From Pseudanabaena sp. Chao 1811 (GTDB taxonomy: Bacteria > Cyanobacteriota > Cyanobacteriia > Pseudanabaenales > Pseudanabaenaceae), in NCBI RefSeq assembly GCF_027942295.1, contig NZ_CP101416.1, forward strand, positions 124,001-188,000: DNA of 64,000 bases, in the 5' to 3' direction. How positions within the stretch are numbered: position 1 is the first letter of the stretch; each line of letters opens with the position of its first letter. The notes beneath the pieces are model-generated. The model was not told the origin of the DNA and did not search any database. It worked only from the letters and a program-made list of their open reading frames with translations. The position numbers and the translations under genes are program-made. Of the stretch, positions 1-64,000 are shown piece by piece.

Positions 1-675
1 GTAGATATTGCAGAAACTATAGAAACCAAAACTTCCTTATCTACGGAACTAGAAGCGACCGAATCTCCTGCGATAGAGTCAACAGAAAATATTGAGGAAG
101 AATCGATTGCAGACAATATTGCCGAAAATAATACAGAACACGGAAATGAATCAACATCTGAGGTAGAAATTAGCACTCTAGCAATAGGACAGGAGAAGGA
201 AGAAATAAAAGATGTAGATGAGAGACCAGAAGAGTTAGCTCCATCAGATCAAGAGAAACTTTCTCAAGCGGATTTAGAAACCTCAAGACCTGATATTTAC
301 GACGAAGAGCGCGACCCTGCCATAGAACCGCAATTTATGGAAACGATTTTAGCGATCGCAGGTAATGACAGTAAGGGCATCAATTTCTTGTTAAATGTAA
401 TTGATAGCTATTTAGAAGAAACTCCAAAGCTGGTGCAAGCCATTGACAAGGCAATCGCCCTCAATGATCATCCACGCCTATTGCAAATATTGAATACATT
501 GCGCTCAAGTAGTGACTATATCGGTGCATTGCCCCTATCCTATCAATGTCGCCAGCTTGAATCGGCGGTGAGAGCTAATTATGTGGTGTTGATTTATGCT
601 TGCCTATCACAGGTAGCGATCGAAGCTCAAAGGGCTACTGAAGCATTAAGAATCGAGCGATCGCGCTATGTTTAG
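1..675 (+). CDS. C-terminal part of an acidic protein with a degenerate HPt-like domain (5' end outside window)
   Basis: The frame is open from base 1, so the gene starts before the window. The first 110 codons or so are a low-complexity linker very rich in Glu, Ser and Thr. From about base 337 a helical region resembles a histidine phosphotransfer (HPt) domain: the stretch NTLRSSSDYIGALPLSYQC matches the HPt core pattern H-T-L-K-S-S-S-x-x-L-G-A. The phosphorylatable His is replaced by Asn (codon 493-495), so the domain should not carry phosphate through that residue. HPt domains normally relay phosphate between a hybrid kinase and a response regulator. Here a binding or pseudo-HPt role is more likely. 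The N-terminal architecture cannot be seen. A Ser/Thr kinase gene follows after 84 bp on the same strand. Confidence 0.65.
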   Translation, partial: VDIAETIETKTSLSTELEATESPAIESTENIEEESIADNIAENNTEHGNESTSEVEISTLAIGQEKEEIKDVDERPEELAPSDQEKLSQADLETSRPDIYDEERDPAIEPQFMETILAIAGNDSKGINFLLNVIDSYLEETPKLVQAIDKAIALNDHPRLLQILNTLRSSSDYIGALPLSYQCRQLESAVRANYVVLIYACLSQVAIEAQRATEALRIERSRYV

Positions 676-759
676 GCATAGACATTATCAATCAAATATA
701 GCTCTGGTGCTTTAGGGCAAAGCATTGTAAGGTTGCATTGTGGACTCATACAAAACTGC

Positions 760-2400
760 ATGATTGATACTGTAATTAGTCAGCGATATCAAATCATCCA
801 AAACCTTGGCAGTGGAGGGTTTGGACAAACATTTTTAGCTAAAGACCTGCAACTACCCGATCATCCCAAATGTGTAGTCAAACGCTTAAAACCTGCAACT
901 AGCGATGCCAATATCTTGCAAATTGCGAGTCGTCTTTTTGAGTCAGAAGCGCGAATTCTACACAAGTTAGGCAGTCATGATCGCATTCCGCGATTGCTGG
1001 CTCATTTTGAAGAAGCCCATGAATTTTATCTAGTCCAAGAGTTAATTGATGGCTATGAACTGACCAATGAATTAATCGCCACAGAACGCTCGGAAGATGG
1101 TTATCCTGTGGGGCGAATGAATGAAGCACAGGCGATCGCTTTTTTATTAGATGTACTAGAAATTTTAGTTTTTGTACATCAACAGGGAGCTATTCATCGT
1201 GATATTAAACCTGCGAATTTAATGCGGCGGCGATCCGATGGCAAATTAGTTCTGATTGATTTTGGGGCAGTCAAACAAGTGGAGACGGCAACGGTGATCG
1301 CTTCGACGGTGGCGATTGGCACTGATGGCTATATGCCCAACGAGCAAGCGATCGGCAAGCCCCGCCCCTGTAGCGATCTCTATGCCGTAGGAGTAATCGC
1401 GATCCAAGGTTTGACAGGAGTTCCCCCCAGTTTATTGTCAGAAGACATGGAGACAGGTGAACTGGCATGGCGACAATCTCCCCCCTATGCAGCGACAAAA
1501 TATCGCACCCAGATTAGTGATGAGTTGGCGAGAGTAATCACCAAACTCGTAAAATATGACTTTCGCGATCGCTACCAGTCTGCTGCCGAAGCATTAGCAG
1601 ATATCCAAAATTTGTATATACCAATCGCACCAACCATTCTATCTAAACCTATTCAAATCAGTACTTCAACAAATACTCAAGATTTAACGGCGATCGCGAG
1701 GTTGAGCGATGAGGTGAAACCAACCGTTGCCCCCAGAGATCATCTGCCATCCAAGCCCAAAAATTGGCTAGTAATTGGGGCGATCGCCTTAGTATCAGGA
1801 ATTATGGCTACGGGTGCAGTTATCTTCTTCCGTCCATCACCTACCCCAAAAAGTGAAGTCAATATCAGTGCTATTTCCCCTAGTCCCCAATATTTGTTTT
1901 TGTCAGAACGGGAGATTGCCGATCAGGATTTGATCAATAAGAGTGCATTTGAGCTAGACATCATGCGTAATGAAGTGTTTGCGAGGTATGGTCGTCGCTT
2001 TCAAGATCCTGAATTGCAAGCCTATTTTAGTAAACAGCCTTGGTATAACCCCACATACCAACCCAACCAATTTCCTGAAGATCTCCTAACACCGATTGAG
2101 ATCAAGAATGTTACATATATTCGTGATTTTCAAGCTCGTAACAGTCGAAATGTAAACTTATCAAATCCTAGCTCTAATAATCTCCAAGAAGCTAAGTGTG
2201 ACTATAGTAAACGCATAATTTCTGACCCCAACCCACCCATTAATGTCCGCACAGGTGCAGGCAAAGACTATGCGATCGTGGGGACTCTCGATAATGGCAT
2301 ACAAATCACGGTTAAGGTTGAAAAGCAAGGCTGGCTACAAATTTCTACTCCAATCGAAGGTTGGGTTGCTGCCAATCGCACCAAGCCTCTATGTCTTTAA
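760..2400 (+). CDS. Serine/threonine protein kinase with YARHG and SH3b domains
   Basis: This is a Hanks-type kinase (546 aa). The N-terminal catalytic domain has a glycine loop (LGSGGFGQTF), Lys41, the HRD loop with Asp148 (HRDIKPAN) and DFG with Asp167, so it should be active. One transmembrane helix lies near residues 335-357. Outside it are a YARHG domain from about residue 400 (RNEVFARYGRRF) and a bacterial SH3 domain at about 490-540 (NVRTGAGKDYAIVGTL). The layout fits a membrane receptor kinase sensing the cell envelope, with its kinase domain in the cytoplasm. A TTG at 733 is in frame, but the ATG at 760 puts the protein start just before the kinase fold. It is paralogous to the WD40 kinase at 60484, from which it differs outside the catalytic domain. 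Its substrate is unknown. Confidence 0.9.
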   Translation: MIDTVISQRYQIIQNLGSGGFGQTFLAKDLQLPDHPKCVVKRLKPATSDANILQIASRLFESEARILHKLGSHDRIPRLLAHFEEAHEFYLVQELIDGYELTNELIATERSEDGYPVGRMNEAQAIAFLLDVLEILVFVHQQGAIHRDIKPANLMRRRSDGKLVLIDFGAVKQVETATVIASTVAIGTDGYMPNEQAIGKPRPCSDLYAVGVIAIQGLTGVPPSLLSEDMETGELAWRQSPPYAATKYRTQISDELARVITKLVKYDFRDRYQSAAEALADIQNLYIPIAPTILSKPIQISTSTNTQDLTAIARLSDEVKPTVAPRDHLPSKPKNWLVIGAIALVSGIMATGAVIFFRPSPTPKSEVNISAISPSPQYLFLSEREIADQDLINKSAFELDIMRNEVFARYGRRFQDPELQAYFSKQPWYNPTYQPNQFPEDLLTPIEIKNVTYIRDFQARNSRNVNLSNPSSNNLQEAKCDYSKRIISDPNPPINVRTGAGKDYAIVGTLDNGIQITVKVEKQGWLQISTPIEGWVAANRTKPLCL

Positions 2401-2405
2401 AGCCC

Positions 2406-2484
2406 GATTTTCATTTTTCCTAAGGCAAAAGGAGGGGCGGTGCTTTGCGCCGCCCCTCCTTACCTATTTAGCAAAATGAAAATT
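2406..2484. terminator. Nested hairpin after the kinase gene
   Basis: A perfect GC-rich inner stem (2431-2460, arms GGAGGGGCGG and CCGCCCCTCC) sits inside AT-rich outer arms (attttcatttt and aaaatgaaaat). It starts 6 bp after the stop codon. It probably ends transcription and belongs to the hairpin family seen throughout this window. The remaining bases to 2664 show no gene. Confidence 0.6.
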
Positions 2485-2664
2485 CCTATACGCCTGAGTG
2501 CGAATCGCTGTAAAATTCAACTTAGTTAAAGATGTTAAGTAGTTCAGCATAGTTAAAATCTAAAATCAGAGCCTTGACCAACCGCTAGGCATGGGGCAAA
2601 GGCTTCTAGAATTTAAGGCTTAGCTACTTACCATCCTTTACTTGCCATTTACTACATTGATGTT

Positions 2665-3093
2665 GTGACAGAAATTTCTGATTGGAGCGATCTTGAAACT
2701 CAACTCCAAGAAACTAGAGAATCCTTAGAAGAAATCGAGCAACGCCTGCATCAGGTTCGTCGCGACCTGCAAGAAAAGCAGGAACTGCAAGCACAACAGG
2801 AACAAATCAGATCGCAAATTCAAGAAATTGCTGGAGATCGCCCTCGGAGAAATAAGAATTCCAAAATTCGCCGCAAGCCGAACTCAAGTACTGGACAGTC
2901 GCTATCAAATCCTCTCCAAGAATCTCTACAGCAACAACTCCAGCAAATTAGCGATCGCCTCGAACAAATCGAAGCGGATCTAGAAAGTCGGCTGATTTCA
3001 TGGAGCAGTTTACATGAATCTTTCTGGCAAGTCGTTCGTTTTGTCGGCATCGGCATAGTTATCGGCGTAATTTTAAGAGGTTGTGCTGGCTAA
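2665..3093 (+). CDS. Coiled-coil protein with C-terminal membrane anchor
   Basis: The 142-aa protein starts at GTG. Residues about 8-55 and 85-112 are Gln/Glu/Leu-rich heptads (for example LEEIEQRLHQVRRDLQEK), predicting two coiled coils joined by a basic linker (PRRNKNSKIRRKP). The C-terminus is one hydrophobic helix (VVRFVGIGIVIGVILRG), so it is a tail-anchored membrane protein. I do not recognise a named family. No catalytic motif is visible. It stands alone between the kinase and the Spy-like gene. Confidence 0.6.
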   Translation: MTEISDWSDLETQLQETRESLEEIEQRLHQVRRDLQEKQELQAQQEQIRSQIQEIAGDRPRRNKNSKIRRKPNSSTGQSLSNPLQESLQQQLQQISDRLEQIEADLESRLISWSSLHESFWQVVRFVGIGIVIGVILRGCAG

Positions 3094-3196
3094 ATTACGC
3101 ACAGGGCTTTTTTAAATTTCTTTTGAACCTTTTGATCACCACGCTTGTCCAAACCCTCGTACAGATAATTAAGCCTTCCAGAAAGGGGAAAAACAA

Positions 3197-3667
3197 ATGT
3201 TTCGTGATATCAAAAAAGTTTTAGCGATCACCTGTGTAAGTATGGCAGTTGGCGCAGCAACAATTCCTAGCATTGTTTCGGCACAAGATTCTACTCAAAG
3301 CCCAACTACAACCAGTACCGCAAAACGCAAGCCTCATCAAGGTGAAGGCTGGAAAAAGCTAAACTTGACCGATGCTCAGAAAGCCCAAATCAAGACCATT
3401 CATGAGAATGCCAAAACGCGCCGTCAAAGTGTATTCACTCCTGAACAACGCGCAATTATGGAACAAGCTCGTCAGTCTGGCGATCGCAAGGGTGTCCGTA
3501 AGTCGCTGAACCTAACCGATGCTCAAAAGCAACAGTTAAAAGCGATCATGCAAGATACCAAGTCACAAGTACAGAGTGTATTGACTCCTGAACAGAAGCA
3601 ACAACTTGAACAAATGCAGCAACAACGGAAAGAGCGCCGCAATGCAAGACAAGGAACTCCTCGCTAG
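3197..3667 (+). CDS. Spy/CpxP-like periplasmic LTxxQ protein
   Basis: The 156-aa protein has a typical signal peptide (MFRDIKKVLAITCVSMAVGA, cleavage expected near SAQD). Two copies of the motif LNLTDAQKxQ (near residues 53 and 105) match the LTxxQ motif of the Spy/CpxP family. These are small helical periplasmic proteins that bind unfolded proteins or sense envelope stress. The mature part is very basic and Gln-rich. A purine-rich ribosome site (gaaagggg) lies 8 bp before the ATG. An envelope-stress or chaperone role is inferred from the motif only. Confidence 0.7.
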   Translation: MFRDIKKVLAITCVSMAVGAATIPSIVSAQDSTQSPTTTSTAKRKPHQGEGWKKLNLTDAQKAQIKTIHENAKTRRQSVFTPEQRAIMEQARQSGDRKGVRKSLNLTDAQKQQLKAIMQDTKSQVQSVLTPEQKQQLEQMQQQRKERRNARQGTPR

Positions 3668-3732
3668 TTGTTTCTGATTTATCGTGCTTTAGAGCTTATT
3701 TGAGAAGTATCCTATTTAGCATAAATTTCTGC

Positions 3733-3816
3733 TTTTACCCCCCCCTTAATCCCCCCTTACAAAGGGGGGAAACTCAAATTCTCCCCCTTTGTAAGGGGGA
3801 GTTAGAGGGGGTAAAA
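3733..3816. repeat. C-rich/G-rich palindromic intergenic repeat
   Basis: Two facing hairpins are built from runs of C and G (cccccttaatcccccc / ggggggaaa and ctcccccttt / aaggggga), with the outer arms tttaccccc and gggggtaaa. The core resembles the composite repeat at 62535-62690. It lies between convergent genes. Confidence 0.65.
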
Positions 3817-3833
3817 ACTCTCAAACATTCTAT

Positions 3834-3866
3834 AGAGAAAGGCGGCGCATTGCGCCGCCTTTCTCT
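3834..3866. terminator. Perfect hairpin at the 3' end of radC
   Basis: An inverted repeat with arms agagaaaggcggcgca and tgcgccgcctttctct. It overlaps the last bases of radC (stop codon 3865-3867), so it probably terminates radC and possibly the convergent Spy-like gene. Confidence 0.6.
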
Positions 3867-4599
3867 ATTCTGATTGTGGAACTTCTTTCCATAATGTCGA
3901 AAGTTCACGAATACTAGAAAAGGTTCCATTGCCTAAAATTAAATGATCTAAGAGAGGAAGACTCAACATTCTTGCTGCTTCCAGTAATTGGCGCGTGAGC
4001 TTGATATCTTCAGGACTTGGTGTTGTATTGCCCGATGGATGATTGTGCGCCACGATGAGCCTGACTGCACCACTTTTTAAAACCTCGCGGAAAATATCAC
4101 GGGGATGGGCAAGCGTTTCTGTTGCCGTACCAATCGTGATGATCCGTTGGGCGATGATCCGATTTTTGTTGTCGAGCATGACTACTGCTAGACGCTCTTG
4201 GGGTTGCCACATCAGATCTTGGCTAAGGGCAGCAGCCGCGATCGCAGGTTCCGTAACTTCAGTTAAATCAGGTAACTTCGCATAAAGGGCGCGTTTACCC
4301 AATTCGATCGCTGCCAAAATTGCCGTTGCTTTAGCAGGACCTACCCCCTCAATTTGCATCAATTCCTCTGGAGACACAGTTTGCAACGCTGCCACAGGAT
4401 CACTATTCCGATCTTTACCGATGGTTTGCAGGATTAGCTGTCCTAGCCCCACAGCAGAGAGTTTGCCTGCCCCCTGTCCTGTACCTAAGAGAATGGCGAT
4501 TAATTCGGCATTGGATAGACTGCGAACTCCCTGACTGAGCAATCTCTCGCGGGGGCGATCACTTTCAGCCATATCTACTATCCGCAGAGAATAAGTCAT
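3865..4599 (-). CDS. radC: RadC family protein (JAB/MPN metal-binding domain)
   Basis: The 244-aa protein has the usual RadC layout: an N-terminal helix-hairpin-helix region ([19 protein letters not shown], about residues 78-96) and a C-terminal JAB/MPN domain with the metal motif H185-N-H187-P-S-G-N, followed by the acidic SPEDIKLT stretch. The family was first linked to DNA repair, but its biochemical role is unresolved. The JAB fold suggests a metal-dependent hydrolase. Length and motifs are complete. It is a single gene convergent with the Spy-like gene. Confidence 0.92.
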
Positions 4600-4676
4600 T
4601 TAAAGTCCCACCCAGAAACTATAAAAATCTTGCCCAATTATTGTTGAAAATGTTGCAAAGCAACATTTTCATATTT

Positions 4677-6296
4677 TTAAGAACTCCAGAAATAAGCGCA
4701 GAGATATTCCGTTAAAGTTACTACTGGTAAGCCCACTCTTTGAGCATCAAAACTAGAAATTTGTGGTTGTAAAATAGCCTTACATTGAGGCAAAAACTTC
4801 TGTTTATCTAGAGTCTTGGTCTTCAACTGTTTTAGTTGGTTTACTACATTAGGACTCACATTAGCGATTACCGACTCCGCTCTTTGCTGGATTTCTACCC
4901 ATTTGCTAATTTGCACTAATTCCGCACGATAGGTTTTGAGGTACTTTTGAGCATCCGCATATAGTAGAGAGTCTGTCGGAACCTCTTCCAATAGTTGGAT
5001 CGCTTGTTGTCGCTTTTCTTGGGCAGATTTCCAGATCGTGGACTTGTGCGGTGGATTTTGGACTAACTTCGCGGCTTCAACTGTACCACTGCGAGCCGAC
5101 TCCAATTTCTTATTAGCCCCTTGTTCCAGATTCAGTTTGCGATCAAAATCTTCGAGTTTTGCCCGCAAAGTGGTTAGCTCGGTCTGAGCATCGGTGTACA
5201 ACGAAGCAGGGCGATCGGGAATACTCTCCAATTGAGAAATATTAGCCTGCAACTGATTACGAGTTTCCGCAAGGGATTCTAGTTTTGTAACAGTTTTAGG
5301 ATTGAGATTTTGACTATTCAAGTCACGGGCATCCGCGATATATTTTTGCTGAACTGAACGATCCCATAATAACCAACCACAAATCCCCAAGATGCCGATC
5401 GCTACTACGGCAAAAGCTCCTGACAGAAGCAAAGAATTTTTACTGGGAGAAGCTGATTTTTTGGGATCAGGTTGGATTTCGGAATTATCATCAACCTTAA
5501 AGTTGCGTCGGGTAGGAGGCAATGGTGGTGGTGGCAATGGCATAGGCATCGCCAAGGTTGTTTGATCTAAACTAAGGTCATCATCGTTCCAAGCATTTTT
5601 ATCTATAGGAGTAGGCGATCGATGATTAGACGATGGGCTACTTAATTCAAAGGGATCTGGCTCAAGATGATCTGCGTCTAGACTATCTAAGTCAAAGCTA
5701 TTTTGCTTTTGCTGGAGATTATTTATTTCAAACCCACTTAAATCTAAATCACCGAAATCAAAGTTCTCAGACTTACCATTACCATTTTTGTGATTGCTGG
5801 TGTGATTGCCAGTGTGGTTACTAGAGTTATTATCACCAGTTTTTAGGGATGCTCTTCTGAGGTCATTTTCGATGCTTTGCTTAAAGCTATCAAAGGTATC
5901 AGGATTCAAATCAAAACTATCAGTCTGGATTTCAGTTTCATTGCTTTCCATCGGGAAGTTTAAACTCCCTAGCTCCGCAATTTCGCTTAGGTCTTCTAAA
6001 TCTTCAAGGTCAAGCTCAATCAATGGCAAGGGCGGTTTAATATCACCTGTCTTTTGCCATTCAGGATGTTTCGCGCCAGCCAGTCTGCCATAGAGAACAA
6101 AACTACTTGCTCCCTCGATCGCCATCTTATCAATACGGCTTTTCACAATATCATAGAGAGATGCGTAGTCAATCTTATCTCCCTCAGCTCTGGTGATCAG
6201 AACATGTAGCTGAGATTCCTTGCGGCGGATTTGGGTTTTTACCTTATAGTTTTGAAGGTCTGCCTGTATCGCACTGAGAATGCTAGCCTCATCCAT
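4677..6296 (-). CDS. Hypothetical single-pass membrane protein with acidic linker and coiled coil
   Basis: The 539-aa protein starts at an ATG (6294-6296) with a good ribosome site (aagga) 5 bp upstream; an in-frame GTG at 6329 is less likely. Residues 1-85 form a compact domain (starting MDEASILSAIQADLQ). Residues about 90-280 are an acidic, Asp/Ser/Asn-rich linker with a proline run (MPLPPPPLPP). One transmembrane helix follows (LLLSGAFAVVAIGILGICGW), then about 220 residues of coiled coil and helical repeats. I do not recognise a named family. It is divergent from nblS with 81 bp between the starts, so the two promoters must be interleaved. Confidence 0.7.
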   Translation of the reverse strand: MDEASILSAIQADLQNYKVKTQIRRKESQLHVLITRAEGDKIDYASLYDIVKSRIDKMAIEGASSFVLYGRLAGAKHPEWQKTGDIKPPLPLIELDLEDLEDLSEIAELGSLNFPMESNETEIQTDSFDLNPDTFDSFKQSIENDLRRASLKTGDNNSSNHTGNHTSNHKNGNGKSENFDFGDLDLSGFEINNLQQKQNSFDLDSLDADHLEPDPFELSSPSSNHRSPTPIDKNAWNDDDLSLDQTTLAMPMPLPPPPLPPTRRNFKVDDNSEIQPDPKKSASPSKNSLLLSGAFAVVAIGILGICGWLLWDRSVQQKYIADARDLNSQNLNPKTVTKLESLAETRNQLQANISQLESIPDRPASLYTDAQTELTTLRAKLEDFDRKLNLEQGANKKLESARSGTVEAAKLVQNPPHKSTIWKSAQEKRQQAIQLLEEVPTDSLLYADAQKYLKTYRAELVQISKWVEIQQRAESVIANVSPNVVNQLKQLKTKTLDKQKFLPQCKAILQPQISSFDAQRVGLPVVTLTEYLCAYFWSS

Positions 6297-6377
6297 CTTG
6301 AGATCCTTACCCTTGCGTTTCGATCGCACATATTAAACGAAAAGCTATACAAATATCTAACAAATGCCTACAAAAAG

Positions 6378-8354
6378 ATGAACTTTTTGCTTCAAATTTA
6401 CAATACATCCCGACGTTGGTGGACAGAGTTTTCACTCCAAACGAAGCTAATGGCTCTGATTACGCTGCTAGTGTCTTTGCTAATGAGTGCAGTCACATTT
6501 TGGGCAGTCAACGATATTCAGACCGATGCTCGCCTCAATGATACGCGCTTTGGCAAAGACTTGGGATTGCTACTTGCTGCTAATGTTGCCCCTTTAGTTG
6601 CGAAAAATGATCTAGAGGAAGTAACACGCCTATCTAAAGAATTTTACGATAGTAGCTCTAGCATTCGCTACATTCTCTATGCTGATCCCGATGGTGAAAT
6701 TTTTTACGGTATCCCATTTAATTCCAATGAGGTACAAAATTCGCTGAGCATCAGGCGGCGGATTCAGTTACCCGAAGATCCGATGTCGCGCCCCGATCGC
6801 CCTTTGGTTCGCCAGCATATTACGCCACAGGGGGAAGTAACAGATGTGTTTGTGAATTTACAACATGATGGTAAATCACTAGGAATTATTGCGATCGGGA
6901 TTAATCCTAATCCGACGGCAGTTGCCTCTTCGGGACTGACTTTAGATGTGACCACAGCTGTCTTTGTGTCGATTTGGGCAATGGTGATTTTGGGGGCTGC
7001 CTCGAATGCGGTGACAATTACGCGACCACTGCGGGAACTAGTGGCTGGGGTACAAAATATTGCCAGTGGTAATTTTAAGCAACGTATTGATCTGCCTTTT
7101 GGGGGTGAATTAGGGGAATTGATTCGTAGTTTTAATGAGATGGCTCAAAGGCTCAAAACCTATGAAGAACAGAACATTGAGGAGTTAACGGCTCAAAAGG
7201 CAAAGCTGGAAACCTTGGTATCGACGATCGCTGATGGGGCATTATTACTCGACTCAGATATGCGAATTGTCCTCGCTAACCCTGCGGCAATTAAAATCAT
7301 GGGCTGGGAGCAGGATGCAGAAACCAGTAGCTGGAAAGGTAAAAGTATCTTAAATATTTTGCCAGAGCGACTCAGTGAAGAATTAGGACGATCGCTGATG
7401 CAAATTGCCACAGGCGATCGCGAAGGCGGCGAATTTCGGATCATGGCATCGGGTGATAAGGGGGACTCGGTGCTAGCCCATGCCTTTAGAATCTGGATTA
7501 CTAGCGTACTTAGCTCCAGCAACGAGATTAAGGGGATTGCGATCACGATCCAAGACATTACCCGTGAGGTGGAGCTAAATGCTGCCCAGAGTCGCTTTAT
7601 TAGCAATGTCAGCCATGAGTTACGCACACCATTATTTAATATCAAGTCCTTTATTGAGACTTTGCATGAATATGGCGATGAGTTAAGCGATGAACAGAAA
7701 AAAGAATTTCTCGGTACGGCAAATAATGAAACCGATCGCCTGACGCGCCTTGTCAATGATGTACTGGATCTCTCGCGCCTCGAGTCGGGTCGTCAATATC
7801 ATTTCTCGGCGATCGATCTATCCGAAACCATCGAACAAACTGTACGCACCTATAAGCTCAATGCTTCCTCTAAGGGTATTGATCTGCTCCATGAGATTGC
7901 GCCAAATCTAGAAAGAATTTGGGGTAATTATGATTTGATTTTGCAGGTGTTATCTAACCTCGTTGGTAATGCGCTCAAATTCACTGAAGCTGGGGGTAAA
8001 GTCACGATCCGTATTTATCCTTGGCAAGACCAAACCACCACCCATCCCCATCGCATTGTCAATTATGTGCGGGTCGAAGTCGAAGATACAGGTTGTGGTA
8101 TTCCTGCCGAAGATTGCGATCGCGTATTTGATCGCTTTTACCGCGTCGAGGATAAAGTGCATACCCTTGAAGGTACTGGCTTAGGTCTATCGATTGTCCG
8201 TAACATCATCGAAAAACACCATAGTACGATCCACATTAAGAGTGAGGTTGGTGTGGGTACGACGTTCTGGTTTGACTTGAGTGTGTATCAAGATCGTTGT
8301 GAGTTACCAGTAGCTGGCGCGATCTCTACACCAGTTCAAGCAATGACGGTTTAA
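6378..8354 (+). CDS. nblS: NblS/Hik33-type sensor histidine kinase
   Basis: The 658-aa membrane kinase has a first transmembrane helix near residues 24-45, a short periplasmic domain, a second helix near 190-215, a HAMP domain, a PAS domain (about 275-385), HisKA with His413 in the motif SHELRTPLFNIKSFIETL, and an HATPase_c domain with VGNALKF, DTGCGIP and GTGLGLSIV. The order, length and the particular H-box sequence match NblS (DspA/Hik33), the conserved cyanobacterial kinase for high light, cold, osmotic and nutrient stress. I chose the ATG at 6378 because the open frame upstream (from 6231) overlaps the divergent neighbour and lacks the membrane helix. Its response regulator is not in this window. 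Confidence 0.88.
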   Translation: MNFLLQIYNTSRRWWTEFSLQTKLMALITLLVSLLMSAVTFWAVNDIQTDARLNDTRFGKDLGLLLAANVAPLVAKNDLEEVTRLSKEFYDSSSSIRYILYADPDGEIFYGIPFNSNEVQNSLSIRRRIQLPEDPMSRPDRPLVRQHITPQGEVTDVFVNLQHDGKSLGIIAIGINPNPTAVASSGLTLDVTTAVFVSIWAMVILGAASNAVTITRPLRELVAGVQNIASGNFKQRIDLPFGGELGELIRSFNEMAQRLKTYEEQNIEELTAQKAKLETLVSTIADGALLLDSDMRIVLANPAAIKIMGWEQDAETSSWKGKSILNILPERLSEELGRSLMQIATGDREGGEFRIMASGDKGDSVLAHAFRIWITSVLSSSNEIKGIAITIQDITREVELNAAQSRFISNVSHELRTPLFNIKSFIETLHEYGDELSDEQKKEFLGTANNETDRLTRLVNDVLDLSRLESGRQYHFSAIDLSETIEQTVRTYKLNASSKGIDLLHEIAPNLERIWGNYDLILQVLSNLVGNALKFTEAGGKVTIRIYPWQDQTTTHPHRIVNYVRVEVEDTGCGIPAEDCDRVFDRFYRVEDKVHTLEGTGLGLSIVRNIIEKHHSTIHIKSEVGVGTTFWFDLSVYQDRCELPVAGAISTPVQAMTV

Positions 8355-8366
8355 TACAGTTGAACG

Positions 8367-9209
8367 ATGTATGACAACACCTGTAAATTTTTAGTCGAAA
8401 ATTTCCCCACCGACTTTGCCAGTTGGCTCTTGGGGAAGCCGATCCCACTGACGAAACTGGAACCATCGGAGCTATCCGCCGATCCGATCCGTGCTGATTC
8501 CGTAATTCTTTTGGAATCAGCAGAAGTGATCATGCATCTAGAATTTCAAACCAAAACCGATGACACAATGGCTTATCGGATGGCTAATTACTACTTGCGG
8601 CTCTATGGCAAATATCCCACTAAGGATATTCATCAAACTGTCATCTACTTAAGAGAAACAGGGTCATCACTTGCCTATCAATCAAGCTTTAACACTAAAA
8701 AGTTAAATCACGAATTTAATGTCATTCGTCTTTGGGAGCAACCTACAGAAATTTTTCGACAGTATCAAGGACTGTTGCCTCTGGCAGTTTTAACAAAAAC
8801 AGGCGATCGCACGGAAACCTTAAGATAAGTTGCCCAACTAATTAATAATATTGATGATAAAAAAGTTAAAAGTAATGTCGCTGCTGCCACAGCAATTATC
8901 TCTGGGTTAGCATTAGATCATGAAGTAATTCAACGATTACTCAGGAGTGAGATCATGGAAGAGTCAGTAGTCTATCAAGAAATTTTGCGCGAAGGTTTAG
9001 CTAAAGGCAAAGCTGAGGGTTTAGCTAAAGGCAAAGCTGAGGGTTTAGCTAAGGGCAAGGTTGAAGCGACTAACCAAATTGCGCTCAATATGTTGCGTTC
9101 TAATATGTCTCCAGATTTAGTGGCTCAGTTAACTGGGCTAACCCTAAAACAAATCCAAAAACTACAAAAAATTGCGACAAAGCAGTCTAGTACAAGAAAA
9201 TCATCTTAA
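8367..9209 (+). pseudogene. Rpn/PD-(D/E)XK-type nuclease gene broken by one in-frame stop
   Basis: The first part (MYDNTCKFLVENFPTDFASW onward) and the last part (MEESVVYQEILREGLAKGK) are in the same frame, separated by a single TAA at 8826-8828. Translation continues through the gap without another stop (VAQLINNIDDKK then LRSEIMEES), so one base change in a CAA (Gln) or similar codon explains the break. The protein resembles the cyanobacterial Rpn family of recombination-promoting nucleases, with the expected D...E-x-Q pattern (LESAEVIMHLEFQTK). The tail carries Gly-Leu-Ala-Lys-Gly-Lys-Ala-Glu repeats. It may still give a 153-aa nuclease-domain fragment. It lies 13 bp after nblS, at the edge of an accessory patch. 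Confidence 0.8.
8994..9065 (+). repeat. Three tandem 24-bp coding repeats
   Basis: Three consecutive 24-mers (ggtttagctaaaggcaaagc + tgag) encode GLAKGKAE. The first two copies are identical and the third has four changes. They lie in the charged C-terminal tail of the broken Rpn-type gene. Such repeats expand and contract by slippage. Confidence 0.85.
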
Positions 9210-9253
9210 TGAAGTAATTAACTCACGCCAGTATAGAAACACCTAGCAAAATC

Positions 9254-10660
9254 ATGAACTATATAAAAGCTATTGAATCTGCAATCGGAATAACATTTCT
9301 CGATAAAAACTTACTTTTACAATCGCTAACTCATACAACTTATGCACGATTGATAGGTGATTCTGAAGCTCATAATGAATGGTTAGCAATTTTTGGAGAT
9401 ACTTTACTTGACTTAATTGTGGTTGAGCATCTCTACAAAATTAATGGCAATCGGTATGGTAAGCAATTTATTTCTGATGAACGAGATAAATTGGTAAAGA
9501 GGGATGAAAATCTGATCTTATTTTCAAAAAAAATCTTTCTCGATAAACTTGTCAGAGCTAAAAAGACAGACGATCGAATTAGCTTAGAAGATATCATCCG
9601 CTCGTTTAAAGCATTGTTAGCTGCTATATATTTGGATCAAGGATTAGGTATAGTCCAGAATTGGTTTATAAATCAATTTCTCTCGCCTCTAGACTCAGAT
9701 AGTAGTGAAACTATAAAGAATAATCTATCAATAGTTGATATAGCAGTTATTGAAAAGGCAATCTCTCACGAATTTTGCAATAAAGCAATCCTTCAAACAG
9801 CAATTACAGAGCGTTCTTATGCCGTGCGATGGAAAAATGCTGGTGACCATAATGAAGGGTTAGCATTGTTAGGAGATTCTTTATTAGATTTCATTGTTCT
9901 CGAATATCTCTACAACCTCAAAGGAAAATATGGGAAAGGTAAGTTGTCGAGTAATCGAGACAGGTTGGTGAACGATAATACACTAGAATTTATTGCTTGC
10001 AGATTGGAATTAGTACGCTTTATTCGCCACGATGGAATGTTGGGGGCTAAAAATTTGACGGATGGGTTAGAAGCTATATTAGGGGCAATTTATCTTGATG
10101 GGGGACTCAATGTTTCAAGAGATTGGCTCTTTAGGCAGATCCCAAAAGAAATCATTACTCAGATAGAAAATGAGTTTCACCAAGATGAATCGATGTCGCA
10201 AGGTTTACCTGCAAATATTTTCAGTACAGATTCCTTAATTTCATCAACAGGCATAAGCTACAGCAGACTTAATGATTTATTGAGTAATGGAAAATGGCAA
10301 GATGCTGATCTAGAAACAAAGGAATTGATGTTGCGTGTTGTCGAACAAGTTGACTTTTTGCCAAGCGGATTGATTGATACTTTTCCCTGTGAGGATTTAA
10401 AAATAATCGATCAACTATGGACATACTATTCAAGTGGTCGGTTTGGGTTCAGTACTCAGGTTGCAATTTTGAGAGATGTAGAATCAGATTGGGACAGTTT
10501 TGGGGATCGTGTGGGTTGGCGAGGACAGTCTAAGAATGATCGTATTTATAGCCTGAATGCTCCCAAAGGACATCTTCCTTCATCAGCTAACCGTCTTGCT
10601 GGGAAAGGTGCTAAAGCGAGGATGCAACTGTTGAAACGTGCGGAAATATGTAGATTGTAA
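9254..10660 (+). CDS. Fusion protein: two RNase III domains plus a GUN4 domain
   Basis: The 468-aa protein has three parts. Residues about 1-145 are an RNase III fold with HNEWLAIFGD (Glu42, Asp49), but the distal acidic pair is changed to Arg116 and Lys119, so this copy looks inactive. Residues about 155-295 are a second RNase III fold with HNEGLALLGD (Glu201, Asp208) and LTDGLEAILGAIYLD (Asp270, Glu273). It keeps four catalytic acids, though the E. coli Glu41 position is Ala. Residues about 333-458 are a GUN4 domain (LLSNGKWQDADLET, FPCEDLKIIDQLW, FGDRVGWR, SLNAPKGHLP). There is no dsRNA-binding domain. RNase III cuts double-stranded RNA; GUN4 binds porphyrins in chlorophyll synthesis and occurs in signalling fusions. 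The combination suggests an RNA-cutting module with a GUN4 sensor, but this is inference. The neighbours are accessory genes. Confidence 0.85.
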   Translation: MNYIKAIESAIGITFLDKNLLLQSLTHTTYARLIGDSEAHNEWLAIFGDTLLDLIVVEHLYKINGNRYGKQFISDERDKLVKRDENLILFSKKIFLDKLVRAKKTDDRISLEDIIRSFKALLAAIYLDQGLGIVQNWFINQFLSPLDSDSSETIKNNLSIVDIAVIEKAISHEFCNKAILQTAITERSYAVRWKNAGDHNEGLALLGDSLLDFIVLEYLYNLKGKYGKGKLSSNRDRLVNDNTLEFIACRLELVRFIRHDGMLGAKNLTDGLEAILGAIYLDGGLNVSRDWLFRQIPKEIITQIENEFHQDESMSQGLPANIFSTDSLISSTGISYSRLNDLLSNGKWQDADLETKELMLRVVEQVDFLPSGLIDTFPCEDLKIIDQLWTYYSSGRFGFSTQVAILRDVESDWDSFGDRVGWRGQSKNDRIYSLNAPKGHLPSSANRLAGKGAKARMQLLKRAEICRL

Positions 10661-10989
10661 AAAATTTGATTTGGATCTTGTTGATTCGCCAATTCTAAAG
10701 TAGGAGTTTGACTTATACTGATTCAAAAAATCATCCAAAAATCACAAGATATACCAGAAGAAAAACTTGTCAAAATTTATGAGCGTTGCACAATGAATGC
10801 GTGATTCGGATAATTCATAGTGGTGAAATTCTTGCTTAGTAGCTTCGTCATATTTTTTGTGTCTTTTAAATATGTAATGCCTAATTCCTTACTTTTGACT
10901 AAATTTAGGTAATGATTAATTACAACATTTCACTTCTAATTTACTAACAGTAAAACTTAATATTTAATCTTGTATTGGAGGATAAAAAG
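10661..10989. other. Intergenic region with a possible antitoxin remnant
   Basis: This AT-rich stretch has no full gene. Bases 10718-10804 read on the plus strand as LIQKIIQKSQDIPEEKLVKI and then eight residues to a stop. This resembles the N-terminus of small cyanobacterial antitoxins, but it has no ATG at its start and no toxin partner. It may be a decayed toxin-antitoxin locus. The final bases hold the ribosome site (ggagga, 10977-10982) of the next gene. Confidence 0.35.
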
Positions 10990-11232
10990 ATGCCAAACAT
11001 AACTCTTAGTAACGAGCAAGTTGTGGAGCTAGTTAAACAACTACCTCAAGAACAAAAAACAGAAATATTTAGATTTTTATTGATTTCTCAATGGCAAGAA
11101 TGGCAAGATTTGTCTAGCTATGGATCTGATAAAGTCAAACTTGCAGCACAAGAAAGAGGATACGACTGGGAAAAGATGTCTGAAGCAGAAAAAGAAGAAT
11201 TTATTGATGAAGTTTTACATGAAACTCCATGA
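10990..11232 (+). CDS. Putative antitoxin paired with a PIN toxin
   Basis: An 80-aa acidic protein beginning MPNITLSNEQVVELVKQLPQ. A strong ribosome site (ggagga) sits 7 bp before the ATG at 10990; the TTG at 10975 is upstream of that site and unlikely. The N-terminal helix (VVELVKQLPQEQKTEIFRFL) and acidic tail (EKEEFIDEVLHETP) are typical of small antitoxins encoded just before COG1569-type PIN genes. It overlaps the toxin gene by 4 bp (ATGA), which indicates translational coupling. The assignment rests on this pairing; no DNA-binding motif is certain. Confidence 0.7.
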   Translation: MPNITLSNEQVVELVKQLPQEQKTEIFRFLLISQWQEWQDLSSYGSDKVKLAAQERGYDWEKMSEAEKEEFIDEVLHETP

Positions 11233-11636
11233 AATACATTGTTGTTTTTGACACAAATATCTTGATTTCTGCATTGTTCTCACAAACTGGAAGTCCGTTT
11301 CGAGTCTTAGCACTAGCAAAAATTGGACAGATAGAGTCTGTAACCTGCCAAGAAATTTTAGACGAATTTGCTGAAAAGCTATTATTAAAATTTAAATTCT
11401 CTGAAGAAAAAACTCGACTTGCGGTTAATGAAATACAGAAGTTTTCGCGGATAGTGACAATTTCTGGAACACTTAAAGTCGTGCCGAATGATCCTGATGA
11501 CGATATGGTAATTGAGTGTGCGGTAGCTGGTTGTGCAACGCATATAATTACAGGTGATAAACACCTTTTGTCACTTAGTCAACATCAGAATATTGCGATC
11601 GCTAAAGCCACAGACTTTGTTAATTTATTTACTTAG
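11229..11636 (+). CDS. PIN-domain toxin (putative RNase)
   Basis: The 135-aa protein is a complete PIN domain of the COG1569 type. The N-terminal strand ends in FDTNILISALF with the first metal-binding Asp, followed by an acidic Glu near residue 43 (CQEILDEF), then DPDDDMVIECA and the late Asp in ITGDKHLL. PIN toxins cleave RNA with a Mg2+ or Mn2+ cluster and are neutralised by the upstream antitoxin. All acidic positions are present, so it should be active. It overlaps the antitoxin by 4 bp. Confidence 0.85.
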   Translation: MKYIVVFDTNILISALFSQTGSPFRVLALAKIGQIESVTCQEILDEFAEKLLLKFKFSEEKTRLAVNEIQKFSRIVTISGTLKVVPNDPDDDMVIECAVAGCATHIITGDKHLLSLSQHQNIAIAKATDFVNLFT

Positions 11637-11664
11637 TATGCTCAACTTTTAACCCGTCAAATCT

Positions 11665-12429
11665 ATGTCGATTGCCCCAATCCTTAAAGCTGAAAACATC
11701 TCGAAATCCTTTGGCGGTATTCATGCCGTAAGTAATGCGCGGATCGAAGTACCTACGGGAAGTATCACAGGGCTAATTGGTCCCAATGGGGCAGGAAAAA
11801 CCACATTTTTTGGATTACTCTCCAATTTCCTGAAACCCGATCGCGGCACAGTGCAATTTGACGGGATACCAATTCAAGGCAAACCACCCCATGCGATCGC
11901 CAAACTCGGCATGATCCGCACCTTTCAAGTACCTCGCGTCTTGTCGCGCCTATCAGTACTAGAAAACATGCTACTGGCAGCTCAAGATCAAGCAGGTGAA
12001 AAGTTTTGGAATACTTGGTTTCAAGGACAAAAAATCGCCACACAGGAAAAAGAAAATCGCGAAAAAGCAAGACATATTCTCGAATCCGTCGGCTTAATCA
12101 GAATGGCAGACAACTACGCAGGTTCTCTATCGGGTGGTCAGCGTAAGTTATTAGAAATTGCCCGTGCCTTGATGACTGACCCCAAATTAATTTTGCTAGA
12201 TGAGCCTGCGGCGGGAGTAAATCCTGCCTTGATCGAAGAGATTTGTAGCCTGATCCACAAGTTGAATCAACAAGGATTAAGCTTTTTGATCATCGAACAC
12301 AATATGGATGTGATTATGTCCCTATGCGATCGCGTCTGGGTCTTAGCCGAAGGTCACAACCTCGCTGATGGCTCACCCGCAGAAATTCAAAGCGATCCTA
12401 AAGTTTTAGAGGCATATTTAGGTTCATAG
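11665..12429 (+). CDS. LivG/NatA-type ABC transporter ATP-binding protein
   Basis: The 254-aa ATPase has Walker A (GPNGAGKTT, near residue 40), the LSGGQRK signature, Walker B (LILLDEPAAGVNP) and the switch His (IIEHNMD). The insert after Walker A (MIRTFQVPRVLSRLSVLENM) is typical of LivG-class ATPases for hydrophobic amino acids; cyanobacterial NatA is the closest type I recall. It would energise import from the cytoplasmic side of the membrane. No permease or binding-protein gene lies nearby, so its partners are elsewhere. It stands between two toxin-antitoxin pairs. It is related to, but distinct from, UrtD in this window. Confidence 0.82.
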   Translation: MSIAPILKAENISKSFGGIHAVSNARIEVPTGSITGLIGPNGAGKTTFFGLLSNFLKPDRGTVQFDGIPIQGKPPHAIAKLGMIRTFQVPRVLSRLSVLENMLLAAQDQAGEKFWNTWFQGQKIATQEKENREKARHILESVGLIRMADNYAGSLSGGQRKLLEIARALMTDPKLILLDEPAAGVNPALIEEICSLIHKLNQQGLSFLIIEHNMDVIMSLCDRVWVLAEGHNLADGSPAEIQSDPKVLEAYLGS

Positions 12430-12430
12430 A

Positions 12431-12456
12431 TATGTACAATGTACTGTACATATAAT
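12431..12456 (+). promoter_or_regulatory. YefM-YoeB operator with TGTACA boxes and -10 element
   Basis: Two TGTACA hexamers (12433-12438 and 12445-12450) form an imperfect palindrome just before a TATAAT (12451-12456), 17 bp upstream of the yefM start. E. coli YefM autorepresses through TGTACA-core palindromes, so this is very probably the autoregulatory operator overlapping the promoter. No good -35 is visible. Confidence 0.7.
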
Positions 12457-12472
12457 CACTAGGTGACTAGTT

Positions 12473-12724
12473 ATGAATGCAGTTACTTATACCTATGTCC
12501 GCAATAATCTTGCGAAAACCTTAGAGAAGGTTTGTGATGATCACGATCCTGTAATTGTGACCCGTCAAAATCAAAATTCAGTAGTGATTATGTCACTTGA
12601 GGACTACGAAGCTCTTGCAGAAACTGCCTATTTGTTGCGTAGCCCCCAAAATGCTCAGAGGTTAATTAGGGCGATCGCTGATCTAGAATCTGGTAAGGGC
12701 AAGCAGAGAGAACTTGTCGAATGA
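12473..12724 (+). CDS. yefM: YefM-type antitoxin (Phd/YefM family)
   Basis: The 83-aa protein begins MNAVTYTYVRNNLAKTLEKV and has the Phd/YefM core (VCDDHDPVIVTRQNQNSVVI, then MSLEDYEALAETAYLL). The N-terminal part binds operator DNA and the C-terminal tail neutralises YoeB. It overlaps yoeB by 4 bp (ATGA) and is preceded by a TGTACA operator, so it should repress its own operon together with the toxin. Confidence 0.92.
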   Translation: MNAVTYTYVRNNLAKTLEKVCDDHDPVIVTRQNQNSVVIMSLEDYEALAETAYLLRSPQNAQRLIRAIADLESGKGKQRELVE

Positions 12725-12975
12725 CGATAATTTTTTCTGACGATGCATGGGAAGACTATCTTTACTGGCAACGTACCGATCCCAAAATCCTCAAACGCAT
12801 TAATACACTAATCAAGGAAATTCAACGCACTCCCTACGAAGGCATCGGTAAACCTGAAGCCTTAAAACATGGCTTTTCGGGTTACTGGTCAAGACGTATT
12901 ACTGATGAGCATCGCATTATTTACAAAGCGGAAACTGATTCTTTGCTAATTGCTCAACTTCGTTATCATTACTGA
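12721..12975 (+). CDS. yoeB: YoeB-type mRNA interferase toxin
   Basis: The 84-aa protein matches the length of E. coli YoeB and keeps its key residues at the same numbers: Glu46, Arg65, His83 and the C-terminal Tyr84 (QLRYHY end). YoeB enters the ribosome A site and cleaves mRNA. It is translationally coupled to yefM by a 4-bp overlap. The gene is intact, so the pair should be a functional addiction module. Confidence 0.93.
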   Translation: MTIIFSDDAWEDYLYWQRTDPKILKRINTLIKEIQRTPYEGIGKPEALKHGFSGYWSRRITDEHRIIYKAETDSLLIAQLRYHY

Positions 12976-13011
12976 ACAATTTTTTTTGGTCTATCAATTC
13001 TCCAATACCAG

Positions 13012-14064
13012 ATGTCGTTGAATTCAAAATCCCTGTCTCAATCTTTCAATGTGTTGCTACTAGTGCCTACTGGCATTAATGCGTCGATCGGTGGTTACGC
13101 AGGGGATGCCTTGCCAGTGGCGAGAGCGATCGCCTCAATAGCAGATAACGTAATCACTCATCCTAATGTCTTAAACGGCGCGAGTTTATATTGGTCAATG
13201 CCAAATGTGTTATACACCGAGGGCTATGCCCTCGATCGCATGGCAAAGGGCGACTGGGGACTGCGTGCGGTCAGATCTAATCGCATAGGTGTAATTCTCG
13301 ATCGCGGCATGGAACCAGATTTAGAATTGCGCCACCGTCAAGCAATATCAGCAGCACAGGCAACTTTAGGTTTAAACATTACCGATGTTCTCGTTACCGA
13401 TCACGATCTGGGAGTGGAACTGCGATCGGGAGACTCTGGCGCAACATGGGGGACAATCGCGAACCTCGATAGTTTGCTCAGAGCCGCCGAGAAATTGATT
13501 AAAGTTTCTCAAGTAGAAGCGATCGTAGTTGTCGCCAGATTTCCCGATGATCCTGATAGTGAAGCATTACAAAACTATCGCCAAGGTAAAGGAGTGGATG
13601 CTCTTGCAGGAGCCGAAGCCGTAATTAGCCATGCGATCGTGCGCGAGTTTGCCATACCCTGCGCCCATGCCCCTGCTTTACAACCATTACCCCTCAATCC
13701 AAGCGTTTCGCCCCGTGCGGCGGCAGAGGAATTAGGCTATACCTTTTTACCCTGTGTGCTAGTCGGGCTAAGTCGCGCCCCGAAGATCATTACCAATCGC
13801 AATCTGCTTAAGCCCGATGATATTACGGCTGATGATATTGATGCGATCATTACGCCTTACAGTGCTTGCGGTGGTGCGGGTTTATTAGCACTTAATCCAT
13901 TACCCCATGTCCAAACTATTTTTGTGAAGGAAAATCAAACAGGACTAAATGTTACTCCTGAGATGTTGGGATTAAAAGGCGTTGTAGTTGCAAATTATTG
14001 GGAAGCGATCGGAGTTTTAACAGCGATTAAATCTGGAATTAATCCTCAAAGCTTAAGACCATAA
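13012..14064 (+). CDS. DUF3326 family protein
   Basis: The 350-aa protein begins after a short polar leader with LLLVPTGINASIGGYAGDAL, the conserved start of the DUF3326 family found in cyanobacteria and plants. Other conserved stretches are TDHDLGVELRSGDSGATWG, VVARFPDD and ITPYSACGGAGLL. No enzymatic function is known to me for this family. It has no membrane helix or signal peptide, so it should be soluble. It is a single gene on the plus strand, 36 bp after yoeB, with no sign of co-regulation. Confidence 0.85.
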   Translation: MSLNSKSLSQSFNVLLLVPTGINASIGGYAGDALPVARAIASIADNVITHPNVLNGASLYWSMPNVLYTEGYALDRMAKGDWGLRAVRSNRIGVILDRGMEPDLELRHRQAISAAQATLGLNITDVLVTDHDLGVELRSGDSGATWGTIANLDSLLRAAEKLIKVSQVEAIVVVARFPDDPDSEALQNYRQGKGVDALAGAEAVISHAIVREFAIPCAHAPALQPLPLNPSVSPRAAAEELGYTFLPCVLVGLSRAPKIITNRNLLKPDDITADDIDAIITPYSACGGAGLLALNPLPHVQTIFVKENQTGLNVTPEMLGLKGVVVANYWEAIGVLTAIKSGINPQSLRP

Positions 14065-14200
14065 GTAACATTTTCGTGAATTGGTATTACAGAGAATATT
14101 TCTGTAACACCAACCCTAAACGGCTAAGCAATGTTTTGCTGTTCCAAGTGCAAAATTCATGAGACGATTAGCTACATAATATTTGCAACTTATAACAATT

Positions 14201-14818
14201 ATGAAGTTTTGGAAGATTAGCATTTCGGCATTGTTGGCTACAGTTACATTTGCCTCTGGAACTCTATTAGTAGTCAAGACATCTGTTGCCCAATCTAAGA
14301 GCACAACTGCTCCTTCAAGTCTGAAGACAACTATTGTCAACAGAGCAATTACTGAAAGTGAGGTTTTAGAAGCCCAAAAAGCTTGGGGAGAAGCATTGGT
14401 ATCTATTTCCACAACATATGAAAAAGAGGGCAAAGATGCTGCTAAAGAATTAGCTGGAAAGGTAATTGACAAAGCCTACGGCTATCAATTTGGACTTGTT
14501 CTTTTCAAGCCAACACTCACTACAGCTCCCCAGACATTCCGAACTACCCGCGCAAGCGCTTTGGCTTATTTTGTCGGGGATGATCCTGCATTTCCAAGAG
14601 ATAAGGGTTTTGCTTTGAATGGTTGGCGAAAAGTAGAGATTAATAATATTGGAATCTTTATTTCTGGTGATACGGCTACCTCTATGGGTAAAGTGAATCT
14701 TACCGATAAAGATGGCAATGTGGTCACAGTAGACAAGACTTGGCAGTTCTTTAAGGATGATAGCGGTAAGCTACGCATTATTGTTCACCACTCCTCATTA
14801 CCTTATTCAGGTAAATAA
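14201..14818 (+). CDS. Exported protein of unknown function
   Basis: The 205-aa protein starts at the ATG at 14201, where a signal peptide begins (MKFWKISISALLATVTFASG, cleavage near SVAQS). The mature part has an NTF2/SnoaL-like feel: an N-terminal helix (EAQKAWGEALVSISTTYEKE), a long internal region with FVGDDPAFPRDKGFALNGWR, and ending strands (TWQFFKDDSGKLRIIVHHSS). I do not recognise the family firmly. A periplasmic or thylakoid-lumen location is expected from the signal. It is convergent with the Rieske oxygenase gene. Confidence 0.65.
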   Translation: MKFWKISISALLATVTFASGTLLVVKTSVAQSKSTTAPSSLKTTIVNRAITESEVLEAQKAWGEALVSISTTYEKEGKDAAKELAGKVIDKAYGYQFGLVLFKPTLTTAPQTFRTTRASALAYFVGDDPAFPRDKGFALNGWRKVEINNIGIFISGDTATSMGKVNLTDKDGNVVTVDKTWQFFKDDSGKLRIIVHHSSLPYSGK

Positions 14819-14844
14819 TTCATCCAGCGATGCAATCATAAACC

Positions 14845-14885
14845 ACAAAATGGTAAGAATCGCAAAACGATTCTTACCATTTTGT
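14845..14885. terminator. Bidirectional hairpin between convergent genes
   Basis: A perfect 18-bp stem (acaaaatggtaagaatcg / cgattcttaccattttgt) lies 27 bp after the exported protein gene and 21 bp beyond the Rieske gene stop. It probably stops transcription from both sides. Its core resembles the inner hairpin of the elements at 22449 and 60303. Confidence 0.7.
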
Positions 14886-14906
14886 AGCACGAATATTAAT
14901 ATCAAA

Positions 14907-15944
14907 CTAGGAAGTAAAAGACTTGCCTAAACCCAAAGCCGCAAGCTTTTTACGGAAAGTAATCGAGCTTTTATCGCCAGCAATATGTACCTCGTCAGCA
15001 AGGCAAATTGGCAAATCCTCTGGCCATTGCTCCTCAACGATCGCCTTGTCCTCATAAAATACCTGATCATTAAAATCGAGAGTGTTTTGTAGAGGCGCAT
15101 CTTTATCAAAGTTTCGACAAATCGGGACAAACAATCGCGTTTTCCTTGCCGAAATTGGCGAAGCCGCGTTGAGAATATGTAGCTTGCCATGAGGGAAGAA
15201 AACAGTCAGCTTGGCGGTGAAGGGAATAAACAGTTCAAATAGTCTTCGCCACAAAAAATCAGGCGGAGCTAAATGCTTCATGCCATGAGCATAGTTGCTA
15301 ACAGTACTGATATAGTCGGCTCTGAATCCAGAGGCTGTTTGCTCGATACTATAGTCTGGCACTTCGGGATTATCCTTTTCCCCAAAAGACTTCGCATGGA
15401 TAAAGGCAAAGTGACTGACATCTAAGAAGCCTTCCACTTGTCGCCCTGCTGCCGCATCCAAATCCACGGACTTGGGTAACACCTGAATATAATCTGGATC
15501 TTCCCATTCAGCTAATTCAGGGAATGGAACTGCACCATTATCGATCAATCTTGTCCAGACTAACCCATAGCGCTCCATCACTGGATAGGTCTTGAGTTTA
15601 AGTCTTGATGGAATTGTGGCTTCAGGCTGAGCAGGAATATGAACACATTTCGCATTGCAGTCATATTGCACACCGTGGTAAGGACAAACAAGGCGATCGT
15701 TTTCAATCCAACCTAAACTCAGGGGTGCGCCACGATGCAGGCATAGATCTTTAGCAACAATAACCGAGCCATCGGAAACTCGATAAATCACCAATCTTTC
15801 GTCTAAGAGGTGTGTACCATAGGGCTTTTCAGATGTGATCTCATGGGAAAATGCAACGGGATACCAGAAGGGTGCAAGCGCTTGCCAATCAGTTGAACTA
15901 AAAGTGCAATTGCGTGGCAAAGATACTTCTTTGGTTGCTACCAT
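14907..15944 (-). CDS. Rieske-type non-heme iron oxygenase
   Basis: The 345-aa protein has an N-terminal Rieske [2Fe-2S] domain with the complete Cys68-x-His70 ... Cys87-x2-His90 motif (CLHRGAPL and CPYHG). The C-terminal catalytic domain contains EGFLDVSHFAFIHAKSFG, which supplies the two His ligands of the mononuclear iron. The family includes bacterial ring-hydroxylating oxygenases and the chloroplast PaO/Tic55/CMO group. The substrate cannot be read from sequence. The ATG at 15942-15944 was chosen over the upstream GTG at 15995 because it starts a normal family N-terminus. Electrons might come from a ferredoxin, but no dedicated partner is adjacent. Confidence 0.85.
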   Translation of the reverse strand: MVATKEVSLPRNCTFSSTDWQALAPFWYPVAFSHEITSEKPYGTHLLDERLVIYRVSDGSVIVAKDLCLHRGAPLSLGWIENDRLVCPYHGVQYDCNAKCVHIPAQPEATIPSRLKLKTYPVMERYGLVWTRLIDNGAVPFPELAEWEDPDYIQVLPKSVDLDAAAGRQVEGFLDVSHFAFIHAKSFGEKDNPEVPDYSIEQTASGFRADYISTVSNYAHGMKHLAPPDFLWRRLFELFIPFTAKLTVFFPHGKLHILNAASPISARKTRLFVPICRNFDKDAPLQNTLDFNDQVFYEDKAIVEEQWPEDLPICLADEVHIAGDKSSITFRKKLAALGLGKSFTS

Positions 15945-16031
15945 AAAAATCACTCTTTTGTTTAGTTCTATAGAATTGACGTTACAACGCACCAAAGTTT
16001 TATTCTGTATAACTTTGCACGAATCTAGTGA

Positions 16032-16133
16032 ACGCGAGTTCGAGATAACTCAAAACCCAAAAGTAAAAGGCTTGCTAAGCAAGCCTTTTACTTTTGGGTT
16101 TTTAAAATTTGCTAGCTTAACCCGAACTGACGT
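16032..16133. repeat. MITE-like element with acgNgagttcga ends (copy 1)
   Basis: The outer inverted ends acgcgagttcga and cgaactgacgt enclose a perfect hairpin (arms aacccaaaagtaaaaggctt and aagccttttacttttgggtt). The same ends occur around different hairpins at 22449-22548 and 60303-60413. It lies upstream of rpmG. Confidence 0.6.
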
Positions 16134-16247
16134 TAGTTATTGCGATCGCCAAAATTTCTGACAATAATTTTCCTATTGATGTGGAAGTAGGATGATTTTG
16201 TGTAATACTTGTAGATCGCACTTTTAAGTAATCTCACAACTAAAAAA

Positions 16248-16442
16248 ATGGCTAAAAACAAAGGTGTCCGTCTCGTTATTACGCTAGAGTGCACCGAATG
16301 TCGCACCAATGCCAATAAGCGATCTCCTGGTGTATCTCGTTATACGACCATGAAAAATCGTCGTAATACCACTGCAAGATTAGAACTCAAAAAGTTCTGC
16401 CCTCATTGCAACTCTCACACTGTTCACAAAGAAATCAAGTAG
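16248..16442 (+). CDS. rpmG: 50S ribosomal protein L33
   Basis: The 64-aa protein begins [20 protein letters not shown] and ends with [14 protein letters not shown]. The two Cys pairs (CTEC and CPHC) are the zinc-type L33 pattern. It is a component of the large ribosomal subunit. rpsR follows 38 bp later, the usual cyanobacterial rpmG-rpsR operon. Confidence 0.97.
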
Positions 16443-16480
16443 TCCGTAAATCCCAATCATTAAAATCGCATAATCCCATC

Positions 16481-16708
16481 ATGGCAATTAACTCCTCTTT
16501 TTATCGCAAGCGCCTCTCTCCGATCGCGCCTGCTGCCAAAATCGACTATAAAGATGTCGAATTACTGCGTAAGTACATCACCGAACGTGGCAAAATTCTT
16601 CCCCGTCGTATTACAGGTTTGACCGCAAAGCAACAACGTGCTTTAACCACAGCGATTAAACAAGCGCGTGTAGTTGCATTACTACCCTTCATCAACAAAG
16701 AAGGTTAA
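16481..16708 (+). CDS. rpsR: 30S ribosomal protein S18
   Basis: The 75-aa protein (start [17 protein letters not shown]) has the S18 core [20 protein letters not shown] and [20 protein letters not shown], and ends in ARVVALLPF. The ATG at 16481 gives the normal length; the open frame upstream overlaps rpmG and is not part of it. S18 binds S6 and 16S rRNA in the small-subunit platform. It is co-transcribed with rpmG. Confidence 0.97.
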
Positions 16709-16714
16709 GAAATA

Positions 16715-16733
16715 AAAGACGCAATGCGTCTTT
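16715..16733 (+). terminator. Short hairpin after rpsR
   Basis: The stem aaagacgca / tgcgtcttt begins 7 bp after the rpsR stop and is followed by a T-rich tract. It is a plausible intrinsic terminator of the rpmG-rpsR operon. Confidence 0.6.
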
Positions 16734-16751
16734 CTTATATTTGAGATCAAT

Positions 16752-16794
16752 AAAAATATTAGGGGTAATTCATGAATTGCCCCTAAATATTTTT
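16752..16794 (-). terminator. Hairpin at the 3' end of the deacetylase gene
   Basis: The arms aaaaatattaggggtaatt and gaattgcccctaaatatttt form a long stem directly beyond the minus-strand stop codon. It probably terminates the deacetylase gene. Confidence 0.55.
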
Positions 16795-17765
16795 TATAGG
16801 CATTGCTCAATAACGCTAATAACTGATCGCGAAAGGCTATCAAAGTCATAACCGCCTTCTAGTCCAAATAAAATTTTGGGTGTTATTTCTAGACAAAGCT
16901 TTGTCAAAGTCCCAAAATCCTCTGGTCTGAGTAAAACGCTAGCAAGGGGATCGTCTGCATTAGCATCAAATCCTGCACTGATAATTAGTAAGTCAGGATT
17001 AAATTTTTTCAGGAATGGAATAACTTGATTTTCAAATACTGGTAAATAATCCGCAATTGTCGAATTAGCACGCATCGGAATATTCAAAATATTGTCATGC
17101 TCACCTGTTTCATCTTGATGTCCTGTCATCGGATAAAACGGTGCTTGATGGGTGGAAATATAGGCAATATCATGACGATCCCATACCGCTTCCTGTGTGC
17201 CGTTGCCGTGGTGCACATCCCAATCGAGAATCGCCACACGATTTAAATTGAGACGATCAATTGCTGACATTGCCGCGATCGCCGCATTACCAAAAATGCA
17301 AAAGCCCATACCTGAGTGGGCGCGAGCATGATGTCCGGGGGGACGAGCTAGCACAAAGGCAGGACGACCAGAATTAATCACAATATCCACACCATCTAGC
17401 CATGCACTAACGGCTAACAGGGCAACATCATAACTTTGCCAAGATGCGATCGTATCCCCGTCAATATAGCCACCACCTTGATTTGTTAATGCACGCACCG
17501 AATCAATATACTCCTGCGTATGAAAACGGCGTACTTCCTGCAAAATATCCACCCCCGATCGCTTCCGTGATTTGACCGAAGTTGGTTCTTGCCAAACTAA
17601 TTGCGGAGCGATCGCCGAATTTTTTAAAGCATCGATTATGGCAGTAAGCCGACCTGCTTTTTCGGGATGATAAGTCCCTGTATCATGCTCTAGAAAAATA
17701 TCAGAATAAATGATTGGAAATTTATGGGTAGATGGGGAAGTAATTTCTAAGTTAGATGTCAACAT
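16794..17765 (-). CDS. Histone deacetylase-family (acetoin utilisation/acetylpolyamine-type) hydrolase
   Basis: The 323-aa protein carries the class II HDAC pattern: HDTGTYHPEKAGRL near the start, RPPGHHARAHSGMGFC (the His-His catalytic dyad), ILDWDVHHGNGTQE (zinc-ligand Asp and His), SAGFDANADDPLA (third zinc-ligand Asp) and GLEGGYDFDSL. It is a zinc-dependent amidohydrolase that removes acyl groups from lysines or polyamines; the substrate is unknown in cyanobacteria. All catalytic residues are present. ATG 17763-17765 was chosen over an upstream GTG two codons earlier. It is monocistronic. Confidence 0.9.
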   Translation of the reverse strand: MLTSNLEITSPSTHKFPIIYSDIFLEHDTGTYHPEKAGRLTAIIDALKNSAIAPQLVWQEPTSVKSRKRSGVDILQEVRRFHTQEYIDSVRALTNQGGGYIDGDTIASWQSYDVALLAVSAWLDGVDIVINSGRPAFVLARPPGHHARAHSGMGFCIFGNAAIAAMSAIDRLNLNRVAILDWDVHHGNGTQEAVWDRHDIAYISTHQAPFYPMTGHQDETGEHDNILNIPMRANSTIADYLPVFENQVIPFLKKFNPDLLIISAGFDANADDPLASVLLRPEDFGTLTKLCLEITPKILFGLEGGYDFDSLSRSVISVIEQCL

Positions 17766-17895
17766 ACGCACTTTTGCCTATCGATTAATCAACTAATAGT
17801 TGTTGTCTCTATAGAGACTAGCGTTATACTTTTAAAATTACTGATTTGTTGGAAATCTTTCATATTTTCATAGCAATTTTACTTAGGGTTTTCCT

Positions 17896-18516
17896 GTGGT
17901 CGATCCATCTCTACCAACGCAGCAATCAGATACGGAAATGCTAGCCGTGCCAGAGGAACTAGCATTGTCGTTTAAAGAGATTATCCATCTCTATCACTAC
18001 AACAAACAAAATACATTAGAAGCTGTCAGAAATCTTCTTTCCACAGCGAAAGAAGACATAGATTATTCACTATTAGAAAATCAAAATTTCGCTAGTTATC
18101 CCAATAATTCAGAAGTAGAAAGTGAAGATGAATTTCGCAAAAGTTGGGATGGTATATTGAATGTCCAAGTCTATATTGATACTGAAATTTTTGGGGAATT
18201 AGATCCTAGACCACCTGCCCTCGTAGAGCTTAACAGTAGCGATATCGACAGCGAGACGGTAATTCAGCATACTGAAGCAACTGAAGCTTATGTTCAGACA
18301 TGGAAGGAATTAGCGAAAAGTATGTCTACTTTTCCTGATGATTTGTTTACACGCCTCTGGACAACTATAGAAATCGCCAAAATTTTGGAATGTTCACCTA
18401 GTAGTTTACGCCGTGCGCGAAGAAGTGGTCGTTTACCAATTCGGATTAAGGATTTAATTCTTGATTGTATTTCCCATGATGGAAAGAGGAGTCTATGGTT
18501 TGTCCGCCCAGCCTAA
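17896..18516 (+). CDS. Hypothetical protein with C-terminal HTH-like segment
   Basis: The 206-aa acidic protein starts at GTG (17896). Its C-terminal part contains TTIEIAKILECSPSSLRRAR, which looks like a helix-turn-helix or MerR-like recognition segment, followed by RSGRLPIRIKDLILDC. The N-terminal 150 residues are helical and acidic with no recognised family. It precedes the large sensor kinase by 111 bp on the same strand, so the two may be co-transcribed. A regulatory function is only a guess. Confidence 0.55.
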   Translation: MVDPSLPTQQSDTEMLAVPEELALSFKEIIHLYHYNKQNTLEAVRNLLSTAKEDIDYSLLENQNFASYPNNSEVESEDEFRKSWDGILNVQVYIDTEIFGELDPRPPALVELNSSDIDSETVIQHTEATEAYVQTWKELAKSMSTFPDDLFTRLWTTIEIAKILECSPSSLRRARRSGRLPIRIKDLILDCISHDGKRSLWFVRPA

Positions 18517-18627
18517 AAAAAGAGGGATTACACTTTACCTAATTACTCTTTTTTAAGTAGCGTTTAAGTCGAGATCGCTATAACATCAAGGTAGAATTAT
18601 GAACTCTCATTCTTTGCCTATTAGTCC

Positions 18628-21600
18628 ATGATGTCTTCTCAAGACTTACAAAAACGCTTTGGGCTGGGCAACATTTCCCTGTATTGGGTAATGCTCGTAC
18701 CCTTTGTGGTGCAGATTGTCGGAGCAGTGAGTCTTGTAGGTTATTTATCTTACCGTAGTGGTGAATCGGCAATCGATAAACTAGCTAATCGGATTATGCA
18801 AGAGGTCGGCGATCGCATTGATCAAAACCTTGTTAACTATCTTCGCAAACCCACTGAAATTAATCAAAACAACGCTGCTAGCATCAAACTGGGAATTCTG
18901 GACTGGCAAAATCTGGCAACTGTAGAAAAATATTTTTGGCAGCAATCACAAATCTTTACAGATATATCTGCCTTGGCGATCGCAACAGAACAAAAAGAAA
19001 TTCTCATCATCGAAAAATTAGATGATGGCTCCCATGCCATTCGGTTAAGAGATCAAACCACTAATTACAATTGGGATAACTACCTCGCAGATTCTGATGG
19101 TAATCGCAAACAACTGCTCAGGCGTTCATCTACCTACGATCCTTATAACGATCCGCCGAATAATCCTTGGTATGGACAGACAAAAAAGGCAAGGCGATCG
19201 CTCTGGCGGTTAACCGTTTCTCTCGCAAATCCAAAGAAACCTTCTCTAATTGCTGCCAACTTCCTTCCATTTTTTGATCGCAACAACGATTTCCAAGGCG
19301 TATTGGGAACTTCAGTTTCCTTAACCCAGCTTGGTGACTTCTTAAAAAAGCTCAAAGTTAGCACATCGGGACAAGCTTTTATCATTGAGCGCAATGGTCA
19401 GATGATTGGCATGTCCACAGGTGAAATTCCCTTTCGACAGGGTTTACTTGCACCATTGACTACAGGGGGACTAAACAAAAATGTCGATCCCAATAATCGC
19501 CGACTCCATGTTTTAAATAGTCAAAATGATTTAACCAAGATGACTGCTCAATATCTGATTGAACATTTTGGTAGTTTAGAAAATATCAAAGAACGCCAAC
19601 AATTACAATTTGAGCAAGCTGGAATCCACTATTTTGTGCAGGTTTTACCGCTTCAGAATGATCTCAATAATCAAGATTTGGATTGGCTCGCGGTACTGGT
19701 AATACCTGAAACTGACTTTATAGCTGAGATTCAGGCAAATAAGAATTTAACAATTTGGCTATGTGGACTAACTTTAGTTGTATCGATGGGAATTGGGATC
19801 GTGATTACGCGCTGGATCACCAGTCCCATTTTACGCCTAGGCAAAGCAAGTGAAGCTCTAGTCAAGGGAGATTGGCGACCGATATCCGAAGATATTGCGA
19901 TCGCCGAGATTAAAACCCTAGCCATATCATTTAATTGGATGGCTGAGCAGTTTTACCAATCTTTTACTCAAATAAAAAACACTCTTCGTGACTCAGAAGC
20001 AAAGTTTTCCAACATTTTTCAAGTCAGCCCCGATCCTGCGTGGATTGCGACATTAGCAGAAGGAAGATGCCTTTATGTAAATCAAAGTCTGGGTCAGTTT
20101 ATGGAAACTGACCCAAGTAATATCATTGGTCATACCTGTAGAGAAATTGATCTGTGGGACGATCTTGAGGATTTTCATTATTATCATCAAACCCTAGTTA
20201 AGGAAGGAATCATTCAAAACTTTGAAGTAGTCGTTCGTACCGCTACTAGAGCCACTAAAACCGTCTTAATATCTGCAATTCGGGTATATCTAGATGGACA
20301 AGACTGTGTGATTGGCGTAATCAAAGATATTAGCGATCGCAAACAGTTAGAGATGACCTTAAGAGATTCTGAAAAACGCTTAAGGCTAATCCTAGAAAGC
20401 ACTCCAGCTTTTATTGCAGGTATATATATTCATAATCTCGACATTTGGGAATATCAATACTATTCTCCTAATGCAGAAGCGATTTATGGCTATACAAGTG
20501 AACAAATTGCCCAAAATCCTTGGCTGATTCCCTCATTGATCTTGCCAGAAGACATGAGAAGGGTAATCAAACCGATTTTACCCGAAATCATGACTTCAGG
20601 ATTCAATACCACTATAGAATACAGAATCCGCCGAGTTGATGGCACAATTCGCTGGCTCAGTAACACCCTAAGTTCCATTTGGGATGAGTCAATGCAATGT
20701 ATTTACATGACAGGAATCACTCTCGATATTACTGATCGCAAACAAGCAGAAGCAGATCTGGATAACAGCAAAACCTTTGTCCAAAGGATTATGGATATTA
20801 CTCCAAATCTGATGTATATCTATGATCTAAAAAAACAACGCAATGTTTACGTCAATCGTCCGATAGCTGAGCTTTTAGGCTATTCTGACATCGAAATCCA
20901 AGAAATCGGCGCAAATTTATTGCAAACCATTTGTCATCCCGATGATTTTGAAAAGGTTTGTGAAGCAATCCAGCAATGTCAAGCACTCAACGATCATGAA
21001 TATGTAGAGCTAGAATATCGAGTTAGAGATGCCGACGGAAACTGGCGCTGGCTATATAATCGTGAAGGAGTATTTTCGAGAGCATCTGATGGCAGTGTTA
21101 AGGAGACTCTTGGCACTTCCCAAGATATTAGTAATCTCAAAGAAGTAGAAATAGAACTTCGAGAAAGCCAAGCCAAACTCAACGCTGCTTACACAGAACA
21201 AAGTATTCTATTTAACGCGATGACTGATGTCGTCTTAGTTCGAGATGCTGAGGGACGTTGTATTAAGATAGCTGCAACCAAAAACTTAAACTTAAAGGGA
21301 ACCTACGAAGAAGTTTTAAATAAACCAATTAATGAAGAACTTCCACAGGAATGTGCCAACATAATTTTGCAAGCCATTCACACATCTTTGGCGACAAGAC
21401 AAATGGTAAGTTGTGAATATAGCTTAGAGATCAATGGTCGCGATCTATGGTTTGTAGCGAGTATTTCACCTTTGACTGAAGATACAGTGATCCAAATTGC
21501 ACGGGACATCACCGAACGTAAACATGCCGAGATCATTTTAGCTAATGCCAAGGAAGCCGCAGAAGCCGCAACTAAAGCTAAGAGCGAGTTTCTAGCCAAC

Positions 21601-22323
21601 ATGAGCCATGAAATCCGCACGCCGATGAATGGAGTTTTAGTAATGGCGCAGCTACTTGCGACGACAGAACTCACAGAAGATCAACAGGAATTCGTCCAAA
21701 CTATTCTCGATAGCGGCGATGTCCTATTAGCAATTATTAATGATATTCTCGATTTTTCTAAAATTGAATCGGGAATGCTAGAAATAGAGCAAAGAGAATT
21801 TCTTTTAGAAGAAGTCATAAGTTCTGTTTTTAATTTACTCAATGGTCAAGCCAAAGACAAGAAAATTGAGTTGCAATATTCGCTACATCCTGATATGCCG
21901 ACGCATATAGTGGGGGATAGCGCTCGTTTACGGCAGGTTTTGATCAATTTAATTGGTAACGCAATCAAGTTTACCCCCTGTGGCACTATATCGGTCTCAG
22001 CTACAGCTAGTCCTTTAGCTAATGATAAACAATATAAGCTTCAATTTGCAGTTACAGATAATGGCATTGGCATTCAAAGCGATCGCATTGTTAATTTATT
22101 TCAGGCTTTTACTCAAGCTGACACCTCAATTAGTCGTCGCTATGGTGGCACTGGGCTAGGTTTAGCAATTAGTAGAAAACTGATTGAACTCATGGGAGGA
22201 ACGATCTGGGTAGAGAGTTTTGGTCAAATTGGGGGGAATTCTCCTGTCGGTTGGCAATCTGAACTAGTCACACAAGGTGCAACATTTTATTTTGTGATTC
22301 ATGTAGCTGTACATGAGATGTAG
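18628..22323 (+). CDS. Large multi-PAS sensor histidine kinase
   Basis: The 1231-aa protein has a first transmembrane helix (about residues 18-38), an extracytoplasmic Cache-type domain (about 40-370), a second helix (about 373-395), HAMP, then four PAS/PAC units (about 455-975), HisKA with His994 (NMSHEIRTPMNG) and HATPase_c (LIGNAIKF, DNGIGI, GTGLGLAISRKLI). PAC tails such as DISDRKQ, DITDRKQ and DITERK mark each unit. It ends right after the ATPase domain, so there is no receiver or HPt. It senses an external ligand and several cytoplasmic cues. No response regulator is adjacent, so it is an orphan kinase. Confidence 0.92.
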   Translation: MMSSQDLQKRFGLGNISLYWVMLVPFVVQIVGAVSLVGYLSYRSGESAIDKLANRIMQEVGDRIDQNLVNYLRKPTEINQNNAASIKLGILDWQNLATVEKYFWQQSQIFTDISALAIATEQKEILIIEKLDDGSHAIRLRDQTTNYNWDNYLADSDGNRKQLLRRSSTYDPYNDPPNNPWYGQTKKARRSLWRLTVSLANPKKPSLIAANFLPFFDRNNDFQGVLGTSVSLTQLGDFLKKLKVSTSGQAFIIERNGQMIGMSTGEIPFRQGLLAPLTTGGLNKNVDPNNRRLHVLNSQNDLTKMTAQYLIEHFGSLENIKERQQLQFEQAGIHYFVQVLPLQNDLNNQDLDWLAVLVIPETDFIAEIQANKNLTIWLCGLTLVVSMGIGIVITRWITSPILRLGKASEALVKGDWRPISEDIAIAEIKTLAISFNWMAEQFYQSFTQIKNTLRDSEAKFSNIFQVSPDPAWIATLAEGRCLYVNQSLGQFMETDPSNIIGHTCREIDLWDDLEDFHYYHQTLVKEGIIQNFEVVVRTATRATKTVLISAIRVYLDGQDCVIGVIKDISDRKQLEMTLRDSEKRLRLILESTPAFIAGIYIHNLDIWEYQYYSPNAEAIYGYTSEQIAQNPWLIPSLILPEDMRRVIKPILPEIMTSGFNTTIEYRIRRVDGTIRWLSNTLSSIWDESMQCIYMTGITLDITDRKQAEADLDNSKTFVQRIMDITPNLMYIYDLKKQRNVYVNRPIAELLGYSDIEIQEIGANLLQTICHPDDFEKVCEAIQQCQALNDHEYVELEYRVRDADGNWRWLYNREGVFSRASDGSVKETLGTSQDISNLKEVEIELRESQAKLNAAYTEQSILFNAMTDVVLVRDAEGRCIKIAATKNLNLKGTYEEVLNKPINEELPQECANIILQAIHTSLATRQMVSCEYSLEINGRDLWFVASISPLTEDTVIQIARDITERKHAEIILANAKEAAEAATKAKSEFLANMSHEIRTPMNGVLVMAQLLATTELTEDQQEFVQTILDSGDVLLAIINDILDFSKIESGMLEIEQREFLLEEVISSVFNLLNGQAKDKKIELQYSLHPDMPTHIVGDSARLRQVLINLIGNAIKFTPCGTISVSATASPLANDKQYKLQFAVTDNGIGIQSDRIVNLFQAFTQADTSISRRYGGTGLGLAISRKLIELMGGTIWVESFGQIGGNSPVGWQSELVTQGATFYFVIHVAVHEM

Positions 22324-22666
22324 TGCTTTGTGCTGTTTAGCTGAGAGCTGCGGAGCAACTCTCTATGCTGAGAATTGCTCCGCAGATCTCTATTGGTTTT
22401 TATGTCCTGATTTGAGTGGCTATAGCTATATCTCATCCTCTAAATACAACGTCAGTTCGACGAAGGCGGAAAATGGTAAAAATCGCTAAGCGGATTTTTA
22501 CCATTTTCCGCCATTTGCGCGGCGCAAATGGCGTTATCGAACTCACGTTAATATAATTAGCGATCGCGATAAATAGTTTCGCAGACTGCGAAACGCTATA
22601 ATTGACTCGAAGCTTAAAATTTCATTTTTTAAATTTTTCATATTTCATAACCCCATAACTCGATCA
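22324..22666. other. Intergenic region before chlD
   Basis: No gene is visible. It holds a hairpin (near 22340-22390, gagagctgcggagcaact / tgctccgcagatctct), which may terminate the kinase gene, and the MITE-like element at 22449-22548. The last 110 bp are AT-rich and probably carry the chlD promoter. Confidence 0.5.
22449..22548. repeat. MITE-like element with acgtcagttcga ends (copy 2)
   Basis: The outer ends acgtcagttcga and tcgaactcacgt enclose two hairpins: ggcggaaaatggtaaaaatc / gatttttaccattttccgcc and ccatttgcgc / gcgcaaatgg. It is nearly the reverse complement of the element at 60303-60413. Confidence 0.75.
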
Positions 22667-24712
22667 ATGGTATCTTCGCTGCCCCTAACCACAAACATCA
22701 CCAATATTCCCATCACCTTTCCCCTTGCGGCTGTGGTCGGTCAAGAAGCAATTAAAACCGCTTTACTACTTGCAGCGATCGATCCTGCGATCGGTGGCAT
22801 TGCCCTCGCAGGTAGACGTGGCACGGCTAAATCCGTCCTTGCTCGTGGTATTCATGCCCTTTTACCTCCCATTGAAGTCGCCGTTGAATCCCTCAGCAAT
22901 TGCGATCCGACTAAGCCTGACACATGGGACGATGTACTGGTCAAGGCAATGAAGGATAAAGATCCTAGTGAAATTCAAACCAAAGTCATTCCTGCGCCAT
23001 TTATCCAAATCCCTTTGGGAATTACCGAAGATCGACTGATTGGTTCCGTCGATGTGAGTCGTTCGGTGCGTGAAGGTCAGACCGTATTTCAACCAGGGTT
23101 ATTAGCAGAAGCCCACCGTGGCGTTCTCTACATTGACGAAATTAATTTACTCGACCCGCAAATTTCTAATTTACTGCTTTCGGTTCTCTCCACAGGTTAT
23201 AACCAAGTCGAACGGGAAGGAATTAGCTATCAACATCCCTGTCAACCTTTGCTGATTGCTACTTACAACCCAGAGGAAGGAGCTTTAAGTCAGCATTTGA
23301 TGGATCGGATTGCGGTTAATCTCTCCGCCGATGGCGTTCTCTCCCTCGATCAGCGCGTAGAAGCTGTGGATATGGTGTTGGATTATGCCAATTCCCCTGA
23401 AGCCTTTTTACGTGGCTATGATGCCGATGTTGATGATCTGCGAACCCAGATTATTTTGGCGAGAGAATGGCTGAATGATGTGACCATTTCCAGAGCGCAG
23501 ATGCAATATTTGATTGCAGAAGCTGTGCGGGGTGGAGTGCAGGGACATCGGGCGGAACTATTTGCGGTGCGTGTGGCGAAGGCGGCGGCAGCGCTGGAAA
23601 GTCGAACTCAAGTTAATGCCGATGATTTGCGTCAAGCGGTGGAATTGGTGATCGTACCGAGATCGCCTCTTTCTCCAGAACAACAGCAACAACAACCCGA
23701 ACAGCAGCAACAGCAAGCACCACCCCCACCGCCCAATGATGATGGTGAACAGGAGCAAGAGGATAATCAAGAGGATCAGGAACAAGATCAAGAGCAGGAA
23801 GATGAATCTCCTGAAATTCCTGAAGAGTTTATCTTCGATCCTGAAGGTGTAATTCTCGATCCTGAAGTGCTATTTTTCGCCCAGTCCATGCAAAAACAGG
23901 GGCGATCGGGTACGCGCAATGTAATCTATTCCCAAGAGCGTGGGCGTTATATCAAGCCAGTTTTGCCTCAAGGAAAGAGCGATCGCATAGCCGTTGATGC
24001 CACTCTCCGCGCTTCGGCTCCTTACCAAAAGGCAAGGAAAGCGCGTCAACCCCATCGCAAAGTCATCGTCGAAAGTACCGATGTCAGAGCGAAGAAGTTA
24101 GCCCGTAAGGCAGGGGCGCTCACGGTTTTCCTCGTGGATGCGTCAGGCTCGATGGCATTAAATCGGATGCAATCAGCTAAGGGAGCGGCTTTACGGATGC
24201 TCACAGACAGCTATCAAAACCGTGACCAAATTTCCTTGATTCCTTTCCGAGGTGAAAAAGCGGATGTATTGTTACCACCTACCCGTTCCATTGAGGCAGC
24301 AAGGCGGCGTTTGGATACCATGCCCTGCGGTGGTGGATCACCATTGGCACATGGTTTGACGCAAGCGGTACGTGTGGGTTTGAATGCTAGACAATCAGGA
24401 GATGTTGGTTCAGTAACAATTGTGGCGATTACCGATGGTCGTGGCAATGTGCCACTAGCGCGATCGCAGGGTGAACCGATCGATCCTGAAAATAAGCCCG
24501 ATATCAAAGGTGAATTAATCGATATTTGCCGTAAAATTCGCGCCTTGAATATTGGTCTATTAGTTATCGATACCGAAAACAAATTTGTATCGACGGGCTT
24601 TGCTAAGGAACTCGCTGCCGCAGGTGGTGGTAAGTATTACCATTTACCCAAGGCAACTGATCAAGCGATCGCCAATGTTGCCATGAGTGCGATCGCAGAT
24701 CTGCGTAACTAA
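22667..24712 (+). CDS. chlD: Magnesium chelatase subunit D
   Basis: The 681-aa protein has an N-terminal AAA+ domain like ChlI ([19 protein letters not shown], nucleotide loop GRRGTAKS near residue 50), a linker of Gln runs, prolines and acidic repeats (about 340-390), and a C-terminal von Willebrand A domain with the MIDAS motif D491-A-S-G-S. With ChlH and ChlI it inserts Mg2+ into protoporphyrin IX, the first committed step of chlorophyll synthesis. Length and domain order are those of ChlD. chlH and chlI are not in this window. A hairpin directly follows the stop codon. Confidence 0.96.
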
Positions 24713-24745
24713 ACAAGAAAGGGTGCTTTGCCACTTTTCTTGTTT
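24711..24745 (+). terminator. Hairpin terminator of chlD
   Basis: The arms aaacaagaaa and tttcttgttt around a GC-containing core (gggtgctttgccac) overlap the chlD stop codon. It is the likely chlD terminator. Confidence 0.65.
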
Positions 24746-24774
24746 ATGGCTTAATTCCTATCTTCGATTTTGTA

Positions 24775-24801
24775 GAAGCGCAACCCTTCGGGTTGCGCTT
24801 C
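24775..24801. repeat. Perfect palindromic hairpin
   Basis: The arms gaagcgcaaccc and gggttgcgcttc with a 3-bp loop (ttc) lie between chlD and the DUF2459 gene. It may be a second terminator or a mobile palindrome. Confidence 0.6.
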
Positions 24802-24863
24802 CATAAACCATTGAGAATTGCTATATGATTATTAGAAATTAGACAATAGCTTGAAAGTTAATC

Positions 24864-25517
24864 GTGTCCCGCAAAAGAAAAATTGCGATATTGTTAGGCG
24901 TATTGTTGGGGATTGCAGTAGCAATCGCTAGTTACTTTCTCTATTGTCCTAGCCCTGTTGCAGGTCTATTTCCACCACCACCCAATACCAAAACTCGGAC
25001 GATTTATTTTGTGCAGCATGACTGGCATTCAGGATTAGCATGGGCGCAACAAGATAAGGAAAACTTTGGTGCGGAAGCTTGGAAGGATGCGCCATTTGTG
25101 GAAGTAGGATGGGGCGATCGCCAATTTTATTTTGCAGGCGATCAATCAATTCCTTCAATGCTGCGCGCAGTTTTTATTCCATCAGATAGCGTGATGCACG
25201 TAGCCAGCTTTGTGGAATCACCCGAACAATTTTTCAAATTTCCCGTTTTTAAAATCGAATTATCAGAAGTCGGTTTTCAAAATTTATTTGCCTATGTGAA
25301 ACAGACTTTTGCGGTGAATGAAACTGGCGATCGCTTAGCGGCGATCGGTAAGGGACAGTATGGTGTGAGTAATTTTTATGCGGCAGTTCCTAGATATTTC
25401 TCTTTGTTTAACTGCAACACATGGGCTGCCGAAGCTTTGCGCCAAGCAGGGGTTTCTATCTGTCCTAATCGCGCTCTGTTAGCCAAAAATCTTGCTGAAC
25501 AACTAAAACACCAATAA
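24864..25517 (+). CDS. DUF2459 family membrane-anchored protein
   Basis: The 217-aa protein starts at GTG. It has an N-terminal membrane anchor (IAILLGVLLGIAVAIASYFL), then conserved DUF2459 features: VQHDWHSGLAW, FVEVGWGDRQFYF and, near the end, FNCNTWAAEALRQAG. The conserved His, Asp and Cys suggest a papain-like fold facing the periplasm, but the activity is unknown. It is convergent with the glycosyltransferase gene with only 23 bp between the stops. Confidence 0.82.
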   Translation: MSRKRKIAILLGVLLGIAVAIASYFLYCPSPVAGLFPPPPNTKTRTIYFVQHDWHSGLAWAQQDKENFGAEAWKDAPFVEVGWGDRQFYFAGDQSIPSMLRAVFIPSDSVMHVASFVESPEQFFKFPVFKIELSEVGFQNLFAYVKQTFAVNETGDRLAAIGKGQYGVSNFYAAVPRYFSLFNCNTWAAEALRQAGVSICPNRALLAKNLAEQLKHQ

Positions 25518-25540
25518 AGATTTTAGCTAAGCCCAAATCT

Positions 25541-26788
25541 TTATTGGAACTCCTGCAACGCCGATCGCAATATTTCCGCAGTTTCGTAATTTTGTTGCTG
25601 CTCATGGAGTTGAATGGCTTTAGTAAAAGAGGCGATCGCTTCTGGGAAATATCCCACCTTCATCAGCACCACACCCAAATTTTGATGGGCATCAGCATAG
25701 TCTGGTTCTAGAGAAATAGCCTTTTGATAAGCGGCGATCGCTTCCGTAAAACGTCCTGCAGTTTTGAGCGCAATCCCATAGTTGAAATGCCCTTGGACAA
25801 AATTGGGAGCAATTTGAGTCACCTTTTCAAAACAGGTGATCGCTTCCTGTTGATTAAGCTCTTGATAGATATTTCCTAAATTGAGATAAGCAGATAGCTT
25901 TACGAGATTAGGAACATCTAGCTCAATTACCTGTTTATAAGCATTTTTCGCTGATTCCCAATCCTCATTTTGTTGATAGGCAAGCCCTAAATGGTAATAA
26001 ATCTCACAGCGAGTCAAGTTCTGTTGATCGGTATCATCAATTAATGACAAGCCCTTTTGTAATAGAGAAATACCAAAATGGCGATCGCTGTCGGGATTAT
26101 TGATATACAAAGCCCCTAATTTATTGAGCATATAACTGTCCTCTGGAAACACTTCTAAATGCTTGTACATTAGCTTTTGAGCAAACTCATACTTATGCCT
26201 AAGTTGAATTGCGCTATCCATGTAGCCGTAATGAAGTAAAACTGGAACTTCCACATCTAGAACTCTCCAATGTGGTTCTTTCACCTGCAAAGCAGCTACC
26301 GATTGATCAATAGATTCATGGTAGATTCCCGTAAAGGTAATTGCAGGATGATTGCGGAATAGACGTAATATGAGGGAATAGGGAGCTTGTCTTGCACCAA
26401 TTTCCGATCGCAAAAGATTTGCAGCCAGACAATCCTCTCGTTCCATCACCTCTTGCAAAATCGCGATCGCACTTTGTTCCAAAACCTCATCAGCATCGAT
26501 GACTAAGATCCATTTACCCTTAGCCTGTGCGATCGCATAGTTTCGCACCTGTGCAAAATCGTCACACCAAGCAAAATGAAATACTCTCGCTCGATATTTC
26601 TTAGCAATGGCAACGGTGCGATCGCTTGAACCTGTATCCACGACAATAATTTCATCAACAAGCGATCGTAAGCTCTCCAGACATTTTGGTAGATGCTGCT
26701 CTTCATTTTTCACAATGAGGCAAGCACTTAATAATATAGGAGATGGCGATTTAGAAAATCCTTTTTTAGCTGTTTTAATACGGGACAT
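25541..26788 (-). CDS. Family 2 glycosyltransferase fused to TPR repeats
   Basis: The 415-aa protein has an N-terminal GT-A domain (SACLIVKNEEQHLPKCLESL, then VDTGSSDRTVAIA, the nucleotide-sugar/metal motif VIDADE and LRLFRNHPAITF), covering about residues 18-230. The rest is TPR repeats (for example YYHLGLAYQQNEDWESAKNA, AGRFTEAIAAYQKAISLEPD). The glycosyltransferase would add a sugar to a lipid, polysaccharide or protein; the TPR part would recruit partners. A 16-bp gap to the ThyX-like gene downstream suggests co-transcription, though the functions look unrelated. Confidence 0.88.
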   Translation of the reverse strand: MSRIKTAKKGFSKSPSPILLSACLIVKNEEQHLPKCLESLRSLVDEIIVVDTGSSDRTVAIAKKYRARVFHFAWCDDFAQVRNYAIAQAKGKWILVIDADEVLEQSAIAILQEVMEREDCLAANLLRSEIGARQAPYSLILRLFRNHPAITFTGIYHESIDQSVAALQVKEPHWRVLDVEVPVLLHYGYMDSAIQLRHKYEFAQKLMYKHLEVFPEDSYMLNKLGALYINNPDSDRHFGISLLQKGLSLIDDTDQQNLTRCEIYYHLGLAYQQNEDWESAKNAYKQVIELDVPNLVKLSAYLNLGNIYQELNQQEAITCFEKVTQIAPNFVQGHFNYGIALKTAGRFTEAIAAYQKAISLEPDYADAHQNLGVVLMKVGYFPEAIASFTKAIQLHEQQQNYETAEILRSALQEFQ

Positions 26789-26804
26789 GGAGAAATCTTG
26801 GTAT

Positions 26805-27626
26805 TTATTTACTAAGCCGATTACGTTCTAAATCAAATCGATAGGACTGAAAGCCAGTAAAATTAGCCCGTTTTTCGGAATTAGCTATAGCCATAGCAAC
26901 ATGCTCAAAGGGAGATAGGTGAGCTGGTTTAGAAGTTAATAGGCGATCGTGCAGCTTCACATCATCGGCAAGACTGCGAACCCCATCATGATTGAGATAG
27001 CTCACTCGCGCACAACGTCCTACGGCAACCTTAATCAATTCATTAATATCACTAATTTCATCAATATCTTCTTGTTTAATTAGTGGCAAATGCCATTCCC
27101 CTGCGGCTAGTTGTTTGGGCTGACTCGCATCATAGGCAGCTTTCATTTTATTAGCGAGAGCTTGGATTTCAGGCTGTGCGTCAGGATGACAACGCTGCTC
27201 GAAAAAGTTTTGATATTCCGTGCCTGAACAAATTACAGTAATTGTGGAAAAAGGTTCCAAAAGGCGATTGACAACTTGTTTATGAATACCAATATGCACT
27301 AATTGTTTGGCATGACGAATCGCATCAAGTCTAGCTTCCTGCCACACTGCTGAGGCAGCTTGCATTTCCTCTTCTGTAACTTCGGTTTGGGCGGACATTC
27401 CCTTTTGATTTTTACCCCAATGTAATGGATAGACTTCTTGACTCTCGACAAGTTTAATCATCTTTTCGACAGGAATGGCGCGACTGCTGCTGCTGTTTTT
27501 GCTGAGCATTCGATGGGTCATGAATTCTGAGTGAATCATGCGGTGGTAGGTCAGCACAAAAGTAGTCAGGCGATCGCCTGTTAAATTAACGCTATCAGCA
27601 ATGATCGCGGCTTGGGGTTGAAACAT
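26805..27626 (-). CDS. ThyX-like flavin-dependent thymidylate synthase family protein
   Basis: The 273-aa protein contains THRMLSKNSSSSRAIP (about residues 37-52), a variant of the ThyX motif RHRxxSxNxxSxR, and later VNRLLEPFSTITVICSGTEY and FEHVAMA, which are also ThyX-like. ThyX makes dTMP from dUMP using FAD and methylene-tetrahydrofolate. The motif spacing and the sequence around it differ from classical ThyX, so the enzyme may act on another substrate. The gene is on the minus strand, upstream of the glycosyltransferase. Confidence 0.75.
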   Translation of the reverse strand: MFQPQAAIIADSVNLTGDRLTTFVLTYHRMIHSEFMTHRMLSKNSSSSRAIPVEKMIKLVESQEVYPLHWGKNQKGMSAQTEVTEEEMQAASAVWQEARLDAIRHAKQLVHIGIHKQVVNRLLEPFSTITVICSGTEYQNFFEQRCHPDAQPEIQALANKMKAAYDASQPKQLAAGEWHLPLIKQEDIDEISDINELIKVAVGRCARVSYLNHDGVRSLADDVKLHDRLLTSKPAHLSPFEHVAMAIANSEKRANFTGFQSYRFDLERNRLSK

Positions 27627-27935
27627 GATGCTTAATTCTTAATTCATCTAAGATTGTAGTCTTGATTGGCTATATGGGGTATGGCTTTTAGGATAACGGC
27701 TAATTTCAAGCTGCCCCACACCTCTGCGGGGCGCTCAGCAACAAAGTAAGTAGCTAGGCATAATTAACAAATAGAGCCAAAAACTGTAGCCCACGCTGAG
27801 CGTGGGCTACAGTTTTTGGGTTTTTATATTTAATTGCGCTCAGCAACTTACGATAAATAGTCAATTCATGACAAAAAGGCGCAAAACTGGCTGTCAAAAA
27901 GTAAACTAAGTCTTCAAGTACTACAGTTTTTTTGT
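27627..27935. other. Intergenic region between divergent genes
   Basis: No gene is seen. A direct repeat gcgctcagcaac (27730s and 27838s) flanks a perfect hairpin at 27777-27819 (arms ccaaaaactgtagcccacgc and gcgtgggctacagtttttgg). The ends hold the promoters of argH and the ThyX-like gene. Confidence 0.5.
27777..27819. repeat. Perfect 20-bp-arm palindrome
   Basis: The arms ccaaaaactgtagcccacgc and gcgtgggctacagtttttgg are separated by tga. It lies between two copies of gcgctcagcaac and looks like an inserted hairpin repeat. Confidence 0.65.
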
Positions 27936-29327
27936 ATGAGCCAGCCAACAGCCCCCCAACCTTGGAGTCAGCGTTTCGAGACCGCGCTGCATCCTGCGAT
28001 CGCACTATTTAATGCCAGCATTAATTTTGACATTAATTTAATTGAATACGACATCACGGGATCGCAGGCACATTCGCGGATGCTAGCAAAAGTCGGCATC
28101 ATTAGCGCCGAAGAAGGGGAAATGCTTGTCAACGGATTAGAGCAGATCCGCCAAGAATATCGATCTGGAAATTTTAACCCTGGGGTTGATGCTGAGGATG
28201 TCCATTTTGCGGTAGAGCGTCGTCTGACAGAATTGATCGGTGATGTCGGCAAAAAAGTACATACTGCGCGATCGCGTAATGATCAAGTTGCTACGGATGT
28301 GCGTTTATATCTGCGTGACCAAATTCGCAAAATCCAAAAGGATCTAAGGACTTGGCAACAAACTCTAGTTAGTAAAGCTGAGCAACATATTGAGACTTTC
28401 ATCCCTGGATATACGCATCTACAACGCGCCCAGCCCATTAGTCTCGCCCATCATCTCTTGGCATATTTTGAGATGGCACAACGTGACTGGACGAGACTAG
28501 ATGAGATTTATAACCGAGTCAATATTTCTCCCCTTGGTTCGGGGGCTTTGGCTGGTACGCCCCATCCAATTGATCGGCACTACACTGCGGAACTATTAAA
28601 CTTTGGGTCTGTGGGGCGCAATAGCCTTGATGGTGTGTCTGATCGCGACTTTGCGGTGGAGTTCCTCTGCGCGGCAAGCTTGATCATGGTACATCTCAGC
28701 CGCCTTTCCGAAGAAGTAATTCTTTGGTCATCACAGGAATTTAGTTTTGTAAAGCTAAGCGATCGCGTCAGCACTGGCTCTAGCATCATGCCCCAAAAGA
28801 AAAATCCTGACGTTCCCGAACTAGTGCGTGGTAAAACTGGACGTGTGTTTGGACATCTCCAAGGCTTGCTGACAATTATCAAGGGCTTACCTCTAGCTTA
28901 TAACAAAGATATGCAGGAGGATAAGGAAGGGATTTTTGATGCTGTAGTAACCGTTCGGGCTTGTTTGGAAGCAATGACGATTCTCGTTGAAGAAGGCATT
29001 GAATTTCAGCCTAAACGCCTTGCCGAAGCCGTTGCTGAAGACTTCTCTAATGCGACCGATGTTGCCGACTATCTAGCTTCTAAGGGAGTACCTTTCCGTG
29101 AGGCATATCAACTAGTTGGGAAGTTGGTCAAAACCTGCACTAGCGAAGGGATTTTGCTGAAGGATCTATCCGTTGAGCGTTGGAAAACTTTCCATCCTCA
29201 GTTTGAGGCAGACATTGTCGATGCGATCGCACCTGCACAAGTAGTCAAGGTTCGTAATAGCTATGGTGGGACTGGTTTTGACCAAGTCAGAAGTCAAGTC
29301 GAAGCAGCGAAACAGTTAATTGCGTAG
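27936..29327 (+). CDS. argH: Argininosuccinate lyase
   Basis: The 463-aa protein has the fumarase/aspartase superfamily signature [11 protein letters not shown] (about residues 281-292), the early segment [16 protein letters not shown], the [20 protein letters not shown] motif specific to ASL, and [11 protein letters not shown]. It cleaves argininosuccinate to arginine and fumarate, the last step of arginine synthesis. Length is normal and no residue is missing. It is monocistronic with a long hairpin 20 bp after the stop. Confidence 0.97.
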
Positions 29328-29346
29328 TTACAGCACTTTGCGCTCA

Positions 29347-29410
29347 AACCCGAACCAAGAAAATCTTTAAAAGCCTTGCAAAGCAAGGCTTTTAAAGATT
29401 TTCTTGGGTT
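29347..29410 (+). terminator. Long hairpin after argH
   Basis: The arms aaccaagaaaatctttaaaa + gccttgc and gcaaggc + ttttaaagattttcttgggt pair over about 27 bp. It is the probable argH terminator and a member of the palindrome family. Confidence 0.65.
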
Positions 29411-29516
29411 CTTTTGATCAAAAACTACTGTAATTGCGTAAACATCACCTAACATTGTCTAAAATTTTAGCTGTGCTAAAATCCCAACATTATCCACAAA
29501 TATCAAAAGGTTAATT

Positions 29517-29954
29517 ATGCCTCTAGCAGTCGGTACGGATGCCCCAGCGTTTACCACCCAAGATACCAACGGCAATACAGTATCTTTATCTGATTTTGCT
29601 GGAAAAACCGTAGTATTGTACTTCTATCCTAAAGACGATACCCCCGGTTGTACAAAAGAAGCCTGTAGCTTCCGCGATGCCAAATCTCAATACGAAGGTA
29701 AAGATGTGGTGGTTCTAGGAGTCAGTGCTGATGATGAAGCTGCCCATCAAGCCTTCACTGCTAAATACGACCTCAATTTCCCATTATTGGCGGATACCAA
29801 CAAAGCTTTGATCCAAGCCTATGATGTTGATGGTGGTGGTTATGCCAAGCGTGTCACCTATGTGATTAGCCCCGAAGGAAAAATAATTCTTGTCGATACT
29901 GCAATCAACACATCCACCCATGCCAGTGACATTTTAGCTGCATTAGGATTGTAA
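29517..29954 (+). CDS. PrxQ/BCP-type peroxiredoxin
   Basis: The 145-aa protein has the peroxidatic Cys45 and a resolving Cys50 in TPGCTKEACSF, the five-residue spacing of PrxQ/BCP enzymes, and the family core VVLYFYPKDD. It reduces peroxides using thioredoxin in the cytoplasm. It lacks a signal peptide. The gene is complete and monocistronic, with a hairpin terminator (29974-30006). Confidence 0.93.
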   Translation: MPLAVGTDAPAFTTQDTNGNTVSLSDFAGKTVVLYFYPKDDTPGCTKEACSFRDAKSQYEGKDVVVLGVSADDEAAHQAFTAKYDLNFPLLADTNKALIQAYDVDGGGYAKRVTYVISPEGKIILVDTAINTSTHASDILAALGL

Positions 29955-29973
29955 GGATTCTGCGATTGAATAA

Positions 29974-30006
29974 TTTTTGTGGTGCGGTTTCGCCACACCA
30001 CAAAAA
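29974..30006 (+). terminator. Hairpin after the peroxiredoxin gene
   Basis: The arms tttttgtggtg(t)gg and ccacaccacaaaaa close over a short loop 20 bp after the stop. A T-rich tract follows at 30011. Confidence 0.65.
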
Positions 30007-30039
30007 ATTAGTTCTTTTTTTATAGAGATAATAAGTTGA

Positions 30040-30176
30040 GGTGTTACGTGGAACCCTCATCCCCCAACCCCTTCTCCCGCAGGAGAAGGGGAGCAAAACC
30101 CATATTATTTTCTTGTTCCCCTCTCCTGCGGGAGAGGGGCTAGGGATGAGGGCTTTACAACCTTCCACATAACACC
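30040..30176. repeat. Composite intergenic repeat: outer arms around C/G-rich hairpins
   Basis: The outer arms ggtgttacgtggaa and ttccacataacacc enclose two hairpin halves (ccctcatcccccaacccctt ... ctagggatgaggg, with cttctcccgcaggagaag and ctctcctgcgggagag). It sits between the convergent peroxiredoxin and ureC genes. Similar architecture is seen at 62535-62690. Confidence 0.7.
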
Positions 30177-30184
30177 AGTAAGTT

Positions 30185-31897
30185 CTAAAACAAGAAATAT
30201 CGCTGTGCCATCGGCAATACTGACGCAGGCTCACAGGTCAATAATTCGCCATCAGCACGAACTTCATAGGTTTCTGGATCTACTTCCATCACTGGCAATG
30301 CATCATTAAGCTTTAAGTCACGTTTACTAATATTACGAGTTCCTTTAACCGTGAGTACTTGCTTCTGTAAGCCTAATTGGGTAGGAATACCTCGCTCCAT
30401 TGCAGCTTGAGAAACAAAGGTAAAGGATGTGGGTGCGATCGCGCCGCCATAACTGCCAAACATCGGACGCATATAGACAGGTTGCGGTGTAGGGATACTG
30501 GCATTGGCATCACCCATCTGCGCCCATGCAATGAAGCCTCCTTTAAGAACCATTTCGGGCTTTACACCAAAAAAGGCAGGATGCCAGAGAACGAGATCGG
30601 CGATTTTGCCAACTTCAATGGAACCGACATATTCGGAAATCCCATGCGCGATCGCAGGATTAATCGTGTACTTTGCCACATAGCGCTGAGCGCGGAAATT
30701 GTCGGCTCTAGTACTTTCGGAACTTGAAAGAACTCCTCGCTGCACCTTCATTTTGTGAGCAGTTTGCCAAGTTCTGATAATCACTTCACCGACTCTTCCC
30801 ATCGCTTGCGAGTCAGAGGAGAGCATACTAAACGCGCCGATATCATGGAGAATATCTTCAGCAGCGATCGTTTCGCGACGGATTCTTGATTCGGCAAAGG
30901 ATACATCTTCGGGAATACTAGGATCGAGATGGTGACAAACCATCAGCATATCCAAATGTTCATCGAGCGTATTTAAAGTATAGGGACGGGTGGGATTTGT
31001 GGAAGATGGAAGTACATTTGCTTCACCGCAAATTTTGATAATGTCGGGAGCATGACCACCGCCAGCACCTTCAGTGTGATAGGTGTGGATAACGCGATTT
31101 TTAAAAGCAGCGATCGTATCTTCCACAAATCCTGCTTCATTGAGCGTGTCCGTGTGGATGGCAACCTGCACATCGTACTCATCGGCAACACCCAAGCAAG
31201 TATCAATCGTGGCGGGAGTCGTTCCCCAATCTTCATGAAGCTTCAAGCCGATCGCACCTGCTTCCACCTGTTCGACTAAGCCTTCAGGCTTGCTGCTATT
31301 TCCTTTACCGAGAAAACCTAAATTCATCGGGAAAGCATCGGCAGCTTGCAACATGCGATACATATTCCAAGGACCGGGGGTGCAGGTGGTCGCATTTGTG
31401 CCAACTGCGGGACCCGTACCACCACCGATCATCGTCGTGATCCCAGAGGCGATCGCTACTTCAATTTGCTGTGGACAGATGAAATGGATATGGGTATCAA
31501 TACCCCCTGCGGTGAGAATCCTTCCTTCTCCTGCAATGATTTCTGTACCCGCACCGATGATGATATTCACATTGTCCTGAATGTAAGGATTTCCTGCCTT
31601 CCCGATCGCCACAATCTTGCCATCTTTAATCCCCACATCAGCCTTGACCACGCCCCACCAATCGAGAATTAAAGCATTGGTAATCGCGACATCAACGGCT
31701 CCATTGGCATTAGTAATTGGCGATTGTCCCATGCCATCGCGGATCACCTTACCACCACCAAATTTCACCTCATCGCCATAGGTGGTGTAGTCGCGTTCCA
31801 CTTCAATAAACAGTTCCGTATCAGCTAAGCGAACTTTATCACCAACGGTTGCGCCATAGGTCTCTGCATAGGCGCGGCGGGACATTCTGTAACTCAT
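30185..31897 (-). CDS. ureC: Urease subunit alpha
   Basis: The 570-aa catalytic subunit carries the nickel-site motifs: [23 protein letters not shown] (the carbamylated Lys), [28 protein letters not shown] and [12 protein letters not shown] (the Asp ligand), plus [13 protein letters not shown] in the flap. It hydrolyses urea to ammonia and carbamate in the cytoplasm. Length is standard. It is the last gene of ureD-ureA-Uma2-ureB-ureC; ureB ends 4 bp before it, so the two are coupled. Confidence 0.98.
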
Positions 31898-31901
31898 TCG
31901 T

Positions 31902-32213
31902 TTAATTCTCCAATTTGCCTTCTACTAAAGCATTAAATCCATAGATCTCGCGAGTCCCTACATAAGGAACGAGATTTACTTCCTTTTCATCCCCCGGTTC
32001 AAAGCGGATGGAAGTTCCCGCAGGAATATCTAGGTGTGTGCCTTTGGCGCGATCGCGATCAAAGATCAGCGCTCGATTGGTTTCATAGAAATGATAATGG
32101 GAACCGACTTGGATCGGGCGATCGCCTGAATTAGCAACCTTGATTGTAATCACTTCGCGACCAGCGTTTAATTCAATATCACCTTCTTGAGTAATAATCT
32201 CACCAACAATCAT
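31902..32213 (-). CDS. ureB: Urease subunit beta
   Basis: The 103-aa protein starts [20 protein letters not shown] and contains [18 protein letters not shown] and [19 protein letters not shown], the conserved beta-subunit sequence. It forms the urease trimer with UreA and UreC. It lies 4 bp before ureC and 55 bp after an inserted Uma2 gene. Confidence 0.97.
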
Positions 32214-32268
32214 AGATTTATCTCCATTGTTATTTAATGTTTATGTAATTAGGATGTAACGCTACATC

Positions 32269-32889
32269 CTAGATGTTGAGAATTGCAGCAGCAGTTAAGT
32301 CAATCTCTGGAAAAGTCCGCGAATTAATTTTGTCATCTCCTGTAAATCTAGTTGTTTGATATTTACCATTTTCATCTAGCAAATTCACAAACACAGTGGG
32401 AATCTTAGGATTACCAAGAAATTCACGACTAGCGATCGCTAAATAATCCACAATCCAATATTCAGGAATACCAAGGCTTTGATATTCTGAAAACTTATCA
32501 ATATAGTCATCATCCCAATTAGTTGATGTGACTTCTACTGCTAGCTGAATCGGTTTTTGCAATGGAGAATAATCGGCTGGATTAGATTGCCAAAATTGCT
32601 TATCTATCACGCTCAAGTCTGGAACCCTACTCTGCTTATCACTACTAGCAATAGTTCTAATACTCACATTTTGGCGCACTACAAGATCCAAATTTAACCT
32701 ATCAATTTCTCGGTCAAATTTTTTATAAACAAAAGCAACAACATCTTCATGCTGTCTAGTGTTTACCACTTTAACGACTTCTCCGTTAACAAATTCATAG
32801 CGTCCGTCAGTAAGTCTCAGATTGACGAATTTTTCATAGGTCAGCTTTGATTCAGTTTGTGAATCTTGAACTTTAGCGATCGCAATCAT
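32269..32889 (-). CDS. Uma2-family (DUF820) putative nuclease inside the urease operon
   Basis: The 206-aa protein has the Uma2 pattern common in cyanobacteria: DGRYEFVNGEVV, RVPDLSVIDKQFW, IQLAVEVTSTNWDDDYIDKF and YQSLGIPEYWIVDYLA. The acidic residues in PDLSV, AVEV and WIVD match the PD-(D/E)XK nuclease core. The role of Uma2 proteins is unknown. The gene lies between ureA and ureB, on the same strand, 20 bp after ureA and 55 bp before ureB, so it is probably co-transcribed with urease and was inserted by transfer. Confidence 0.88.
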   Translation of the reverse strand: MIAIAKVQDSQTESKLTYEKFVNLRLTDGRYEFVNGEVVKVVNTRQHEDVVAFVYKKFDREIDRLNLDLVVRQNVSIRTIASSDKQSRVPDLSVIDKQFWQSNPADYSPLQKPIQLAVEVTSTNWDDDYIDKFSEYQSLGIPEYWIVDYLAIASREFLGNPKIPTVFVNLLDENGKYQTTRFTGDDKINSRTFPEIDLTAAAILNI

Positions 32890-32909
32890 CTCAGACCTCC
32901 ATAGCTAAA

Positions 32910-33212
32910 TTAGCGAATAGGATTATGTACTGTTACAAGTTTAGTTCCATCGGGAAAAGTCGCTTCCACTTGGACATCATGGATCATTTCGGGAATACCT
33001 TCCATCACATCATTACGGGTGAGCAAAGTCGCGCCATAGGACATTAACTCGGCAACCGTACGACCTTCCCTTGCTCCTTCCAAAATCTCCGCAGTGATAA
33101 AGGCGATCGCTTCAGGATAATTTAACTTCAAACCTTTAGCTTTACGACGCTCTGCTAGTAATGCAGCCGTAAAAATCAATAATTTATCTTTTTCTTGAGG
33201 CGTAAGTTGCAT
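32910..33212 (-). CDS. ureA: Urease subunit gamma
   Basis: The 100-aa protein starts [20 protein letters not shown] and contains [36 protein letters not shown] and ends [18 protein letters not shown], the complete gamma subunit. It is the third component of the urease trimer. It follows ureD after 121 bp that hold a tandem hairpin repeat and precedes the inserted Uma2 gene. Confidence 0.97.
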
Positions 33213-33230
33213 GAATATCTACCAAACTCA

Positions 33231-33354
33231 TTTACTTAGTTTGTGATTTTGGCGAAGCCAAAATCACAAACTCACCAAACTCTAGGTATGCATTTACTGA
33301 GTTTCTAGTTTTGGCTTTGCCAAAACTAGAAACTCACCAGACTCTAGGTACGCA
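33231..33354. repeat. Two tandem 62-bp repeats including the last ureD codons
   Basis: Bases 33231-33292 and 33293-33354 are two 62-bp copies with few differences. Each has a hairpin (gattttggcgaagccaaaatc in one, agttttggctttgccaaaact in the other) followed by ctcaccNgactctaggta or its variant. The second copy includes the last six codons and stop of ureD, so the upstream copy duplicates the gene's tail. Confidence 0.85.
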
Positions 33355-34158
33355 TATTGCTCTATCCCTATAGGATACACGCAAAAGCTGCCAAATTTGT
33401 TGAAACCATTTACGTGCTTCACTAGAGGAGTGCCCACAATAGCGACAAACTAAACCCGATAGCGATCGCGTGACTCCTGATATTCCTTGATAATTTCCCT
33501 GCTCCCAAGTAGAGCGAATGCGCGTAATTAATTCAGGTTCAACTTGTGCGCCTACAAAAACAAAACTCGCAGCGATCGCATAATTATTTAAGCCATTAGG
33601 ACTCCCTAACATTTCCGAATTTCCATTGAGATATTGCCGATCAATCCATAACGGGCTTTGGTCGCGCCATACCTCCGTATGAGATCGCCAATTCCCATCT
33701 AGAAATTTCTCACCCCGAGCCGTGCGCCCAAACCTAACAATTTCCCACATGGTTAAAGTGGCGGCTGGTGCGAGTTCAATTCTGGTTTGCTGTCGATATT
33801 GCGCTTCGGAAAATACAATTGTTTCCTGTGGCAACCATTCCAAACTTGCTCCTTCATCGATGTGAATATGGAGATTTTGTAAAGATTCTGCACCTGTGCT
33901 GCGATAGATTTTACTAGCGGCTGCCGTAGTAATCAGGGCTTGACTTTGCGGTTGTAAATGAATTTTTGCAGCCAGGCGATCGCCACCGACTAAACCGCCT
34001 GCGGTATGTAAGAGAATGCAATGACAAACTTCTTCACCTTCGGGATAAAGCGATCGCTGAATTTTCCAAGGTGCGACAGTGTAATTACGGGTTAATACGG
34101 TTTGTTGATTCCGTTTCGCAAATTCTAATTCTAATTCTCCCGCCCAAGGTGAAGCCAT
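33334..34158 (-). CDS. ureD: Urease accessory protein UreD
   Basis: The 274-aa protein has the UreD hallmarks HTAGGLVGGDRLAAKIHLQP and LEWLPQETIVFSEAQY, ending in CVPRVW. UreD holds apo-urease and, with UreF and UreG, delivers nickel to the active site. It is the first gene of the minus-strand urease operon. Its 3' end lies inside a 62-bp tandem repeat but the reading frame is intact. Confidence 0.95.
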   Translation of the reverse strand: MASPWAGELELEFAKRNQQTVLTRNYTVAPWKIQRSLYPEGEEVCHCILLHTAGGLVGGDRLAAKIHLQPQSQALITTAAASKIYRSTGAESLQNLHIHIDEGASLEWLPQETIVFSEAQYRQQTRIELAPAATLTMWEIVRFGRTARGEKFLDGNWRSHTEVWRDQSPLWIDRQYLNGNSEMLGSPNGLNNYAIAASFVFVGAQVEPELITRIRSTWEQGNYQGISGVTRSLSGLVCRYCGHSSSEARKWFQQIWQLLRVSYRDRAICVPRVW

Positions 34159-34171
34159 AGGAATATCCTCA

Positions 34172-34212
34172 TATTGTAGTAAAGAGAAGCTATGCTTCCC
34201 TTTACTACAATA
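34172..34212. terminator. Hairpin between urtE and ureD
   Basis: The arms tattgtagtaaag and ctttactacaata with inner gaagc / gcttc form a stem that starts right after urtE. It may end the urt transcript or separate it from ureDABC. Confidence 0.55.
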
Positions 34213-34935
34213 CTAAACTGCTAAGAATTTCTGAATAACTTCGTTACTGAGTTCTGAAGTTTTACCAGAAGCAACAATGCCGCCTTTTTGCATGGCGTAA
34301 TACCAATCTGCTTGGCGCACAAAATGTAAATGCTGCTCCACTAATAGGATCGAAATCCCTGTGGTTGCCACAATATGCTTTACGGCAGATTCAATCTCTA
34401 AAATAATCGATGGCTGAATTCCTTCCGTTGGTTCATCAAGAATCAACAATCTGGGCTGTCCCATCAACGCACGGGCGATCGCTAATTGTTGTTGTTGACC
34501 GCCGCTAAGGTCGCCACCCATCCGATTGAGCATCGATTTCAATACTGGGAATAGCTCGTACACCATATCCAAAAGATTTTGGCGCACCGCAGGCGTAACA
34601 GGACGAGACTCTAAACCGAGTAGGAGGTTTTCTCTCACGGTCATCCGAGGCATCACTTCACGCCCCTGTGGCACATAGCCCACACCCATTCTGGCGCGTT
34701 GATCCGGAGTGAGTTGAGTAATATCTTTCCCAAAGAAAGACACATCTCCTTGTCTAGGCTTCAACAATCCCATAATTGTTTTTAATAGAGTAGTTTTACC
34801 GACTCCATTGCGTCCAATTAAGCAGACCATTTTTCCAGAAGCCACACCCATATCCACGTTACGGAGAATATGGCTTTCACCGTAATAAACATTGAGATTA
34901 TTGATTCGTAAAATCGGATCGTAAGTTTCTTCCAT
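34213..34935 (-). CDS. urtE: Urea ABC transporter ATP-binding protein UrtE
   Basis: The 240-aa LivF-type ATPase has Walker A (GRNGVGKTT), the LSGGQQQQLA signature and Walker B (LLILDEPTEGIQPS). MVYELFPVL and VGYVPQGREV are typical of this subfamily. With UrtD it powers urea uptake through UrtB and UrtC. It overlaps the urtD stop (TAATG), so translation is coupled. Confidence 0.95.
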   Translation of the reverse strand: MEETYDPILRINNLNVYYGESHILRNVDMGVASGKMVCLIGRNGVGKTTLLKTIMGLLKPRQGDVSFFGKDITQLTPDQRARMGVGYVPQGREVMPRMTVRENLLLGLESRPVTPAVRQNLLDMVYELFPVLKSMLNRMGGDLSGGQQQQLAIARALMGQPRLLILDEPTEGIQPSIILEIESAVKHIVATTGISILLVEQHLHFVRQADWYYAMQKGGIVASGKTSELSNEVIQKFLAV

Positions 34936-35687
34936 TATTCTTCCTCTTCCTGATGTCCCAAATAAACTTCAATGACTCGTGGATCGTTTTGGACTTCTTC
35001 AAAATTGCCTTCACAAAGAACGCTACCTTGATGCAAAACCGTGACTTTACGAGCAATCTGGCGCACAAATTCCATATCATGCTCGATCACGATAATGGAA
35101 TGGGATTCTGCTAAAGACATGAGCAGTTCGCCAGTTTTTTCGGTTTCCTCATCAGTTAAGCCTGCAACAGGTTCATCCACTAGCAACAGATCAGGAGATT
35201 GAGCAATTAACATCCCAATTTCTAGCCACTGCTTTTCGCCATGGGATAGAAACTCGGCTTTCATTTCCGACTTGGGCATCAGTCCAATGACCTTTAACAA
35301 GTCATTCACTTTCTGCTTTTCGACTACCGATGGTGGCTTAAATAAAGTAGAGAAAACATTCTTATTGGGATTGCTTGCTAACTCTAAGTTTTCTCTAGGA
35401 GTGAGATTGAGATATACACGAGGAGTTTGGAACTTACGACCTACACCCATTCTGGCAATTTTATGCTCAGATAGCGATCGCGTATTTCTACCTTTAAATC
35501 TAACTTGACCTTCGGTAGGCTTCACTTTACCCGTAATTACATCTAAGAATGTGGTTTTACCCGCACCGTTGGGACCAATAATTACTCGTAATTCACCCTG
35601 CTCCATCTCAAAGTTTAAGTTATTAATTGCCTTAAACCCATCGAAGCTTACCGTAACATTTTCAATCTCTAAGATTCTGCCGCTCAT
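34935..35687 (-). CDS. urtD: Urea ABC transporter ATP-binding protein UrtD
   Basis: The 250-aa LivG-type ATPase has Walker A (GPNGAGKTT), the modified signature LSHGEKQWLEIGML and Walker B (LLLVDEPVAGLTDEE), ending EVYLGHQEEEE. The LSHGEKQWLEIG signature is specific to UrtD rather than amino-acid LivG. It overlaps urtC by 26 bp and urtE by 1 bp, one tightly coupled operon. Confidence 0.95.
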   Translation of the reverse strand: MSGRILEIENVTVSFDGFKAINNLNFEMEQGELRVIIGPNGAGKTTFLDVITGKVKPTEGQVRFKGRNTRSLSEHKIARMGVGRKFQTPRVYLNLTPRENLELASNPNKNVFSTLFKPPSVVEKQKVNDLLKVIGLMPKSEMKAEFLSHGEKQWLEIGMLIAQSPDLLLVDEPVAGLTDEETEKTGELLMSLAESHSIIVIEHDMEFVRQIARKVTVLHQGSVLCEGNFEEVQNDPRVIEVYLGHQEEEE

Positions 35688-36867
35688 TTTGTACCTCTGG
35701 ATCTAATTCAAGACTGGGATATGTAACCTTCGGTCTAATACCAAAGACTCTCTTAAATAGCAATACACCAGTTGTGCGGAACCAACCGACTAAGCCATCA
35801 GGCAGCACCATCACCACAATCAAGAACATTGCCCCCTGAAAGAACAACCAAATTTCAGGAAACTGTTCACTGAGGATACTCTTGGCAAAGTTTACGAGGA
35901 TAGCGCCGATTAATGCGCCAATGAGCGTTGCTCTACCGCCGACCGCGACCCAAATCACCATTTCAATCGATAAGCCAATATCCATAGCTTTGGGTGAAAT
36001 GATGCCTGTTTGGGGAGTAAATAATGCGCCGCCAATACCAGCTAAAACTGCGGATATGGCAAAGACGAGAACTTTAAAACCTGTGGGATCGTAGCCTGAA
36101 AATCTTGCCCGATTTTCGTCATCCCTTAGAGCTATTAGTAATCTGCCAAATCTACCAGTGGTGAGCCAACGGCAAAGCGCATAGGATAGACCGAGAAAGA
36201 CAACGGTGAGAATATAGAAAACTCGTTGGGTTTCAGGAGCGTTGATATCATAACCAAATAGGGTTTTGAAATCAGTGAGTCCATTTGTCCCATTGATATA
36301 CTGCTGCTGACCGTTGAAGAAGTTGAAGAAAATAATCGTGGTTGCTTGGGTCAGAATTGAGAAATATACGCCACGAATACGGTTTCTAAATACGAGATAT
36401 CCTAAGATTGCGCCGACTATCGCTGGTATTAAGACGATCGCTAAAAGCGTAAATTCAAAGGAGAAAAACGGTTCCCACAATGCAGGTAGTTTGGTAATGC
36501 CGTAGAGGGGCATGAAGGAAGGTAACTTATCGGTTGCGTCAGGAGGAAATTGCAGCTTTAAGTGCATAGCGAGGGCATAACCACCCAATCCAAAGAATAC
36601 GCCATGTCCTAAGCTCAAAAGCCCTGTATAGCCCCAGATCAAGTCAATTCCTAGAGCCACGATCGCTAAAGCCAAAAATCGACCTAGCATCGTGATCCGA
36701 AAGGCTTGACCTGTGGCGGTAAAAATTGCAGGAATTACAAAAATCAATAATAGAGCGATCACTAAACCGACACCAATTTCAATTCCAAGCGATCGCCACT
36801 TGTTGTTTGATGAATTTTTCGATGTAGATGGAGTCGAAATCGTAGAAATATCTTCTGTCGTACTCAT
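35662..36867 (-). CDS. urtC: Urea ABC transporter permease UrtC
   Basis: The 401-aa protein has about nine membrane helices of the LivM type and characteristic segments LIWGYTGLLSLGHGVFFGLG, SGYDPTGFKVLVFAISAV and VAVGGRATLIGALIGA. The extra loop with PLYGITKLPALWEPF is typical of UrtC. It forms the membrane channel with UrtB. urtB precedes it by 5 bp and urtD overlaps its end. Confidence 0.95.
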   Translation of the reverse strand: MSTTEDISTISTPSTSKNSSNNKWRSLGIEIGVGLVIALLLIFVIPAIFTATGQAFRITMLGRFLALAIVALGIDLIWGYTGLLSLGHGVFFGLGGYALAMHLKLQFPPDATDKLPSFMPLYGITKLPALWEPFFSFEFTLLAIVLIPAIVGAILGYLVFRNRIRGVYFSILTQATTIIFFNFFNGQQQYINGTNGLTDFKTLFGYDINAPETQRVFYILTVVFLGLSYALCRWLTTGRFGRLLIALRDDENRARFSGYDPTGFKVLVFAISAVLAGIGGALFTPQTGIISPKAMDIGLSIEMVIWVAVGGRATLIGALIGAILVNFAKSILSEQFPEIWLFFQGAMFLIVVMVLPDGLVGWFRTTGVLLFKRVFGIRPKVTYPSLELDPEVQNERQNLRD

Positions 36868-36872
36868 AATAA

Positions 36873-38042
36873 TTACAACTCCACTGAACGACCTTTTTGA
36901 GGAAACATTCCCGCAGGCTTATATTGCAAGAAAGCAACAATCATCAGGAACAGCAATACTTTCGCCATACTTGTAGTGCCAAAGAAAGTGAAAAATCCTG
37001 CAACGGGACTTTGTGCGCCAAATAAAGTAACAAAGGTTTGGGAACCGAAAAGATAACTCGTAATCCCGATCGCCATTGCGGCGGCGATACTACCAATCAA
37101 CTTACCGACACCACCAACGACCACCACCATAAAGGTATCGACAATGTAGTTCTGTCCTGTATTGGGACCTACCGAACCAAGGAAGCTCACCGCACATCCT
37201 GCGATCCCCGCCAATCCTGAGCCAAGAGAAAAAGTTAAAGCGTCCACAGTTTTCGTAGGAATACCTAAACAAGAACTCATTTGGCGGTTTTGGGTAACGG
37301 CACGAATACGTAAGCCCCAAGGCGATTTTTCCAGAAATAAGTAAATGCCGACTACACAGGCGATCGTTAAAACAATGATGAATAGGCGGACATAGGGTAA
37401 TTGCAATGACCCGATCGCAATCCCACCTCTTAACCACTTAGGCGCTGTTACGTCCACATTCTGAGCGCCAAACCAAGGTTGAGTGACCGCCATTTTGTAA
37501 GTCTGTCCTAGAAATACTGCCACGGCTCCTGAAATTGCGAGGGATAGGGGCAAGAGAATCGCGATCGCCCAATTCCGAATCGCTTCCCAATTTGGTCTTT
37601 TTTGTAAAATCCAAACTGCCCCAAAATACAACAGGCTAAACACCAAGATGGCGGCAATAATCACCCAATTCACACTGCGAACAAATTGCTGCAAAATCAA
37701 GCTCACGCCCCAAGTTGCCAAAAGTGTTTCTAATGGCCGCCCATAGAGATAACGAATTACTCCCTTTTCCAAGAGAAATCCGATCCCTGCGGTCACCAAA
37801 AAAGCGGCAATCAGGGCTGCAAAAACATAAAAGTCTGTCCAAGGTTCTCCCAACTTTTTGAAGCCATTCTGCACCACAAAGGTTGTATATGCACCCAGCA
37901 TCATCAATTCGCCGTGAGCCATATTAATTACGCCCATTAAGCCAAAGACGATCGCCAGTCCTAATGCTGCCAATAATAGTACCGAACCCGTACTGATACC
38001 ATTAAATACTCCCTCGAGAAGTCGGAGAAGATTTTCATTCAT
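36873..38042 (-). CDS. urtB: Urea ABC transporter permease UrtB
   Basis: The 389-aa LivH-type permease begins MNENLLRLLEGVFNGISTGS and has LGLAIVFGLMGVINMAHGEL, RPLETLLATWGVSLILQQFV, RAVTQNRQMSSCLGI and VVVVGGVGKLIGSIAAAMA. The start at 38042 gives the normal N-terminus; a longer frame to 38135 lacks homologous-looking sequence. It pairs with UrtC. It follows urtA by 195 bp, which holds a small hairpin (gatgcaaagcatc). Confidence 0.94.
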   Translation of the reverse strand: MNENLLRLLEGVFNGISTGSVLLLAALGLAIVFGLMGVINMAHGELMMLGAYTTFVVQNGFKKLGEPWTDFYVFAALIAAFLVTAGIGFLLEKGVIRYLYGRPLETLLATWGVSLILQQFVRSVNWVIIAAILVFSLLYFGAVWILQKRPNWEAIRNWAIAILLPLSLAISGAVAVFLGQTYKMAVTQPWFGAQNVDVTAPKWLRGGIAIGSLQLPYVRLFIIVLTIACVVGIYLFLEKSPWGLRIRAVTQNRQMSSCLGIPTKTVDALTFSLGSGLAGIAGCAVSFLGSVGPNTGQNYIVDTFMVVVVGGVGKLIGSIAAAMAIGITSYLFGSQTFVTLFGAQSPVAGFFTFFGTTSMAKVLLFLMIVAFLQYKPAGMFPQKGRSVEL

Positions 38043-38237
38043 GACTCTATCTACATAAAAAATATGAGCAGCTTCGGTAATAAATACCGAACAGAACCAA
38101 AATAGTTTGCTACGCAGTAATTGCCTGCACAGCAAACTATTTTGAGGTTTGAAAGTTAATTGATGTCAGGGATAGACGATGCAAAGCATCTCTCATACCT
38201 GCCACGACAAAGGGCTTAGCCCCTTGCCTGTAGAAGT

Positions 38238-39578
38238 CTAAGCCTTCTTGAATTTGCCACCCTTTGCCTTATCGGAGTAGTCGCAAGCAAAGCCCTTAGT
38301 CTCAGCTACGAATTGGTTCCAAGGTAGTGGGGGAACTGCGGTCTTAGTTTCATAGACCACCTTGAATTGTCCATCAGGTGTAACTTCACCAATACGGACA
38401 AACTTAGACAAGTGATGGCTATTTTCCATCGTTACCTTGCCTTCAGGAGCATCGAAGGTTTGACCGAGTGCAGCCATTCTTACGGCTTCAAGATCATCTG
38501 CCTTACCAGCCTTCTCAACAGCTTGCTTCCAAATGTTGACGGCAATGTATCCAGCTTCCATTGGGTCATTGGTTACACGATCTGCGCCATACTTCGCCTT
38601 GAAAGCTTCGACAAACTTCTTGTTAACGGGATTGTCAACGGTCATGAAGTAGTTCCATGCTGCATAGTGACCCTTGAGGAATTCAGGTCCGATCGCTTTA
38701 ACTTCTTCTTCAGCGATACTTACAGACATGGAAGGATACTTATCAGCCGTGAGACCAGCACCTTGCATTTGTTTGAAGAACGCAACGTTACTATCACCGT
38801 TGAGGGAGTTGTAGATTACGCCGCCATTAGGAAGTGCTTGCTTAATCTTGGTGATAATTGGGGTAACTTCAGAGTTGCCCAAGGGTAGATAGTCTTCGCC
38901 AACGACCTTACCGCCCAAAGCTTCAAGCTGAGCCTTGATAATTGTATTCGCGGTACGAGGGAATACATAGTCAGAACCGACGAGGAAGAACTCTTTGCCC
39001 TTGTTCTTGAGCAACCATTCTACGGAAGGCTCAATCTGTTGGTTCGGTGCAGCGCCAGTGTAGAAGATGTTCTTCGAGCATTCTTGACCTTCGTACTGAA
39101 CAGGATAGAAGAGTAAGTGATCCTTGGATTCAAATACAGGAAGTACTGCTTTACGGCTAGCAGAAGTCCAGCAACCAAACACGACCACAACCTTATCTTG
39201 GTCAATTAATTTCTTGGCTTTTTCTGCAAATGTTGGCCAGTCAGAGTTACCATCTTCCACGATCGCTTCGATTTGCTTGCCAAGCACACCGCCCTTCTTA
39301 TTAATTTCTTCGATCGCAAGTTGGGTTGCATCAACTAGACTCTTTTCGCTGATCGCCATTGTTCCACTTAGGGAGTGCAAGATACCAACCTTGATAGTGC
39401 CACCTTTGGCGGCTGTAGTTGCTGCAGTTGGGGAAGCGGCTGTAGTTGCGGTTGTGGTTGCTCCTGTAGTTGCCGTTGGTGTAGGTGTAGATGGGGTACA
39501 GGCTTTAATTAAACCACTAACTCCAAGCGCCGCAGATCCATAGACAATAAACTTACGACGATTAATTTTCTTGCTCAT
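38238..39578 (-). CDS. urtA: Urea ABC transporter substrate-binding protein UrtA
   Basis: The 446-aa protein has a twin-arginine-like leader ([14 protein letters not shown]) and a lipobox-like LIKAC, followed by a Thr/Ala-rich linker, then the periplasmic-binding domain ([59 protein letters not shown]). The sequence VQYEGQECS and [13 protein letters not shown] are UrtA-specific. It binds urea at the outer face of the membrane and delivers it to UrtBC. It is the first urt gene, with a candidate NtcA box 148 bp upstream. Confidence 0.96.
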
Positions 39579-39725
39579 TAAACTTTAATGCCTCCAAACA
39601 ATTGATAAATTCTATTGAAGAAATTTGACAAAAACTAGGATGGAGGTTGAACCTCACTCCTCTCACACTGAAATCAATCAAAATTTACAGCTTCACAATC
39701 CTGATATAGTTAAATCAGACAAGTT

Positions 39726-39739
39726 GTATCACAGAATAC
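39726..39739 (-). promoter_or_regulatory. Candidate NtcA binding site upstream of urtA
   Basis: The sequence gtatcacagaatac fits GTA-N8-TAC exactly, the consensus of the cyanobacterial nitrogen regulator NtcA. On the minus strand, 22 bp further toward urtA, the hexamer CAGGAT is a weak -10 (consensus TAN3T). Spacing and location fit nitrogen-starvation activation of urea uptake. Confidence 0.65.
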
Positions 39740-39872
39740 TTTTTATACACCTTGGTTGTGTCAGAACCTATGTTTACCAGTAGTTTGCGATACAACAAGC
39801 AAGAGAGCATGTGTTAACACTTTGTGACATAGACAAGTAGGGAAGTCCTGAAAAGGAAGGTATTTACTGTGA

Positions 39873-39909
39873 TTAATGATAGGCGGCGCTTTGCGCCGCC
39901 TATCATTAA
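39873..39909. repeat. Hairpin ttaatgataggcggcgc
   Basis: A perfect palindrome with 17-bp arms and a ttt loop, in the urtA-ureG interval. The core ggcggcgctttgcgccgcc recurs elsewhere in the window. Confidence 0.65.
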
Positions 39910-39935
39910 CTATGTAGCACTGCAAGTTCAGACAT

Positions 39936-39979
39936 AAAAAAACAAAAGAGAGTTGCGCCGCAACTCTCTTTTGTTTTTT
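39936..39979. repeat. Hairpin aacaaaagagagttgcg
   Basis: The arms aaaacaaaagagagttgcg and cgcaactctcttttgtttt form a perfect palindrome. Its agagagttg core recurs at 49154 and 57622. Confidence 0.65.
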
Positions 39980-40069
39980 GTCTTTTCTAATATAACTGGC
40001 TATGACTATAAATATTAAATTCCACTGATATTATGCTCATATACAGCGCTTTGTGCTTACTTGTAACCC

Positions 40070-40118
40070 AGAAATATTTTTGAAAGCTTTGCGAAGCAAA
40101 GCTTTCAAAAATATTTCT
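40070..40118. repeat. Hairpin agaaatatttttgaaagctt
   Basis: A perfect long palindrome (arms agaaatatttttgaaagctt and aagctttcaaaaatatttct) about 120 bp downstream of the ureG stop. Confidence 0.65.
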
Positions 40119-40235
40119 ATACTCCTCAAAGCCTCAATAGGCTGAAAGTATATGTTTAATTAGTCAGTTTGACGAGTGCACGAAATGGTAAAAGAGAAAT
40201 AGATTTATAGATAGGAATTACTCCCAAGAACCTTT

Positions 40236-40829
40236 TTACATCTTTTTAATAATGAAATCAGTTATATGTTCTAAACCTTCCTGATTCTTAAGGTTGCTGA
40301 AGACAAAAGGTTTGTCGCCACGCATTTTCAGTGCATCCCTTTCCATTACTCCGAGATCTGCACCAACGTAAGGAGCTAAATCAATTTTATTAATTACCAA
40401 TAAATCAGATTTAGTGATTCCTGGTCCCCCCTTGCGTGGAATTTTGTCACCTGCGGCAACATCAATCACGTAGAGTGTCAAATCAACCAATTCAGGACTG
40501 AAGGTGGAAGCCAGATTATCACCACCACTTTCGACAAAGATTAAATCTAAATCAGTAAAGCGAAGTTCTAATTGCTCGATCGCCGCTAAATTCATGGAGG
40601 CATCTTCGCGAATCGCGGTATGGGGACAACCTCCTGTCTCTACACCAACAATGCGATCTCGGTCTAGAGCTTCACTCCGTACTAGGAACTGAGCATCCTC
40701 TTGAGTATAAATATCATTGGTCACGACAGCAATTTGAAAATGCGATCGCATTGATTTACAGAGCGAATCGACAAGGGCAGTTTTTCCAGAACCGACGGGA
40801 CCAGCAACGCCAACACGAAATGGTGACAT
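40236..40829 (-). CDS. ureG: Urease accessory GTPase UreG
   Basis: The 197-aa protein has the SIMIBI GTPase P-loop ([13 protein letters not shown]), [33 protein letters not shown] (the CPH metal motif) and [13 protein letters not shown]. It hydrolyses GTP to drive nickel insertion into urease in complex with UreD and UreF. Its start is divergent from ureE with 146 bp between them. Confidence 0.97.
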
Positions 40830-40881
40830 AGAAATTTATCTTTAATCTATACTGTTTAAGGATAACGCTTAAATATTCGCA

Positions 40882-40930
40882 TTTAATATTTTTGATGGAG
40901 CGGATTTGCAGCTCCATCAAAAATATTAAA
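40882..40930. repeat. Hairpin between divergent ureG and ureE
   Basis: A palindrome with arms tttaatatttttgatggagc and gctccatcaaaaatattaaa. It lies in the shared promoter region of two divergent urease accessory genes, so it may affect one or both transcripts. Confidence 0.6.
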
Positions 40931-40975
40931 TTATGGAAAGCTTAGCGCTATCCACCATAGTATAGGTTAGGAATT

Positions 40976-41431
40976 ATGCACATTCTCACACAACGTTTAT
41001 CTTCCCATGCCAAACAACTATTTAATGCAGAATCTTTACTTACACTATCTCTAGTTGCAGAAGATAGAACTCGTAGCCGTCATCGCTTTACCACAGTAGA
41101 AGGAGAAGAGGTAAATTTACAACTTCCTAGAGGAACCGTACTAAAGGAAGGAGATTTTCTTGCCGATGAGCATGGTCAGGCGATCGCTAAAGTTGTCGCT
41201 AAGCCAGAACCCGTTGTCACTGTCACCACCCACCATCCTCTTGATTTTCTGCGTGCTGCCTATCACTTAGGAAATCGCCACATAGCCTTAGAAATTACCG
41301 AAAGTTATTTGCGCCTATCCCCCGATCCCGTTCTCGAAGATATGGTTCGCAAAATGGGATTGAATATCATTGAAGAAATTCAGCCATTCCAACCTGAAAC
41401 TGGCGCTTACCATCATCACCATGATCATTAA
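40976..41431 (+). CDS. ureE: Urease accessory protein UreE
   Basis: The 151-aa protein has the UreE fold elements: VAEDRTRSRHRFTT, NLQLPRGTVLKEGDFL and VTVTTHHPLDFLRAAYHLGN, where the second domain dimerises and binds nickel. The C-terminus is HHHHDH, a His-rich nickel-binding tail. It delivers nickel to UreG. It overlaps ureF by 11 bp, so the two are coupled. Confidence 0.95.
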   Translation: MHILTQRLSSHAKQLFNAESLLTLSLVAEDRTRSRHRFTTVEGEEVNLQLPRGTVLKEGDFLADEHGQAIAKVVAKPEPVVTVTTHHPLDFLRAAYHLGNRHIALEITESYLRLSPDPVLEDMVRKMGLNIIEEIQPFQPETGAYHHHHDH

Positions 41432-42143
41432 TCCCGACGCTTTGCAAATATTGCGGCTCTTGCAAATTACTAGTCCTGCTTTGCCTGTGGGAGCCTACAG
41501 CTATTCAGAAGGAATTGAGTACCTTTGCAATTCAGGAGTGATTCAGACTGAGGTGGATCTCTGTAATTGGTTAAAGAGAGAGATGCACTTTGGATTTATC
41601 ACCAACGAGGCGGCGATCGCTCTCCGCGCCCATCAAGCAATGCTCAACAATGATCTAGTTGACCTTAACTATTGGAATAGTTGGCTTTCAGCAACAAGGG
41701 AAACCGAAGAAGTCCGTCTTGCCAGTTGGCAAATGGGGCAGTCATTGATGAAGCTCTGGGCGCAACTTGACGATCAACAATTATGGCGATCGCAATCAAT
41801 AAATCAGATTTTGCCAACCGCTAAGGATAATTCTGAAGGACAGGGTTGTAACTATGCGATCGCCTTTGGCATTGTCGGGGCGAGTTTAGAAATTGATGCA
41901 AGTAACACCGTCCTTGGCTACATGCATAGCTGGGTATCGAATTTAGTGAGCGCGGCTGTGCGATCGGTTCCCTTTGGACAAACCACAGGACAGCAGATTA
42001 TTTTTCGACTCAATACCGATATTTTGCAAAGTTCACAATCAGCATTAGACCGTCTAGATAGCGAGTTGGAATGGTGCGGCTGGGGGGCAAGTTTAGCCAG
42101 TGCCAATCATGAAACACAATATTCACGACTATTTCGCAGCTAA
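41421..42143 (+). CDS. ureF: Urease accessory protein UreF
   Basis: The 240-aa helical protein has the UreF signature SPALPVGAYSYSEGIEYL near the start, and later MHSWVSNLVSAAVRSVPFGQ and ASANHETQYSRLFRS at the C-terminus. It links UreD to UreG and checks GTPase activity during nickel loading. The ATG at 41421 (MIINPDALQILRL) overlaps the end of ureE and gives the usual length; the longer frame from 41370 would run in ureE. Confidence 0.94.
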   Translation: MIINPDALQILRLLQITSPALPVGAYSYSEGIEYLCNSGVIQTEVDLCNWLKREMHFGFITNEAAIALRAHQAMLNNDLVDLNYWNSWLSATRETEEVRLASWQMGQSLMKLWAQLDDQQLWRSQSINQILPTAKDNSEGQGCNYAIAFGIVGASLEIDASNTVLGYMHSWVSNLVSAAVRSVPFGQTTGQQIIFRLNTDILQSSQSALDRLDSELEWCGWGASLASANHETQYSRLFRS

Positions 42144-42148
42144 AACCC

Positions 42149-42220
42149 ATATTGTTATGCTGTCTACATAGCGGGCTGCATAACAATATGAGGAGGGGCG
42201 CAGTGCGCCCCTCCTCATAT
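42149..42220. terminator. Two hairpins after ureF
   Basis: The arms catattgttatgc and gcataacaatatg (42149-42190) overlap a GC-rich hairpin (atatgaggaggggcgca / tgcgcccctcctcatat, 42186-42220). They probably terminate ureE-ureF. Confidence 0.6.
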
Positions 42221-42278
42221 TGAGCCATCAAACGATACAATCGTTTAGATAGTGGGTATCGCAAAAAATTTAGAGAAT

Positions 42279-43148
42279 ATGGCAGTAATTATTGACGGCA
42301 AGGCACTTGCTAAGAAAATGCAAAGCGCGATCGCAGAGGAGGTCGCACAATTACAAACCCAGTATGGTCGTCCTCCGGGGCTAGCCGTGCTAATGGTTGG
42401 CGATAATCCTGCCAGTGCCGCCTATGTCAAAAACAAAGAAACTGCCTGTCACAAAGCGGGGATCGCATCTTTTGGCAAGCATTTTCCTGCAAGCGTTACC
42501 CAACAAGAATTAGAGCAAGTAATTGATGAACTCAATGCCGATGATCGCGTGGATGGCATTTTGATTCAATTACCTTTGCCCGACAAATTTGATGCGATCG
42601 CCCTGTTAAATCGCCTCGATCCTGATAAAGATGCCGATGGCTTACACCCCAATAATTTAGGTAAACTAGCGCGAGGTGAAGCAGGCTTACGGAGTTGCAC
42701 ACCTGCGGGAGTGATGGAGCTTTTAGCCGAAGCCAAAATTGATATTGCTGGGAAAAATGCCGTAGTGATCGGGCGCAGCATTCTCGTAGGCAAGCCCGTT
42801 GCCCTAATGCTGCTCGAAGAAAATGCCACAGTGACGATCGCCCATTCCCGTACCAAGAATCTTGCCGAAATTACCCGCAAAGCTGATATTTTAATTGCAG
42901 CGATCGGTAGACCCGAATTTGTAACTGCCGAGATGGTAAAACCTGAAGCTGTGGTAATTGATGTGGGGATTAACCGCATCACCGACTATGAAGGCAAATC
43001 CCGCTTAGTTGGCGATGTGGACTATGCCAGCGTCAGTGAAGTTGCCTCCCACATTACCCCTGTTCCGAGGGGAGTTGGTCCAATGACTGTAACCATGCTC
43101 CTACACAACACTGTATGGAGCTACAAGCAAAAGTTTGCTAAACCCTAG
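42279..43148 (+). CDS. folD: Bifunctional methylenetetrahydrofolate dehydrogenase/cyclohydrolase
   Basis: The 289-aa protein starts [20 protein letters not shown]. It has [20 protein letters not shown] (catalytic Lys in YVKNK), [14 protein letters not shown], the NAD(P) loop [20 protein letters not shown] and [16 protein letters not shown]. FolD interconverts methylene- and formyl-tetrahydrofolate. Start 42279 gives the standard N-terminus; the GTG at 42252 adds nine atypical residues. Confidence 0.97.
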
Positions 43149-43195
43149 AATTTTTGGGTTTCAATAGATTAGGTATTAAAACCCAAAAATTCTAG
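43145..43195 (+). terminator. Hairpin after folD
   Basis: The arms ctagaatttttgggttt and aaacccaaaaattctag flank a loop of about 17 bp. It overlaps the folD stop codon. Confidence 0.65.
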
Positions 43196-43285
43196 AGAGA
43201 GGATCGCAAGACGTTGCATAATATACATTCTGGATACTGTCTGGAATTCTGCCCCAATTCCAGCAATTATTAGGACTTACGCATC

Positions 43286-43326
43286 GTTTAGATGTGGCGC
43301 GGGCAAAGCCCACGCCACATCTAAAC
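43286..43326. repeat. Perfect palindrome upstream of crtE
   Basis: The arms gtttagatgtggcgcgggc and gcccacgccacatctaaac are nearly perfect complements (one mismatch). It lies 64 bp before the crtE start. Confidence 0.6.
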
Positions 43327-43389
43327 AAAAACCAGTAAATTCTTTAATTATTTATTGTCGAGTAACTGTCGAAATCACTAAAGCCAGCT

Positions 43390-44292
43390 ATGCCATCACA
43401 AACCGTCGCATTCAATTTAGATAAGTATTTACGCGATCTCAAGCAGGAGGTTGAGGCAGCCCTTGATGCTTCGATCGCTGTTACCTATCCCGAAAAAATT
43501 TATGAATCCATGCGCTACTCGCTGATGGCTGGTGGCAAGCGTTTACGCCCAATCCTCTGTCTTGCCGCCTGTGAATTGCTCGGTGGCGATCGCGCTTGGG
43601 CAATGCCCACAGCCTGCGCGATGGAAATGGTACATACTATGTCTTTAATCCATGACGATTTACCATCGATGGACAATGACGATTTTCGACGCGGCAAACC
43701 AACCAATCACAAGGTTTATGGTGATGATATTGCAATTTTGGCGGGGGATGCCTTACTTGCCTATGCCTTTGAATTTATCGCTGCTCAAACCAAAAACGTA
43801 CCTGCGGAGAGGGTTTTAAAAGCGATCGCCCATCTCGGTCATGCTGTGGCGGCGACGGGTTTGGTTGGTGGTCAGGTAGTTGACTTAGAATGTGAGGGTA
43901 AGCAGGATGTGACTGCGGACACACTCACCTTTATTCATTTACATAAAACGGCGGCTCTATTAGAGTCCTGCGTCATCTGTGGAGCATTGCTAGCAGGTGC
44001 AAATGATACCGACATTAAGCGTTTATCCACTTATTCTAATAATATCGGTTTAGCTTTTCAGATCATTGATGACATCTTAGATATCACTGCTACTTCTGAA
44101 GAGCTTGGAAAAACTGCTGGTAAAGATCTCGCTGCTCAAAAGGTTACTTACCCTAGCCTATGGGGAATTGAGGTTTCTCAGCAAAAAGCTCAGGAATTGG
44201 TAGAACAAGCAAAAGCTCAACTGGTAAGTTATGGTGATGCGGCTTTACCTCTTATGGCACTTGCTGATTACATCACTGCTCGGAAAAACTAG
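43390..44292 (+). CDS. crtE: Geranylgeranyl diphosphate synthase
   Basis: The 300-aa prenyltransferase has the first Asp-rich motif D89-D-L-P-S-M-D-N-D-D and the second motif DDILD ([16 protein letters not shown]), with [19 protein letters not shown]. It condenses isopentenyl diphosphate units to make C20 GGPP for carotenoids, phytol and quinones. The Tyr-rich or Phe residues before the first motif fit type II GGPP synthases. A DUF212 gene follows, which is a conserved neighbour in cyanobacteria. Confidence 0.95.
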
Positions 44293-44350
44293 ACTACATT
44301 CTCAAACTCTTTCTTGACCTTTTCTTACCCTTTAACTGTTGCAATTGATT

Positions 44351-44791
44351 ATGAACATACATCCTGTTGGCGAAATCCTCGATAACCAAGTTCTGCTAAT
44401 TGCTTTATGTTCTAGCCTAACTGCTCAACTTCTCAAGTTATTTATTGAGCTAGCGCAGTTTGGAAAAATCAGACCCAAGGTGATCTTTGAAACAGGGGGA
44501 ATGCCTAGTTCGCATTCTGCTTTAGTTTCGGCACTTGCTACAGGGATCGGTCGTACTCAAGGATGGGATACACCACAGTTTGCGATCGCCACAGTTTTCG
44601 CATTTATCGTGATGTACGATGCCGCAGGTATTCGCCGCGCCGCAGGTAAGCAAGCAAAGGTTCTCAATCAGATCATGGTGGAAGTATTCGAGGAAGAGCA
44701 TGATCCACTTAAGGAGTTATTAGGTCATACTCCTGCCCAAGTTGTTGCGGGTTCGCTCTTAGGTATTTTATTAATGTGGGTTTTCCTATAG
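44351..44791 (+). CDS. Divergent PAP2 (DUF212) membrane protein
   Basis: The 146-aa protein starts MNIHPVGEILDNQVLLIALC. It contains FETGGMPSSHSALVSALATG, the SxxxH phosphatase-like motif, and YDAAGIRRAAGKQAKVLNQI, plus two to three hydrophobic helices. Family members resemble acid phosphatases of the PAP2 superfamily, but no substrate is proven. It is 58 bp after crtE and might act on prenyl phosphates, by context only. Confidence 0.88.
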   Translation: MNIHPVGEILDNQVLLIALCSSLTAQLLKLFIELAQFGKIRPKVIFETGGMPSSHSALVSALATGIGRTQGWDTPQFAIATVFAFIVMYDAAGIRRAAGKQAKVLNQIMVEVFEEEHDPLKELLGHTPAQVVAGSLLGILLMWVFL

Positions 44792-44902
44792 ATTGCGATT
44801 AGATTGCGATCGCTATTTCCAGCAATTGAAAGGGTAGTGCGATGCGCTGCCCTTTATTGTTTTCAGATTAAAATATTTTGTAATGTCTAGGCAATAAAAT
44901 CC

Positions 44903-45976
44903 ATGATTAGAGATATCTCAATCCAAAATTTCAGATGCTTTGAAAATACCTCTATCTCTGGTTTTAAAACCGTAAATCTCATCACTGGCAAAAATAACGC
45001 AGGTAAAACAGCACTTCTAGAAGCTTTACTTTTGGGCGGCTCTCCATACCCAGAGACACTAGCATCTCTTAAGGGTTATCGTCATGAATCTGAAGAGTTG
45101 GACAAAACCTTACCTGAAAGAGCTTGGGATTATTTGTTTTATAACCAAGACAAATCGAAGATAATTACTATTGAGACTAATACTAAAAATATTAGCGATC
45201 AGACTAATAGCCTTTTTATCAAAATTGATGATAATAAGTTAATAGAATCAAACAAATTAATTGATACTAATAAATATATAGATTTCCCATCTACTAAATC
45301 GTCTAATCTACAAATAGAATCTGTTATCAACAAAGACACATTTAAAGGCAAATTGATAGCTAATAAAGAAGGTATTCTAGGCACTTGGTTTAAGCCTTTA
45401 GGGAAGGATAATATACCGTTCATACCATCTAGTTTTGTATTTTCTCAACAGCAAATTGCAGATGAATATGATAAAGCTAGGCTTAGCTATAGAGAAAAAG
45501 AAGTGTTGAATGGATTGAGGATTGTTGATTCATCTATAGATTTAATTGAGTATTTTGGCATAGGAAGTCCTATGCTTTATTTAACCCGCAATAATGAAAA
45601 AAGATTACCTTTACCTTTATTTGGAGATGCTATTAATAGGATTACTGTTATTATTCTTTCGATAGTTAATAACAATAGCAATATATTGCTCATAGACGAA
45701 ATAGAAAATGGGATTCACTATACTAATCAAGCTAATTTATGGAGAGTATTATTTCACTTAGCCAAAGAATTTAATGTGCGAATATTTGCTACTACTCATA
45801 GTTTGGAAATGCTTACAGCATTTGCTAAAGTTGGATTAGAAAGTGAATTTAGTGATTTGGCGGCACATTTTGAGATGGCTAGAAGTGTCAAAACTGGTCA
45901 GATAATTGGCATTAAACGCGATATGGAAACCTTAGAATATAGCTTGTCTCATGATAGGAGAGTTAGAGGTGAGTAA
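44903..45976 (+). CDS. AAA/OLD-like ATPase of a two-gene module
   Basis: The 357-aa protein begins MIRDISIQNFRCFENTSISG with Walker A GKNNAGKTALLEA (about residues 30-42), typical of the AAA_15/AAA_21 (OLD/RecF-like) ATPases. Walker B is LLIDEIENGIHY with Asp265-Glu266, and a switch segment ATTHSLEML has His299. It lacks a fused TOPRIM domain; that function is in the next gene, which overlaps it by 8 bp. Such ATPase pairs are often anti-phage systems. The gene is more AT-rich than its neighbours, suggesting transfer. Confidence 0.85.
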   Translation: MIRDISIQNFRCFENTSISGFKTVNLITGKNNAGKTALLEALLLGGSPYPETLASLKGYRHESEELDKTLPERAWDYLFYNQDKSKIITIETNTKNISDQTNSLFIKIDDNKLIESNKLIDTNKYIDFPSTKSSNLQIESVINKDTFKGKLIANKEGILGTWFKPLGKDNIPFIPSSFVFSQQQIADEYDKARLSYREKEVLNGLRIVDSSIDLIEYFGIGSPMLYLTRNNEKRLPLPLFGDAINRITVIILSIVNNNSNILLIDEIENGIHYTNQANLWRVLFHLAKEFNVRIFATTHSLEMLTAFAKVGLESEFSDLAAHFEMARSVKTGQIIGIKRDMETLEYSLSHDRRVRGE

Positions 45977-46682
45977 CCGTATAATTGTTGAAAGTAAAAA
46001 CGATAAAATCTTTATTCAATCTCTTGTAAGTTATCTCAATATCCATGACATAGAGATTCTCGAAATAAATCTGTCTGATAATGATTATATGACTTTGGGA
46101 GGGTTGAGTTTATCTTCTCTAAAAGGTGAATTAGGAGATATAAAGGCTGCTTCTGAAAACAACAATATCTCTAAAGTTGGCATAATTTTAGATGCAGATA
46201 ATTCCCAACAAGAAAAGTTTGATCTTATAAATAATGCAATTAAAAGTATCTTTCCTCAATTACAACAAGTTAAGCTCGAAAGAATCAACAGTTTTATAAA
46301 TATTTCTTTTGTTGCATCTGACCAAAAACTATTTTCTCTTCAGCTAGCTTGCTATTTTGTTAATATCAATGGTACAGGTGAATTAGAAACTTTACTAAAA
46401 TCAATTAAATCCCAACCCTCACCATATGCTGATTGTCTTGATGCGTGGCGAAGCTGTGTAGAAAAACTTAGTAGTGAATCAATTAGCCAAAAAGATTTTG
46501 ATAAATTTTGGGTTAGTAACTATTTGCGATTTGATACTTGTATTGGTGATGAGAATGATCAGGCTGGGAAAAAATGCAGCATGTCAGGTTTTGATTATGT
46601 AATGGCAAATAAACTGCATATTTGGGATTTTGAACATCCTGCTTTAGATGAATTGAAAGTATTTTTAAAAATGTTTGACTGA
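45969..46682 (+). CDS. DUF3226/TOPRIM-like partner of the ATPase
   Basis: The 237-aa protein begins VSNRIIVESKNDKIFIQSLV. The Glu in VESKND and the acidic pair in GIILDADNSQQ match a TOPRIM-like catalytic core as in DUF3226. The GTG at 45969 is preferred: it has an AGGAG ribosome site 8 bp upstream and overlaps the ATPase stop; an ATG at 45951 lies before that site. The C-terminus carries Cys and Asp residues (CIGDENDQAGKKCSMSGFDY). It probably cuts or nicks nucleic acid under ATPase control, but this is inference. Confidence 0.75.
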   Translation: MSNRIIVESKNDKIFIQSLVSYLNIHDIEILEINLSDNDYMTLGGLSLSSLKGELGDIKAASENNNISKVGIILDADNSQQEKFDLINNAIKSIFPQLQQVKLERINSFINISFVASDQKLFSLQLACYFVNINGTGELETLLKSIKSQPSPYADCLDAWRSCVEKLSSESISQKDFDKFWVSNYLRFDTCIGDENDQAGKKCSMSGFDYVMANKLHIWDFEHPALDELKVFLKMFD

Positions 46683-46766
46683 TATATTTTTGTTAGCCAA
46701 AACAAAGGGGGCGCAGTTTTTCGGTAAGCTGGAAGATCTACCAAAAACTAAACTTGAGGTGTATTT

Positions 46767-48521
46767 TTGACAACTCCTCCACCGATCGCACCATTTCCCC
46801 TTACATCCCGTCCTCACGGATTAGCGCGATGGCTACCAATTATTGCCGTATTGCGAAACTACAAACGCTCTTGGCTAACACAAGACCTCAGCGCAGGACT
46901 AGTACTAACAGCGATACTTATTCCCGCAGGCATGGGTTATGCCGAAGCCGCAGGGCTACCACCTATTTATGGACTCTATGCCACGATTGTCCCTTTAATC
47001 GCCTATGCCATTTTTGGACCCAGTCGAATTTTGGTATTAGGTCCCGACTCAGCTTTAATTCCATTAATTTCGGCAACGGTGTTACCACTTGCTGGTGGTG
47101 ATCCTGCCAAGGCGATCGCGATCGCAGGCATGTTAGCAATTCTTTCGGGGGGAATGTGCATTATTGCGGGTATCGCCAAATTTGGCTTTATTACCGATCT
47201 CATTTCTAAACCGATCCGCTATGGATATCTCAATGGCATTGCGCTGAGTGTCATTATTGGACAGATGCCAAAAATATTTGGGTTATCGATTACGGGAAAT
47301 ACCATTTGGGACGAATTAATCGCCTTAGTACAGAATGTTCACGATGGCAAAACTAATATCGTGGCTTTAGCGATCGGTTCATCCTGTTTGTTTGTCATTC
47401 TAGGCTTGAAACATTTCGCGCCAAAGATTTCGGGGGTTTTAATAGCAGTAGTTGGTGCAACTATAGTCAGTTCCCTATTTGACCTATCTCATCAAGGTGT
47501 ATCGGTAGTTGGTATATTGCCACAGGGTTTACCAACTTGGCAGATTCCGAATATTACCCCAGTTAAATTTGACACTTTACTTTCTAGTGCCTTAGCAATC
47601 GCGCTAGTTTCCTTTGCAGATATGAGCTTGTTGTCACGCACTTTTGCAATTCGGGGAGGGTATAAAGTCGATCGCAATCAAGAGTTAATTGCTCTGGGCA
47701 TTGCCAATATCAGCGCAGGACTATTTCAAGGATTTTCGGTAAGTAGTAGTGCCTCACGGACACCAGTTGCTGAGGCAGCAGGGTCAAAAACCCAAATTAC
47801 AGGTTTGGTCGGCGCAATTTGCATCGCCCTAGTTTTATTTTTCGCCCCAATGTTATTGCAAAATTTACCCCAAGCCGCTCTCAGTGCCGTCGTAATTTCA
47901 TCGGGTATTGCTATTTTTGAGATTACGGGGACATTAAGGCTTTATCAACTACGACGATTTGAGTTTGGGCTATCAATTGTCTGCTTTGCTGGTGTGGCAT
48001 TTCTAGGAGTAATTCAAGGGATCTTTATAGCAGTAGGTTTAGCCCTACTAGCATTTGTTTGGAGTGCATGGCGACCACACTATGCAGTTCTTGGACGTAT
48101 AGACGGGATTAAAGGCTATCACGATGTTTTGCGCCATCCCGAAGCTAGACGAATTCCGGGGCTAGTGATTTTTCGTTGGGATGCACCGCTATTTTTTGCT
48201 AATGCGGAAACCTTTTGTGAACGGGTAATGCAGTCGGTAGTGACTGCCCCAACGATGACTAATTGGGTACTAGTTGCTGCTGAGCCTGTTACAGATATCG
48301 ATATCACGGCAGCAGATGCGATCGCGGAACTTGATAAGACTCTGTGCCAAGCGGGAATCGAGTTATGTTTTGCGGAAATGAAAGGGCCGACTAAGGATCG
48401 GCTCAAGCGCTATGGCATCTTTAACACCTTGGGGAAAGAGAACTTCTTTCCGACCATTGGACAAGCCGTGGATGCTTATTTAGAAATCAACAAAGTTGAG
48501 TGGAAGGATTGGGATGAATAG
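46767..48521 (+). CDS. SulP family anion transporter with STAS domain
   Basis: The 584-aa protein starts at TTG (46767) with a GAGG site 8 bp upstream; no ATG lies near. It has 10-14 membrane helices with the SulP core (SAGLVLTAILIPAGMGYAEA, YGLYATIVPLIAYAIFGPSR, SVSSSASRTPVAEAAGSKTQ), followed by a C-terminal STAS domain (about residues 455-580, VIFRWDAPLFFANAETF). SulP carriers move sulfate, bicarbonate or other anions, some with Na+ or H+. The substrate is not visible. Confidence 0.93.
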   Translation: MTTPPPIAPFPLTSRPHGLARWLPIIAVLRNYKRSWLTQDLSAGLVLTAILIPAGMGYAEAAGLPPIYGLYATIVPLIAYAIFGPSRILVLGPDSALIPLISATVLPLAGGDPAKAIAIAGMLAILSGGMCIIAGIAKFGFITDLISKPIRYGYLNGIALSVIIGQMPKIFGLSITGNTIWDELIALVQNVHDGKTNIVALAIGSSCLFVILGLKHFAPKISGVLIAVVGATIVSSLFDLSHQGVSVVGILPQGLPTWQIPNITPVKFDTLLSSALAIALVSFADMSLLSRTFAIRGGYKVDRNQELIALGIANISAGLFQGFSVSSSASRTPVAEAAGSKTQITGLVGAICIALVLFFAPMLLQNLPQAALSAVVISSGIAIFEITGTLRLYQLRRFEFGLSIVCFAGVAFLGVIQGIFIAVGLALLAFVWSAWRPHYAVLGRIDGIKGYHDVLRHPEARRIPGLVIFRWDAPLFFANAETFCERVMQSVVTAPTMTNWVLVAAEPVTDIDITAADAIAELDKTLCQAGIELCFAEMKGPTKDRLKRYGIFNTLGKENFFPTIGQAVDAYLEINKVEWKDWDE

Positions 48522-48620
48522 ACTTACGAAGAGATGCTAAGCATCTCTCCGTAAGTAGTTTTGAAAAACCTTACTGGATTTGCGTTTTACTTCACGAAAG
48601 TGTGACCACACTTTCGTGAA
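48522..48620. terminator. Two hairpins after the SulP gene
   Basis: The arms acttacgaagagatgct and agcatctctccgtaagt (48522-48556) overlap the SulP stop codon, and ttcacgaaagtgtg / cacactttcgtgaa (48591-48620) lies before the small gene at 48627. The first is a plausible terminator. Confidence 0.6.
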
Positions 48621-48626
48621 TTGGTA

Positions 48627-48833
48627 TTAGGACTTAATAGTGATCCAATCTCTCTTTAGTAATGCTCGAAATGTGGTGATGCCTTTAGAGAATCCGTCAG
48701 GATCTTGTAAAACATAGTCGGGAAATTCTTCGTAGTTTCGCCATTGTTCCGAGGGGCTATGGCGTAAATGTAGGACATGCTCGCCATTTTCGCGCCTCCA
48801 ACACATTTGACCACCAGTTGGGATATCAGACAT
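48627..48833 (-). CDS. Small protein with strong ribosome site
   Basis: The 68-aa protein starts MSDIPTGGQMCWRRENGEHV (ATG at 48831-48833) with an ideal AGGAGG site 6 bp upstream. It contains many Arg, Trp and Glu residues (LRHSPSEQWRNYEEFPDYVL) and ends LLKRDWITIKS. No family is recognised. A frame extending to 48872 would add 13 residues before the ribosome site. It is probably a real small gene because of the site and length, but its function is unknown. Confidence 0.6.
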   Translation of the reverse strand: MSDIPTGGQMCWRRENGEHVLHLRHSPSEQWRNYEEFPDYVLQDPDGFSKGITTFRALLKRDWITIKS

Positions 48834-49303
48834 GGTCTCCTCCTTCTTATGTGAATAAAACACTGATAGCATTTTTCAAGGTGATGTAGTTGCTTTGACA
48901 AGTCTCTACAGACAACTTGAACATAGCTATAGCGTTGTAGCAATCAATATGAGCTAATTGCTAACCTAATTGTGGCGATCTAAATATTAAATTCTGTAAA
49001 GATTGTTACCTTCAATATCGCTATTGTTACCAAATTGGTGTAGGGAGGCAAAATCGATTAGTTCATCCAAAAGGAAGATTTCTCGCGATCGCCTGCTTGT
49101 ATAGACACCCGCGTTCGCTTACAAATAGGGGGATTTATAGCAATAGCCAAAATAAAACCCAGAAGAGAGTTGGGGCGCTTCGCGCCCCAACTCTCTTCTG
49201 GGTTTTGGTACTGCTATATTTGCAATTGCTTGACTACAGGGTAGTTAATCATGCGCGGTAAATGTCAAAATAAACTTTAACGTTGCGAGATTGAGGCGAA
49301 ACG
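48834..49303. other. Intergenic region before the M48-like gene
   Basis: No gene is evident. It holds a perfect hairpin at 49154-49206 (arms aaaacccagaagagagttgg and ccaactctcttctgggtttt, inner ggcgcttcgcgcc). The last 20 bp contain the GAGG ribosome site of the next gene. Confidence 0.5.
49154..49206. repeat. Perfect palindrome gaagagagttggggcg
   Basis: A long hairpin with gcgcttcgcgc at the apex. The agagagttg arm recurs in the hairpins at 39936 and 57622. Confidence 0.65.
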
Positions 49304-51364
49304 ATGTCACTAAAAGCCGGGAAAGAGGCATTGTTGCGAAAACACTATACTGAGGCGATCGCCATCTTGACTGAATATAGCCAAGGTTGTGACGATCCTA
49401 CATCCAAAGATTATGTGCAGTCACAAATCTGGCTTGTTTCGGCATACAAAAAGACAGGACGTGCCGATAAAGCGATCGCCATTTGTGAACAATTGGAAAC
49501 CTATGCTGACCCACAGTTACAAAAATGGGCGCAAAAATCTTTAATTACCCTTCGCGCAATTCTAGCTGATCCACCCGATGATCGGATTAAGCGGAATGAA
49601 GATGTTGCCTCGGTAATTAAGTCCAATCCTCGTCGCTATCGCAAAAAAAACGTTACCCTCGCCCTTCCTTCTCGCTACACCTATTTTTTTATTGCCGCAA
49701 TTCTATTCACAATCCTTTCAATTGTTGGATTGCAGTTTTTAATTGGCTATGGAATTTCGCTGATTTTTACTGATACCTTTACCAATACTTGGTTGATCGC
49801 CATTTCAATTGTGACATTCGTGATCAGCATTTTGGTGTTTTTTATGTCACCTTGGATCATCGACATTACCCAAAAGCAATATCACCGAATTCAATGGATT
49901 ACTCTTGCAGATTTGGATGAGAAAAGTCCCGAAGCTGTAGAAGTTATTGAGGATTTTTGCGAAAAATATAATATTTTTGTACCGCGTTTGGGATGGATTG
50001 AGGATGATGCACCTGTTGCCTTTACCTATGGTGTGATTTCCAATTCTGCGCGAATTATCGTTAGTCGGGGTTTATTTGAATGTCTAGATGATGATGAAAT
50101 CGCGGCGGTTTATGCCTATCAATTGGGAAGAATTCGGAATAAAAGCTTTGCTGTCCTGACCTTTATTTCTGCCCCTGTGCAGATTCTCTATTACCTCTAT
50201 GTATTACTAAGCCGCCGCAGTTATCGAACCAAAAGTGCCAAACAAGTCTGGCAAATTGCCGCGACCTTTGCCAATGTTCTTTACTCCCTGAGTAATTATT
50301 TGCTGGTTTGGCTTTCCCATACCAGTACGATAGTCAGCGATCGCTTTGCCTCAGAAGTAACGGGCAACCCCAATGCCCTCGCCCGTGCCTTACCTAAAAT
50401 GGCGCGACAAATGTTGCCCTATAATCAGCCTGCCATGCCGACTAATCGGCTTTTAGAATCGACAAGAGCGCTTGGTATCTGCGATCGCCAAACAATGACA
50501 GCGATCGGTTTAGCCATGGAAATTGCCCATGTCGGACAAACCGATCAAGATCCCTATCGCGTATTTCTATGGGAGTTATTCAATCCTTGGCGACGTTGGC
50601 TAGAGATCCATTCTACGCATCCCTTAATTGGCAAGCGTCTTAAGTTTCTATCTGGATATTCCAAACAATTAGGACTATTAACAGAATATGATTTTGAGGA
50701 ATTACTCAAGGAAGAAAAGAAGCTCAATAAAAATCGCCTATATCGCAACTTTTGGCGCGACTTATTAATTCAAATCTCTCCATTTATCGGTGTAGCGATC
50801 TCCATAATTGCATCAACACTTTTATATCAACTCTTTAACCGATGGTTACTCCTGAGCTTTTCTCTGATTGGATTGGGTCTAGGCTTTATGTTTCAAGGCA
50901 GTTTACGCTATCCAGACTTTCGCAAAGTTGCTGATACCGATCTCGTCAGTTTATTAACCGATCCCTATGCCAGCTATGTTCAAGGCGCACCCGTCCAAAT
51001 CCCAGGGGAATTACTTGGCTATGGTACTGATGAATTTTACATTGGCTATTCATTGCGTTTAGAAGATCAAGGTGGTTTAGCTTTTCTCAACTACATTCCT
51101 AACTTCCGCCAATGGATTATCGATCCTTCTAGTACGATTAAAAATTTAGAATTGCTATGCGATCGCTCGGTACTTGCTTCAGGTTGGTTTCGACGTGGCA
51201 AGTTTCCCATCATTGATTTATCAACATTACAACCGATCATGGAGGATCGTCCCAATCAACGCGCCTCTCTGATTAGCTACCACCAGTTTTGGAACAATAT
51301 TGGTAGTTCGATTTTAGTTCTATTAGGTCTGTCAATTTTACTGCTAACTTCACGAATATTCTAA
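49304..51364 (+). CDS. M48-like membrane protein with degraded zinc motif
   Basis: The 686-aa protein has an N-terminal TPR-like region (about 1-90), two membrane helices near residues 125-185, an M48-like fold (EDFCEKYNIFVPRLGWIEDD, IVSRGLFECLDDDEIAAVYA) and two C-terminal helices. The zinc motif HExxH is replaced by Y272-Q-L-G-R276, and the downstream E-x-A-D is also altered (STIVSDRFASEV), so it should lack protease activity. It may be a pseudoprotease or regulatory subunit. ATG 49304 has a GAGG site. No operon partner is near. Confidence 0.75.
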   Translation: MSLKAGKEALLRKHYTEAIAILTEYSQGCDDPTSKDYVQSQIWLVSAYKKTGRADKAIAICEQLETYADPQLQKWAQKSLITLRAILADPPDDRIKRNEDVASVIKSNPRRYRKKNVTLALPSRYTYFFIAAILFTILSIVGLQFLIGYGISLIFTDTFTNTWLIAISIVTFVISILVFFMSPWIIDITQKQYHRIQWITLADLDEKSPEAVEVIEDFCEKYNIFVPRLGWIEDDAPVAFTYGVISNSARIIVSRGLFECLDDDEIAAVYAYQLGRIRNKSFAVLTFISAPVQILYYLYVLLSRRSYRTKSAKQVWQIAATFANVLYSLSNYLLVWLSHTSTIVSDRFASEVTGNPNALARALPKMARQMLPYNQPAMPTNRLLESTRALGICDRQTMTAIGLAMEIAHVGQTDQDPYRVFLWELFNPWRRWLEIHSTHPLIGKRLKFLSGYSKQLGLLTEYDFEELLKEEKKLNKNRLYRNFWRDLLIQISPFIGVAISIIASTLLYQLFNRWLLLSFSLIGLGLGFMFQGSLRYPDFRKVADTDLVSLLTDPYASYVQGAPVQIPGELLGYGTDEFYIGYSLRLEDQGGLAFLNYIPNFRQWIIDPSSTIKNLELLCDRSVLASGWFRRGKFPIIDLSTLQPIMEDRPNQRASLISYHQFWNNIGSSILVLLGLSILLLTSRIF

Positions 51365-51688
51365 AATCCGCTAAAATTTCTTATAACAGCGAGGTCTCTA
51401 TGGCACTTCCGTCCGAATTTATAGAAGGTTTAGCAAGGATATTACCTAAACCAAGTTGTTACCCATCGTAAGAAGAAAAAATGCTGCTACAAAGGAAAAT
51501 AACTGAGTAGCAGCAAGAAAAATGAATAATAAAATTGTAGCGATTTATTGCCTATCGGTTTACAGCGTTGATAGTTTTCCGATTCCCTTCTGTAGAAATA
51601 TCCACATTCCAAGGTCAAAAATCGGTAGTCCTAAAAAGGAAAGGATTTATTGAGCCCACATTCCGCTCGTAATGGAAGAAAAAAACAA
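51365..51688. other. Intergenic region with a truncated short frame
   Basis: Bases 51400-51471 read ATG plus 22 codons to a stop (MALPSEFIEGLARILPKPSC, then YPS), with a GAGG site 5 bp upstream. It looks like the start of a gene cut off by mobile DNA; the downstream part is not here. The remainder is AT-rich and is probably the end of the IS1634-type remnant. Confidence 0.4.
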
Positions 51689-52057
51689 TTACGAAACAGG
51701 AGCAGGGAGGAGATAGTAGCGTTGGCAGGAGGGAGAAAAGAAATTCAAAATGTGAAGGCGAAGAGGAGACAAATTTGCAACTTGAGTCAGGTTCTGAAAA
51801 GAAACTAAATGAACCGCCATAAAACATTGAAAAATCCAACGCAAAGTTGGCGAATTAGTGGGTTTACCCAATTGATTAGGAATAGTATCTTGAGCGAGAG
51901 CTAAAGCAAGTCTGAGTTGTCGTTGAGCTAAATTATAAACGAGCAAGCAAAGCACCATAATCATGCCCAAAGCCTCAATGCGTTTAGCAGACTTGAGAAA
52001 AACACTAGAAGTAAAAAACAAAGGATCTTTGAGGAAACGAAAGCCACGCTCAGTGCC
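51689..52057 (-). pseudogene. 3' end of an IS1634-type transposase, cut by IS256
   Basis: On the minus strand the frame reads GTERGFRFLKDPLFFTSSVF and on to VYNLAQRQLRLALALAQDT and the end, which matches the C-terminus of IS1634/DUF4277-type transposases. It is in frame right up to the IS256 end at 52058. The N-terminal part is missing on the other side, so the gene was truncated. It is inactive. Confidence 0.8.
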
Positions 52058-53384
52058 GAGATTGTCAAGTAAAATGTGTAAAGTCTAGAAGCTAGACGTG
52101 GAGACGATCCTCGAAGAGGATGGCAAAGCGATTAAGAGCAGGTTTCCAATCACGAATCGGCATCGTCCACTTCTTCGAGATATTCCGCATTGCTAAATAA
52201 ACGAGCTTGAAAGCAGCATCATCAGAGGGAAAAATCTGTTGGGATTTAATCACCTTCCGCAAACTACTGTTCATCGACTCAATCGCATTGGTGGTATAAA
52301 TCGCCCTGCGAATCTCGGTCGGGAAAGCAAAGAAGGGGATAATGTTTGCCCAATGACTGCGCCAAGACTTGGAGATTGATGGATATTGCTTGTCCCACTT
52401 TTCAGCAAAGAGTTCGAGATTAAACTCAGCCTCCGATTCCGTCGCCGCGCTATAAATAGCCTTGAGGTCAGCACAAACTTGCTTGCGTTGTTGCCAAGGT
52501 ACAAAAGCGACCGAGTTTCTGACCATGTGGACAATGCATAACTGCACCTGAGTTTTAGGAAATACCGTCTCAATCGCATTAGGGAAACCAGTCAAGCCAT
52601 CGACACAGGCAATCAAAATATCTTTGACCCCACGGTTGTGAATTTCGGTGAGTACTGACAACCAGAATTTCGCACCTTCATTCGGAGAAATCCACATACC
52701 CAGTAATTCCTTGTACCCGTCCATATTCACGCCCAAGGCAAAGTACAAGGATTTGTTAATCACTCTGCCATTGTCTCGGACTTTGATGACTAGACAGTCC
52801 AGAAAGACGATTGGATAGACTGCTTCAAGGGGACGGTTTTGCCATTGCTTCACCTCGTCAATTACTGCATCTGTAACATTGGAAATAAGTGTTGGTGATA
52901 CTTCAACACCATACATTTCTTGCAACTGGGCTTGAATATCCCTGACACTCATACCTCGTGCGTAGAGAGCAATGATCTTTTCATCTAGTCCTGACAAGCG
53001 ACTTTGTCCTTTCTTCACCATCTGCGGTTCAAACTCCCCTTGCCGATCTCGGGGGACTGCGATTTCGGCTACGCCAAAGTCACCTTGCACTTTTTTCTGG
53101 CTATAACCGTTGCGACTGTTGGTTTGTCCTTCTGGTCTAGGTTCGTGCTTACCGTATCCCAGATGGGTTGATAGTTCTGCTTCCAATGCTCTCTCCACCA
53201 ACGCGGTTGTCAGTTGTTTCAGAATGCCTCCTTCTCCGAATAGGTCAGGTGGTGTTTTACATTCTTGCAGCAATTCGTCGAGCAATTCTTTGCGTATATT
53301 CATCAGTTTTAGTGTTGGTAATTGTGTGTCTAGATCATCTCTCTGTATATATCCCAGACTTTACACACTTCACTTTACACTCTC
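52058..53384 (-). mobile_element. Complete IS256-type insertion sequence
   Basis: This 1327-bp element has terminal inverted repeats: GAGATTGTCAAGTAAAATGT at 52058 and the complement of GAGAGTGTAAAGTGAAGTGT at 53384. Its transposase is intact. The flanks do not share a short direct repeat (cagtgcc and cgaggtg), so the insertion was followed by rearrangement. Confidence 0.85.
52092..53303 (-). CDS. IS256-family transposase (mutator type)
   Basis: The 403-aa transposase has the mutator-type layout: an N-terminal DNA-binding part ([40 protein letters not shown]), then the DDE core: [25 protein letters not shown] and [18 protein letters not shown]. It cuts and pastes the element. All three acidic residues are present, so it is probably active. 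An identical C-terminal copy lies next to it in inverted orientation. Confidence 0.95.
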
Positions 53385-54184
53385 CGAGGTGAAGCAATGG
53401 CAAAACCGTCCCCTTGAAGCAGTCTATCCAATCGTCTTTCTGGACTGTCTAGTCATCAAAGTCCGAGACAATGGCAGAGTGATTAACAAATCCTTGTACT
53501 TTGCCTTGGGCGTGAATATGGACGGGTACAAGGAATTACTGGGTATGTGGATTTCTCCGAATGAAGGTGCGAAATTCTGGTTGTCAGTACTCACCGAAAT
53601 TCACAACCGTGGGGTCAAAGATATTTTGATTGCCTGTGTCGATGGCTTGACTGGTTTCCCTAATGCGATTGAGACGGTATTTCCTAAAACTCAGGTGCAG
53701 TTATGCATTGTCCACATGGTCAGAAACTCGGTCGCTTTTGTACCTTGGCAACAACGCAAGCAAGTTTGTGCTGACCTCAAGGCTATTTATAGCGCGGCGA
53801 CGGAATCGGAGGCTGAGTTTAATCTCGAACTCTTTGCTGAAAAGTGGGACAAGCAATATCCATCAATCTCCAAGTCTTGGCGCAGTCATTGGGCAAACAT
53901 TATCCCCTTCTTTGCTTTCCCGACCGAGATTCGCAGGGCGATTTATACCACCAATGCGATTGAGTCGATGAACAGTAGTTTGCGGAAGGTGATTAAATCC
54001 CAACAGATTTTTCCCTCTGATGATGCTGCTTTCAAGCTCGTTTATTTAGCAATGCGGAATATCTCGAAGAAGTGGACGATGCCGATTCGTGATTGGAAAC
54101 CTGCTCTTAATCGCTTTGCCATCCTCTTCGAGGATCGTCTCCACGTCTAGCTTCTAGACTTTACACATTTTACTTGACAGTCTC
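53385..54184 (+). mobile_element. 5'-truncated IS256-type copy in inverted orientation
   Basis: Starting with cgaggtgaagcaatggc directly after the complete copy, this 800-bp piece is the inverted match of 52058-52857, ending with the same terminal repeat (GAGAC variant). It lacks the transposase N-terminus. Confidence 0.9.
53386..54150 (+). pseudogene. Truncated IS256 transposase (C-terminal two thirds)
   Basis: The coding part begins within [20 protein letters not shown] and runs to [12 protein letters not shown], identical in protein to the complete copy. The frame is open upstream through copy 1's antisense, giving a spurious 346-aa ORF from 53110. It has no native start and should be inactive. 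Confidence 0.85.
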
Positions 54185-54273
54185 GAAACCTGCTCTTAAT
54201 CGCTTTGCCATCCTCTTCGAGGATCGTCTCCACGTCTAGCTTCTAGACTTTACACATTTTACTTGACAGTCTC
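54185..54273 (+). repeat. 89-bp tandem duplication of the IS256 end
   Basis: The bases are an exact copy of 54096-54184 (gaaacctgctcttaatcgct to the terminal ttgacagtctc). The IS end is thus present twice in tandem. Confidence 0.9.
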
Positions 54274-55238
54274 ATAGCAACTCCAACATGGAAAGCGGTC
54301 GATGATATAGACCAATCGCCATAGCTGGAGTCTTATTCTTGCCTAAGCCCGCATGAGGTCTTACCCAGTTGTGCACTAATCTTTGCACAGTGACTGTGCG
54401 TTGTAATCCTTCAGTATTCTTTGAATACAGGTTTTGTCTGCGGCGATAAGCGCTACATCTACTTCTCAAGGCACTGTTGTTTGCTTCATTGTGATTAGCA
54501 TGAACTTCACTCTTGTCGCTAATCGCTGTATAGGGATGCTCAGGTTTTACCCATTCGACCCGACGATTTCCCTGTGAGCCTTTGATTTTGATCGCCACTT
54601 CTAATCCATATCGCCATACTTTCCGATGTCCATACTCACGACTTACTTCGGTGGATTTGAGGTATACACTTGCCATTTGCCACAGTTGTTGGGCATATCT
54701 CCTTTCCCCATCGCTAAACCATCGGATGTATTGACTTGCCTTTCCCCATGTCCATGCTGTTTTTGTTGCTTTTGCAAATAGCTCGGTATTTTTCTGTCCT
54801 GCCTTTGCTTCAATCCAAGAGCGACTGTTACGTTCGATAAATATCACTGTCCACCCTTTTGATTCACTGGGGGGGAAGGTTCTCGCCTACGCGAGTATAA
54901 ATTTCATCTCCTTCAATAGTCACTTCTCCTCCTGCTGGGGCTTCTGGACTCCATTGTTCTGCATGATTTGCCAGTTTTTGCTCCCATCTCATGATGCTAG
55001 TGTGTGATTTTTCTAGCACTCTCCCACTTGCTCTGATTCCCATCCCCTCTGTCCTCATTTTCAGGGCATAGGACACGATACTTGCTGGGGTTCTTAGCCT
55101 TGACATCGCTGTTCCTGTCCGTTCGTTGAATCGCTTGCCACATCCTTTCCATAAATAATTTTGGATCGCTTTGCCGTCTTGGTGGTAATCTCTGCCATTT
55201 TTGACCCCCTGTTCACTTTGGCAGTGCGGACATTTCAT
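54272..55238 (-). pseudogene. IS1-type transposase genes, frameshifted and cut by IS256
   Basis: The minus strand encodes an InsA-like part (MKCPHCQSEQGVKNGRDYHQ, a Cys zinc finger, 55238 to 54864) and an InsB-like part (ending HRPLSMLELL). They are joined in a different frame at seven C residues (54869-54875): the first frame ends PPQ-stop, and skipping one C continues SESKGWTVIFIERNSRSW. In IS1 such a shift is programmed at an A run. Here it may be programmed or a decay mutation. The final stop uses the IS256 terminal bases, so the native C-terminus is lost. Confidence 0.8.
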
Positions 55239-55274
55239 CTTTGCCTCCTTGTCTCTACCTCTTTATTTTAACCC
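54274..55274 (-). mobile_element. IS1-type element (approximate limits)
   Basis: This spans the InsA/InsB-like frames and the short sequence up to the cupin gene. Exact ends are unclear: the left end was lost in the IS256 junction, and no clear terminal repeat was found near 55240-55274. Confidence 0.55.
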
Positions 55275-55676
55275 TCACTCCTTTACTGACCAGTGCCCGT
55301 CAGGCATCTCTCGAATTTGTTCTGACATTTCAGTAAAGAATTCATCAATGGCTCCACCAACGCTCCATGCAAGAAAACGAACGGGTTGATGGGTATCGTT
55401 CCTGTAGCCGTGAATTGTTCCTGCGGGTACATGCACAAAATCACCAGTTTCAATCGTCAATTCTTGGCTACCTAATTGCATCACCATCATCCCTGCCAAC
55501 ATAAAGTAGCTTTCTTCTTCCTTAGCATGGGTATGGGGAGGAACAGAACCCGTTGGCGGAACCTCCACCGTCATTACCGCCATACGGTTGGGTGAATCCG
55601 AGGCTTTTAATTTGATACAAATGCGATCGCTTAATACTTGTAGGGTTTCACCTGCCTGACCTCGTAATACTGTCAT
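55275..55676 (-). CDS. Cupin domain protein
   Basis: The 133-aa protein has the single cupin fold: the first motif GSVPPHTHAKEEESYFMLAG supplies His/His/Glu metal ligands, and the second motif is FVHVPAGTIHGYRN. It may be a small dioxygenase, an isomerase or a binding protein; the substrate is unknown. It is divergent from an AraC-type regulator gene, which probably controls it. It lies beside the IS1-type element. Confidence 0.85.
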   Translation of the reverse strand: MTVLRGQAGETLQVLSDRICIKLKASDSPNRMAVMTVEVPPTGSVPPHTHAKEEESYFMLAGMMVMQLGSQELTIETGDFVHVPAGTIHGYRNDTHQPVRFLAWSVGGAIDEFFTEMSEQIREMPDGHWSVKE

Positions 55677-55833
55677 CTGACTATGCCCTCTCTAAAATCT
55701 GTGTTTAGTTAAATAAGTGGAACTTTTGATAGCTTTAGACTACTGGTTAACCCACTTGCAAAGCAGTGACTAAAAGCGTCGAAAAAATTGACTTAAAATG
55801 TCACTGTGCTAAAAATGCCACTCTGACCATGTA

Positions 55834-56868
55834 ATGCATAATCCTGAGAGCATTGAGAGGTCTCTCATGCAAAATTCTGTTTCAGTTAAACTCGTGCAAG
55901 CGATTTTAGAGGCTGCTGCCCACTGTGGTCTGGAGTCCAAGCATATTCTCTCTGACCTAAAGCTTGCCCCAAGCTGTCTAGAGGATGTGGATGGGCGGAT
56001 TTCCCACGAGCGTTTTTGTGCGCTTTGGCAAGTCATTATGCTGCGATCGCCCACTAGCTGTATCGGCTTGCGAATGGCGACATTGGCAAAACCGAAAACT
56101 TGGGATGTCTTAGGTTATGCCATGCATAGCAGCGCCTATTTGGGAGAAGCATTTGATCGGCTAGTCCGTTACTCTCGTCTTAGACATACTGGAGCCGAAT
56201 TTACCTTTGAAGTTCAGGGAGATGTTGCCCAAATTACGATGGCAATTCCTAGTACAGTCCTACCACCAAATGATGCGATGGGTGAATGGGTGGGAGCCAA
56301 CTTTGTACTATTGAGTCGTCAGTTAACAGGCTTAGATTTAGTGCCGCTACACATGGGCTTCCAGCACTCTAAACCCAAGGACTTGTCGGCTTACCATCAC
56401 TTTTTTAGGTCTCCTTTAGCATTTGATCAACCCGTCAATGAAATGAGACTAGATGCAGCACTGATCCAACATCCCTTAGTGCAAGCTGATCCGAGTCTCT
56501 CTTGTATTCTCGATCGCCATGCCGAAGAACTCTTGGCTCGATTGCCACAATCTGAAGGTTTACTCGATAGTGTCCATCGCTTGATGAGTCAAGGATTGCG
56601 GGGAGGTGATCCGAGTTTAAAAGCGATCGCTCAGCAACTTGGCTATGCTCCCCGTACCCTCCAACGGAAGCTAGACGAGGCAGGTACTTCTTACCATAAG
56701 CTGCTAGATGATATGAGGCGAGAACTTTCGATTTACTATTTGCGGGAAGCACAAATTGCGGTGAGCGAGGTCGCTTTTTTGTTGGGATTCTCAGAAACCA
56801 GTGCATTTCATCGTGCCTTTCGCCGTTGGATGGGAGTTTCCCCTAGCGAGTTTCGCCGTAGTGCCTAA
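55834..56868 (+). CDS. AraC-family transcriptional regulator
   Basis: The 344-aa protein has an N-terminal ArcR/OruR-like sensor domain (VLGYAMHSSAYLGEAFDRLV, FRSPLAFDQPVNEMRLDAAL) and a C-terminal AraC double HTH (LKAIAQQLGYAPRTLQRKLD and ISEVAFLLGFSETSAFHRAF-like VSEVAFLLGFSETSAFHRAF). An internal ATG at 55867 has a better ribosome site (gagagg) and may be the true start, giving 333 aa. It is divergent from the cupin gene and probably its regulator. Confidence 0.88.
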   Translation: MHNPESIERSLMQNSVSVKLVQAILEAAAHCGLESKHILSDLKLAPSCLEDVDGRISHERFCALWQVIMLRSPTSCIGLRMATLAKPKTWDVLGYAMHSSAYLGEAFDRLVRYSRLRHTGAEFTFEVQGDVAQITMAIPSTVLPPNDAMGEWVGANFVLLSRQLTGLDLVPLHMGFQHSKPKDLSAYHHFFRSPLAFDQPVNEMRLDAALIQHPLVQADPSLSCILDRHAEELLARLPQSEGLLDSVHRLMSQGLRGGDPSLKAIAQQLGYAPRTLQRKLDEAGTSYHKLLDDMRRELSIYYLREAQIAVSEVAFLLGFSETSAFHRAFRRWMGVSPSEFRRSA

Positions 56869-57262
56869 CAGCTTGGCAGTGAACTTAGATATATTGAATT
56901 TTCCTATTAAAACCTCCTCTATAAATTAAGATCACAGATAAGTTAACAAAAACTTATCGAATATTTTTAAATTCAAACGAAACCTCATCATTTTATAGAC
57001 CTATCAAAACACCTAAAAGCTCTGACTAGAGGAGGATTTAGCTAATTTAGATGTACCAAAAGCAATCTATAACTATCACCTATCACCAATGATAGAAATA
57101 AAAACCTAACTGTTTGTCGTGATGCCAAGAGCGATATGATGCGTTTTATGCCCTTGTGGGTGATGGAAATAAACAGAAATTGGCTGAGTGCCTATACTTG
57201 GGTACAAATTCAAGACCACGTTTATTAATTTGGCTGCAATCTTTAAGAGGTCTATTACATTC
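56869..57262. other. Intergenic region upstream of petF
   Basis: No gene is seen in this AT-rich stretch. It contains a purine-rich patch (gaggagg, near 57030) and the conserved petF leader at 57231-57258, which is shared with the second ferredoxin gene. Terminator structures are not obvious. Confidence 0.5.
57231..57258 (+). promoter_or_regulatory. Leader shared by the two petF genes (copy 1)
   Basis: The stretch ggctgcaatctttaagaggt ending tctattac is close to that at 57813-57841 (ggctgcaatctttaacaggt, tttattac). It lies 5-32 bp before the ATG and includes the ribosome site (aagagg). Confidence 0.55.
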
Positions 57263-57562
57263 ATGGCTACTACCTACAAAGTAAAATTGATTGATAACGA
57301 AGGTAACTCTCAGACTATTGATGTACCTGCTGATGAGTACATCTTGGATGTTGCCGAAGCTCAAGGAATTGATCTTCCTTACTCTTGCCGTGCTGGTGCT
57401 TGCTCTTCCTGTGCAGGTAAAATTGTTAAGGGTGAAATCGATCAGGGCGATCAATCTTTCTTAGATGATGAGCAAATCGAAGCTGGTTACGCTCTGCTTT
57501 GTGTAACCTATCCCCAGTCTGATCTCGAAGTCTTGACCCACCAAGAAGAAGCTCTATACTAA
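57263..57562 (+). CDS. petF: Plant-type [2Fe-2S] ferredoxin (copy 1)
   Basis: The 99-aa ferredoxin begins [20 protein letters not shown] and has the cluster motif [14 protein letters not shown] followed by Cys in LLCVTYP, four ligand Cys in the CX4CX2C...C pattern. It carries electrons from photosystem I to FNR and other enzymes. Length is normal. It is followed 286 bp later by a second petF of close sequence. Start 57263 gives the conserved N-terminus. Confidence 0.97.
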
Positions 57563-57621
57563 TCGCTTCTTTGTTATAAATATTTTTAAAGCTGCGATCG
57601 CCAGCTAAATATAGCCTAGCT

Positions 57622-57669
57622 AAAAGGCAAAAGAGAGTTGTGACATGTCGCAACTCTCTTTTGCCTTTT
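57622..57669. terminator. Perfect hairpin after petF copy 1
   Basis: The arms aaaaggcaaaagagagttg and caactctcttttgcctttt form a stem 60 bp after the stop. It probably ends the first petF transcript. Confidence 0.65.
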
Positions 57670-57713
57670 GTTGTCTGTTTTTTGGTATTGCTGTATCAAA
57701 ATTACAAAATTAA

Positions 57714-58148
<435 letters not shown>

Positions 58149-58238
58149 CATAGAACTACTTTGGGGTGATTTGCGCGCCCTAAAGCATTTCATGAATACT
58201 GTGAATTCTTTATGTAGAGCATCGTAAACATTACGAAA

Positions 58239-58283
58239 GCGCCGATCGCTAGCTAACTATTATTTAGCAATCGGTGCTTTTTT
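58239..58283 (+). terminator. Intrinsic terminator after petF copy 2
   Basis: The arms gcgccgatcgct and agcaatcggtgc are followed by tttttt. It is a classic terminator about 90 bp after the stop codon. Confidence 0.75.
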
Positions 58284-58333
58284 CATGCTCGGTAGATAGT
58301 TATAGCTGCTGCCAAGTGTATCAGGACGTAAAA

Positions 58334-58439
58334 CCCCAAAGGGAGTTGCGGTGCTTTGCACCGCAACTCCCTTTGGGGGCGGTATATATAATTAAAAAGC
58401 TGTGGCGCACTCACAGAGTGTGCCACAGCTTTTTAATTA
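58334..58439. repeat. Two palindromes before murJ
   Basis: The hairpins ccccaaagggagttgcggtg / caccgcaactccctttgggg (58334-58378) and taattaaaaagctgtggcgc / tgccacagctttttaatta (58389-58439) lie back to back. The second resembles the hairpin at 62722. Confidence 0.65.
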
Positions 58440-58514
58440 CGCCTTTAGTTACCACAACGATGTGATTTGGTGTTACATTTTTCAGAGTTTAAATTGTAAA
58501 GGGCAGCACCAATT

Positions 58515-60227
58515 TTGTCTGGCAACGAAGAAGATATCGTCATCGAACCTCAACCACCACAATCCACTAAGCGATCGCTTCTCAATATCGCGACGATTGT
58601 GGCAGTTGCCACTTTATTGAGCAAAATATTTGGTCTACTGCGCCAAGTGGCGATCGCTGCTGCTTTTGGTAATGGCACAGCCTATGGTGCATATAACTTT
58701 GCCTATGTAATTCCTGGATTTTTATTAATTCTCCTCGGCGGCATTAATGGTCCCTTTCACAGTGCGATCGTCAGTGTCCTCGCCAAACGCGATCGCCGCG
58801 AAGTTGCCACGATTATCGATAGCATCACCACGATCGTTACGGGCATTTTGCTATTGGTGACGATCGCTTTGGTGATTTTTGCGGAACCATTAATGCACCT
58901 AGTCGCTCCTGGCTTATTTGTGCCAGAGGCAGATTTATTGGCTAAGGGCATCTCCCTTGAAACGATTCAAAATCTCAAGATTACTAAAGACATTGCCATT
59001 CAGCAGTTTCAGATCATGGCTCCGATGGCAGTCTTAGCAGGGCTCGTGGGTATTGGCTTTGGGGCGCTCAATGCCTCAGATACCTACTGGCTACCTTCGG
59101 TGAGTCCGATCTTTTCTAGCTTGACTGTCTTAATTGGCATCGGTGGTTTAGTTTGGACGATGGGCGACAAAATCTTGCTGCCTGAAAACGCAATGTTAGG
59201 TGGTGCAGTCCTCGCTTGGTCAACAATGGCGGGAGCAGTGTTGCAATGGCTGGTGCAGTTACCTGTGCAGATCAAATCGGGTATGGGGGGCTTTAAACTA
59301 AGGTTTGATTGGCAGCGTCCCGAGGTCAAAGAAGTGATGAAAATCATGGTTCCTGCCACTTTTTCATCGGGGATGCTGCAAATTAATGTCTGGACGGACT
59401 TATTTTTTGCTTCCTTTATTCCTAATGCGGCGGCGGCAGTTTCAGCAATGGGCTATGCAGGGTTACTGGTGCAAACGCCATTAGGAATTTTGTCGAATGT
59501 GATTCTTGTACCGTTGTTTCCCGTTTTATCGAAACTAACCGATCCCGAAAATTGGGATGAACTGAAACAGCGTATCCGTCAGGGTTTGATGCTCACAGCT
59601 TTAACGATGTTACCCCTGAGTGGTTTGATGGTAGCGCTAGCTTTGCCGATCTCTCAGGTGGTGTATGAGCGCTATGCCTTTGATACTGAGGCTTCACAGC
59701 TAACCGCTGCTGTATTGATGGCTTACTCTGTAGGCATGTTTGTGTATTTGGGGCGTGATGTATTGGTGCGGGTGTTTTATGCGTTAGGGGATGGCGATAC
59801 ACCTTTTAAAATTAGCATTGTTAATATTTTCCTGAATGGACTATTTGATTACTTTCTTGTCCAAAAATTTGGCGCTCCGGGATTGGTACTAGCGACAGTT
59901 GCCGTCAACCTGATCTCGATGATTGTGATGATGTATTTACTTGATCGCCGTTTAAATGGAATGCCTCTAAAAAGTTGGAGTGTAACTATTTTGGGACTAA
60001 CGATCGCCAGTGTGATCGCAGGTGGTGCAAGTTGGGGGATCTATCATTTACTCAGCCAAAGCTTTGATAGTTTTGGTATGTTGGCAAAATTTGGTGCAAA
60101 GCTAGGTGGTTTAGCGATCGCTAGTGCTATTGGTCTAACTATATTTGGGGCGATCGCGGTACAAATGAAAATCCCTGAAATTAGCACTCTCACCAATCAA
60201 ATTAAGCGTCGCTTTTCACGTAAATAA
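58515..60227 (+). CDS. murJ: Lipid II flippase MurJ/MviN
   Basis: The 570-aa protein has about 14 membrane helices and the MurJ signature VATLLSKIFGLLRQVAIAAA with FGNGTAYGAYNFAYVIPG near the N-terminus. Later LSNVILVPLFPVLSKL is typical. MurJ moves lipid II across the membrane for peptidoglycan synthesis. TTG at 58515 is the start that gives a short polar leader before the first helix; no ATG lies near. It is monocistronic. Confidence 0.94.
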   Translation: MSGNEEDIVIEPQPPQSTKRSLLNIATIVAVATLLSKIFGLLRQVAIAAAFGNGTAYGAYNFAYVIPGFLLILLGGINGPFHSAIVSVLAKRDRREVATIIDSITTIVTGILLLVTIALVIFAEPLMHLVAPGLFVPEADLLAKGISLETIQNLKITKDIAIQQFQIMAPMAVLAGLVGIGFGALNASDTYWLPSVSPIFSSLTVLIGIGGLVWTMGDKILLPENAMLGGAVLAWSTMAGAVLQWLVQLPVQIKSGMGGFKLRFDWQRPEVKEVMKIMVPATFSSGMLQINVWTDLFFASFIPNAAAAVSAMGYAGLLVQTPLGILSNVILVPLFPVLSKLTDPENWDELKQRIRQGLMLTALTMLPLSGLMVALALPISQVVYERYAFDTEASQLTAAVLMAYSVGMFVYLGRDVLVRVFYALGDGDTPFKISIVNIFLNGLFDYFLVQKFGAPGLVLATVAVNLISMIVMMYLLDRRLNGMPLKSWSVTILGLTIASVIAGGASWGIYHLLSQSFDSFGMLAKFGAKLGGLAIASAIGLTIFGAIAVQMKIPEISTLTNQIKRRFSRK

Positions 60228-60229
60228 AC

Positions 60230-60272
60230 ACAATCTTATGAGGCAGCGCTTTGCGCCGCCTCATAAGATTGT
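60230..60272 (+). terminator. Hairpin after murJ
   Basis: The arms acaatcttatgaggc(a)gcg and cgccgcctcataagattgt form a near-perfect stem 3 bp after the stop codon. Confidence 0.65.
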
Positions 60273-60302
60273 CCTAACAAGATGGGTGACAGCTATAAAA
60301 TT

Positions 60303-60413
60303 ACGTGAGTTCGATAACGCCATTTGCGCGGCGCTTTGCGCTACGTAAATGGCGGAAAATGGTAAAAATCGCTAAGCGATTTTTACCATTTTCCGCCTTC
60401 GTCGAACTAACGT
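60303..60413. repeat. MITE-like element with acgtgagttcga ends (copy 3)
   Basis: The outer ends acgtgagttcga and tcgaactaacgt enclose a catttgcgcg-type and a ggcggaaaatggtaaaaatc-type hairpin. It is close to the reverse complement of 22449-22548, so the two are inverted copies 38 kb apart. Confidence 0.75.
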
Positions 60414-60483
60414 TAAAATTGATTGGCAATATGTCAAGATGATTAGCAAATCTGAGACATTCCCAGAAAAACTTCAATAACTT

Positions 60484-62541
60484 ATGAGTCTTACAGCAGG
60501 GCAGTTAGTCGGCGGACATTACGAAGTTATGACACGGTTAGGTGGTGGTGGCTTTGGCGAGACCTATCTCTCACGGGATTTGCATCTACCTGATCGTCCA
60601 TCACGGGTAATCAAAAGATTATGTCCTCGCAATTCAGACTCAAGTTTGTTGCAGCTCTCACGACGGCTCTTTGAGACGGAAGCACAGGTGCTTTACCGTT
60701 TAGGGGCGCATCCGCAAATACCCCAACTATTTGCCCACTTTGAAGAATTATCAGAATTTTATCTAGTTCAAGAATATATCGATGGCAAAGACCTCAGCCA
60801 TGAATTGATTAGAGGCAAAATTTGGGAGCAGTTTGCAGTTGTCGATCTATTGCAAAATCTGCTCACAGTGCTGAGTTTTGTGCATCAACACAATGTAATT
60901 CATCGTGATATAAAACCTGAAAATATTATTAGGCGGCGTGATGGACAGCTTTTCTTAATTGATTTTGGTGTTGTTAAGCAAATTGCTACGCCAACAATGG
61001 TTTTGAATGGACATGAGGAAGCTGTCTACACAGTGGGAATTGGCACCCCCGGATATATGCCTAGTGAGCAGGCGCATGGAGAACCTAAGTTTGCCAGTGA
61101 TCTCTATGCGATCGGTATGATTGGCATCCAAGCTTTGACAGGCATTCCGCCTAGCCATTTAGAGAAAGATGACAATCTCGAAATTGTGTGGCGACCACTT
61201 GCCCCGAAAGTCTATCCCGAATTTGCAGATATTCTCTCGCGGATGGTGCGGTTTGATTTTCGCCAGCGTTATGCCAATGCCCATATTGCCTATGAAGCCC
61301 TCAAAGAATTTCGCGATCGCTATCCGATTTCTGATGTCAATCACAGCTTGCCCACAATCAGACTGAGTACGATTCAGTCTAGTAATGCTATTAGTGACTC
61401 TGTGCGCGATCTCCATTCTGCCCAGAATCCGCCATCCAAGAAATCAGCAATTTGGCAATATCTCCAACCTTGGCAGTGGTTTTTAGGATTTACAACTCTT
61501 GGCGCGATCGTGATTACCACAGTTGTACTTCTCTTATCAGTCCCACCCAAAGCAAGTCGCACTGATGTTTCGGAAGAAGTCACCCCAGCCACTACGGTTC
61601 CTCAAAACTCTACACAAACCTCATTAAAAGATGCTCCTAGTTCTGGCACGACCACAGGTTCTATTTCTTTAGTTAAGGAGTTTTCTAGTAATGATGCGAT
61701 TTACGGAGTTGCTCTGAGTCCCGATGGTAAAACCTTGGCTGGGGCAAGTGCTGAGCGCAATATTGACCTATGGGATTTTGCAACGGGTAAAAAAATTCAA
61801 ACCTTAAAAGGGAATACAGGTCGAGTTTACGATATTTACTTTAGCCCTGACGGTAAGAGGTTGGTTAGTGCTAGTGATGATCGCAAAGTGATGATTTGGG
61901 ATGTGAAATCTAGCAAGACTTTGAATATCCTTGAGGGGCATCAGGAACGGGTATATACTGCGATTTTTAGTCCCGATGGCAAAATGATTGCTAGTTCTGG
62001 TGGCGATCGCACGATTCGGTTATGGAATGCGGAAACTGGTAAACCCATCAAGACATTCCTCGAAAAATCTTGGGTCTATGATGTGTCCTTTACGCCCGAC
62101 GGCAAAGTTTTAGTGAGTGCTTGCAAAGATGGGGCAATTCACCTATGGAATGTTGAAACAGGAAAAGTGGTCAAAACTCTGGTGGAAAGTGGTAGCTCTG
62201 TCCGTGCCATCAACTACAGCAATAATGGCAAACTGATTGCAAGTGCAATGGAAGATAATACGGTGCGTCTATGGGATGCCACCACAGGTCAGTTAAAGGA
62301 AGTGCTGACGGGGCATACGGGTGAAGTGCATACCCTCGATTTTAGTAAGGATGATCGCTTACTTGCCAGTGGCAGTGCGGATAAGACTGTCCGAGTGTGG
62401 CATTTAAAAGAAAAGCGATCGCCACAGGTTTTAGCTGATCACGAACGTGGTGTTGCTTCCGTGGAATTTAGCCCCGATCAGAAGTTTTTGATTAGTGGCA
62501 GTCTCGATGGCAAAATCAAAATCTGGAAATTAGCTTTATAA
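60484..62541 (+). CDS. Serine/threonine kinase with seven WD40 repeats
   Basis: The 685-aa protein has an N-terminal kinase domain with LGGGGFGETY, Lys44, HRDIKPENI (Asp142) and DFG (Asp160), one membrane helix (about 330-351), then seven WD40 units (about 400-685; for example SPDGKTLAGASAERNIDLWD, SPDGKMIASSGGDRTIRLWN), enough for a closed propeller. The kinase domain is paralogous to that at 760, but the C-terminal part differs. The propeller would sense or recruit proteins on the far side of the membrane. A composite repeat begins at its stop codon. Confidence 0.94.
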   Translation: MSLTAGQLVGGHYEVMTRLGGGGFGETYLSRDLHLPDRPSRVIKRLCPRNSDSSLLQLSRRLFETEAQVLYRLGAHPQIPQLFAHFEELSEFYLVQEYIDGKDLSHELIRGKIWEQFAVVDLLQNLLTVLSFVHQHNVIHRDIKPENIIRRRDGQLFLIDFGVVKQIATPTMVLNGHEEAVYTVGIGTPGYMPSEQAHGEPKFASDLYAIGMIGIQALTGIPPSHLEKDDNLEIVWRPLAPKVYPEFADILSRMVRFDFRQRYANAHIAYEALKEFRDRYPISDVNHSLPTIRLSTIQSSNAISDSVRDLHSAQNPPSKKSAIWQYLQPWQWFLGFTTLGAIVITTVVLLLSVPPKASRTDVSEEVTPATTVPQNSTQTSLKDAPSSGTTTGSISLVKEFSSNDAIYGVALSPDGKTLAGASAERNIDLWDFATGKKIQTLKGNTGRVYDIYFSPDGKRLVSASDDRKVMIWDVKSSKTLNILEGHQERVYTAIFSPDGKMIASSGGDRTIRLWNAETGKPIKTFLEKSWVYDVSFTPDGKVLVSACKDGAIHLWNVETGKVVKTLVESGSSVRAINYSNNGKLIASAMEDNTVRLWDATTGQLKEVLTGHTGEVHTLDFSKDDRLLASGSADKTVRVWHLKEKRSPQVLADHERGVASVEFSPDQKFLISGSLDGKIKIWKLAL

Positions 62542-62690
62542 AGGTATTAACATACTTGACGGACAAATCTCTAAAACCCCCTCTAACTCCCCCTTGGAAG
62601 GGGGAGAACTTAGACTTCCCCCCTTTCAAGGGGGGACTGAGGGGGGTAAAAATCTGCGCAGTGTGTCAAGTATATTAACGCCTTTATAAA
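62535..62690. repeat. Composite intergenic repeat with 26-bp outer arms
   Basis: The outer arms tttataaaggtattaacata + cttgac and gtcaag + tatattaacgcctttataaa match in 23 of 26 positions. Inside lie C-rich and G-rich hairpins (ctcccccttggaagggggag and ttccccccctttcaaggggg). The left arm includes the last bases of the kinase gene. Confidence 0.7.
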
Positions 62691-62721
62691 ATGGTCAGCA
62701 TTTTGCACTGGACTTAAACCA

Positions 62722-62760
62722 AAAAGCTGTGACGCTCGCGCAGCGAGCGTCACAGCTTTT
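62722..62760 (-). terminator. Hairpin at the 3' end of the TPR gene
   Basis: The arms aaaagctgtgacgctcgc and gcgagcgtcacagctttt overlap the minus-strand stop. It resembles the hairpin at 58389. Confidence 0.65.
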
Positions 62761-64000
62761 CATAAAAATAGATCTTTTAAAAAGAAAGATATTTCGGCGC
62801 GATCGCTGACATTGAAAAAGTCAAGGGGAACCACTCCATCCACATGCCGACTGACCACATTAAAGCCTAATCTGGCGCGTCGATAGTTAATGATCAGAGG
62901 ACTATTGGCAGGTAAAGGCTGACGTAACCAAGCATCGAAATTCGTGGCTTGGTTCATGCGATCGCTCATAGCTTTAACTATGGCAACAGAACGCTCATCG
63001 GGCAAACTGCTAGAAGCAAATACATAGGCTCTTTCTAGTAATTTATCGCGCAAGTTGGGATTGAGCCAAGCCGAAACTACCATTTCTAAAGGTGTTTGTG
63101 GATTTTGTTTCACTGATGTTAATCCGTCCACATCATTAGCGATCGCCTTAGCGAGCAGTAATGCCATAGGATTTCCCGTTTGTTTGAGTTCGGTTATGGC
63201 ATTCGGCTGTCCTGTCCACCATCTTAAAGCGGCAAGATGCAAGGCCTGACTGGGATTACTGCTATATTGGCGCTCCACACTTGCCACGATCTGCGGATAT
63301 AGCGCTTGAAAGGTATCATCTGACCACATTGGGCTAGTAATAAAAATCGGATCATTAACTACTTCCGTAGTAATCGCCTTAATCGCTTCAGCCGTCTTGC
63401 CCTGACGCAATAAACTCACCCCTAAACCAAAATAGAGCGATTTTTTTAGAGGAAGTAGCTCTAAAGCGCGTCGGAAATAAGTCTCTGCTTCTGGCGCGGC
63501 GCTACTTGAAGTTTGCTGAAGACTGAGCCATGCCGCCGCATTGTAAGCTGCTTCGTTATTAGGGTTAGTGGCGATCGCGGTTTTGATCCATGCCAATCCC
63601 TCTTTTTGCCAAGTTTGCGCCTGCGGTAAATTGCTGTAGGTAAGGGCAAGGTCAGCTAAGTTCCAACCCAATTGATAGGGATAGTAAGGCTCCCAAGGGG
63701 CAAGTTGATTGGCAAGTTTGAGGCGATCTTGAAATTTATCAACGGCGGCGATCGCTTCAGGTAGAAATTCCTGTTTTGCATTGGCTAAATCTACCTTTGC
63801 CCTTGATAAATAGATAAACCCTACACTTGATGCTTGCCAAGCCGTATTCACAGGTACTAACCAAGCGATCGCCGCAACAAGATAAACTGTGGTAATCATT
63901 GCTAACCACAGACGGGGCTGTTTGTAATAGCCAAGGGTAATGAGTTCGCCTGTATGTAACTGTCCTAAATAAGCTAAAGCCGCAAAGATAATCACTAAAC
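62760..64000 (-). CDS. Membrane protein with TPR repeats, probably O-antigen ligase-like (5' end outside window)
   Basis: The frame runs off the right edge of the window without a stop, so the N-terminus is missing. The visible part begins with two hydrophobic helices (FAALAYLGQLHTG and WLAMITTVYLVAAIAWLVPV) and continues in TPR repeats (EAAYNAAAWLSLQQ, LYFGLGVSLLRQGKTAEAIK). This fits the end of an O-antigen ligase/Wzy_C-type protein with TPR tail common in cyanobacteria, but the diagnostic ligase part is not seen. It is convergent with the WD40 kinase. Confidence 0.6.
   Translation of the reverse strand, partial: LVIIFAALAYLGQLHTGELITLGYYKQPRLWLAMITTVYLVAAIAWLVPVNTAWQASSVGFIYLSRAKVDLANAKQEFLPEAIAAVDKFQDRLKLANQLAPWEPYYPYQLGWNLADLALTYSNLPQAQTWQKEGLAWIKTAIATNPNNEAAYNAAAWLSLQQTSSSAAPEAETYFRRALELLPLKKSLYFGLGVSLLRQGKTAEAIKAITTEVVNDPIFITSPMWSDDTFQALYPQIVASVERQYSSNPSQALHLAALRWWTGQPNAITELKQTGNPMALLLAKAIANDVDGLTSVKQNPQTPLEMVVSAWLNPNLRDKLLERAYVFASSSLPDERSVAIVKAMSDRMNQATNFDAWLRQPLPANSPLIINYRRARLGFNVVSRHVDGVVPLDFFNVSDRAEISFFLKDLFL

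Follow-up and report, generated by a model that had tools for sequence, protein, structure and literature searches.

A single open reading frame on the forward strand of Pseudanabaena sp. Chao 1811 encodes a 468-amino acid protein in which two ribonuclease III (RNase III) domains are followed by a C-terminal GUN4 domain. The best explanation for this protein, to which we assign a probability of about one in two, is that it acts as a single-site effector that would cut double-stranded RNA (dsRNA), with the two RNase III domains paired as an internal dimer and the cutting gated by GUN4. The gene is uninterrupted over 468 codons, and it lies in the window, which is the whole 64,000-nucleotide stretch of DNA that was analysed. 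Its parts are as follows.

9254..10660, + strand: RNase III - RNase III - GUN4 protein, 468 amino acids (open reading frame, Pfam matches, homologues, dN/dS)
9254..9694, + strand: RNase III domain 1 (D1), residues 1-147, catalytically degenerate in Pseudanabaena sp. Chao 1811 (Pfam, alignment, model)
9695..9724, + strand: linker joining the RNase III domains, residues 148-157, of low confidence in the model (structure prediction)
9725..10189, + strand: RNase III domain 2 (D2), residues 158-312, active-looking (Pfam, alignment, model)
10241..10603, + strand: GUN4 domain, residues 330-450 (Pfam, alignment to solved GUN4 proteins)

The Pfam profiles PF14622 (Ribonuclease-III-like; E = 5.2e-35) and PF00636 (E = 6.7e-24) each match two stretches of the protein over their cut-offs, and the GUN4 profile PF05419 matches residues 330-450 with an E value of 8.5e-32 (110.7 bits against a cut-off of 29.2). 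The initial annotation had read two RNase III folds and a C-terminal GUN4 domain in one protein, and this reading was borne out by the open reading frame and by all three profiles. No dsRNA-binding domain (dsRBD) was matched by Pfam in the 468-amino acid protein, where GUN4 stands instead. No Rfam RNA was found near the gene, nor was there an excess of promoter-like or terminator-like sites near it. The genome, a single contig of 4.73 Mb, separately encodes two Rnc-type RNase III enzymes, a Mini-III enzyme and a stand-alone GUN4-like gene, along with several further GUN4 proteins; the fusion is therefore an extra protein and not a replacement.

Five members of the triple-fusion family were found in three cyanobacterial families, and the domain order RNase III - RNase III - GUN4 is shared by all of them, so that the search for this domain order in cyanobacteria recovered it in four further genomes or replicons. 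These are an intact syntenic orthologue in Pseudanabaena biceps PCC 7429 (86% identity), a copy in Pseudanabaena sp. UWO311 (88% identity over residues 1-275, with a single break in domain 2), a full-length distant homologue in genome G551 (family f15), and a full-length homologue with 46% identity on plasmid pCHRO.01 of Chroococcidiopsis thermalis PCC 7203 (NC_019699.1). An assembly join of separate genes by sequencing error is ruled out by these homologues, and it is virtually certain that the triple fusion is real. The gene occurs in 3 of 26 Pseudanabaena genomes, and no further members were found in 1,904 genome searches, which overlap and are nearly all cyanobacterial. A scan of 85,000 genomes with two peptide patterns recovered only the two Pseudanabaena copies; because these patterns are narrow, the rarity of the family rests mainly on the 1,904 overlapping searches. 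The UWO311 copy (L078, near 9325) is frameshifted directly after the codon of domain 2 that corresponds to E. coli E117, and it is either a pseudogene or possibly an assembly error. A phage origin of the fusion was also considered and rejected, since no full-length relative was present in phage records or viral contigs.

The arrangement of the two RNase III domains was predicted with AlphaFold. The model of residues 1-315 was built from an alignment of 13 rows, in which the extra rows were viral RNase III sequences that all aligned to domain 2, and it reached a pLDDT of 82 and a pTM of 0.83; a two-row alignment gave a pLDDT of only 35. When the model was compared with the PDB by Foldseek, Drosha ranked first, followed by Dicer, and both were matched over both domains, with query TM-scores of 0.6-0.8. 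The best matches extended over approximately 340-390 alignment columns at 0.7-0.8 (top 0.81), whereas the score of single RNase III chains was only about 0.4. The model thus predicts that the two domains pack face to face in the manner of an RNase III dimer. Only two aligned sequences were available for domain 1, and Drosha and Dicer are among the structures known to AlphaFold, which makes the dimer a prediction and not a measurement. Given this model, an internal (intramolecular) RNase III dimer is highly probable, and the earlier suggestion of an internal pseudo-dimer as in Dicer is supported by the prediction.

The catalytic positions of RNase III are E41, D45, D114 and E117 in E. coli numbering (PMC9291653, PMC3839596), while E38 is an RNA-contact residue; the residue roles are taken from PMC9291653 and PMC8708148. 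Both domains were aligned with the RNase III of the same genome to place these positions, which gave the following residues.

9386..9388, + strand: Ala45, at the position of the catalytic Glu E41, domain 1 (alignment)
9398..9400, + strand: Asp49, at D45, the sole remaining catalytic acid of domain 1 (alignment)
9599..9610, + strand: Arg116 to Lys119, at D114 and E117, domain 1 (alignment; PMC8708148, Table 1)
9854..9856, + strand: Glu201, at E38, an RNA contact and not a metal ligand, domain 2 (alignment, literature)
9863..9865, + strand: Ala204, replacing the catalytic E41, domain 2; Ala also in Mini-III (alignment)
9875..9877, + strand: Asp208, at D45, domain 2 (alignment)
10061..10072, + strand: Asp270 to Glu273, at D114 and E117, domain 2 (alignment)

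By alignment, the residues at these positions are A204-D208-D270-E273 in domain 2, which retains three of the four catalytic acids; in domain 1 they are A45-D49-R116-K119, and one acid is retained. The initial annotation was right that domain 1 is degenerate, with Arg116 and Lys119 in place of the late acidic pair, and wrong that domain 2 keeps four catalytic acids, as Glu201 aligns with E38 and the E41 position is held by Ala204. Because alanine occupies E41 in both domains, the full tetrad is present in neither. The E41 position is alanine in 10 of the 10 RNase III domains of the triple-fusion family, as in Mini-III, and E65, another RNA-contact acid, is replaced by lysine or arginine in all ten. 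Among canonical cyanobacterial Rnc proteins, many have Cys, Ser or Asn at the D114 position, and E41, D45 and E117 are invariant in 17 of the 17 sampled.

Lys119 of domain 1 is the same change as the E117K mutation of E. coli rnc70, which is inactive and retains dsRNA binding (PMC8708148), and for this reason domain 1 should be catalytically dead. The active site of domain 2 is like that of Mini-III, which is an active enzyme (PMC5141509). The genome's own Mini-III reads A-D-T-E at positions 41/45/114/117, alanine at position 41 is also found in the solved Mini-III sequences, and domain 2 has the same type of site, with alanine at E41 and with D45 and E117 kept (A204, D208 and E273). In E. coli, the E41A mutant binds dsRNA poorly, and its activity, seen in excess magnesium, is only weak (PMC8708148). 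The nuclease of the fusion is probably active.

If it is not, the protein may be a regulator whose RNase III domains both bind structured RNA without cutting it, under the control of GUN4. The loss of E41 throughout the family, the weakness of E. coli E41A and the binding-only behavior of E117K mutants all agree with such a protein. Other cyanobacteria also carry tandem RNase III-like proteins that lack GUN4 (approximately 282-361 amino acids; L087-L093, L117 and L125), in which the D45/E117 pair is mostly lost in both domains by alignment, which shows that tandem RNase III proteins can persist in a dead state. However, D45 and E117 are kept together in one domain or more of every triple-fusion protein, the domain concerned differs across lineages, and Mini-III enzymes cut without E41, so that a catalytically inactive regulator seems unlikely to us. 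Among the tandem proteins, L125 has an intact tetrad in domain 1 and a dead domain 2, and no published description of these proteins was found.

The history of the two domains was analyzed using trees of single domains. All D1 domains form one clade and all D2 domains another, and the two together form a group that stands apart from Rnc; when the six active-site columns were masked, these groups had support of 96/92 for D1, 88/87 for D2 and 99/95 for the two combined. Mini-III falls outside the triple-fusion group, on a long branch. The D1 and D2 domains are thus separate sister clades, and one duplication preceded the triple-fusion family. At positions 41/45/114/117, the Pseudanabaena proteins read A-D-R-K in D1 and A-D-D-E in D2, whereas in Chroococcidiopsis the roles are reversed, with A-D-E-E in D1 and A-N-D-K in D2. 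The G551 protein, with A-D-N-E in D1 and A-D-D-E in D2, keeps D45 and E117 in both domains. A domain swap in place of reciprocal loss was rejected, as the grouping of the active-looking domains gave an AU p value of 0.015 with the active-site columns masked, and the grouping of both Chroococcidiopsis domains was rejected as well (AU p = 0.018). The tree and the AU tests indicate that the position in the chain was inherited and that the sites were lost in opposite halves.

The active-looking half is also the more conserved one within Pseudanabaena (93% for D2 versus 84% for D1), and in Chroococcidiopsis the end branch of D1 is shorter than that of D2. The view of the protein as one active-looking and one inactive domain, proposed from the Chao 1811 sequence, is strengthened by the opposite assignment in Chroococcidiopsis. 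Reciprocal loss is what a requirement for one working site, to be supplied by either half, would produce; since three independent lineages are involved, the pattern is suggestive and not proof.

The fusion gene is accessory. It lies in an interval that varies between genomes, with the following features around it.

8355..11664, no strand: variable interval (insertion hotspot) from a conserved histidine kinase to LivG (genome comparison)
8367..9209, + strand: Rpn/DUF2887-like gene, split in two open reading frames, upstream, ending 44 bp before the fusion gene (open reading frames, Pfam, comparison)
10975..11636, + strand: small putative antitoxin and PIN-domain toxin, downstream (open reading frames, Pfam)

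The interval is nearly empty in two Pseudanabaena relatives, G396 (130 bp) and G409 (397 bp), and in the others it either carries cassettes (Rpn, PIN, YoeB-type or other) or does not allow a comparison. In the relative G406, the Rpn/DUF2887-like gene is one 276-amino acid open reading frame (L152:2680-3507). The location in an accessory patch with toxin-antitoxin genes, also part of the initial annotation, was confirmed by the hotspot comparison and by Pfam matches for the neighbors (PIN, Phd/YoeB). The Chroococcidiopsis copy is on a conjugative plasmid, where it stands beside, and divergent to, a DISARM/Dpd-like helicase with matches to DpdE/DrmD models and an N6-methylase that matches DrmMI/type IIG models. 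In G551, the fusion follows a 258-amino acid protein with a weak PADLOC match to PDC-M15A, a homologue of which is found in the Pseudanabaena hotspot of G406 and G410. These proteins of 252-258 amino acids (L152:1656-2411, L154:5793-6548 and L123:2050-2811) have a PD-(D/E)XK-like motif by eye and no Pfam match. The fusion is surrounded by conflict genes, yet the neighbors differ at each of these few loci, and by analogy a role in defence is proposed here only tentatively.

A location in a hotspot may also be that of a decaying gene with no present function. The broken UWO311 copy and the split Rpn gene in the window would fit with decay, but the dN/dS value between the two intact copies, from Chao 1811 and P. 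biceps, is 0.25 for the whole gene, and the NG86 values are 0.28 for D1, 0.22-0.31 for D2 and 0.20 for GUN4, so each domain is at or below 0.31 and purifying selection acts on all three parts. The dN/dS value against the broken UWO311 copy is higher than that against P. biceps. With intact homologues present in other families as well, decay is very improbable.

The best-known GUN4 relatives bind precursors of chlorophyll and heme. The GUN4 domain of the fusion aligns to solved GUN4 proteins with E values of 3e-15 to 1e-8, and it shows the features by which kinase-type GUN4 domains are marked, FPCxDL, GRFGFSxQ and GHLP, with the core GUN4 residues conserved. The LxNxLR motif linked to bilin binding is absent from the domain, and its place is taken by SSANRLAG in Chao 1811 or SAAIRAAG in the relatives. 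The N219G mutant of CrGUN4 loses bilin binding and keeps porphyrin binding (PMC10156173), so the missing motif is compatible with the binding of porphyrin. In the loop before QSKN (approximately 10520-10525, residues 423-424), four residues are missing compared to the relatives, such as VNQV of P. biceps.

GUN4 is a frequent C-terminal module of cyanobacterial signalling and effector proteins. Caspase-GUN4 and NACHT-GUN4 proteins are encoded in the same genome (L002, L007), and kinase-GUN4 and CHAT-GUN4 proteins are found in other genomes (L009, L034). It has been proposed that GUN4 regulates the fused enzymes by tetrapyrrole level or acts as a sensor in cyanobacterial conflict systems (Kaur et al., PMC7159879). 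That the GUN4 domain of the fusion binds a tetrapyrrole may be suggested at slightly less than even odds. It could instead have no tetrapyrrole ligand and serve as an adaptor, bringing the nuclease to a partner protein while the nuclease part works as in the best explanation; this role is compatible with the other readings. Its recurrence at the C-terminus of unrelated effectors is what adaptor domains show, and the absent LxNxLR motif and the shortened loop in Chao 1811 point the same way; against it are the porphyrin binding of CrGUN4 N219G and the conserved core residues. We consider an adaptor somewhat unlikely. A PADLOC match to the defence protein PD-T4-6 was rejected, as it spans only positions 299-447 of the 450-position profile, which are the GUN4-like C-terminal part.

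GUN4 also belongs to the Mg-chelatase cofactor family, and antisense RNAs and several RNase III enzymes occur in cyanobacteria (PMC10989914). From this, the fusion might be a housekeeping enzyme tied to chlorophyll synthesis, with GUN4 as a gauge of the tetrapyrrole level and with photosynthesis transcripts or antisense RNAs as the targets that the nuclease trims. Such a role is improbable for a gene that is present in so few Pseudanabaena genomes, is rare elsewhere and is carried either by a plasmid or within a hotspot, in a genome that already has two Rnc enzymes, a Mini-III and a stand-alone GUN4-like gene.

The single-site, GUN4-gated effector would work as follows. The two RNase III domains, which the tree traces to one old internal duplication, are predicted to fold together as one intramolecular dimer in the manner of Drosha and Dicer. 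The dsRNA would be held in the groove shared by both domains, and because all domains of the family lack E41 and, in Chao 1811, the D45/E117 pair is present only in domain 2, the cutting of one strand only would be expected. One competent partner suffices in the RNase III heterodimers of trypanosomes (PMC9508840). GUN4 occupies the usual place of the dsRBD and probably switches or targets the nuclease upon binding a ligand, which would most likely be a tetrapyrrole, as proposed for other GUN4 fusions. The neighborhood, the patchy distribution and domain analogy suggest a phage or plasmid conflict, or a shut-down response, as the likely setting. The family-wide lack of E41, the absent dsRBD, the UWO311 frameshift and the missing LxNxLR motif count against this explanation. 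A more specific picture, that of a Dicer-shaped bacterial one-strand cutter that is gated by tetrapyrrole through GUN4, acts as an immune or dormancy effector reading the photosynthetic state, and may hold its sole site in either half, is doubtful.

No RNase III-GUN4 fusion was described in the open-access literature searched, and the open-access papers found on two or tandem RNase III domains concern, by their titles and abstracts, only eukaryotic or ordinary bacterial enzymes. According to a 2022 review, bacterial RNase III enzymes are of two kinds only, an RNase III domain with a dsRBD and Mini-III, and both are homodimers (PMC10989914). A bacterial RNase III dimer formed within one chain, whose working site lies in one half or the other depending on lineage, would be a third arrangement, in which nature itself tests whether one site is enough for RNase III or two are required. 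Through GUN4, a connection of RNA cutting to tetrapyrrole chemistry can be put to the test, and the fusion provides a case for deciding whether cyanobacterial GUN4 fusions are sensors at all. The protein may serve in defence or in control, with a tie to light metabolism.

No earlier description of this RNase III arrangement in bacteria seems to exist; fusions to GUN4 are in themselves a known practice. The protein belongs to the RNase III superfamily, and it shares the RNase III fold and the dimer groove with canonical Rnc (class 1). It differs from Rnc in its lack of a dsRBD, its incomplete tetrad and its separate clade, and its score with the NCBIfam equivalog for canonical RNase III, TIGR02191, is 151 bits, below the cut-off of 166.25. 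Mini-III (MrnC, class 4) is similar in that it has no dsRBD and combines alanine at E41 with D45 and E117, but it is a single-domain enzyme that the genome encodes as a separate gene, whereas the fusion has two domains plus GUN4 and is nearer in sequence to Rnc-type and tandem RNase III proteins. Drosha and Dicer (class 2 and 3), the best structural matches, have two RNase III domains per chain in an internal dimer; the fusion has the two domains by sequence and the intramolecular dimer by prediction only. In contrast to these enzymes, it is bacterial, has no helicase, PAZ, platform or dsRBD and has one likely catalytic site instead of two, and its domains arose by duplication inside a cyanobacterial family. 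The cyanobacterial tandem proteins also have two RNase III domains, and their D1 domains are the nearest clade to the domains of the fusion; they differ in having no GUN4, another C-terminal tail and E41 kept in D1, and most have lost both sites. In the trypanosome KREN/KREPB pairs, one competent and one non-catalytic RNase III domain form the dimer and one strand is cut, but the two domains belong to separate zinc-finger proteins of an editing complex (PMC9508840). The kinase-, caspase-, NACHT- and CHAT-GUN4 proteins likewise carry a C-terminal GUN4, mostly of the FPCxDL type, on a signalling or effector domain (PMC7159879). The best reading is that the RNase III fusion is a new addition to these cyanobacterial GUN4 fusions, from which it differs in that its effector is a dsRNA-type nuclease.
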